Source: a virus. Taken from it: a stretch of 33,789 bases of DNA. Every line of letters begins with the position of its first letter. Position 1 is the stretch's first letter. Location: positions 1 to 33,789 of the IMG/VR virus record IMGVR_UViG_3300025168_000315; one strand, 5' to 3'. The notes under the pieces are model-generated. The model was given only the letters and a program-made list of their open reading frames with translations. It had not been told where the DNA came from and did no database searches. Below are positions 1-33,789 of this stretch, one piece after another. Both the position numbers and the translations under genes were made by a program.

Positions 1-1
1 G

Positions 2-3000
2 AAGACTATTAGCAAACCTAAACCAAAGAAAATAGAACCTACTCGTAAAGTTAGTAAAGCTGAAGAAAGAAAAGACGGTACGGTAGAACTATTCTCCACC
101 GTTGCATTGCTTGCGGGAGAGAATAAAAAGTCAGTAGTAGCTAAGGAAGTAGAGAAACTACAAGAAAAGATTGACGCAGGAGATAAGCTACTTAGTAAAT
201 TAGATTTTGAGTATGGTCCTAATTACGAAGACTTAATCGCTTTAGTAAGAAGGGGTGTAGAAAGTACAACTAGTGCAGGTAATTTTGTTACTTCTAGTGA
301 TAGAAACAAAGCAATAGAGGTACTAAGTACTTCTAATAAACGCAAACTTAGTATTTCAGAGAGGGCTATGTATGACTACTTGTCAGGAACAGGTAGGTTA
401 GAGGATGCGTTAGTAACGATAGCCTTTGAAAGAGGTGAGGATGTAAGTGGTTCTGATCTCAATGTAGAGTTCTCAAAAAGTAAAGCTTTAACTCTAGAAG
501 AAAATACTAAATTTGCAGGGACAGGAGGTAAGAATAGTCGCCTAGCTGAAGAATGGGTGATAAGTAACTTATCTGCTGGCACACTAGACAAGTACAACGA
601 GATAGTAAGGGCTTACGTTGCAAAAATAGTTTTAGTTAAAGGTTGGGTTGTTCGAGATAAAACTAAAATAAAAGATAAGCAACTTGTAGATTACGGTATA
701 GCTACTAAACGTCCTCCTTCTAAAGATACATTATCAGGGGAAGTAACTACTTTTACTCCTGAACAAATAAAAGCATACGAAGCTTCCCCCGAAGGTAAAG
801 CTAGAACAAAAAGATCTCAAGATAAGTTTATAGCGGGATTAGCGGTAGGAGATGTTGAATCAGATATATTTACAGAGTTAAAGAAACGAGAGGAAGCACG
901 AAGTAAAAAACTAAACAGCCTTAAAAAAGCACAAGTTTTAGAAGAGTACGTAAATGAATTATCTGGACAAGTAACTCTTAACTATCTTAACAAGGATATA
1001 GTTGACGAATTTAACTTACCCTCAAACGCAGTCTCTCAACTAGCGTTACCACTACACCCATCTGTAATCGGGGCGTTACAAAAGGGAGATTTACGTTTTG
1101 CTCTAGGTCTTTTAGATGCACGTTCTAAGGGCAATAGTGTGCCCAAAGATTATAGAGATTTGATTAAATCTATAGCTGCTAATTTCCCTGCATACCTTAA
1201 TGGTGTAAAAGTAGAAATTATTCCTAACCTTAAAAATAGTTTAGGTCTAGACGTAGCGGGATTGTTTGATGAAACAACAGATACTATAAAACTAGATTCT
1301 ACGGAAGGTATGAATAGCCATGTGCTACTGCATGAAGTTGCTCACGCTGTACTCAACGCTGTACTTTCTAATAAGTCTCATCCAACAACTAAACAACTAA
1401 ACAAGTTGTTTAAAGAAACTAGTGAGATACTAGGTACTGGAGAGTACGGGTCCGTTAGCTTAAAAGAATTTGTTGCTGAAGCTCTTAGTAACATGGAGTT
1501 TAGGCATGCTATATCTAGCGTATACCCTAAAGGTGGGCCAATAAATTCCTTTAAGCGATTTGCTAACATAGTTATAGAGTTTTTAAATAGAGTTCTTTCA
1601 TATGTAGGGTTAGGTCGTAAGGAAGACATGGTTAAGAGTGGTATTAAAATACCCTCTGTCCGTACTATAGATACTAAAGAGTCAATACTGTCTAACGTAG
1701 GTAAGATAGTTGAAGCTTTACTGGCTCCTACAGCCGAAAACGTAGGTGTAACCGAATTAAACAGTCAGAGACCTGAAGAAGTTCTAGCAAATATAGAGAA
1801 AATACAGAAAGCTATTGTAGAAAGTGGAGGGACAAGACAAGACTTTACGGACCAGATAGTAGATGGGTTTGGGTCAATGGCAGACACCGCTAAAGAAGTA
1901 CTACTCAAGACTCAAGATAGTCAAGACGTAGCCGTCTTAGCAGAAAAGTATGACTTAGGTAGAGTGGGCTACGACATATTTGAAACAATGCTTAAACAAA
2001 GAGGAGCTATACAAGCCGCTAACAAAAATACGGATATTGTAAAAGAAGAATATATTAGTTGGTTCAAGAGGCTAAAGGATCAAGCTATTGCTGCAAAGAG
2101 GGACTTAGATGCGCTTATATATAGTCCTGAGTTTGGAGCTACAGTATGGCAAGTAAACCCCCTACTTAACAAGAAAGCTGCGTTAAAACGGTACGCTAAC
2201 CAACCAGATAAAATAGAAATATGGAACAAGCAACAACCGTATGTACGTAGACTAAAAGCCAACGGTGGTATGAGAATATATAAACTCATGCGAGATCATT
2301 ACGTCGATAGCTATAAGCAGATGCAGAAAGTTATGGAGGGGCGTATAGATGAAGTTTTTGGCAGTACGCCAGAAGGTATAAAAGCGGCTAAAAAACTAAA
2401 GCAGGAAGTGTTTGCAAAATTATTTGACAGAAGTTTGTTAGAGGTATACTTCCCACTAACAAGAGAAGGTAGGTACAAAGTACCTTTTATAATGAGGGAG
2501 GGGACGTACAGCGGAGAAGACCCTTTCGCTATGATAATGGTGGATAGTAATCAAGAAGCTAAAAGACTAGTATCCCAATTAGAAGATAATTCTGATATAG
2601 ATTTTGTTTACCCTATAGTTGACGGTAAATACGATTCTAAAACTTTTCTTTCTAATGCTCCCCCGTCTTCATTTGTATCTCAAATCATAGAAGAAATAAA
2701 TGCAAACGCTACTGATAAGCAAGTAGCGGGAGAGCTTGTAGACAAAATAATGGATCTATGGGTTAGTTCTTTACCAGAAACTTCTTTTGCTCAGTCATTG
2801 CAAAACCGAAAAAATACTCCCGGTTTTAAAGTGGATAGTTTCTATGCATTCACCACAAAGGGTTATGACATACCTGTACAGACGGTACGTTTAGAGTATA
2901 GCGCCAGACTTACTCAGTTAGGTGACATAGTAAAAGAAAACTACGTAAAGGCAGTTTCTCAGAAGAAGAATCAGGAACCCGAATACAAGTTGTTACCTGT

Positions 3001-4897
3001 CGCTGTAGAGGATTCGTTACTTGGTAGTAGATTAAGTGCTATAGCATTGATACGGGATAGGCTTCTAAGGGATGTGCAGTTTGCATCGAATCCCCCTACT
3101 GGTATAGCTGAAGATATAGCCAAAAATCTTAATCAGTTTGCCTTCATACAGTCTATATGGATGAACGTATCTTCAGCGGCAATACAGCTAGGGCAAATAC
3201 CCTTTGTAGTGTATCCGATGCTTGCAGGTAGGTATGGGTGGAATGAAACGGGTAGTGCGTTAATGGAAGCTACTGGGTTAGTAATGCGTTCCGTAGATAT
3301 GAGATCTCTCGACGCAGGTATAGATAACTACGTGGAGTTAGTAAAGGTTGGTAAAAAACAAGAATACCGAATAAAGCCTAGTGTATTTAAAAATCTTTCC
3401 ATAGGGGTTTCTCCAGAAGAAGCTTCTAAAAAAATACAAGATATGGAGGATCTACTACCCCTAATTACTTATGCTTTAGCTACAGGACAGTTAAACAGAA
3501 CATTCTTACAAGACACCCTAAACATATCAGAAGGAGGGCGTGAGAAAAAAGGTAATAAAGTTAGAAATGCTTACGAGGTAGCTACCTCAGTAGGTGCAGC
3601 TATGTTTAACACAGCGGATAGAATTAACCGCCAAGTTACTCTGGTAGCTGCTTACCAACTAGAGCTACAAAGAATACGAGATTTAAATAAGAAAAATAAA
3701 CCAAAAGGAACTAATGATCCTAATACCCTAACACCAATACAGATGCAAAATGCAGCGGTAAAAGCTATGTATACGGCTACAGAAACTAACGGGGGTATTT
3801 TTCTAGAGACAGGTCCAGAAATAGCAAAGAAACATATGTTTCGTGTGATGGCTATGTACAAGACTTATGGTTTTAAAATGAATACCTTGATGTTAAATAC
3901 TGGGACTTCTGCCGTAAAAGTTATGTATAAAGGGAATACTGTAAAAGATAAGCTTTTTAGGAACGAAGCGTTAAAACAGTTTATTTTTGTACACCTACAC
4001 ACTTTATTTTTATTAGGTGTAAAAGGTATGCCTCTATGGGGGATAGTAGCTGCCAAAGCATTGCTAGACGAAGTATTCTCCCCGGAAGACGAGACTGCAG
4101 AGGAGAAGGCACAAGACTATTTAGCTAATTTAACGCCCGGTCTAAATCTAAAAGAACTCTTCTACAAAGGGCTTATAAACTACGGTTTAGGTATCGACAT
4201 AACTGATAGAGCTAAATTAAATTCTCTTATCCTCCAACAAAATAAATGGAACAGAAGACCAGATTTCTTTGCTTTTGTAGCACAGCTTGCAGTCGGTCCT
4301 TCTGGATCTACTATTCAGAATACTGTAAAGGGTGGGCTAGATGTCTATAACGGAGAAACAGAAAGGGGTATAGAAAAAATGTTACCTCCGGGGTTAGCTA
4401 GTAATTGGAAATCTTCTTTTGGGCGGTTAGCTAGGGAGGGATATAGATCTAGGGATGGGCACCCTATATACACAGATGTAACCAGAGGTGAGTTAGCCCT
4501 ACAATTCTTTGGGTTCCGCCCTGCAGAAGTGGCGCATAGGTCAGACATGAGTGCTAGATACAGAAGGATGAGTAATGCAATAACAGAGAAAAGAGCAGAT
4601 ATATACAAGCGTTATAGGGAAGCGGAGTTTGACGCTCCAAAGATGGCTTTAGTTATGAAAGACGTAGAGGCGTTTAACAAAAAAGAAGGCGTAAAGTTCC
4701 CCGATATAGCAATATTAATTGGTGATCTAAGAGATTCAGCATATAACGCTAGGCGACGTGAGGATCAGTATGTCAACGGGGTGTTCATCCCTCCGTTCAT
4801 GCAGGAGTACGTTCAAAAGATTTCAGACGATAGAAATAGGGCTTTCAACGGGGATACATCCATAAATTCTAAGTACAACCCAATACTAGAAGAATAA
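2..4897 (+). CDS. giant polyvalent virion protein with zincin-like motif, 5' partial
   Basis: The reading frame is open from base 2 with no stop before 4895, so the gene enters from the left edge and at least 1,631 residues are visible. A TTG at 107 could start a shorter protein but has no ribosome-binding site. A metallopeptidase signature H-E-V-A-H is encoded at 1331-1345 (about residues 444-448 of the visible part), within a helix-like context followed about 40 residues later by an acidic helix (KEFVAEAL) that could hold the third zinc ligand. The middle is rich in charged helices, and a hydrophobic stretch lies at about 3970-4070. Giant proteins of this kind at the end of phage structural operons are often polyvalent proteins ejected with the DNA, combining peptidase and other effector domains; that role is inferred here. 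It is on the same strand as the head genes at the right end and ends just before a convergent hairpin. Confidence 0.75.
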   Translation, partial: KTISKPKPKKIEPTRKVSKAEERKDGTVELFSTVALLAGENKKSVVAKEVEKLQEKIDAGDKLLSKLDFEYGPNYEDLIALVRRGVESTTSAGNFVTSSDRNKAIEVLSTSNKRKLSISERAMYDYLSGTGRLEDALVTIAFERGEDVSGSDLNVEFSKSKALTLEENTKFAGTGGKNSRLAEEWVISNLSAGTLDKYNEIVRAYVAKIVLVKGWVVRDKTKIKDKQLVDYGIATKRPPSKDTLSGEVTTFTPEQIKAYEASPEGKARTKRSQDKFIAGLAVGDVESDIFTELKKREEARSKKLNSLKKAQVLEEYVNELSGQVTLNYLNKDIVDEFNLPSNAVSQLALPLHPSVIGALQKGDLRFALGLLDARSKGNSVPKDYRDLIKSIAANFPAYLNGVKVEIIPNLKNSLGLDVAGLFDETTDTIKLDSTEGMNSHVLLHEVAHAVLNAVLSNKSHPTTKQLNKLFKETSEILGTGEYGSVSLKEFVAEALSNMEFRHAISSVYPKGGPINSFKRFANIVIEFLNRVLSYVGLGRKEDMVKSGIKIPSVRTIDTKESILSNVGKIVEALLAPTAENVGVTELNSQRPEEVLANIEKIQKAIVESGGTRQDFTDQIVDGFGSMADTAKEVLLKTQDSQDVAVLAEKYDLGRVGYDIFETMLKQRGAIQAANKNTDIVKEEYISWFKRLKDQAIAAKRDLDALIYSPEFGATVWQVNPLLNKKAALKRYANQPDKIEIWNKQQPYVRRLKANGGMRIYKLMRDHYVDSYKQMQKVMEGRIDEVFGSTPEGIKAAKKLKQEVFAKLFDRSLLEVYFPLTREGRYKVPFIMREGTYSGEDPFAMIMVDSNQEAKRLVSQLEDNSDIDFVYPIVDGKYDSKTFLSNAPPSSFVSQIIEEINANATDKQVAGELVDKIMDLWVSSLPETSFAQSLQNRKNTPGFKVDSFYAFTTKGYDIPVQTVRLEYSARLTQLGDIVKENYVKAVSQKKNQEPEYKLLPVAVEDSLLGSRLSAIALIRDRLLRDVQFASNPPTGIAEDIAKNLNQFAFIQSIWMNVSSAAIQLGQIPFVVYPMLAGRYGWNETGSALMEATGLVMRSVDMRSLDAGIDNYVELVKVGKKQEYRIKPSVFKNLSIGVSPEEASKKIQDMEDLLPLITYALATGQLNRTFLQDTLNISEGGREKKGNKVRNAYEVATSVGAAMFNTADRINRQVTLVAAYQLELQRIRDLNKKNKPKGTNDPNTLTPIQMQNAAVKAMYTATETNGGIFLETGPEIAKKHMFRVMAMYKTYGFKMNTLMLNTGTSAVKVMYKGNTVKDKLFRNEALKQFIFVHLHTLFLLGVKGMPLWGIVAAKALLDEVFSPEDETAEEKAQDYLANLTPGLNLKELFYKGLINYGLGIDITDRAKLNSLILQQNKWNRRPDFFAFVAQLAVGPSGSTIQNTVKGGLDVYNGETERGIEKMLPPGLASNWKSSFGRLAREGYRSRDGHPIYTDVTRGELALQFFGFRPAEVAHRSDMSARYRRMSNAITEKRADIYKRYREAEFDAPKMALVMKDVEAFNKKEGVKFPDIAILIGDLRDSAYNARRREDQYVNGVFIPPFMQEYVQKISDDRNRAFNGDTSINSKYNPILEE

Positions 4898-4900
4898 TAA

Positions 4901-4921
4901 CTCCCCCAATTAAGGGGGGAG
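4901..4921. terminator. GC-rich hairpin between convergent operons
   Basis: CTCCCCC (4901-4907) pairs with GGGGGAG (4915-4921) over a 7-base loop. It starts three bases after the polyvalent-protein stop and lies before the end of the leftward operon. There is no strong U-run on the + strand; the - strand side is followed by a T-rich TTATTATTC. The position between converging genes favours a terminator, but the tail is weak. Confidence 0.5.
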
Positions 4922-4967
4922 CTACCATAGGAGAACGGTATGACCAAACACCGCTAGGCGAATCCTA

Positions 4968-5204
4968 TCATAGAATTCTCCATACACGCACCCCCAGAAA
5001 CCCACTTTCTACCCTTATATCTACTTTAAGTACCCATTCCTTAGCATTAAACACTACTTTAAGCTGTTTCTTCGCTTTTGTAGTGTTTATACATGGTATG
5101 AACGCAGAAGCGCCGACTACCATATCGTCCCACTCCACGGTTATCTTTACCCCATCAGGGTATAGGTCATACGCCCGTAGTATCTCTAGGTTCTTCGTCT
5201 TCAT
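4968..5204 (-). CDS. small conserved-looking phage protein, unknown function
   Basis: This encodes 78 residues and is the last gene of the leftward operon. Its first 38 bases overlap the 3' end of the primase-helicase gene, which suggests translational coupling because no clear Shine-Dalgarno precedes the ATG. The protein has an even mix of charged and hydrophobic residues (NLEILRAYDLYPDGVKITVEWDD near the N-terminus, a VRVWRIL C-terminus) and looks like a small compact beta-rich domain, with no membrane segment or catalytic motif. It resembles short hypothetical proteins seen beside primase genes in marine phages, from memory only. No function can be assigned. Confidence 0.7.
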   Translation of the reverse strand: MKTKNLEILRAYDLYPDGVKITVEWDDMVVGASAFIPCINTTKAKKQLKVVFNAKEWVLKVDIRVESGFLGVRVWRIL

Positions 5205-7938
5205 CTAAGTCAAACTTCATAACTAGTACGTCAGCCGCAGGGAGAACTAATTTGGTACCCTTACCTAATCTAACTTTCTCTCGTTTACCGTCACAGTGTT
5301 CTTTTATCTGCTTGACTAAGTACCCATAATTTATCTGTAGTTCACCACACCAATTTTTGAGTATCTTAGGTACCACGTAAAACTTCTTAGTATCAGGTTC
5401 GTATCTTGCAACTAACTTACCCCTAGCCATTACATCAGGTATAACTAAATCATCTAGCCCATTACCATGCATCTTACGTAGGTCTTGTGTGCTCTCTATC
5501 TGCAGGATGTTACTTATATGCTCACTGAAGAAATCGTTCATTATGTCAAATACTGAGGCATCACTTGTTTCTGTATTACGTTTGTTCTGAGGAAGTAGTA
5601 CCTCTATTACCCATTTGAATATCTTTTTTATCGGGAAGTTATGTAGCCCTGCGTGTTTTGCCAGTATTAACCCAGACATGGTAGCTGCTATATGTGCAGA
5701 CCAGAAACGGTTTTCCTGACTCAATGTACCTTCTTTATCCACATACTTTTTAACTTGTTTAGTAAGTGCTTCAGCTTCCTCTAAGTGATTCATTATATAT
5801 TGTACGAAGGGTATACCTGCGGTACCAAACTGCTTGTATTTAACTGCCCCTTCAAACTCATAAGTCTCTTCTATAGAATCAAACAGGTGTTTCACATTAG
5901 GTACATAACACTCTAGCACCCTCTGTGCCTCTGCTTTGGGCATAGCTTTAGCCATACTCACACGTTCGATAATACTAGCGTTACCTGTAGTGTTAGATAG
6001 TAAGCTCCAAGCATGCCCCCTAAACCTTTCTACATTACTACTTGATGCCATGCGAGCACGTTGCTTACCAGAGGTAAACTGGTAGATAAGGTCAGAAGCT
6101 TGCTTGGGGGTAAGGTTAGTTATCTCGTCTATGCACCAAGGTAAGCTGTGGTATATCTCCCCACGGTTCATCTTACTTAGAAAGGTGTCCTCCTTATCCA
6201 TTATAAGTCTCTCTGGGTTCCCCCATATACCTGTAGCGGTAATCATAGCCGTAGTTTTAGCTACCCCTGAGTCTAAATTATGTAGGTGCATAGCAGCACA
6301 GTTAGCGTTAAAGAACTCCATAAGAACTGAACCAAACCCTGTACCTAAGACATATTGGTATAGTTCTAACCCATCTTTATTCCAAAAATCTATAGTCTCT
6401 TTCCACTCTTCTAGACTACCTTTAGGTTCAAAAGCGTCAAATAGACCTATAGTGTTATTAGATGGGGGGTTAAACTCTATACCGTCTGCGGTTATCTTCT
6501 GGTTACCTAGTACGAATGCCTCCATCTTAGGGCTAGTCCAGCCGAACTGCCTGTGTGCATCTTGAGCTACGCTGTTAGCTTGTAGTTCATTTATCCAACT
6601 AGTTGTGTAAGACATCAGATCATCCATTTTAGTAACAGCTACTCCCTGAGAAGCTACTACTTTTCTAAACTCCTCCCTAGAAGTAATAGCTGCTAGAGGT
6701 ATAGTGAATTCACGTACCCCATCTCTAGGTAGATGTAACCGCATAACGGCGCTCTCCCCTAGTTCTGGATCGTGAATTCTTTTAACTACGTATAGGTCAT
6801 TATGGTAAATAAGTTTCTCATCTACATCCCCATCTGCCGTAGAAGAGCGTAAAAACACTCCCCCATTAGCCCCTCTAAAATACGGGGGAGGGTAGTCAGG
6901 TATTGAAGAACTGGTTTCAGCTTCTTTGAAGCCATTACCTAATACAATAGGGGATTTAACTTTCCCCCAATTTGGGCAACTAGGACATATATCAGGACTA
7001 AACTCATCAAACTTAGCACAGGTGTATGGCCCTTTGATTGGACCATATTTCTTAACCGTCTCTTCCTCTGAATAATTAGGGTGTTTTTTAGATAGTTTTC
7101 TAGCTGCCTTATCTCCATCACTACAGAATCTAGCTATAGAAAGCCCTGCTCTCCACATAGGCTCACTAGTATTCTCTTGGTCTGTCATTATCAGACTTAA
7201 CTGCTCACACCCACTACCTGCATTAGTCTTCTTAATTATGTCTATAAAACGTGACTCTCTGCTACCAAGTAAGGCATCCATAACTGCGCTCTTGGGGGAG
7301 CCTTTTGCTCTTGGTATAGGGGTTTGTTCTACACCGAAGAACCTAGAGAATGTATCAAAGCTTAAAGGTTCAGCGAATTTACTTATAAGTTTTACTAATG
7401 CTGGAGGAGTAGTTTTGTGGTTATGGGTTAACGGGATACGTAGTACCCTAGCAGTATCTGCGGTAACCGCAGGGTCTGCATATACCTTATTTTTGGAAAG
7501 TACTTCCTTAAAACTCCTTGCTACTGGTAACCATTCTTCTGGAAGTACTGCTTCTTCTAAAGGCCAGTATGCATGTATGCCCCTACCAGAGTTTAGTATC
7601 GTAGGTTTGGGTACACCTTTAGCTATACAGAAATCTTTAAGCGATAAAAGAGCTTCTTCCTGTGATTCGTAATCTTTGCTAGGCCCACAATCTAGGTCTA
7701 CAAAAAAAGATTTTAGTTTATGTACATTGGATGATGTCCTAGACTCGGACGTTATAAACGTAGATAGTGCAAAATAGGTATCCCAACCCTCGCTATCTAG
7801 TCTGTATGCGGTTGCTAATAGGTCTGTAGTATTGTCAAAAAACTTTTGTGTTATTTTGTTTGCTTTCGAATTAGAAGCGAATAGACAATACGAGCCGTCA
7901 CTACATAGCACACTATTTAAAAATAGTTCTGTTTCCAT
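5167..7938 (-). CDS. primase-helicase (AEP-like primase fused to DUF927-type helicase)
   Basis: The 923-residue protein should prime and unwind DNA at the phage fork. The N-terminal third looks like an archaeo-eukaryotic-type primase: FFVDLD at 78-83 supplies the metal-binding aspartates (D81, D83), GRGIHAYW at 118-125 the conserved histidine, and DTARVLRIP at 161-169 the arginine-bearing strand. A cysteine cluster (C307, C318, C321) fits a zinc knuckle. The C-terminal half has a Walker A variant (SGVAKTTA, 557-564) and a Walker B-like WCIDEIT (601-607), matching the DUF927 helicase style. The start codon follows a structured terminator and has only a weak ribosome-binding site. It lies downstream of the SSB unit and overlaps the next small gene. 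The assignment rests on motif reading; the helicase subfamily is less certain than the overall primase-helicase call. Confidence 0.88.
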   Translation of the reverse strand: METELFLNSVLCSDGSYCLFASNSKANKITQKFFDNTTDLLATAYRLDSEGWDTYFALSTFITSESRTSSNVHKLKSFFVDLDCGPSKDYESQEEALLSLKDFCIAKGVPKPTILNSGRGIHAYWPLEEAVLPEEWLPVARSFKEVLSKNKVYADPAVTADTARVLRIPLTHNHKTTPPALVKLISKFAEPLSFDTFSRFFGVEQTPIPRAKGSPKSAVMDALLGSRESRFIDIIKKTNAGSGCEQLSLIMTDQENTSEPMWRAGLSIARFCSDGDKAARKLSKKHPNYSEEETVKKYGPIKGPYTCAKFDEFSPDICPSCPNWGKVKSPIVLGNGFKEAETSSSIPDYPPPYFRGANGGVFLRSSTADGDVDEKLIYHNDLYVVKRIHDPELGESAVMRLHLPRDGVREFTIPLAAITSREEFRKVVASQGVAVTKMDDLMSYTTSWINELQANSVAQDAHRQFGWTSPKMEAFVLGNQKITADGIEFNPPSNNTIGLFDAFEPKGSLEEWKETIDFWNKDGLELYQYVLGTGFGSVLMEFFNANCAAMHLHNLDSGVAKTTAMITATGIWGNPERLIMDKEDTFLSKMNRGEIYHSLPWCIDEITNLTPKQASDLIYQFTSGKQRARMASSSNVERFRGHAWSLLSNTTGNASIIERVSMAKAMPKAEAQRVLECYVPNVKHLFDSIEETYEFEGAVKYKQFGTAGIPFVQYIMNHLEEAEALTKQVKKYVDKEGTLSQENRFWSAHIAATMSGLILAKHAGLHNFPIKKIFKWVIEVLLPQNKRNTETSDASVFDIMNDFFSEHISNILQIESTQDLRKMHGNGLDDLVIPDVMARGKLVARYEPDTKKFYVVPKILKNWCGELQINYGYLVKQIKEHCDGKREKVRLGKGTKLVLPAADVLVMKFDLDEDEEPRDTTGV

Positions 7939-7947
7939 TTTAGCCCC

Positions 7948-8024
7948 AAAAAAAGAGTCGCGGAACCAGCGGAGAACTTACATAAGAACCCGCTGTTTTC
8001 GGGATATAACTCCCTACCCGCGAC
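7948..8024 (-). terminator. rho-independent terminator after the SSB unit
   Basis: An outer stem of seven pairs (GTCGCGG 7957-7963 with CCGCGAC 8018-8024) encloses a second hairpin (AGCGG 7968-7972 with CCGCT 7990-7994). On the - strand the outer stem is followed by seven U residues (A-run 7948-7954). It lies between the SSB stop and the primase start, so primase expression would need read-through, antitermination or an unseen promoter. Confidence 0.8.
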
Positions 8025-8036
8025 GAAACCTAAAGT

Positions 8037-9359
8037 CTATTCATCCCATTCATCTATTAGATCGTCTAATGAATCTTCTTTAGGTGGGGCTTTCTTACTC
8101 TTTACTATAGCTTTTGGCTCTTCGGGTTCGTCAGGCTCCTCATCTACTTTAGCAGGTGTATCACCCACTGCTGTAAAGGAATGACCTTCTTCACCTTCTT
8201 CAGACCCATAACCTTCTTGGGCAGTGAAACTGTTGGATACAACTTTTTCAGCTAACGCGATAACCTGTACGGCTCTAGGTCTTAAAGATACTCCACTACC
8301 CATAGCAGGATTAGACCAAGCATAGAAACCTACTTCTATATTTACGGTACTACCAGTAGTTAACTGAAAGTCTTCTGGTAGTGGTTCCAAGTTTGCTTTG
8401 TATTGCTTGGGTTTAGGAGTCGGACGGTCATTATAGGCCGCTTTAACTTTGCACTGTGTTTTAAACACTGCGTTCTTTTCTTTTTTACTACCCTCTATAA
8501 TAGTAAACCTATCATCAAACTCACCCCAAGATTCTTCAGCGTTCTCCTCATAGAAAGCTTTCATCTCTTTACGTAGCTTTATAGCTTCGCTGTAGGGTAT
8601 TTTAAGATCAATGCAAAATTCCGCGCCATCTGTCTTAGCGTCACAAGGTTGGCTTCTGTTAGCTGCCTTGTCAAAGTAGTAGGGTTGGTCAAGCTTGGGC
8701 CAAAGTGCTTCGGCCCCTTTTATCTGGTGGTTCATTGTGTTCTCCTCAGAACTAAAATTAAATGTATAGTCCGTAGAGTAGTCGGTAGTTATAGCCCCAA
8801 TAGTATCCTTGTGACTTATCATAGAAACTACTTGTGCTACCTCACACTCCTGTAACGGACGGTTTGGTGCAAAATATAACTTAGGCACCATGCTGTTTTT
8901 GTCAAAAAAAATCCTTGTGTATATAGATTCAGCGGAAGTACCTCGTCCGTTTAAGAACTTTGCGTATTCCTGCAAGGGCATATTCTTACCCTTAGCCTTA
9001 CCAAAAATAGAATTGGCAGGTACTTGTATCTGGTATACAGTGTCTAGACCGTCTTCAAACATGACAGCTATTTTCTGTGAGAATCGGCAAGCCCGACCCC
9101 CACTAGAACTGCTCCCCCGTACATTCTGACTACAATCAATGCACCTATGTGCTTGTTTGTTTTCTAACAGAACACTGCTGTGGGGTTGTTGCGTATCAGT
9201 AGACCAACATACAGGCTTCTGAAAACTATTAAGGTCAAAACTATTTTGGTAAAAAGCCCTAGATACAGGTGCCGCATTGACAACTACTACCTCTACTTCA
9301 TCACCAAAACTATCATTCCCAGTTTCAAAGTTACCTGTACGTATACTTAATCTACGCAC
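8037..9359 (-). CDS. two-domain single-stranded DNA-binding protein (gp2.5-like C-terminal half)
   Basis: This encodes 440 residues. Residues 1 to about 200 form a first domain with cysteines at 51, 73, 76 and 91 that could bind zinc. Residues 209-440 carry a second domain whose core (GSTVNIEVGFYAW, then GSGVSLRPRAVQVIAL) reads like the OB-fold ssDNA-binding proteins of the T7 gp2.5/DUF2815 type. It ends in a long acidic tail (DDLIDEWDE), the usual protein-recruiting feature of phage SSBs. The start is a GTG that overlaps the TAG stop of the HTH gene by one base. A full Shine-Dalgarno (GAGGAG) and ATG lie inside the frame at the domain junction (ATG at 8735), so a separate 232-residue SSB may also be made. 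It is the last gene of a unit with its own promoter and terminator. Confidence 0.8.
   Translation of the reverse strand: MRRLSIRTGNFETGNDSFGDEVEVVVVNAAPVSRAFYQNSFDLNSFQKPVCWSTDTQQPHSSVLLENKQAHRCIDCSQNVRGSSSSGGRACRFSQKIAVMFEDGLDTVYQIQVPANSIFGKAKGKNMPLQEYAKFLNGRGTSAESIYTRIFFDKNSMVPKLYFAPNRPLQECEVAQVVSMISHKDTIGAITTDYSTDYTFNFSSEENTMNHQIKGAEALWPKLDQPYYFDKAANRSQPCDAKTDGAEFCIDLKIPYSEAIKLRKEMKAFYEENAEESWGEFDDRFTIIEGSKKEKNAVFKTQCKVKAAYNDRPTPKPKQYKANLEPLPEDFQLTTGSTVNIEVGFYAWSNPAMGSGVSLRPRAVQVIALAEKVVSNSFTAQEGYGSEEGEEGHSFTAVGDTPAKVDEEPDEPEEPKAIVKSKKAPPKEDSLDDLIDEWDE
8733..8747 (-). promoter_or_regulatory. internal ribosome-binding site and start inside the SSB gene
   Basis: On the - strand GAGGAG (8742-8747) is followed six bases later by ATG (8733-8735), in frame with the long gene. 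The codons before it (FNFSSEENT) link two distinct domains. The arrangement looks like an ordinary gene start whose upstream neighbour has lost its stop codon, or like a deliberate dual start giving full-length and OB-only proteins. Confidence 0.65.
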
Positions 9360-9616
9360 TAAAAGTCTTCGTCAAGCGCAGCTATACCTGTAAATTCGTC
9401 AGGCTCAGACTCCGCAAAAAGTTGCTCACCTGCCTCTACGAGTTCACCCCTTAGATGTTTCTCTATAGCGGGTATATCAAAACGGTAAGTAGTATCAGCT
9501 TTGACGTAGCATGACCTGTCTATTAGACCTTTCTTTACCCACAGCCTTACAGTAGGCTCAGATATATCAAAAAACTTAGCAACGTCATGTACGTTAGAGT
9601 ACTTAGATTCACTCAT
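9359..9616 (-). CDS. MerR/excisionase-type helix-turn-helix protein
   Basis: This encodes 85 residues. Residues 8-33 (VHDVAKFFDISEPTVRLWVKKGLI) form the characteristic helix-turn-helix of the MerR/excisionase (HTH_17) group, and residues 41-55 (DTTYRFDIPAIEKHL) give the wing and the following helix. The C-terminal 25 residues are acidic. The fold suggests a small DNA-binding regulator or recombination directionality factor; no integrase is visible here, so a regulator is the safer reading. The start ATG lies inside the last bases of the Gam-like gene (ATGAGTGA, 8-base overlap) and its TAG overlaps the GTG of the SSB gene, so the three are translated from one message. Confidence 0.8.
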   Translation of the reverse strand: MSESKYSNVHDVAKFFDISEPTVRLWVKKGLIDRSCYVKADTTYRFDIPAIEKHLRGELVEAGEQLFAESEPDEFTGIAALDEDF

Positions 9617-10049
9617 TTATATCGCCCTTCCCTTTTCTAACACTTATAGAATAAGACGAATCTGCTTGTAGGGATGGGATAACAATATCTTTATTTTCTT
9701 CTAAGTACTCTTTAAGGTTCTTAGTACTTATGCGTTGTTGGATAAGCCCCGCTGCATCATTCTCAATGGCGTACTTAAAAAACTCTCCCCAATTATTAGA
9801 AAAGTAACGTGTGCTAACTTTTCTATAGAAGGTTTCTCCACCCTGAGTCTTAACGCTTTTTACACCGTTAGAGACACAATGTTTATCCAACGCACTAGAT
9901 ATAGCCTCCATCTTAGAACCGAGTTCATCGTATTTCTCGTCAAACTCTTTCTTTATAGTGGCTCTTTTTTCCCGTATACGTATGTATACTTTAGCAAGCC
10001 TCGTCAGTTTATCTGGGGATAAAACATCCCCTTCAGTAGGTATAGTCAT
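9609..10049 (-). CDS. Gam-like coiled-coil protein (possible host-nuclease inhibitor)
   Basis: This encodes 146 residues with a strong Shine-Dalgarno (AAGGAG) before the ATG at 10049. Residues 12-58 form a long charged amphipathic helix. Next comes KTQGGETFYRKVSTRYF, a short beta region, then ISTKNLKEYLEENKDIVIPSLQADSSYSISVRK. This order (long helix pair, beta strands, a short K-x-x-L helix, a final strand) resembles Mu Gam-family proteins, which bind DNA ends and block RecBCD-type nucleases. The match is by architecture only. It is the first gene of the promoter-bounded unit that continues to the HTH and SSB genes, a fitting place for a DNA-protecting protein. Confidence 0.55.
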   Translation of the reverse strand: MTIPTEGDVLSPDKLTRLAKVYIRIREKRATIKKEFDEKYDELGSKMEAISSALDKHCVSNGVKSVKTQGGETFYRKVSTRYFSNNWGEFFKYAIENDAAGLIQQRISTKNLKEYLEENKDIVIPSLQADSSYSISVRKGKGDINE

Positions 10050-10064
10050 TTAGTTCTCCTTGCA

Positions 10065-10078
10065 CCAGTAACCACTGG
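10065..10078. promoter_or_regulatory. small dyad at the start of the SSB unit transcript
   Basis: CCAGT (10065-10069) and ACTGG (10074-10078) form a dyad with a 4-base centre. It sits just downstream of the predicted -10 box and upstream of the Gam-like ribosome-binding site, where an operator or leader hairpin would act. It is short, so chance is possible. Confidence 0.35.
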
Positions 10079-10086
10079 GAGATACG

Positions 10087-10115
10087 AATATACGTTACGT
10101 TATCTACTTAGTCAA
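10087..10115 (-). promoter_or_regulatory. sigma70-type promoter for the Gam-HTH-SSB unit
   Basis: On the - strand TTGACT (10110-10115) is separated by exactly 17 bases from TATATT (10087-10092). Transcription would start near 10080 and read into the Gam-like gene at 10049. The -35 box overlaps the last codons of the SNF2 gene, so the unit can be transcribed independently of the polymerase operon. Confidence 0.7.
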
Positions 10116-11643
10116 GTATTTCGTTATATAATTCTAGTATTTGTGAGTGTATATTTATTCTGTTATTTAAAAGTGAGTATATACGCTTCTCTACATCAGA
10201 ACCTTGCAATTGAACTACTGTACATTTGTGGTCTTGTCCCGCTCTATGGATTCTTGCGTTGGCTTGAGCGTAAGTTTCTAAACTACTAGTTGGCCCCCAC
10301 CACACAATTGTATTCGCTGCTGTTAGGGTTACCCCGTGAGCGGCAGACTGAGGTTGTACTACTAAAACCTTTGGATCTTCTTCCTCTTGAAACTTCTTGA
10401 ATATCTCTGTACGTCTAGTAGCTGGCACATCCCCCCGTATTATAGCGGTGGTTATTTTGTCTGCTTCTAGTTTCCCTACTATTATGTCTATCGTATGTCT
10501 GAAAGGTACAAACACTAATACCTTCTTACTAGACTCATCAATAACTTCTCTAAGAGCCTTGTACCTGTGCCTCATATCAAACTCTAGAGCTTCCCCATCG
10601 TCGGTATAGATTGCCCCTGCGGATACTTGTAGTAGTTTATTCATGTTAACTGCGGCATTGGGGGCGGTTATCTGGTTGTCCGTAGTCTGCATCACCATAT
10701 GGTTCTTTAACTGCGCGTAGTACTTCTTCTGTTGGCGAGTTAGTTCCACTTCTCGTTTGACATATACTATGTCCGGTAGGTCAAGGCACTGGTCTTTCGT
10801 GTACCGGATAGCAGGTTGTAGTATCCTATGTACGGTCTCTACCGCATCCTCTCTAGGAAACCACTTAAACTGGTTGATCCTAAGCATTACCATGTCACGG
10901 AAGGAACTAAAGAATTTAGGTACTAACTCTGGGTTTATTAGTTTAGCCAACCCATAAGCATCTAGGGGGGATTGCGCTGCGGGAGTACCTGTCATCATCC
11001 ATAACCAAGTATTTGAGGATACTAGTTTATTGAGTACCTTCCACCGTCTAGTCTGCACGTTTTTATAATGTGTAGCCTCATCGGCTATTATTAAATCAAA
11101 ACCTCCTTTGGCTATATCGTCAGCTACTATCTCTACCCCGTCATAGTTTATGATTACAAAGTCTGCGCCTTGATTGATTACTTTCCTACGTCTTTCAGAA
11201 GAACCATAAGCTATATCTACACTTCTGTGCATTGCAAAAGTAAAAAGGTCTGCTCTCCACGCACTATCCATGATAGATAGAGGGCATATAACTAATACTC
11301 TTTTCACCTTACCTTCTTTCATTAAGTAGTCACTTGCCCATATTGCAGATGCTGTCTTACCTGTACCCTGTTCGTTGAAACAGAAAGCGCGTTTGTTTAA
11401 CGTCAAGAATGCTGCGGTGTCTTTCTGGTGTTCAAATGGTTTATGCTTACCCGTCCACTTATACTTAGATAGTATAGGGGAGGGCACGTTTATATTTAGG
11501 TTCTTCAGTACGTGTACTTCGTCTAACCCCCAGTTAACAAGTACCTTGTTATCTACTAGCTCTTTGCTTTTAGGTATTACGTCTGTTACTTTTTTGGGGT
11601 TACGTAGTCTTAGTAGTACGGCTTTATCTTTGACTATCTGCAC
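10108..11643 (-). CDS. SNF2-family DNA helicase/translocase
   Basis: The 511-residue protein is a compact SNF2-type superfamily 2 ATPase. It has EQGTGKT (91-97) as Walker A, LIIADEATHYKN (184-195) as the Walker B/DEAx box with DEAT in place of DEAH, a TGTPA motif III, and ARIHRAGQ near 467-474 as the arginine-bearing motif VI. No accessory chromatin-type domains are present. Phage SNF2 proteins of this size are usually found in replication and recombination modules, and it lies between a nuclease-polymerase cluster and the SSB unit. The start is GTG, overlapping the TAG stop of the upstream basic protein by one base. Confidence 0.9.
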   Translation of the reverse strand: MQIVKDKAVLLRLRNPKKVTDVIPKSKELVDNKVLVNWGLDEVHVLKNLNINVPSPILSKYKWTGKHKPFEHQKDTAAFLTLNKRAFCFNEQGTGKTASAIWASDYLMKEGKVKRVLVICPLSIMDSAWRADLFTFAMHRSVDIAYGSSERRRKVINQGADFVIINYDGVEIVADDIAKGGFDLIIADEATHYKNVQTRRWKVLNKLVSSNTWLWMMTGTPAAQSPLDAYGLAKLINPELVPKFFSSFRDMVMLRINQFKWFPREDAVETVHRILQPAIRYTKDQCLDLPDIVYVKREVELTRQQKKYYAQLKNHMVMQTTDNQITAPNAAVNMNKLLQVSAGAIYTDDGEALEFDMRHRYKALREVIDESSKKVLVFVPFRHTIDIIVGKLEADKITTAIIRGDVPATRRTEIFKKFQEEEDPKVLVVQPQSAAHGVTLTAANTIVWWGPTSSLETYAQANARIHRAGQDHKCTVVQLQGSDVEKRIYSLLNNRINIHSQILELYNEILD

Positions 11644-11915
11644 TATTTCTTCTTCTTATAATTACGGCTACGGTTCTTACTCTTACTTTCTATACGTACA
11701 CCATCCTTGTTAGAACCACCCTTGCTTAAAGCTTTTTTGTGGCTTACATCTTTACCTTCTCGTTTATCAGCCTTACCATTCTTGTTCTTATCAGGGCTAT
11801 CCTTATCCATCTTACGTCTAGCTTTCTGACGTTCCATCCTATTACCGTGTTCCCCCCTTTCCTTCTGTTGCTTGTACTCTTTCTTATAAGGTCTTGGTTT
11901 CTTAGTATATGGCAT
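11643..11915 (-). CDS. small Lys/Arg-rich protein with HNH-like tail
   Basis: This encodes 90 residues, about a third of them lysine or arginine, so it is likely to bind nucleic acid. Residues 55-84 (GKDVSHKKALSKGGSNKDGVRIESKSKNRSR) follow the spacing of an HNH finger (D-V-x-H, K-G-G-S, then a strand and N-R), but several expected metal ligands are missing. It may be a shrunken HNH nuclease or a DNA-binding remnant of that fold. It overlaps both neighbours by one base, the ATG with the TAA of the nuclease gene upstream and the TAG with the GTG of the SNF2 gene. Confidence 0.65.
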   Translation of the reverse strand: MPYTKKPRPYKKEYKQQKERGEHGNRMERQKARRKMDKDSPDKNKNGKADKREGKDVSHKKALSKGGSNKDGVRIESKSKNRSRNYKKKK

Positions 11916-12586
11916 TAGTTTCTCCCGTTATGGGCGCAGTCTAAAACTGCACAATGATTTCTACATAGTCCACTAGGTTTTGCGTTCCACACATTGTTGT
12001 CGAAACAAGTCTGCATATCTGAAAATGCCTCCGTCCACGAATCCCAAAGAATGCTTTGGTCTTTTACAGAGTACTTTTCTTTTATCAACTCGTTACATAC
12101 TACAAAAAGTAGTCCTCCTTTTACTTCTTTAACTACTGGAAAGTGTTTGAATACAGCTAACGCCATAAGCTCTAACTGCCCCTTATCTGCGTAGCGTGTA
12201 GACTTCCCAGTTTTGTAATCTATAACCCACGCAAGGTGATTTTCTGTATCTAGTATAATTAGGTCTGCTATACCCCGCCACCAAACATCTTCAGAATCAA
12301 ACCCACAAGGTTCCAACTTTTCATTTAACCCCATTCTAAACTCGCACAGCTTGGCTCCCTTTATAGAGACTAGTGCATCCAATCCCTTACGAGTGTATTC
12401 AAATTCAGGGGGTAAAGGTGTAGCTTCTTTTACATAATTCTCAGCCGCCTCATGCATCTGCGTACCGTACCGCATAGCGTCTGTTTCCCCTTCTACGTAC
12501 TCCTTGAGTACTTTCATGTGGTAGAACTGCTTCGGGCATTGTTGGAAAGCTTTGAGCTTACTGAATGACCAAGGGGTTATACTCAT
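11915..12586 (-). CDS. Cas4/RecB-like PD-(D/E)XK exonuclease with probable Fe-S cluster
   Basis: The 223-residue protein shows the full PD-(D/E)XK nuclease pattern: H45, D108 in GIADLIIL, D123 and K125 in VIDYKTGKS, and Q137. C17 (QCPKQFY) together with C208, C212 and C217 at the C-terminus matches the split four-cysteine arrangement that holds a 4Fe-4S cluster in Cas4 and AddB-type nucleases. It probably resects DNA during phage recombination or replication. Its ATG overlaps the TGA of the polymerase gene by four bases (ATGA), so it is co-translated with the polymerase. Confidence 0.88.
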   Translation of the reverse strand: MSITPWSFSKLKAFQQCPKQFYHMKVLKEYVEGETDAMRYGTQMHEAAENYVKEATPLPPEFEYTRKGLDALVSIKGAKLCEFRMGLNEKLEPCGFDSEDVWWRGIADLIILDTENHLAWVIDYKTGKSTRYADKGQLELMALAVFKHFPVVKEVKGGLLFVVCNELIKEKYSVKDQSILWDSWTEAFSDMQTCFDNNVWNAKPSGLCRNHCAVLDCAHNGRN

Positions 12587-14409
12587 TCACATTCTCCGTA
12601 TCTTTTACCTATACCGGATTCACAATCCAGTGGTAGTCCTGTAGCCCAATCAGGTACCCACCGCATACTTTCCTCAACTGACAACTGTGCCTCTGAAACC
12701 TCTGTCTCGGGTACGCAGCATATAATTGAGTCGTGTACTGTCATCACGATATGGTACTTACGTCCTATTTTTAACATCTGCTCCCCGATTATACAACGCG
12801 CTAAAGCTTGGCAAACATTCTCTACTACCTTACCTCCGTATATGTTTGTCGGTCCTTTCCTAGTTTTGTAAGTGAACTGCACCCCTCTCTCGTTTTGTTC
12901 AAACTCTAGGTTTTCATACCGTAACAATAGTCTGGAAGGTAGTCTTATAGCCGTCTTTTTAGGTACTATTTCTATAACACCATCTAAACCAAACTTACCT
13001 TTGTTACCACGGGTAAATTCTGTAAGTACGTTCTGACCTTCTCTCCACAGTTGACCTATCTTCCAGTTGCTATCCCTATACACACTAATAACGCGCCTAG
13101 CTTCTTTCAAATCCATATCAAAACCAAAAGAAGCAAGTTGATCTTTAAATCTTACAGCCCCCATGCCATAGCCAGCACCAAGGATAGTAGTCTTACCGAC
13201 GAACCGTTGATCTTTAGTGATGTCTTCTTCAGAGACATTATATATTTTAGATGCCATCTGTTTGTACACATCCTTACCCGCAGCAAACGCTTCAGTAAGG
13301 TCATCTTGCCCTGCAAGCCAAGCCAACACCCGCGCTTCGATCTGAGAGGAGTCACAATCAATCAGCGTATACCCTTTCGGAGCTAAGATACTGTTCTTTA
13401 GTTTCTTCCCATTGTCCCCCCTACTAGGTAGGTTCTGTAGGTTGATCTTGTCTGAACCACCCCACCTACCTGTGTGTGCAGCGTAGTATCTTATAGGTAC
13501 AGGGAGTGTTCCACGTTTGGCTATATCAATAAACCGCTGTGCTCTTGTCTCCTCCAAGGTACTCTTGTTACCTAACCTTGCTGCTACTAAAGCTTGTACC
13601 CTCTCATCATCGTGACACTCTAGTTCCTTTAATCCTTCGTCGGTCTTCGCAAAAGCAAACGCTTTCTTGCCCGTAGTAAGACTTATCTTTGTAGGAGGTA
13701 CTACTCCCACACCTTCAAGAAGTTCCGCAAACTTAGCGTTACTCATCAAGGCTTTCTTGGTAGCGTTAACTTTAGATAGTAGGTCATCTTTCCTAAACTT
13801 TACATTGTCTAAGTGAAACTCTAATAACCCTAAATCTAGTTCTAGTATAGGGTCTAGGAACATACGTAAAGTTATATCTATTATCTTTAACTCTTGTTTA
13901 GGGAATCCTTTACCCATCTTGCTAAACAATCTATACGCTAACTCTACATCGTTGATGCAGTAGTCCCCGTAACGGCTAAGTTCTTCGTCGGTGAAGTCTT
14001 TTCTATATTTACCTTTAGCAGCGACAACTTCAGTACCTTTCTTACCTAACCCATACCGTTCTGTTAATGCATTAAGCGATGCCTTAGCGTTTACTCCGTG
14101 TATAGCCCTAGCCATACACAAGGTGTCTGCCCATACTTTAGGGTTTATACCAAACAACCAATTAAGTATGGCACCGTCGAACATGGTGTTATGTGCTACC
14201 ACCATGCTGTTCCCCCAATCAAAAGTATCTAGGTATCGTTGGAATTGTTTATGTGTACCACTGGCCCATTCTGTAGGGCCGTTGTTAACTTTTATAGCGA
14301 CCCCTATAACTTCAAATCTACTATCTCTAACGTACTCTTCTGTAGTCATCTTAGACAGTGAAAAGTCTTGGTCGTAATACGTTTCAAAGTCTACTGTTAT
14401 CAAGTCCAT
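12583..14409 (-). CDS. family A DNA polymerase with 3'-5' exonuclease
   Basis: The 608-residue replicative polymerase has the proofreading domain at the N-terminus (D7 and E9 in VDFET, D78 in NTMFDG, Y150 and D154 in YCIND). Palm motif A is DCDSSQIEAR (351-360), motif B is R402 to Y414 (RFVGKTTILGAGYG), and motif C is H559-D560-S561. The residue equivalent to E. coli Pol I Phe762 is leucine (L410); in marine phages Leu762 has been linked to slower or lysogeny-capable lifestyles. Motif C reads HDS instead of the textbook HDE. There is no 5'-3' exonuclease domain, as expected for phage PolA. The gene overlaps the nuclease gene downstream by 4 bases. Confidence 0.95.
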   Translation of the reverse strand: MDLITVDFETYYDQDFSLSKMTTEEYVRDSRFEVIGVAIKVNNGPTEWASGTHKQFQRYLDTFDWGNSMVVAHNTMFDGAILNWLFGINPKVWADTLCMARAIHGVNAKASLNALTERYGLGKKGTEVVAAKGKYRKDFTDEELSRYGDYCINDVELAYRLFSKMGKGFPKQELKIIDITLRMFLDPILELDLGLLEFHLDNVKFRKDDLLSKVNATKKALMSNAKFAELLEGVGVVPPTKISLTTGKKAFAFAKTDEGLKELECHDDERVQALVAARLGNKSTLEETRAQRFIDIAKRGTLPVPIRYYAAHTGRWGGSDKINLQNLPSRGDNGKKLKNSILAPKGYTLIDCDSSQIEARVLAWLAGQDDLTEAFAAGKDVYKQMASKIYNVSEEDITKDQRFVGKTTILGAGYGMGAVRFKDQLASFGFDMDLKEARRVISVYRDSNWKIGQLWREGQNVLTEFTRGNKGKFGLDGVIEIVPKKTAIRLPSRLLLRYENLEFEQNERGVQFTYKTRKGPTNIYGGKVVENVCQALARCIIGEQMLKIGRKYHIVMTVHDSIICCVPETEVSEAQLSVEESMRWVPDWATGLPLDCESGIGKRYGECE

Positions 14410-14648
14410 TACAGGTTCCGCTCTTTGGATAGCCTTTTAATTTCAGCTTCAATATAGAATTTAATCTTCTTAGCATCTCGCAGCGCATCGCTATGTGAGG
14501 CTTGCCCTTTCCTGTAGATGGTCCTGAATATTTCACCATCTTGGGCATTCATATTCTTATGTGAGATAAGGTCTTGAAGTTCTACCGCGCCCTCTGGTAG
14601 CTGATAATATACTGCGGTAGAGCCGTCTGACCTACTTGGATCACTCAT
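14409..14648 (-). CDS. DUF3310-like small protein
   Basis: This encodes 79 residues. It follows the DUF3310 (SaV-like) plan: an aromatic start (YYQLPEGAVELQDLI), then a segment ending in FRTIYRKGQ, then a final helix DALRDAKKIKFYIEAEIKRL. Such proteins are very common in phage replication regions and have no proven reaction, although some are annotated as nucleotide-kinase-like. The stop overlaps the polymerase ATG by one base and the start overlaps the upstream gene by 8 bases. Confidence 0.7.
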   Translation of the reverse strand: MSDPSRSDGSTAVYYQLPEGAVELQDLISHKNMNAQDGEIFRTIYRKGQASHSDALRDAKKIKFYIEAEIKRLSKERNL

Positions 14649-15045
14649 CGTTTGCCTCTTTGGTATTTAAATTATTGACTAAAGTCGCTATGCCGGTGAC
14701 TTCTTCTTCGATTGACCTAGAATGATGGTGAAGGTATCTAGCTGACTTCCTCCCCTTTGGTTTAACACGACCTAAGTTGTTGTTCCCCGTACCATACTTA
14801 TCGTTCCTCCTAGACTCTCCTGCTATTTCCAATGTGCGTAAATAGTGTCCGGTCATAGGCTCGTCACGTAGCCAGTGGTAGTCCTCAAGTGTGTAATCAG
14901 GGGCTATAATGTCTACCATCTCTTCCATATCATAGATACCCCAACGTACCTGCGAATCGGGTATGGGTTTACCTAAGAGTTTCCAATCAGGTTTCTCAAA
15001 GTCCAACTCCTGTAGGCTTGGCTCTCTCATTTTATTCGGCCCCAT
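14641..15045 (-). CDS. unknown hydrophilic phage protein
   Basis: This encodes 134 residues with a strong ribosome-binding site (AGGAG) before the ATG at 15045. The sequence is hydrophilic with an aromatic central part (VRWGIYDMEEMVDIIAPDY, then YHWLRDEPMTGHYLRTLEIAG), a basic patch and an H-rich RYLHHHSRS segment at about 104-112. No known motif, membrane segment or signal peptide is evident. It is tightly coupled to the DUF3310-like gene (8-base overlap), so it belongs to the replication operon, but I do not recognise it. Confidence 0.7.
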   Translation of the reverse strand: MGPNKMREPSLQELDFEKPDWKLLGKPIPDSQVRWGIYDMEEMVDIIAPDYTLEDYHWLRDEPMTGHYLRTLEIAGESRRNDKYGTGNNNLGRVKPKGRKSARYLHHHSRSIEEEVTGIATLVNNLNTKEANDE

Positions 15046-15073
15046 TAATATCTCCTAACGCGATGCAATCAAT

Positions 15074-15184
15074 TTATTTCTTCCGTTGTTTGTCGCGAAT
15101 GATGGTAAATACTGCGCCACTGACGATTATTACTATCGTTCCACAAAGCACCGTGAGCAGATGCGTAATCTCAGGCTCGGTCAT
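15074..15184 (-). CDS. 36-residue single-pass membrane protein
   Basis: The start ATG at 15184 follows the VRR-NUC stop by three bases and has GGAG nine bases upstream. The product is MTEPEITHLLTVLCGT, then a strongly hydrophobic run (IVIIVSGAVFTII), then a basic tail (RDKQRKK), giving one transmembrane helix with a positive C-terminal end that should face the cytoplasm. It exactly fills the gap between two real genes. Small proteins of this shape in phages can be lysis-associated or membrane anchors, but nothing here proves a role. Confidence 0.7.
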   Translation of the reverse strand: MTEPEITHLLTVLCGTIVIIVSGAVFTIIRDKQRKK

Positions 15185-15187
15185 TCT

Positions 15188-15511
15188 CTACACTCCGAAA
15201 TCTAAGTTAAGTTGTGTTTCGAACCTACCGGCAACTAACTCTGTTACCTGATGTACATTTTTCTCATCAATGACGAGAGCAATGCCACCTGCCATAGTAA
15301 TCTCTCGTAGGTTCTTTTCCTGCAGTGCGGTAGGTTTGTTCTTCCCTGCTTTGCACTCGATGCCAAAGAACTTACTACCCATGCACCCTACGATGTCGGG
15401 TACGCCTGACTTACCATACCCACCTGTAGCGGGAAAGAAGTAGTACGCACCCATAGCTTTCAACTGCTCAACTACTTTCTTCTTGACCTTCGCTTCCGGT
15501 GTCATCGCCAT
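15188..15511 (-). CDS. VRR-NUC domain nuclease
   Basis: This encodes 107 residues from the ATG at 15511, chosen because GAGGAG lies six bases before it; the frame is open further upstream but that part overlaps another small gene. Features are GGYGKSGVPD (30-39) with D39, then FFGIECKAG (48-56) with E52 and K54, then Q64, the typical PD-(E)xK core of stand-alone VRR-NUC proteins such as those in many phages. These act as structure-specific nucleases on DNA ends or Holliday-type junctions. It sits between a thermonuclease-linked small gene and the membrane-protein gene, all in one operon. Confidence 0.88.
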   Translation of the reverse strand: MAMTPEAKVKKKVVEQLKAMGAYYFFPATGGYGKSGVPDIVGCMGSKFFGIECKAGKNKPTALQEKNLREITMAGGIALVIDEKNVHQVTELVAGRFETQLNLDFGV

Positions 15512-15614
15512 ACGTGTCTCCTCGAAACTGTTGTAGCGTGTATAGAATTTCCTCCAACAAGATACGGTCATTCTCATTGTCTGTGTCCATGTCTACTGTA
15601 AGTCTAATTTTCAT
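15468..15614 (-). CDS. 48-residue acidic small protein overlapping two genes
   Basis: The ATG at 15614 overlaps the TGA stop of the thermonuclease by four bases (ATGA), the same coupling used elsewhere in this operon, and the frame ends inside the VRR-NUC gene (44-base overlap). The product (MKIRLTVDMDTDNENDRILL, then EEILYTLQQFRGDTYGDD) is acidic and has a plausible beta-alpha start. Without it there would be an unexplained 99-base gap. Function unknown; the long overlap makes this a moderate call. Confidence 0.55.
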   Translation of the reverse strand: MKIRLTVDMDTDNENDRILLEEILYTLQQFRGDTYGDDTGSEGQEESS

Positions 15615-16042
15615 TCCCCAAATGCCTTGCGCTTGCCACCGTCATAGGCGTGGGCGTGACCTTCATCTATTAGCTGCTGGTTAATATCGGTGTCCCCATT
15701 GAACAATGTACCTAGCCAACGTCCGTACTTACCTTTACCTGATAGACATACACTAATAGGTACCTCTACTAGCTCTACTAACCGCTTCTTTGCAGCCAGA
15801 CCTAACTTCTTTTCAGCAAGGTCTTTCGTGCGGGACTCCCATGCGTTTATCCCTTCCATGCGTATACGTAAGTCAGCCAACAACCCAAGGTCTACCGGAA
15901 GCACTTTAATACGTACATCTATGGTATCCCCATCGACTACTTTGAGTACCTCATCTACCTTAAAGCAGGGGGGAGTTGCGTTGGCGTTTGTAAATGGACT
16001 CCACAAAAGTATTGCGCTCAGTGCTATTGTTATCTTGTTCAT
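15611..16042 (-). CDS. secreted thermonuclease-like (SNase) nuclease
   Basis: The 143-residue protein starts at the ATG at 16042, which has AAGGA nine bases upstream and begins a signal peptide (MNKITIALSAILLW, ending near NANA). The mature part has the staphylococcal nuclease pattern: VVDGDT (35-40), an R61-containing strand, E69 in NAWE, and R108 in KYGRWLG. The position that is usually a calcium-binding aspartate is asparagine (N66), a variation also seen in some relatives. An exported nuclease could act in the periplasm, for example on extracellular or incoming DNA. It overlaps the preceding small gene by 83 bases and the next one by 4. Confidence 0.85.
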   Translation of the reverse strand: MNKITIALSAILLWSPFTNANATPPCFKVDEVLKVVDGDTIDVRIKVLPVDLGLLADLRIRMEGINAWESRTKDLAEKKLGLAAKKRLVELVEVPISVCLSGKGKYGRWLGTLFNGDTDINQQLIDEGHAHAYDGGKRKAFGE

Positions 16043-16139
16043 TGCTTTTCCTTGTAGGTGATTTAAGGGTATCGTTGAGAACAACGACCCGCTGGTCATT
16101 ACGGTATTCAACCGTAAAGTATTCTTTGTATTCTGCCAT
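15960..16139 (-). CDS. 59-residue hydrophilic protein overlapping the nuclease start
   Basis: The ATG at 16139 has GAGGAT upstream with good spacing, and the gene follows another small gene by 58 bases. The product begins MAEYKEYFTVEYRNDQRVVV, a likely beta hairpin, and ends in a basic, disordered-looking tail that is encoded across the signal-peptide region of the thermonuclease in another frame. The first 30 residues look more protein-like than the rest. A copy of the repeated element ACTTCGTGCTAC lies 13 bases before the start. Confidence 0.5.
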   Translation of the reverse strand: MAEYKEYFTVEYRNDQRVVVLNDTLKSPTRKSNEQDNNSTERNTFVESIYKRQRNSPLL

Positions 16140-16194
16140 TTTTAGATCCTCACTTCGTGCTACGAAACTGTTGTTTACTTCAAGTAGAGAACTG

Positions 16195-16209
16195 GTTTCA
16201 ACTTGAAAC
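16195..16209. promoter_or_regulatory. perfect 15-bp palindrome GTTTCAACTTGAAAC
   Basis: Seven-base arms surround a single central C. It overlaps the stop codon of the 68-residue gene and lies about 55 bases before the next gene. Related half-sites (TTTCAACTGGAAA, TCTCAGTTGAAG, TTTCACTTGGAG) adjoin several copies of the 19-bp GTTAGGGAC palindrome, so it may be a second operator type or part of a composite element. Confidence 0.5.
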
Positions 16210-16404
16210 ACGGGTATCGGGAGCAGCCGCGCTCAAATTTATATCCTCTGCTATGGCACGTTTCATAGCTGGCGGTGTGCCCTTAGTTAGTAGAACTATA
16301 TCTTTAGCTCTGCATTTAACCGAATGTAGTTTCTCTCCCTTATCGTGAAACTTAACACCACCTAACATATCGTCGGTAAAGGTCTGTATAGTTAATTGTT
16401 CCAT
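16198..16404 (-). CDS. small unknown protein behind a palindromic operator
   Basis: This encodes 68 residues with AGGA seven bases before the ATG at 16404. The product (MEQLTIQTFTDDMLGG, then KFHDKGEKLHSVKCRAKDIVLL) is soluble and looks like a short beta-rich domain followed by a helix (PPAMKRAIAEDI) and a loose tail. It is the first gene after a 241-base gap that contains a 19-bp palindrome 29 bases before its start, so it is probably the first cistron of a regulated transcript that runs on into the nuclease genes. No family recognised. Confidence 0.65.
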   Translation of the reverse strand: MEQLTIQTFTDDMLGGVKFHDKGEKLHSVKCRAKDIVLLTKGTPPAMKRAIAEDINLSAAAPDTRVSS

Positions 16405-16433
16405 TGGTAGTCCTGTGTAATTTTAGTTTTGAA

Positions 16434-16452
16434 GTTAGGGACGGTCCCTAAC
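16434..16452. promoter_or_regulatory. 19-bp palindrome, operator copy 1
   Basis: GTTAGGGACGGTCCCTAAC has perfect 9-base arms around one central base. It ends 29 bases before the ATG at 16404. The flanks (on the - strand ACTTGGA before and TTCAAAACTA after) are shared with the other - strand copies. It could be a repressor site or, in RNA, a leader hairpin with an 8-bp stem. Confidence 0.7.
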
Positions 16453-16517
16453 TCCAAGTAAGTAGTTGTGGTGGATGATGGTATTGGTACCATTTTATGG
16501 GGAAATAGTTAAACCCT

Positions 16518-16635
16518 GACTAGCAGTACACGGCATACCACCTTTGGTATCGAAGCCACCACTCTCCGATTAGGAACGCTAGTCTATCAGTGGTGCGCTG
16601 TATCACTTCCAGTGACTACTAATGCGCTTATAGAC
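16518..16635. other. structured intergenic region with competing inverted repeats
   Basis: The gap between two - strand genes holds nested inverted repeats. GACTAGC (16518-16524) pairs with GCTAGTC (16578-16584), enclosing GGC-ATACC (16532-16539) with GGTAT-CGAA-GCC (16546-16557). Overlapping it, GTCTAT (16582-16587) pairs with ATAGAC (16630-16635), enclosing GCGC/GCGC and TCACT/AGTGA. The two outer stems share three bases and cannot form together, which could make a switch. I could not fit a tRNA. A non-coding RNA, attenuator or processing site is possible; no reading frame of quality covers it. Confidence 0.45.
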
Positions 16636-16645
16636 CCCACTTGGC

Positions 16646-16876
16646 CTAGTCTTCTATCCAGAAGGTATCCTTATCTAACACATACCCCAACCCTGCAACG
16701 TGCCTACGGTAGTCTACGTCCATCATATTGAGCGTAGCTATTTTGCCCCGTAGATCTTTGGGTAGATCCTTAAATAATTTATAGGATCTAGTTGTTGTAT
16801 ACTTATCTAAACTTTGTACTTTAATATTATTAGTAGCGTGATCTAGGCATACAATGTGATACGTTGATAGACCCAC
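16646..16876 (-). CDS. small unknown protein
   Basis: This encodes 76 residues, starting with GTG at 16876; no good Shine-Dalgarno is visible. The product (MGLSTYHIVCLDHATNN, then a basic KYTTTRSYKLFKDLPKDLRGKIATL and DYRRHVAGLGYVLDKDTFWIED) looks like a compact soluble domain with no known motif. It follows the 323-residue unknown gene by 60 bases, so it probably shares that transcript. An inverted repeat places the GTG inside a potential leader stem. Start uncertain, gene likely. Confidence 0.6.
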   Translation of the reverse strand: MGLSTYHIVCLDHATNNIKVQSLDKYTTTRSYKLFKDLPKDLRGKIATLNMMDVDYRRHVAGLGYVLDKDTFWIED

Positions 16877-16925
16877 GGTAATATTTGTAATTCCTATTGA
16901 ACGAAACTAAACCCTATCACCGTGG
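16872..16925 (-). promoter_or_regulatory. leader hairpin that could cover a GTG start
   Basis: CCCACGGT (16872-16879) is the exact reverse complement of ACCGTGGG (16918-16925). On the - strand transcript the stem would include the GTG start codon of the 76-residue gene and loop out its weak ribosome-binding region, which could limit its translation. No experimental support. Confidence 0.4.
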
Positions 16926-16936
16926 GGTAACCTTGT

Positions 16937-17908
16937 CTACAAAAATATGTAATAAATACCACCGGGTTTTATAGTTACCCCTACACCCTCAACATCTTCC
17001 CCATATACTTGTATGGTTGATATCTTTCTGGACACCTCTTCTGGTAGTGTCGATGTTGTATACGTAGTAGGTTCACCCACTTTTACGGAAGCATTCCAAT
17101 CAACCTCGTTTAACAAAACAGTATGGAAGATAGTCTCGTCATTGAAAGTATGTGTGCGATATAGAGCGCAAGTCGTATTCCCTGAGCTACCCTTACCCAC
17201 TTCTTTTCGATCCGCTTCGAAATCATTTAGTGATCGTATCTTAGATATCAAACCCCCACCCAAGGATACTTGTCCGTATTTATCCACCCTCCCCAGTGCA
17301 GAGAGCAACGATTCGTCACTACGTATCTCGTTTTCCAGACTTTTTCTAGCGTATCTTACCTCCCTCTCAACGTCCGCTATCTGCCGAAATGCCGTTTTGC
17401 CTACATGTCTTACCATGTCCTCAATTGTAAGAGGTCGAATTAATTCCCTAGCTGCCTTGATAAAGTTCTTATCTGAACTAGTTCTGAGTACCCTCATATG
17501 TTCTGGATGCCGTTCGTTGAGTACAAACGGGCTTTCTATAGTGAGATACTTTTTGTAGGAGGACTCATATACTGAGATCCACGATATTTCCGCAGAGGCG
17601 TAGGGGAAGCTGAAGAACACCGCAGCCATACTAGTCTCGTATGTGTTATCGCTTACGAGTACTCTAGCTTTCCTAAACACTGGGTCACGCAGTAGTTTAA
17701 GTACTGCCTGTTCTAACGGCCTGAACACAGTAGCGTCTTCATTAATAGCTTCAGTAAAACGTATCTCGTTACTTTCTAATACCTGTGCCCAACTCTCATC
17801 AGTCTCCGCATCTTGGGGGGACAGGCATACTGTAGCCCCCGTAGTGAAAAGACTATCGTGATGTAACTGAGTTACTAAGTTTTGAAATGCATAACGTATA
17901 GTTTCCAT
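16937..17908 (-). CDS. unknown protein of the AAA/VWA cassette (323 residues)
   Basis: The start was placed at the ATG at 17908, which has AAGGG nine bases upstream; the frame stays open for 20 more codons but these are only the palindrome translated. The protein has an alpha/beta N-terminal half (YAFQNLVTQLHHDSLFTTGA, then VLVSDNTYETSMAAVFFSFP), a helical charged middle (FRQIADVEREVRYARKSLE, a likely coiled coil at about 195-215) and a beta-rich end. No catalytic motif or membrane segment is evident. Its own palindrome lies 36 bases before the start. It is the leftmost large gene of the block with the MoxR and VWA genes, so it may be a substrate, adaptor or effector of that system; this is inference from position only. 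Confidence 0.7.
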   Translation of the reverse strand: METIRYAFQNLVTQLHHDSLFTTGATVCLSPQDAETDESWAQVLESNEIRFTEAINEDATVFRPLEQAVLKLLRDPVFRKARVLVSDNTYETSMAAVFFSFPYASAEISWISVYESSYKKYLTIESPFVLNERHPEHMRVLRTSSDKNFIKAARELIRPLTIEDMVRHVGKTAFRQIADVEREVRYARKSLENEIRSDESLLSALGRVDKYGQVSLGGGLISKIRSLNDFEADRKEVGKGSSGNTTCALYRTHTFNDETIFHTVLLNEVDWNASVKVGEPTTYTTSTLPEEVSRKISTIQVYGEDVEGVGVTIKPGGIYYIFL

Positions 17909-17944
17909 AGTTATTCCCTTACTTGTAGTTGTAGTAGTTTTGAA

Positions 17945-17963
17945 GTTAGGGACGGTCCCTAAC
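17945..17963. promoter_or_regulatory. 19-bp palindrome, operator copy 2
   Basis: This is the same perfect GTTAGGGAC-G-GTCCCTAAC sequence, ending 36 bases before the ATG at 17908 and starting in the 74-base gap after the preceding gene. The downstream flank on the - strand (TTCAAAACTAC) matches copies 1 and 3. Confidence 0.7.
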
Positions 17964-17982
17964 TCCAAGTGCAGTGGGTTAT

Positions 17983-19125
17983 TTATTTAGCTTTCTGTAC
18001 TAGTTCTTCTACTGTGTATCTAAGGCCCATCCACTCGTTCATAAACGATACGAACTGTGACCTAACCTTACGTACCTCTCCTTCAGTAGCGTTGTACTGT
18101 AGGTTGCGTAACTCGCTAAGTAGTGGCTTACGGTCTAGGAAGTGGTACAGTAAATGTAGTCGGTACTCGTTCTGGTCGTTAGTGACTACATCCCGCGCCT
18201 TACCTACGTCATACCCTTCCATACCAGATAGATTTGCGAAGTAGTGTGAGTATGTAGATGCACTATCTCCATCCGGTCGTGGCAGTACGTAGTTCTGCAG
18301 CTTGGTACAGTGCTCCCTACGTTCGTCCCACTCATCGTTTATGAATGAAGCGAACCTCACGATGTATTGCCAGTAGTCCTCGATAGCATCGACGTACTGT
18401 TCTTTTGCATCTTTGTCTACTCTGGTAAACGATCTGTACTCGTCTTCACCCCCACTAATCCAAGTCCACTTAGCAAAACGATTGCGATATGTCGTACAAC
18501 CTGTAGAAAGTACTCTCTCAAAAGTAATCGCACTGTTGTCCTTATACGGGTACTCTCTTTTTAAGTTTGCTCGGTTCTTCTTCTGCCATCCCTCCGGTAT
18601 CGCTTTGCCTCTAGCGAGGTACACACTACCCTCTACCCCAAATACTTCTATCTTCTCCTTACCCTGTTGGATTGGTGGTAGTGTTAGAGACGTAGGTAAA
18701 TACATGCGGAGGAACTTAGTCCTCCACGCTGCGTTGTACTCACTCGCGTGGTTCCTAATTGTTATTGTTTCTGTCACATTACTACGTAGTAGATCGGGTG
18801 CATGCCTACGCCATACTATAGGCGCGAACTCCACCATCTCAGCCATCTCTTGTTGGGAGTAATCCTTGTACGCTGTATCCCCCTCACCTTGTTCCCCGTA
18901 AAAAGAAATGGGGTCACCGTAGCCACCATCTAGAAACACATAAGTATCTGGATCTACTTTACGTATCTTGTCGAACTTGTTACTACGATTACCTAAAGGA
19001 CGTATGTCTCTTGTAGTACGTAGCATGTTACGCTCGTTGATCGGGTCGATAGCCGTATACATTGTCTCTACCACATCGAACCCATAGTCTTTATTATACA
19101 ATGTGTCCCAAAAATAATGTTTCAT
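17983..19125 (-). CDS. unknown protein of the AAA/VWA cassette (380 residues)
   Basis: The start is the ATG at 19125, preceded by AAGGAG and coupled by a 4-base ATGA overlap to a 46-residue gene; the frame remains open upstream but that part is the small gene in another frame. The product starts MKHYFWDTLYNKDYGFD and is soluble, rich in aromatic and charged residues, with NHASEYNAAWRTKFLRMYLP near the centre and a helical C-terminal third (SELRNLQYNATEGEVRKVRS). I recognise no family. It is co-transcribed with the VWA protein, so it may be a partner or client of the MoxR-VWA pair. Confidence 0.75.
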   Translation of the reverse strand: MKHYFWDTLYNKDYGFDVVETMYTAIDPINERNMLRTTRDIRPLGNRSNKFDKIRKVDPDTYVFLDGGYGDPISFYGEQGEGDTAYKDYSQQEMAEMVEFAPIVWRRHAPDLLRSNVTETITIRNHASEYNAAWRTKFLRMYLPTSLTLPPIQQGKEKIEVFGVEGSVYLARGKAIPEGWQKKNRANLKREYPYKDNSAITFERVLSTGCTTYRNRFAKWTWISGGEDEYRSFTRVDKDAKEQYVDAIEDYWQYIVRFASFINDEWDERREHCTKLQNYVLPRPDGDSASTYSHYFANLSGMEGYDVGKARDVVTNDQNEYRLHLLYHFLDRKPLLSELRNLQYNATEGEVRKVRSQFVSFMNEWMGLRYTVEELVQKAK

Positions 19126-19262
19126 TCCTGTACTCCTTCTCGTAAAAGCTCCAGACAGAAGTCTATTGCCTCCTGCCGTATGGGTGAAAACCCAAGGTGC
19201 GGCTTGTTGTTGATCGTGCATATCGCACAATAGATACCATCCCTACCTCTCGTTATGGTCAT
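19122..19262 (-). CDS. 46-residue small protein coupled to the cassette
   Basis: The ATG at 19262 has AAGGAG eight bases upstream and starts 14 bases after the VWA gene; its TGA overlaps the next ATG by four bases. The product (MTITRGRDGIYCAICTINN, then KPHLGFSPIRQEAIDFCLELL) has a C-x-x-C pair at residues 12-15 and an amphipathic C-terminal helix. Perfect gene spacing on both sides makes it a convincing real gene despite its size. Function unknown. Confidence 0.75.
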   Translation of the reverse strand: MTITRGRDGIYCAICTINNKPHLGFSPIRQEAIDFCLELLREGVQE

Positions 19263-19276
19263 TACTTTCTCCTTGT

Positions 19277-20515
19277 TTATACTTTGATGTGTACAGTCTT
19301 ACCTATGGCGGGTCGGGCTTGCTCGTTGTTAGCTACACACCACAACACCGGACAGTCCCAGTTACCCCAACCTCCAAACAATTCACCGTCAGTTAACACC
19401 GCGCATGCTGTAGGTATGATCTTCTTATCTCTAAGATACTTGGGTACACAACGTACATCTGTACCACCACCACCTTTGGGAACTAGGTTACGTATAACAC
19501 CGTCTATGTCATCTAGCTTGTCTTGCTGAAACTCTTCATGCCCAGCCACTTCGGTGTCCCACCATATTAGGTGCAACGTAGTGGGGCGTAGAGTCATAGC
19601 TATCTTCTTGAACTCACCTAACCACTGCCCAAGGAACTCGTAACATGAACCCGACATATCAGGTGCTAGAACTAGGTGCTCCATCTTCGTACCTAACGTA
19701 GTAGGCATATACACTCCTTGGCCTAGATGCCTACGGTTAGGTCTGGACCATGTAGAGTACTCCTTACCAGAACATACTTGTTGTGCCCAATCCTTGGCTA
19801 CTTTCTCCCAAGGTACTTTCGGAGTCATTAGCTCAGTTATGGTACGGTTAGACTGTAGACCTAACCTACCAGCCACCATGTTACCTTGGCGAACTGCACT
19901 CTCTATCTCTCGTGCTAAGTCTTCTTTCTCTACCGCATCTAGTTCTTCAGCACCCTCCCAATCGTGCTCGTCTATAGGGTTGTCGCCTCCATCTTCGTAA
20001 TCTTCTGAGACGTCTTCGCCTTCATCCTGTCGCTGCTTCAAGTCCCAGAATATCTTGGCTATATCCCAACCGATGTACTTGGGTGTACAGAAACCGCCCT
20101 CGGGCATAGTTGCGAACCCACTAGGCCACTTACGCCTAGCTTCGGGTACGTTATCCATGATCCAAGCATTCTCTATGGTGAGAGTATTGTTGATCCACTC
20201 ATCACACGATATACCCGCTAACTTAGGATCTATCTTGAATAGGTGTAGGTATATGTGTAGGTGTCGTCCTAGCTTGTGGTAGTTCTCATGCAGTATCAGG
20301 AACCGAAACTCTGCATCGTTTAGTTCGGGTATAAACCGCGATCCGTAGATGACATCTCTACCATTGGTCATAGCACTAGGTACGCTGTCGTCCAATGCAC
20401 TTATACCTAGCGCGACTACTCCTGCTAGTGGGGCGTATATATCCACCCCGTATATATCAGTGACGTTCTTCTGTAGTCTCTGCTCTACAGTCAGTTGTGG
20501 TTGTAGGTTTAACAT
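19277..20515 (-). CDS. metallopeptidase-like/VWA protein (DUF2201 type)
   Basis: The 412-residue protein starts at the ATG at 20515, preceded by AAGGAG. The N-terminal domain carries H76-E77-x-x-H80 in FLILHENYHKLGRH, the zincin-like signature of the DUF2201 N-terminal domain. A highly acidic linker follows (about residues 163-196). The C-terminal domain is von Willebrand A-like with a complete metal-ion adhesion site: D286-x-S288-x-S290, T352 in GGGGTD, and D376 in LTDGE. In this family the protein pairs with a MoxR-type AAA+ ATPase, whose gene lies immediately upstream here, 10 bases away. Together they probably remodel or activate a target protein using ATP and a divalent metal. The peptidase motif may be structural instead of catalytic. 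Confidence 0.88.
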   Translation of the reverse strand: MLNLQPQLTVEQRLQKNVTDIYGVDIYAPLAGVVALGISALDDSVPSAMTNGRDVIYGSRFIPELNDAEFRFLILHENYHKLGRHLHIYLHLFKIDPKLAGISCDEWINNTLTIENAWIMDNVPEARRKWPSGFATMPEGGFCTPKYIGWDIAKIFWDLKQRQDEGEDVSEDYEDGGDNPIDEHDWEGAEELDAVEKEDLAREIESAVRQGNMVAGRLGLQSNRTITELMTPKVPWEKVAKDWAQQVCSGKEYSTWSRPNRRHLGQGVYMPTTLGTKMEHLVLAPDMSGSCYEFLGQWLGEFKKIAMTLRPTTLHLIWWDTEVAGHEEFQQDKLDDIDGVIRNLVPKGGGGTDVRCVPKYLRDKKIIPTACAVLTDGELFGGWGNWDCPVLWCVANNEQARPAIGKTVHIKV

Positions 20516-20525
20516 CTGTATCTCC

Positions 20526-21632
20526 TTATCGCTTATCGGCTGAATACATGTGGACGTTACGGTCCGCAAACTCTTGGAACTTTCTGTTGTTCATTATCAG
20601 TGACTGCTTAGGGTGCTTGCTGGTAGCAGCGTTTAGGAAGTATGACTTACAGTTATCGTTTAGACGGTCAACGTATGTAACCCATGCATCTACTGTCTCA
20701 CGCTCGATACTCTGAATACCCCGATGCACTATCATCATCAACGCACTAGCTCCGGTAGGAATCATGGCAGTGAGTGGTGAGGTATGTATGTCATCTAGTT
20801 TTGGTAGGTCTGCTATCAACCGGCTGTAGTTGAATAACTCTGAACCAGCCACCCTACCTACGGCACCTACTAGTGCAGACTCCAATGTCGCATTGTCTAG
20901 CCCGCCCGACTCGGCTGCGTACATGATGTCGGAACATGCATGCATCGACCTGTTGGTGACAAACGCTGTCTCTGCTCTATCAGGATGGAAGATGTACTCG
21001 TTATCTTCTGGTCGCGCTACCTCTTGGAATGACTGCATTAATTGCGGGTTCTCCATGACGTAAGAGTTGACAATATAGTGACAGTCTTCGGGTATACCGA
21101 AATTCTCTACCCACTCTACGTTAGTGCTTTTGCGTACTGGTACTTCTATCAGCCGGTTACCGTGGTGAGCCATGAGTGAATCACCTACACCCTCTTCACC
21201 AAGGTTCGAGGTAGCAAACACAATAGAGTCAGGGTGTAGTTTCTTATCTCCTAGTATTCTCTCTAACATAACTCGTAAGAGTGCGTTCTTTACAGGTGGC
21301 AGACACTTCTTTAGCTCGTCTATCATTATCACTACAGGTACATCTAGGTGGAACCCTAGCTCTTCGTTCGTAGCACTTGAGAAGTAGTCGTTACCCTCTA
21401 GATCCTTGAACTTGGGTATCACGATGTCACCCGCATCCTTGGTGGTGCCGTCGAAATACACCAGCTTATGGTCGGGTAACAGCTTACCTATCATCTTGAG
21501 TAACGTAGACTTGCCGGTACCCATGTGCCCTGCGGCTAAGATAGTACGTTTCATACCTAGCGTTACGATTAAGAGCGCCACTTGCTCTAGTGAGAGTGCG
21601 TAAGATCGTTGGTTCAATTGCATAGTTGTCAT
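20526..21632 (-). CDS. MoxR-type AAA+ ATPase
   Basis: The 368-residue protein has Walker A GHMGTGKST (35-43), Walker B VVIMIDEL (100-107), sensor 1 FATSN (139-143) and a helical lid domain, the layout of the MoxR/CbbQ clade. These ATPases act as chaperones together with a VWA-domain partner, and the VWA gene follows directly. The start ATG at 21632 has AGGA nine bases upstream; a second ATG three codons later is possible. A 19-bp palindrome lies 33 bases before the start and overlaps the end of the preceding DUF3150-like gene. No transmembrane segment, so a cytoplasmic complex is expected. Confidence 0.92.
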   Translation of the reverse strand: MTTMQLNQRSYALSLEQVALLIVTLGMKRTILAAGHMGTGKSTLLKMIGKLLPDHKLVYFDGTTKDAGDIVIPKFKDLEGNDYFSSATNEELGFHLDVPVVIMIDELKKCLPPVKNALLRVMLERILGDKKLHPDSIVFATSNLGEEGVGDSLMAHHGNRLIEVPVRKSTNVEWVENFGIPEDCHYIVNSYVMENPQLMQSFQEVARPEDNEYIFHPDRAETAFVTNRSMHACSDIMYAAESGGLDNATLESALVGAVGRVAGSELFNYSRLIADLPKLDDIHTSPLTAMIPTGASALMMIVHRGIQSIERETVDAWVTYVDRLNDNCKSYFLNAATSKHPKQSLIMNNRKFQEFADRNVHMYSADKR

Positions 21633-21665
21633 AATATTTTCCTAGTTAATAAAAGTAGTTTTGAA

Positions 21666-21684
21666 GTTAGGGACGGTCCCTAAC
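21666..21684. promoter_or_regulatory. 19-bp palindrome, operator copy 3
   Basis: This is an identical core to copies 1, 2 and 4. It overlaps the TAG stop (21680-21682) of the DUF3150-like gene and ends 33 bases before the AAA+ start. Just upstream on the - strand lies TTTCAACTGGAAA, a near-palindrome related to the site at 16195. Confidence 0.7.
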
Positions 21685-22789
21685 AGTTTCCAGTTGAAAG
21701 AGGCTTCAGTACGTTAAGCACGGAGGTAATAGCATCTACTACCTCGATACGTAACGCTTCACTATCACGTAATGATTCTGCATCGACGTTGTATAGTGCG
21801 GCCTCTAGTTTATGCACCGATAGTTCTATACTTGGTTCTTTGTTGAAGTTGAAGTTGCGTAGGGTGTACATCTTGTCCCTAGCTCTATCAGGTAATGTAC
21901 TGTGGAACCCGGTAGCTTTGTCCCCGAACTTGTAATCTAGTTTTGTACGTATGTCGGTTAGCTCGTCTATCGAATCACGGTATATACCGGACATCATCGC
22001 GGCGTTTTGCTTGCCGTAGAACTTCTTGTAGCTAGACTCTAGATACTCGCGTGACTCGTCTAGAATGCTACCGATGAAGTTGTCGCCGTTGTCGGCTTCG
22101 GCTAGTGGTATCAGCACATAGGTGAAACTGAACTTAGCCCGGATAGCATGCTTACTAGGGTAGTCACTGCGTTTGAAGTTGTCGCCCAGACTACTGCCAC
22201 TATTCCTAGACTGCTCTGCTTCTCGCTCTACGGAATCTTCGAACGTATCACATAACAGATCTAGTTCCTCGTAGAAGTCCTGATAGAACCTGTCCATCTC
22301 AGGCCGAATATCCATGATAGATATAGCGGGTATGAGTCGAGGTCCACGATCTAGCCAAGGTTGGGTGTACTGTGAGTGTACTTTCCTAGCAGCACGTTCT
22401 ATCTTCTTTAACTTCTGTAGGTGGGGGTTGTCATCTAGCAGAGACTTGATGAGCTTGAACTTCTGCGGATCACCACGGAACCCTATGGCTACGTCAGCAC
22501 TCGCATCACGGTCGGTCTTCTTACCATCCCAGAGGGTCACGTTTAGGTGACTGAGTTTGGCGTGAGTACCTAGTGATATCTCTACTAGTTCTGGTTCTAC
22601 CCGCGCTGCTTCGGCTCCTGCTTCGGGCCAAGCAATCGGGCCTTCGGTGTTAACAGGTACATCAAATACTTCTGACTCATCGTTAGCTATCGTGCGCTCT
22701 ACTATGTCAGGCCAAGCGTTTGTGCTTTCAGTGTTAGAAACTACTTCTGGTACTGCTTTACGTTTTAAGATGTCGGATAATTTACCCAT
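21680..22789 (-). CDS. DUF3150-like protein, first gene of the MoxR-VWA cassette
   Basis: The 369-residue protein starts at the ATG at 22789 (GGAG upstream). The frame is open for 37 more codons, but these cover the promoter leader and palindrome. The N-terminal 70 residues are acidic and low in structure with two similar segments (NTESTNAWPD and NTEGPIAWPE). The rest is helical: VTLWDGKKTDRDA, FKLIKSLLDDNPHLQKLKKIERAARKVHSQ, then DRFYQDFYEELDLL, and a YPSKHAIRAKFSFTYVLIPL strand. This order resembles DUF3150 proteins, which accompany AAA+ and VWA genes in phages; the match is from memory and tentative. It is transcribed from the strong promoter at 22889-22917. Confidence 0.65.
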   Translation of the reverse strand: MGKLSDILKRKAVPEVVSNTESTNAWPDIVERTIANDESEVFDVPVNTEGPIAWPEAGAEAARVEPELVEISLGTHAKLSHLNVTLWDGKKTDRDASADVAIGFRGDPQKFKLIKSLLDDNPHLQKLKKIERAARKVHSQYTQPWLDRGPRLIPAISIMDIRPEMDRFYQDFYEELDLLCDTFEDSVEREAEQSRNSGSSLGDNFKRSDYPSKHAIRAKFSFTYVLIPLAEADNGDNFIGSILDESREYLESSYKKFYGKQNAAMMSGIYRDSIDELTDIRTKLDYKFGDKATGFHSTLPDRARDKMYTLRNFNFNKEPSIELSVHKLEAALYNVDAESLRDSEALRIEVVDAITSVLNVLKPLSTGNC

Positions 22790-22819
22790 TGTCGTTCTCC
22801 ATGTTAAGAATGTTTTGAG

Positions 22820-22838
22820 GTTAGGGACGGTCCCTAAC
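22820..22838. promoter_or_regulatory. 19-bp palindrome, operator copy 4
   Basis: This is the same perfect palindrome, ending 30 bases before the ATG at 22789 and 50 bases downstream of the -10 box at 22889. A repressor bound here would sit in the transcribed leader and not on the promoter itself, as phage roadblock (stoperator-like) sites do. Confidence 0.75.
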
Positions 22839-22888
22839 TCCAAGTGAAACCTAGTGGTTACTTCAAACAAACTACCACCAGAACTACT

Positions 22889-22917
22889 ATTATACCCCAT
22901 CCCCTTATTGAGGTCAA
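22889..22917 (-). promoter_or_regulatory. consensus sigma70-type early promoter
   Basis: On the - strand TTGACC (22912-22917) and a perfect TATAAT (22889-22894) are separated by exactly 17 bases. Transcription would start near 22882, leaving a leader of about 93 bases that contains operator copy 4 before the DUF3150-like gene. It is the best promoter match in the window. Confidence 0.85.
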
Positions 22918-22949
22918 TACGTTGTCATATGACGTTAAATGTCATTAAA

Positions 22950-23335
22950 CATATAATGTTCTGTTTAAACGTATAATGTTCTTATAATGTAGTGAGCTAA
23001 CTTATTGATAAACAAAGAATGTTCGAATGTTCGGCTTCTGAAGGAGAGAGAGCTAGGTAGAACTAGAATTGCAGATGGGAGGTGAATACGAACATTAGGG
23101 GGGGTCCACCCAATGTCTCTTCTCTCTATTTTGTAAAAAACGAACATTACTAACTAACAATATCATATATATAATATATAAGAACATTTAGTAAAGAATA
23201 GGTAGGACATCTACTCACATTTAACCACATCTACTAATGTTTGTAATGTTCGTTTTCTGTTTTACAAAACCGAACATTGCACGTTTTTAGCGAACATTAG
23301 GGCTATTTTGCGAACATTACACCGAACATTACCAG
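22950..23335. repeat. iteron array in AT-rich non-coding region, candidate replication origin
   Basis: At least twelve copies of a CGAACATTA-type motif (either strand) lie in about 380 bases. The starts are 22954, 22974, 23017, 23025, 23089, 23141, 23181 (variant), 23244, 23271, 23291, 23311 and 23323. The copies at 23271, 23291 and 23311 are spaced exactly 20 bases, two helical turns; two at 23017 and 23025 are tandem. A stretch of nearly pure A/T lies at 23158-23181. No credible gene covers it. Iterons beside an AT-rich block at the junction of the early and late halves are the classic appearance of an initiator-driven origin. A repressor-binding array is the alternative. Confidence 0.7.
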
Positions 23336-23347
23336 AACAACCAAAAT

Positions 23348-23530
23348 ACTTCGTGCTACTCAAAAACTGGTCTCAGTTGAGGGTGGGGTTTACTTGCTAT
23401 TAGGGACCGTCCCTAACTTCAAAACTACTACCACACTTCGTGCTACTGAATAACTGGTCTCAGTTGAAGTTAGGGACCATCCCTAAACCCAAATCAAAAC
23501 CACACTTCGTGCTACTGAATAACTGGTTTC
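23348..23530. repeat. tandem composite repeat carrying operator copies 5 and 6
   Basis: The segment ACTTCGTGCTACT occurs three times (23348, 23435, 23504), each followed after 5-6 bases by ACTGGTYTCA. Palindromes lie between them at 23399-23417 (ATTAGGGACCGTCCCTAAC) and 23469-23487 (GTTAGGGACCATCCCTAAA), in the inverted orientation relative to the copies over the leftward genes. A fourth ACTTCGTGCTAC stands alone at 16152-16163. No gene is present. The degenerate units suggest duplication of a control element, or a small mobile palindromic repeat. Confidence 0.65.
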
Positions 23531-23542
23531 AAAAAAGCGAGG

Positions 23543-23580
23543 CCAAAAAAAACCTGATTAGAAATTAATCTAATCAGGTT
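23543..23580 (-). terminator. strong rho-independent terminator of the three-gene unit
   Basis: A 12-bp perfect stem (23551-23562 with 23569-23580) and 6-base loop are followed on the - strand by a run of U residues (A-run 23545-23552). It lies 6 bases after the stop of the 83-residue gene and insulates the candidate origin from leftward transcription. Confidence 0.92.
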
Positions 23581-23585
23581 GGGGA

Positions 23586-23837
23586 TTACTTAGGATTGTC
23601 TACTACTCGTCCGGATTCAAAATAATGTTTACCTTGATAGTCTGATAGATGCATGACTTGCGACATTGAGTACTCGTCAAGAGTAATAGCGTTGGCAATC
23701 GTGCCTAGTTTATCCCATTCCGCATGGTGCCCAAAAGTAGGATGGCCGGCGGCGGCAATAGCCAATGTATCTAATGCTGCTAACATTTCCTTAACTACTT
23801 CTGGACCCAATAGAACGTATCCATTTTCTTTATTCAT
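23586..23837 (-). CDS. small unknown protein, last gene of a three-gene unit
   Basis: This encodes 83 residues with AAGGAAC before the ATG at 23837. The N-terminal part (VLLGPEVVKEMLAALDTLAIAAAGHP) is a helical segment, followed by a His-rich GHHAEWDKLGTIANAI and a polar end. There is no membrane helix of full length or known motif. Its leader is one of two identical 50-bp copies, and a strong terminator follows the stop. I do not recognise it. Confidence 0.7.
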   Translation of the reverse strand: MNKENGYVLLGPEVVKEMLAALDTLAIAAAGHPTFGHHAEWDKLGTIANAITLDEYSMSQVMHLSDYQGKHYFESGRVVDNPK

Positions 23838-23884
23838 AATCGTTCCTTAATAGTGGACCCCATTGCTGGGGTCCGATGAGTTTA
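23835..23884 (-). repeat. 50-bp direct repeat, leader copy A
   Basis: This is identical to 24071-24120. It contains, on the - strand, the stop of the upstream gene, a 7-bp hairpin (GGACCCC 23855-23861 with GGGGTCC 23868-23874, loop ATTGCT on the + strand), the ribosome-binding site AAGGAAC and the next ATG. It functions as an intercistronic leader. Confidence 0.9.
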
Positions 23885-24073
23885 GATAGTGTGTCTACTT
23901 TTCCTATTGGGTGATCTGGCGCACCAGATCATACCGGCCATTGATAGACCGGCGAGCGGCCCTGCTAGTATTGGATTCAATCCTGTACCGGCAGTGTTGA
24001 ACTCATACATTAGAAAAAACAATGTACAGGTTAAGGCAGTAAGTAACATGCCTGCAATAACTTGGATATTCAT
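23882..24073 (-). CDS. 63-residue membrane protein (two segments)
   Basis: The product begins MNIQVIAGMLLTALTCTLFFLMYEF, a first membrane helix, then GLNPILAGPLAGLSMAGMIW, a second, and ends in a basic tail (CARSPNRKSRHTI). Two helices with a short loop and a positive tail fit a small inner-membrane protein; a holin is possible but it is away from any lysin and in an early-type unit, so the call stays open. Ribosome-binding site AAGGAAC before the ATG at 24073, within the repeated leader. Confidence 0.7.
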   Translation of the reverse strand: MNIQVIAGMLLTALTCTLFFLMYEFNTAGTGLNPILAGPLAGLSMAGMIWCARSPNRKSRHTI

Positions 24074-24120
24074 AATCGTTCCTTAATAGTGGACCCCATT
24101 GCTGGGGTCCGATGAGTTTA
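24071..24120 (-). repeat. 50-bp direct repeat, leader copy B
   Basis: This is an exact second copy of the leader at 23835-23884, with hairpin arms GGACCCC 24091-24097 and GGGGTCC 24104-24110. It separates the 222-residue gene from the membrane-protein gene. Exact identity over 50 bases implies recent duplication or strong selection on the sequence. Confidence 0.9.
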
Positions 24121-24786
24121 TACTTCCGTTGGGAGTACTTTCGTTTTATGTACCGCCGCTGCTAACGACATCGTATGTTCCAGAGCGGTAATAAACGCGT
24201 CCATTGATGCGGCATCATAGGTTGCTTGAGTACCTTTATCAGCTGCCTTGATAGCTTTATCAATATCAGCCTTGGCGCTAGTCACCCTAGTAATAAAATC
24301 ACCAGTAACACGGGCACCGCCGGCGGTATCATCGTTAGACTTTCGCTTGAGCCATTTGGCGAAACGATTACGTAGATCCTTAGACACAGTACCTTTCAGC
24401 TTGCGGGATAGCACCGCCTCGTCGTAAGTACGCTTACAAATAAACTTGCCGTCCTCATCGATAACGTCGGACCCATCAAGTCTAGGATCATCCTTGAGCA
24501 TCAGTGACAACATATAACGTTCCGGATGCTTTGCCTTGAACAGGGTCACTTCGAAATCGTCGATATCATCAACCGTAAGTACAGGCGCTTTATCGTTTTT
24601 GGCGGTAGTCTTGAGCAATTGCTCTCGACTATTAACGCCGGCTTCAACAAGCATAGGGAATAAACCTTTCACATCCTTGCCCTTTACTGTCCCACCTTCA
24701 AGGTAAATGGTAGCGGTATGATCCGCTTTCGCCCATGTCGCGCCAGTAGTATTGATAGCGGACATATCTTTCTTTGCAATTGACAT
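24118..24786 (-). CDS. unknown protein, first gene of the three-gene unit
   Basis: This encodes 222 residues with AAGGAAC eight bases before the ATG at 24786. The N-terminal half is alpha/beta (THTATIYLEGGTVKGKDVKGL-like region, then VLTVDDIDDFEVTLFKAKH). The middle is basic (RKLKGTVSKDLRNRFAKWLKRK, about 129-150) and could bind nucleic acid. The end is a long alanine-rich helix pair. No family is recognised. Its base composition looks more balanced than the AT-rich early genes, and its unit is separately terminated, so it may be a later acquisition. An imperfect copy of the 19-bp palindrome lies about 130 bases upstream. Confidence 0.75.
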   Translation of the reverse strand: MSIAKKDMSAINTTGATWAKADHTATIYLEGGTVKGKDVKGLFPMLVEAGVNSREQLLKTTAKNDKAPVLTVDDIDDFEVTLFKAKHPERYMLSLMLKDDPRLDGSDVIDEDGKFICKRTYDEAVLSRKLKGTVSKDLRNRFAKWLKRKSNDDTAGGARVTGDFITRVTSAKADIDKAIKAADKGTQATYDAASMDAFITALEHTMSLAAAVHKTKVLPTEV

Positions 24787-24918
24787 ACTATGTTCCTTAT
24801 AGAGTTAAGTTAAGTTATGCCCTCGTGTTCCCGAGGACAGACATAGTATCTCACGATCTAGTTTATATACTAGGGAATCGACACCTATACTAATATTTAA
24901 TCACGTTTCTTTTTTGAC

Positions 24919-24937
24919 GTTAGGGATCATCCCTAAT
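24919..24937. promoter_or_regulatory. diverged palindrome, operator copy 7
   Basis: GTTAGGGATCATCCCTAAT keeps eight-base arms (TTAGGGAT with ATCCCTAA) around C. It lies between the divergent 24786 gene and the late promoter, so a binding protein could influence either direction. Confidence 0.55.
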
Positions 24938-25126
24938 TGCAAACGGGATTATCGGACCCCCCACACCCCGATTCTCAAATTGGTACCATCCTCATCTGTA
25001 TATTACTAATCTAGACGAGTAATCTGTTATTTTTTGAGTTTTGTACCTTTTGTCGGTTTTGTCGGTACCCCCCCCTCTATTTTTAAGTCCTCCTTGTAAA
25101 AATTTTTTTCTCTCATTTTTTACGTT

Positions 25127-25156
25127 TTGGACTTTTTGGACTTTTTAATGTATAAA
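25127..25156 (+). promoter_or_regulatory. probable late promoter
   Basis: TTGGAC (25127-25132) is followed after 18 bases by TATAAA (25151-25156) in an AT-rich, T-rich stretch. It would start a transcript near 25163, 25 bases before the small-terminase start. A second TTGGAC at 25136 is too close to the -10 to be used with it. Confidence 0.55.
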
Positions 25157-25187
25157 TCGGACTAACGGTTAACACCTGCGAAAAAAT

Positions 25188-25787
25188 GTGACACTAAACA
25201 TCAAGCCAGAGCTTGGGGTAGAAGTAACAGAATCTAGTTCTTTGATTGACTTGAAGGATACAACTTCCGCTGCGTGTAACACGGCTACCAAACTAGCCGA
25301 ACATGGGTTAGAAATAACTCCAACTAAAGAAGATAAAGAGAACGCTGCTAAGTTAGTATCCGCTTACGCTGAAAACCCCGAAAAGACATCTAAGAAGATA
25401 ACTGTTAAACGAGCAGCGACTCTCACACCTGCATCTCTTATTGTTACCGACAAAATACTAAAAGAGTTTGGACGGTCTGTTGTAGAAAGTTCTGTACAGA
25501 TAAGGCACCTAGTAACCAATAAACTACTATTAGAATCCGAAAACCCTGACCCTAGAGTGCGTATGAGGGCTTTGGAACTACTAGGTAAGATTTCCGATGT
25601 AGCTCTGTTTGCAGAGAAGTCTGAGGTAACTATTACCCATCAGTCTACCGATGACCTACGTGATAAATTAAAGACTAAGTTAGAAAAGCTTGTTGTAGGT
25701 GAGGCTATAGAAGATGCTGTAATTATTGACGTAGCCGAAGAGCTTGGGTTAGATGAACCTAAGAACAAAGAAGAATATGACGACTGA
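25188..25787 (+). CDS. terS: terminase small subunit
   Basis: This encodes 199 residues, starting with GTG at 25188; an out-of-frame ATG two bases earlier meets TGA at once. The call rests mainly on position directly before the large terminase, with an 11-base overlap, and on the helical DNA-binding-type layout: a charged N-terminus, a central helix set (ASLIVTDKILKEFGRSV) and RVRMRALELLGKISDVALFAEKSEVTI near 122-148, a pattern common in phage packaging small subunits. It should recognise phage DNA and help start packaging. The ribosome-binding site is weak. Confidence 0.75.
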   Translation: MTLNIKPELGVEVTESSSLIDLKDTTSAACNTATKLAEHGLEITPTKEDKENAAKLVSAYAENPEKTSKKITVKRAATLTPASLIVTDKILKEFGRSVVESSVQIRHLVTNKLLLESENPDPRVRMRALELLGKISDVALFAEKSEVTITHQSTDDLRDKLKTKLEKLVVGEAIEDAVIIDVAEELGLDEPKNKEEYDD

Positions 25788-27330
25788 GGCCGCATTAGAC
25801 TTTTCAGAGGAAGAAGTGCAGCAGATGCTCGATAACCTCGATTCTTTTTCTCAAGAAGAAGTAGTTGAGATTAATCGTATTGTCGATGAGCTTGCCTCCC
25901 GACAAGAAAATGAAGAAGCCTTTATAGACCTACTAGAATTTTGCAAACGTATGCAGCCTGATTATATTGTAGGTAGGCATCACAGTATGTTGGCTAAACT
26001 ACTTATGGGTATTGAGCGTGGCGAGAAAGACCGGATATGCGTCAACATACCCCCACGCCACGGTAAAAGCCAACTCGTATCTATTTATTTCCCCGCGTGG
26101 TTCTTAGGGCGAAACCCGAACAAGAAAGTAATGATGGTGTCACACACCACCGATCTGGCGGTAGATTTCGGTAGAAAGGTACGTAACCTAATAAGCACTG
26201 ATGAGTATAGAAGTATATTCCCTAATGTTGCTCTGGCCTCCGACTCTAAATCAGCAGGGCGTTGGAATACCAACATGGGAGGGGAGTACTACGCTTGTGG
26301 TATTGGTTCCTCTATCGCTGGTCGGGGTGCAGATCTACTATTGATTGATGACCCACATTCAGAGCAGGATGTGATTAACGGTAACTTTGAGGTCTTTGAA
26401 AAAGCCTATGAGTGGTTTACCTTTGGAGCACGTACTCGTCTAATGCCGGGAGGTAGGGTAGCTATTATTCAGACCCGTTGGCATATGGATGACCTGACGG
26501 GGCGTGTGACTAGGGATATGGTCAATAACGATCTGTCAGACCAGTATGACGTTGTTGAGTTTCCCGCTATATTAGAGACAAGTGATAAAGAGGGTAAGCC
26601 AGTACAGAAACCTCTGTGGCCTGAGTTCTTTGATATGGATGCGCTACTCCGTACCAAAGCGTCTATGCCTACTTTTCAGTGGAACGCTCAGTATCAACAG
26701 GAACCTACGGCGGAAGAAGCGGCACTCATCAAACGAGATTGGTGGCAGTCATGGGGAGAAGACAAACCGCCTGAGTGCGAATACATCATAATGTCCCTAG
26801 ACGCTGCAGCAGAAACCCACAACCGTGCAGATTTCACAGCACTAACTACATGGGGAGTGTTCTTTAATGAGGATGAGAATGCGTACCATATAATCCTGCT
26901 CAACAGTATTAAGAAGCGGCTAGAGTTTCCAGAGCTAAAAGACCTAGCAATGGAAGAGTATAATGAGTGGGAACCGGATTCGTTCATTGTAGAGAAGAAA
27001 AGCGCGGGTACGGCGTTGTACCAAGAGATGAGACGTATGGGGTTGCCCGTACAAGAATATACCCCGCATAGAGGGTCAGGAGATAAATTAGCGCGTTTGA
27101 ACTCAGTCGCTGATATAGTAGCGTCAGGAATGTGTTGGATGCCTGCTACTAGGTGGGCAGAAGAGGTTATTGAAGAAATTGCAGGGTTCCCTTTTGCTTC
27201 CCATGATGACTTGGTGGATAGTACGGTTATGGCCCTTATGAGATTTAGGCAAGGTGGGTTTATCCGTCTACCAACGGACGAGCCAGAAGAGATGCGGTAC
27301 TTCAAACAGAAACGAGGCGGGTACTACTAA
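25777..27330 (+). CDS. terL: terminase large subunit
   Basis: The ATP-driven packaging motor and nuclease has 517 residues from the ATG at 25777, preferred over an ATG 24 bases upstream because AAGAAGAA lies just before it. The ATPase domain has PPRHGKSQ (92-99) as Walker A and LLLIDDP (187-193) as Walker B, followed by the coupling-motif region (IIQTRWHMDD). The C-terminal RNase H-like nuclease has an aspartate in IIMSLDAA, E in FIVEKKSAG, and an aspartate pair in SHDDLVD. The stop overlaps the portal start by one base. Confidence 0.96.
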   Translation: MTTEAALDFSEEEVQQMLDNLDSFSQEEVVEINRIVDELASRQENEEAFIDLLEFCKRMQPDYIVGRHHSMLAKLLMGIERGEKDRICVNIPPRHGKSQLVSIYFPAWFLGRNPNKKVMMVSHTTDLAVDFGRKVRNLISTDEYRSIFPNVALASDSKSAGRWNTNMGGEYYACGIGSSIAGRGADLLLIDDPHSEQDVINGNFEVFEKAYEWFTFGARTRLMPGGRVAIIQTRWHMDDLTGRVTRDMVNNDLSDQYDVVEFPAILETSDKEGKPVQKPLWPEFFDMDALLRTKASMPTFQWNAQYQQEPTAEEAALIKRDWWQSWGEDKPPECEYIIMSLDAAAETHNRADFTALTTWGVFFNEDENAYHIILLNSIKKRLEFPELKDLAMEEYNEWEPDSFIVEKKSAGTALYQEMRRMGLPVQEYTPHRGSGDKLARLNSVADIVASGMCWMPATRWAEEVIEEIAGFPFASHDDLVDSTVMALMRFRQGGFIRLPTDEPEEMRYFKQKRGGYY

Positions 27331-29759
27331 TGGCAATCGAGAAAAGCTTATACGCGGCACCGGAAGGGATAGAGGGTCTATCTGAATCTGAAGAGGGTAT
27401 GTCCATAGAGATTGTAGATCCAGAGGTGGTAACTCTATCTGATGGCTCTATGGAAATAACTATCGTTCCTGATTCTAATATTGGGGATATGGGAGAGTTT
27501 GATTCTAACCTAGCAGAATTTCTAGAGGATAGTGAGCTATCTTCTTTAGCCAATGAGCTTATTGAATCCGTAGAATCTGATACAGATGCCCGAAAAGAGT
27601 GGGCTGAGACCTATGTTAAAGGGTTACAGGTGCTTGGATTTAACATTGAAGAGCGCTCTGAGCCTTGGGAAGGTGCCTGTGGTGTGTATTCTAACGTGTT
27701 AGCCGAAGCTGCTATACGTTTTCAAGCAGAAGCAATGAGTGAAACATTCCCTGCAGCGGGGCCAGTACGTACTAAGATCCTTGGTGAGGAAACTAAAGAG
27801 AAATCTGAAGCTGCAGATCGTGTAAAAGCGGATATGAATTATGAATTGACCGAAAAAATGGTGGAATATCGGTCAGAACACGAAAGATTACTCTATAGCC
27901 TTGGTTTAGCAGGGTCAGCCTTCAAAAAAGTGTACTTTGACCCTAATTTAGGGCGACAAGTAGCCATGTACATACCCGCAGAAGACGTAATTGTGCCGTA
28001 TGGAGCATCAAACATAGAGTCTGCAGAGCGTGTAACCCATGTTATGCGTAAAACTAAGAACGAATTACGGCGGTTACAGGCTAGTGGCTTCTATAGAGAG
28101 GTAGAGTTGGGGGAACCACTGCCTTACCACACAGATATAGAAGAGAAAAAGGCTAAAGACAACGGCTTTTCTCTTAGTGACGATGATAGATACGCTATTT
28201 ACGAGATTCACGTAACAACAGTGATAGAGGGTGTAGATGATGAAGAGGATTTAGCTAAACCTTACGTCATAACTATAGAAAAAGGTACAAATACAGTACT
28301 AGCTATACGTAGAAATTGGAATCCAGACGATGAGCTTGAGTTAAAGCGGGAACATTTCGTACATTACGTATATGTGCCCGGATTTGGGTTTTATGGGCTT
28401 GGGCTTATACACATAGTAGGGGGGTACGCTAAAGCGGGTACCTCTCTTATACGCCAGCTTGTAGATGCAGGTACATTAGCTAACCTTCCGGGGGGTTTAA
28501 AGTCCCGTGGGCTACGCATATCAGGAGGAGACTCCCCTATAGAACCGGGAGAGTTTAAGGATGTAGATGTACCTTCTGGCAGTATTAAAGACAACATCAT
28601 GCCACTTCCTTATAAGGAGCCTAGCCAAACGTTGTTATCCTTATTGGATACAATTACTAAAGAAGGTAGGCGATTAGGCGCAATTAGTGACATGAACATC
28701 TCTGATATGTCGGCTAACGCACCTGTAGGTACTACTTTAGCGTTATTAGAGCGTACATTGAAGCCGATGGCAGCAGTACAAGCGCGTGTTCACTACGCTA
28801 TGAAGCAAGAATTTAAACTCCTTAAAGTTATAATAGCGGCATACGCCCCCGAAGAGTATGGGTATCAACCCCAGCGTGGAGAAACGGGTGCTAGGCAGAT
28901 GGACTATGACATGGTAGATGTCATACCTGTTAGCGATCCAAATAGCTCTACTATGGCCCAACGGGTAGTACAGTACCAAGCTGTACTTCAGATGGCCCAA
29001 CAATCTCCGCAGATATACAACCTACCGCAACTACATCGACAGATGATAGAAGTATTAGGTATAAAAAACGCGGATAAGCTTGTACCCACAGAAGATGACG
29101 CAGATCCTGTAGATCCTATCAGTGAGAATATGAATAGTCTCATGGGTAAACCAATAAAAGCGTTTATGTATCAAGACCATGATGCCCATATAGCGGTACA
29201 TACTTCCTTTATGCAAGATCCTACGGTTGGGCAGATGTTAGGTAAGAACCCTCAAGCCCAACGTATAATGGCTTCTTTACAGGCCCATATAGCTGAACAT
29301 CTAGGGTTTTCGTACCGTAAACAGATAGAAGAGAGGTTAGGAGCTACGTTACCCGCGCCTAATGAAAAACTCCCAGAAGACGTAGAAGTAACGCTTTCTA
29401 GACTAGTTGCTAAGGCTGGGGTGCAGTTATCGCAGATGAATCAGAAGAAACAAGCACAGCAACAAGCTATGCAGAAGGCGCAAGACCCAGTAATACAGAT
29501 GCAGCAGCAAGAACTACAGATAAAACAAGCGGAGATGCAGCGTAAAACTGCTAAAGACACAGCAGAACTAGAGATAAAACAAGCAGAACAGAAGCGTAAA
29601 ACTAACAAAGATAAAGCAGATATGATTTTAGATGCTAAAGAGTTAGAGTTAGAAACTGCTAAAGCAAATGTAGATATGTCTTTGGATATACAGGAAGCTG
29701 AAAGAAATGTTAACAAAGACCTTATGGACATAGTAAATACAGAGAGTGGTAAAGAATAA
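27330..29759 (+). CDS. portal protein
   Basis: The 809-residue protein should form the dodecameric DNA gateway at one head vertex and dock the terminase. Position directly after the large terminase and length fit the long P22-type portals of podovirus-like phages. The N-terminal 90 residues are acidic; the body contains SEPWEGACGVYSNVLAEAAIRF and FYGLGLIHIVGG segments typical of portal wings and stems. From about residue 700 there is a long Gln/Lys-rich coiled coil (QQQAMQKAQDPVIQMQQQEL onward), which could form a barrel extension in the head. It overlaps both neighbours by one base. Confidence 0.88.
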   Translation: MAIEKSLYAAPEGIEGLSESEEGMSIEIVDPEVVTLSDGSMEITIVPDSNIGDMGEFDSNLAEFLEDSELSSLANELIESVESDTDARKEWAETYVKGLQVLGFNIEERSEPWEGACGVYSNVLAEAAIRFQAEAMSETFPAAGPVRTKILGEETKEKSEAADRVKADMNYELTEKMVEYRSEHERLLYSLGLAGSAFKKVYFDPNLGRQVAMYIPAEDVIVPYGASNIESAERVTHVMRKTKNELRRLQASGFYREVELGEPLPYHTDIEEKKAKDNGFSLSDDDRYAIYEIHVTTVIEGVDDEEDLAKPYVITIEKGTNTVLAIRRNWNPDDELELKREHFVHYVYVPGFGFYGLGLIHIVGGYAKAGTSLIRQLVDAGTLANLPGGLKSRGLRISGGDSPIEPGEFKDVDVPSGSIKDNIMPLPYKEPSQTLLSLLDTITKEGRRLGAISDMNISDMSANAPVGTTLALLERTLKPMAAVQARVHYAMKQEFKLLKVIIAAYAPEEYGYQPQRGETGARQMDYDMVDVIPVSDPNSSTMAQRVVQYQAVLQMAQQSPQIYNLPQLHRQMIEVLGIKNADKLVPTEDDADPVDPISENMNSLMGKPIKAFMYQDHDAHIAVHTSFMQDPTVGQMLGKNPQAQRIMASLQAHIAEHLGFSYRKQIEERLGATLPAPNEKLPEDVEVTLSRLVAKAGVQLSQMNQKKQAQQQAMQKAQDPVIQMQQQELQIKQAEMQRKTAKDTAELEIKQAEQKRKTNKDKADMILDAKELELETAKANVDMSLDIQEAERNVNKDLMDIVNTESGKE

Positions 29760-29956
29760 TGGCAGAAACTATCTTTGAAGTACTAATTAAAAAGTTTGAA
29801 GAAGATAGATCGTCTGCGTTAAACTTCGTAACGTCTGGTGGAGCAAAAGACTTCGCTGGGTATAAAGAAGTTACAGGTTACATACGAGGTCTGGACACCT
29901 GTGTACGAAACGTAAAAGACCTCTCGCGCAATTACATGGATGATGACGATGAGTGA
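29759..29956 (+). CDS. small conserved-looking head-operon protein
   Basis: This encodes 65 residues. It is mostly helical (TIFEVLIKKFEEDRSSALNFV, then YIRGLDTCVRNVKDLSRNY) with an acidic end (MDDDDE). Small helical proteins occur just after the portal gene in many marine phages, with no assigned role. It begins within the portal stop (TAATG) and shares 8 bases with the GroES-like gene. Confidence 0.75.
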   Translation: MAETIFEVLIKKFEEDRSSALNFVTSGGAKDFAGYKEVTGYIRGLDTCVRNVKDLSRNYMDDDDE

Positions 29957-30320
29957 AGCTGAATCTATAACTGAAGAACAGTTAGAAGATATGATACCAA
30001 CTCCCGTAGGTTATAGAGTACTTATAGCCTTACCTCAAGTAGAAGAAACTTTCCAAGATAGTGAGCTTATTAAATCCTCACAGACACGACATGAAGAACA
30101 TGTAATGTCTATTATAGGGTTGGTGGTTGATGTAGGGGAGCAAGCATACGCGGATAAGGACAGGTTCCCCACAGGTGCTTGGTGTAAACAAGGTGACTAC
30201 GTTATGTTTCGCGCTAACTCTGGCACTAGGTTTAAGATAAGCGGTACAGAGTATCGTCTTATGAATGACGACTCTGTAGAGGCAGTTGTCCCAGACCCCA
30301 CAGGTATATCTAGAGCGTAA
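29949..30320 (+). CDS. GroES-like co-chaperonin
   Basis: This encodes 123 residues from the ATG at 29949; ATGs at 29940 and 29943 are alternatives, so the start is not fixed. The beta-barrel core fits the Cpn10 plan: PTPVGYRVLIALPQ (a strand like the one that opens GroES), a mobile-loop region (ETFQDSELIKSSQTRHEEH), IIGLVVDVGEQAY, WCKQGDYVMFRANSGTRFK, then EYRLMNDDSVEAVV. Phage co-chaperonins help the host GroEL fold capsid proteins, and it lies between portal and scaffold, as that would suggest. It is not the T4 Gp31 type by sequence. Confidence 0.85.
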   Translation: MSEAESITEEQLEDMIPTPVGYRVLIALPQVEETFQDSELIKSSQTRHEEHVMSIIGLVVDVGEQAYADKDRFPTGAWCKQGDYVMFRANSGTRFKISGTEYRLMNDDSVEAVVPDPTGISRA

Positions 30321-30329
30321 GGAGTTATC

Positions 30330-31391
30330 ATGCCGTTTCAAAAAGTAGAGTACGAATTCCCAGAAACAGACGTAGAAGAAGGTTCTACAGATATAGAAAT
30401 AGAAGCTTCTGACGAAATAGAAATCGAGCTACCCGGAAAAGAAAAAGCGCAAGAGGTTGTAGAAGCTCCTGAACCAGATATAGAGGTATTAAATGATGTA
30501 CCTGAACCAGATATAGAGGTAGTAAATGATGTACCTGAAAAAGATAGAAATCGCCTCCCGTCTACACCTCCTGAAGAAGTCACTGACGAAGAGTTGGAAG
30601 ACTATTCAGACAAAGTGCAAAAGCGTATTCGCCACTTTAGTAAAGGCTACCACGATGAGCGCAGAGCGAAAGAAACGGCTGAACGTCAAAGTAAAGAGTT
30701 GGAAACTCTGGCGCAAAAACTCTTAAATGAGAATAACAACCTAAAGGATAACTTATCTAAGAATAAAGATGTCCTTATGCGGCAAGCTAAAAAAGCCGTA
30801 GAGAATGATTTTGAAAAAGCTAAAACTGCGTATAGAAGTGCTTATGAGGAGGGTGACTCTGAAAGACTGCTAGACGCGCAGAATGCGTTGACTAAAGCTG
30901 AAATAGCTACACAGCGTTTAGATACGTTGCAGAATAACAACCAAGCTTTACAAACTTCTGAAAATAAAGTACAAACTAGTATTAGAGAACCCCAAAATAA
31001 TGCTACAGTTCCTGTTGATAGCAGAGCTTTACAGTGGCAAGAAAATAATAAGTGGTTTGGGACTGTAGCGAACGAACCCGAAACAGCCTTTGCTTTAGGG
31101 CTGCATAAGCAAATTACGGAGGCGGAAGGAGTTTCTGCTGACAGCGACGAATACTACGATAGGTTAAACTCTCGTATGCTAAGTAAGTTCCCCGAATTAT
31201 TTGGGGAAACCAATGAACAGGAGGTACGAGTACCAAAAGCTAGACCAGACAATGTGGTTGCACCCGCTACGCGGAGCACAGCACCTAGAAAAATTAGGTT
31301 AACGCAAACACAAGTAGCTCTGTCTAAAAGATTGGGACTTACTCCCGCACAGTACGCCAAACAGGTTGCACTAGATATGGGGAAACAATAA
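30330..31391 (+). CDS. scaffold protein
   Basis: This encodes 353 residues with AAGGAG before the ATG at 30330. The protein is acidic at the N-terminus and then a long charged coiled coil (EELEDYSDKVQKRI through about residue 215), with a basic C-terminal end (PRKIRLTQTQVALSKRLGL) suited to bind capsid. That layout and its place between portal and capsid are the hallmark of phage internal scaffolds. Near the start it contains two tandem 11-residue units (EPDIEVLNDVP and EPDIEVVNDVP) from a 33-bp duplication. The stop overlaps the next ATG by one base. Confidence 0.85.
   Translation: MPFQKVEYEFPETDVEEGSTDIEIEASDEIEIELPGKEKAQEVVEAPEPDIEVLNDVPEPDIEVVNDVPEKDRNRLPSTPPEEVTDEELEDYSDKVQKRIRHFSKGYHDERRAKETAERQSKELETLAQKLLNENNNLKDNLSKNKDVLMRQAKKAVENDFEKAKTAYRSAYEEGDSERLLDAQNALTKAEIATQRLDTLQNNNQALQTSENKVQTSIREPQNNATVPVDSRALQWQENNKWFGTVANEPETAFALGLHKQITEAEGVSADSDEYYDRLNSRMLSKFPELFGETNEQEVRVPKARPDNVVAPATRSTAPRKIRLTQTQVALSKRLGLTPAQYAKQVALDMGKQ
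30471..30536 (+). repeat. 33-bp tandem duplication in the scaffold gene
   Basis: Bases 30471-30503 and 30504-30536 differ at two positions at most and encode EPDIEVLNDVP then EPDIEVVNDVP. The unit stays in frame, so it lengthens an acidic disordered segment without breaking the protein. Confidence 0.9.
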
Positions 31392-31840
31392 TGGCTGAAA
31401 ACAGAGTTGACCGTAAATTAGAGACACGAGACAAGTCGTCTAGGAAAAAGCATTGGCAGCGACCAGAAACATTACCCTCGCCAACGCCAAGACCCGGATA
31501 CACCCATCGTTGGGTACGAGTCAGTTCTCGCGGTACTGTTGATGCCACTAATGTATCTTCTAAAATGAGAGAAGGTTGGGAACCAGTAAAAGCGGTCGAT
31601 CATCCAGAAGTAACACTTGTTGATATTGAGCAAGAAAGATTTGCTGACAACATTGTTATAGGAGGATTATTGCTTTGTGAGGCTCCACTTGAACTGGTGG
31701 GGGAACGTAGAGAATACTACGAAGCCCAAACAGGGAATCAAATGCAGTCCGTGGATAACAACCTTATGAGAGAAAGTGACCCCCGTATGCCTATATTTAA
31801 TAATAGGAAGACTAAGGTTACTTTCGGAAATGGAACTTAA
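31391..31840 (+). CDS. head-operon protein of unknown function
   Basis: This encodes 149 residues. It has a basic, proline-rich N-terminus (DKSSRKKHWQRPETLPSPTPRPGYTHRWVRV), a beta-rich middle (WEPVKAVDHPEVTLVDIEQE) and ends in KVTFGNGT. It lies between scaffold and decoration proteins and shares their operon, so a head-completion or capsid-associated role is likely by position. It resembles short proteins seen at the same place in other marine phages, from memory only. Confidence 0.75.
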   Translation: MAENRVDRKLETRDKSSRKKHWQRPETLPSPTPRPGYTHRWVRVSSRGTVDATNVSSKMREGWEPVKAVDHPEVTLVDIEQERFADNIVIGGLLLCEAPLELVGERREYYEAQTGNQMQSVDNNLMRESDPRMPIFNNRKTKVTFGNGT

Positions 31841-31859
31841 ATACAGGAGTATATAAGCG

Positions 31860-32453
31860 ATGGCTTATCCTACTATTGATGCCCCTTATGGGCTAGTTCC
31901 GGTAAAACTGTTAAGTGGCGTTCCTTTTGTTGGTCTTACTAGGCAATATTCTATTGCCAGTGCTTATGGTACCAATATTTTTCATGGGGATGCTGTAAAA
32001 CTAGTTACCGGAGGCACCATAGAGCGTGATACAGCAGATGCTGCTATGACACCTATTGGTGTATTTTTAGGCTGTACCTTTACAGACCCTAGTTCAGGAA
32101 ATGTTACTTTCAGGCAGTATTTTCCTGCCAGTACCGCAGCTTCTGATATTATGGCCTATGTAGCAGATGGAACTGACATCCTTTTCAAGGCTGCAGTTGT
32201 GTCTTCAGGCGAAACGATTGGCGATCTGGCTATTACAGATATTGGTGCTAATGTTGCAGGTGTGGATAACACTGGTAGCACTATCACAGGTAACTCTAAA
32301 GTAGCTATATTAGATACGTCAGCAACAACCAACACGCTGCCCTTCCGCATTGTAGCCCTAGTAGAAGAGACTAAAAATTCTTCTGGTGGGTACACTGAAG
32401 CTTATGTTAAGTGGAATGCTGGGCACCAATTCGATAACGCAACCGGGATATAG
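31860..32453 (+). CDS. capsid decoration-like structural protein
   Basis: This encodes 197 residues with AGGAG before the ATG at 31860. It is beta-rich and low in charge: MAYPTIDAPYGLVPVKLLSG, IFHGDAVKLVTGGTIERDTA, then small turn-rich repeats of G, T and N. This is the appearance of head decoration or cement proteins that sit on the capsid surface just before the capsid gene. The exact family is not proven. Confidence 0.75.
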   Translation: MAYPTIDAPYGLVPVKLLSGVPFVGLTRQYSIASAYGTNIFHGDAVKLVTGGTIERDTADAAMTPIGVFLGCTFTDPSSGNVTFRQYFPASTAASDIMAYVADGTDILFKAAVVSSGETIGDLAITDIGANVAGVDNTGSTITGNSKVAILDTSATTNTLPFRIVALVEETKNSSGGYTEAYVKWNAGHQFDNATGI

Positions 32454-32465
32454 GAGTAGTGTAAC

Positions 32466-33374
32466 ATGGCAATTTCACGCGCCCAATTACTAAAAGAACT
32501 TCTTCCCGGATTGAATGCTTTATTCGGATTGGAGTACGCTAAGTACGGGGAAGAAACTTCAGAGATTTTTGAAACAGAATCTTCTGACCGTTCTTTTGAA
32601 GAAGAAACAAAGCTGTCAGGATTTTCTGCGGCACCTGTTAAAGACGAAGGCTCTGCCATCGAATATGACAATGCCCAAGAGACCTTTACGGCTCGATATA
32701 CACACGAAACCATTGCAATGGGATTTTCGGTGACTGAGGAAGCGATTGAAGATAATCTTTATGACTCCTTGTCAGCCAGATATACCAAAGCACTGGCTCG
32801 TGCTATGGCTTACACGAAGCAAGTTAAGGGGGCAGCAATCCTTAACAACGCTTTCGCTGCAGCTACAACTTATGGGGACGGACAGACTCTTTGTTCTACT
32901 GCTCACCCATTAGTTTCTGGTGGTACCAACTCAAACCGTCCAACTACAGCCGCTGATTTGAATGAGACTTCTTTGGAAGCCGCTATTATTCAGATTGGGG
33001 GTTGGACTGATGAACGTGGTTTGTTGATCGCTGCTAGACCTACTAAGCTTGTAATTCCGTCTGACCTCCAGTTCGTGGCAACACGTTTGTTGGAGACAGA
33101 AGGTCGAGTTGGCACTGCAGACAATGACCTCAACGCGATTCGCAGTAACGGTGCAATTCCGGGCGGATACACAGTCAACCACTATCTTACTGATACAGAT
33201 GCGTGGTTCTTGATGACTGATGTACCGAACGGGTTGAAGCACTTTGTGCGAACCCCGATGTCAACGTCTATGGATGCTGACTTCGATACGGGTAACAGCC
33301 GATACAAGGCAAGAGAAAGGTACTCCTTTGGGGTATCTGATCCGCTTGGTATCTACGGTTCACCCGGAGCGTAA
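32466..33374 (+). CDS. major capsid protein (Mu gpT-like HK97 fold)
   Basis: This encodes 302 residues with AGGAG before the ATG at 32466. The N-terminal scaffold-like helix region is followed by YTHETIAMGFSVTEEAIEDN, then LCSTAHPLVSGGTNSNRPTTAADL, ARPTKLVIPSDLQFVATRLLE and ERYSFGVSDPLGIYGSPGA, an order like Mu gpT-type major capsid proteins. It is the last gene before a strong terminator, as expected for the most abundant virion protein. Confidence 0.9.
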   Translation: MAISRAQLLKELLPGLNALFGLEYAKYGEETSEIFETESSDRSFEEETKLSGFSAAPVKDEGSAIEYDNAQETFTARYTHETIAMGFSVTEEAIEDNLYDSLSARYTKALARAMAYTKQVKGAAILNNAFAAATTYGDGQTLCSTAHPLVSGGTNSNRPTTAADLNETSLEAAIIQIGGWTDERGLLIAARPTKLVIPSDLQFVATRLLETEGRVGTADNDLNAIRSNGAIPGGYTVNHYLTDTDAWFLMTDVPNGLKHFVRTPMSTSMDADFDTGNSRYKARERYSFGVSDPLGIYGSPGA

Positions 33375-33379
33375 TGAAG

Positions 33380-33405
33380 AAGGGGGTGTAAAAGCCCCCT
33401 TTTTT
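33380..33405 (+). terminator. rho-independent terminator after the capsid gene
   Basis: AAGGGGG (33380-33386) pairs with CCCCCTT (33395-33401) over an 8-base loop, and the T-run continues to 33405. It starts six bases after the capsid stop and would keep capsid transcription separate from the next gene. Confidence 0.92.
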
Positions 33406-33476
33406 ATGTAATCTATAATATTCTATCCCTGACAGGGGCATACTGCGCCTGACACTAGCCACGACAGGAGATACTC

Positions 33477-33789
33477 ATGGCGAATACAACTTTTAACGGC
33501 CCCGTCCGTTCCGAAAACGGTTTTGAAACCGTATCTAAAAATGCAACTACTGGTGAAATTACAATCATCAGTGGTAACAAAATGGCTACCGAAGCCCTTG
33601 GCTCTGCCGGTATAGAAGGCACTGCCGAACTCTATATTACTCAAGTAGAACGCTTTAAAAGTGACACCACTACTGATGTAAACATTGTTAAAACGACAAT
33701 CATGCTAGATCTTACTGGTCTTGCTTCTACCGCTGCTGGCGACATTATTGGTGATGCTGACACTGGAGTAGCCTATATAGGCCGTGTCA
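33477..33789 (+). CDS. structural protein, 3' partial
   Basis: An ATG at 33477 has AGGAG eight bases upstream and opens a frame that runs off the right edge with at least 104 codons and no stop. The product (MANTTFNGPVRSENGFETVS, then IEGTAELYITQVERF) is beta-rich and low in charge, like the capsid-adjacent structural or tail-associated proteins of marine phages. Its place after the capsid terminator fits the start of the tail or head-completion genes, which lie outside the window. Confidence 0.8.
   Translation, partial: MANTTFNGPVRSENGFETVSKNATTGEITIISGNKMATEALGSAGIEGTAELYITQVERFKSDTTTDVNIVKTTIMLDLTGLASTAAGDIIGDADTGVAYIGRV

Follow-up and report, generated by a model that had tools for sequence, protein, structure and literature searches.

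Iteron array of the window

The array of short repeats found at positions 22955–23331 of the window (the whole stretch of DNA analyzed, a 33.8-kb viral contig that represents a fragment) is, as judged from its sequence, very probably the place where copying of the phage DNA starts. By analogy with known systems it can be proposed with good confidence that this array represents an origin of the SaPI Rep type (SaPI, staphylococcal pathogenicity island), which would be bound by a primase-DUF927 helicase whose gene is located approximately 15 kb away. A replication origin had been suggested for this region in an earlier note on the same DNA, and this reading was found to be well supported by the conserved layout of the array, its AT-rich center and its association with replication genes.

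The earlier note had also reported twelve sites within a gene-free region. Exact pattern counting located 12 perfect copies of GAACATT, against an expectation of 0.1–0.2, with five of these on the minus strand (22955, 22975, 23018, 23026, and 23245) and seven on the plus strand (23090, 23142, 23182, 23272, 23292, 23312, and 23324). From left to right the sites are thus ordered as four minus, three plus, one minus and four plus. Outside of the array, the exact motif occurs only twice in the window (3498 and 28350). The full iteron, CGAACATTA, is represented by six of the 12 sites and by exact count is absent from the rest of the window. In 5000 simulations of the 794-bp gene-free region, the count of GAACATT by chance averaged 0.16 and never exceeded 3, with the commonest 7-mer of any simulated region reaching no more than five copies.

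The spacing of three sites by exactly 20 bases was likewise confirmed (plus-strand sites at approximately 23272, 23292, and 23312), and the same step separates the minus-strand sites at 22955 and 22975. The basic iteron step in relatives is 8–11 bp, with the 20 bp of the window corresponding to two such steps. An AT-rich tract (23150–23195) lies between the plus site at 23142 and the facing minus site at 23245 and is a candidate melting site. A search of the array region against Rfam detected no RNA, and a DNA similarity search of it against isolated phages gave no match.

The array had been described as lying between the early and late halves of the genome. This was found to hold only in part: the array is near the junction, but it sits at the head of the leftward early operon, and three small minus-strand ORFs (23586–24786) lie between it and the late genes of the plus strand.

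Conservation of the array in related viral contigs

Relatives of the window were identified among viral contigs by means of terL (81–92% identity). Conservation in relatives, which had been named as a check on the origin, was borne out, with the array found at the same place in all 16 relatives with 3.3 kb or more of sequence preceding terL. Each genome contains a single AACATT cluster. Alignment revealed a fixed plan, the left part of which consists of a minus block with 10-bp steps, an interval of 42 bp and twin minus sites 8 bp apart, with the right part consisting of a central plus site with TATATA after it, then a minus site, an interval of 28 bp and a plus block with 10-bp steps.

Further arrays were found using a pattern scan for twin sites, and 66 distinct arrays of at least eight sites each were compared. 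Their common layout is one of minus-strand and plus-strand blocks, with a helically repeated spacing of 8–11 bp, around an AT-rich tract. Spacing peaks, in 54 of the 66 arrays, were at 8, 42, and 10 bp between minus sites and at 9–11 bp between plus sites; the 8-bp spacing is partly selected because the scan picks twin sites, while the other sites and spacings are unselected. In most relatives the AT-rich maximum is found in the middle of the array, and in 24 of the 66 AACATT arrays the 30 bp richest in AT are enclosed by a facing plus/minus pair 88–123 bp apart. The two bases preceding AACATT vary by phage (CG, GG, AG, or, in L090, GT/GC), with the constancy of the AACATT core being a consequence of the search used. 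The marine phage arrays are situated between the DUF3150-MoxR-VWA genes and terS/terL, and this was observed with TerL proteins of down to 47% identity.

The DUF3150, MoxR-type AAA and DUF2201/VWA proteins are encoded at 19277–22900 on the minus strand of the window and are found beside the array in most relatives. Searches of viral contigs with the MoxR protein and with the protein encoded at 24118–24786 found nothing.

GC skew, which had also been put forward as a check, was uninformative. It flips near terS, 1.3–2.4 kb from the array, in six of nine genomes; because the skew follows gene direction, it was rejected as evidence for the origin and lends no independent support.

Association of the array with replication genes

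Across phage groups, the array goes with replication genes rather than with packaging genes. The genes common to the near-complete genomes are those for the primase-DUF927 helicase, a ssDNA-binding protein, a small HTH protein, a SNF2 helicase, nucleases, a family A polymerase and the terminase/portal proteins. Among contigs of approximately 50 kb or more, the primase-DUF927 gene was present in all six found by terL and in all four found by the array, and AACATT pairs were present in all three found by the primase-DUF927 gene, with such claims of presence and absence being limited by contig ends and by the incompleteness of metagenomic contigs.

These data also bear on the possibility that the array serves in packaging, as a pac site to which the small terminase subunit would bind. 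Small terminases are able to bind to repeats, and in every relative the array precedes terS/terL by approximately 2 kb. The contig ends vary relative to terL, which fits with headful packaging but also with plain assembly breaks. The array does not, however, travel with terS/terL as a headful pac site would. Five isolated phages with a TerL 40–47% identical to that of the window carry no primase-DUF927 gene, and no AACATT array was found in the 21–31 kb examined of each. Conversely, L130 and L200 have GGAACATT arrays within a VirE-VRR-NUC-SNF2 replication module that is without a related terL. As the AT-rich center and the facing iterons also fit better with an origin, a role as pac site is considered very improbable.

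The candidate initiator and neighboring replication genes

The candidate initiator of the proposed origin is a 923 aa protein with a primase and a DUF927 helicase (5167–7938, minus strand), its identification being based on Pfam, PHROG and PDB matches and on its co-occurrence with the array. The DUF927 domain was detected with a Pfam E-value of 8e-19 and the PHROG annotation of the protein is that of a primase/helicase. Its helicase part matches PDB entry 8tch (‘Pathogenicity island protein’, E 1.2e-8), an entry to which the protein of phage THSA-485A gave a match at 5e-28, along with one to 5dgk (‘Active helicase’) at 2e-13. The earlier note had seen no initiator of the usual type; this is probably wrong, because the window encodes this primase-DUF927 helicase, which is homologous to a pathogenicity island protein of solved structure (8tch) and itself has a C-terminus predicted to be winged-helix-like.

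This C-terminal domain (residues 838–912, 5203–5427 on the minus strand) is a candidate for iteron binding. The AlphaFold2 prediction has a mean pLDDT of 91.6 over these residues and an order of strand-strand-helix-helix-strand-strand. Its fold matches in the PDB were weak (best E 0.13–0.16) and for the most part led to DNA-binding domains of the winged-helix type (HSF, Skn7, TcpK), making the predicted fold compatible with the binding of iterons.

Adjoining the initiator gene on the same strand is the gene for a Gp2.5-like ssDNA-binding protein (8037–9359; PHROG 112, E 1.5e-12), followed by that for a small MerR/HTH_17-like protein of 85 aa with weak Pfam matches (9359–9616); both are kept in near-complete relatives. 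A SNF2 helicase of the replication module (10108–11643) and a family A DNA polymerase (12583–14409), also encoded on the minus strand, were identified using Pfam.

It is conceivable that the array is an origin of which the iterons are bound by another protein, either the HTH protein (9359–9616) or a product of the DUF3150-MoxR-VWA operon, with the primase-DUF927 helicase only being recruited. The occurrence of the 85 aa protein within the replication genes of near-complete relatives, and of DUF3150-MoxR-VWA beside most arrays, would agree with this. However, no tblastn relative of the HTH protein was detected in the collection of isolated phages, and in several other isolated phages iteron arrays are found together with DUF927 and VirE helicases (see below). 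Furthermore, the published binder in the case of SaPI Rep is the C-terminal domain of the helicase itself (PMC7581432). A separate iteron-binding protein is thus regarded as unlikely.

With the primase-DUF927 helicase as the initiator, and following what is known from SaPI and SCC work, its C-terminal winged-helix-like domain would bind the iterons and the helicase would assemble as hexameric rings on either side. Next, the AT-rich tract (23150–23195) would melt, and the helicase would load itself and unwind the DNA. Primers would be made by the fused primase domain and extended by the family A polymerase of the phage, with copying likely to be bidirectional. For a widespread group of marine phages, this predicts where replication starts and which protein initiates it.

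Comparison with known origins

Origins of PICIs feature an AT-rich region flanked by two sets of iterons (PMC6092414), and the origin iterons of SaPI Rep are recognized by its C-terminal domain (PMC7581432). The window resembles these systems in having iteron sites on both sides of its AT-rich tract (23150–23195) and in encoding a candidate initiator helicase, of the Rep/DUF927 family, within the replicon that carries the array. The helicases are related in sequence (8tch match, DUF927), that of the window would likewise load itself, and a primase is either fused to or beside the helicase. There are, however, differences. The PICI/SaPI origin is located directly 3′ of the initiator gene, whereas the marine array is approximately 15 kb away from it, a separation also seen in near-complete relatives. 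The marine array, with about 12 sites, has a more elaborate plan and an extra AACTGGT repeat. Additionally, PICIs and SaPIs are satellite islands with an integrase and a dependence on helper phages, while the window and its relatives represent tailed phages with terminase, portal and capsid-region genes.

The alpha protein of phage P4 is a further primase-helicase initiator with short origin repeats. It belongs to another helicase family than the DUF927 protein, and the two are likened here by description. P4 alpha and its ori are named in PMC6092414.

The putative Cch/Cch2 origins of SCCmec elements are similar to what is proposed for the marine arrays in having direct repeats and an initiator helicase with a C-terminal DNA-binding domain (PMC7581432). 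Cch carries DUF927 and is related to Rep of SaPIbov1; Cch2 is of another family, and its C-terminal domain binds the Cch2 repeats (PMC7581432). As in the window, a family A polymerase is found nearby in the Cch2 elements (PMC7581432). In contrast to the marine array, there are only three short iterons (AAGTG), which are located directly after the Cch2 gene, and these origins are described as putative in a study that did not show replication in vivo (PMC7581432).

Differently spelled iterons were identified directly downstream of the DUF927 or VirE helicase gene in several isolated phages. In phages with DUF927 these were AGGTAACCGA in THSA-485A (8–10 copies), TAGGTGAAACA in Epona (9–10 copies), GTAACAA in phiRg507T2_3 (seven copies) and, more weakly, GTAACA in Jekyll (six copies). 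Those of the VirE type were TGATGCAACA/TGATACAACA in Staphylococcus phage phi12 and GGGTGACAAA in Pasteurella phage PMP-GADVASU-IND. Three of these four DUF927 phages have facing sets, approximately 95–107 bp apart, around an AT-rich stretch. Like the marine arrays, those of the isolated phages consist of clustered iterons in both orientations with twin sites of 8–9 bp, and they differ from the marine ones in iteron spelling and in their location directly after the helicase gene. In Pseudomonas phage Rollin, the primase-DUF927 protein of which is 28.6% identical, about ten copies of AAAGGTAG are found in a gene-free region far from the primase-DUF927 gene. No clear array was detected in Rhizobium phage RHph_TM3_14A, which carries a related protein, and no strong array in the stretch after the helicase gene of Streptococcus phage Javan181 (VirE type). 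In the open-access literature no paper was found that describes these DUF927/VirE phage arrays as origins. The comparison suggests that the PICI/SaPI type of origin is a design used generally by phages having a DUF927 or VirE helicase, and that satellites and phages may therefore share one replicon family.

Phages of the HTVC023P type were considered for direct comparison but were rejected, as they are without a primase-DUF927 protein; the repeats observed in them are of a different sequence. Phage 023Pt_psg01 (L009, 10565–10780) was observed to possess seven copies of TGGCACA with 9-bp twin sites near its early/late junction. Synechococcus phage MinM2 (L013, 13193–13545), which has no primase-DUF927 gene, possesses nine copies of GTATGAC in two clusters of one orientation at a gene-free early/late junction, possibly representing an origin of different spelling.

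Elements flanking the array

Three oriented repeats, each ending in AACTGGTYTC, were found on the plus strand beside the array at 23345–23374, 23432–23461, and 23501–23530 (cores 23365–23374, 23452–23461, and 23521–23530). Next to the array, the window and the mapped relatives have between one and four oriented copies of a repeat unit that ends in AACTGGYHTC, all of them on the side of terS. The array looks alike in both orientations, and the AACTGGT repeats were counted for both of its sides. In 54 of the 66 arrays the AACTGGT core occurs on one flank only, with 123 copies directed outward, none the wrong way and one inside the array; variant repeats are present in several of the remaining 12. 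The repeat may be a priming site, a directionality element, a binding site of another protein or a packaging signal, and its conservation makes it a concrete element for further work. A wider model, to which we would give about an even chance, is that the origin acts far from its initiator gene, that the oriented AACTGGT repeat could set the direction of replication or the priming site, and that iteron spelling and initiator co-evolve; these phages would therefore form many replicon types.

The region is bounded on its left by a predicted sigma-70-like promoter of the leftward early operon (TTGACC-17-TATAAT; 22889–22917, minus strand), which matched the consensus at 11 of 12 bases in a scan; sites of this kind are no more frequent here than in shuffled sequences. 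Leftward transcripts would be halted by a terminator-like hairpin (23551–23580, minus strand) before they enter the region. Given this promoter, and the position of the array at the front of the DUF3150 operon in most relatives, the array might be viewed as a transcription control region supplying operators to the early leftward operon. However, its 12 sites, spread across 375 bp, face in two directions and surround an AT-rich tract, an arrangement that is fixed across phages, and similar arrays follow helicase genes in phages that lack such an operon there. A function in transcription control instead of as an origin is thus thought to be extremely improbable.

Aside from the putative origin, six palindromes of the form TTAGGGAC(C/G)GTCCCTAA were located in the window (16426–16459, 17937–17971, 21654–21686, 22812–22851, 23387–23425, and 23456–23496). 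Two of the TTAGGGAC-type palindromes (23400–23416 and 23470–23486) lie between the AACTGGT repeats, with the other four being situated at the starts of leftward genes, and a function as operator or as 5′ leader hairpin is possible. Palindromes of other spelling seem to be present near the arrays of some relatives. It should also be noted that a Mu-gpT-DE RNA (Rfam RF03012, 68.4 bits, E 4.8e-14) was identified on the plus strand at 33427–33479, immediately before the ORF at 33477.
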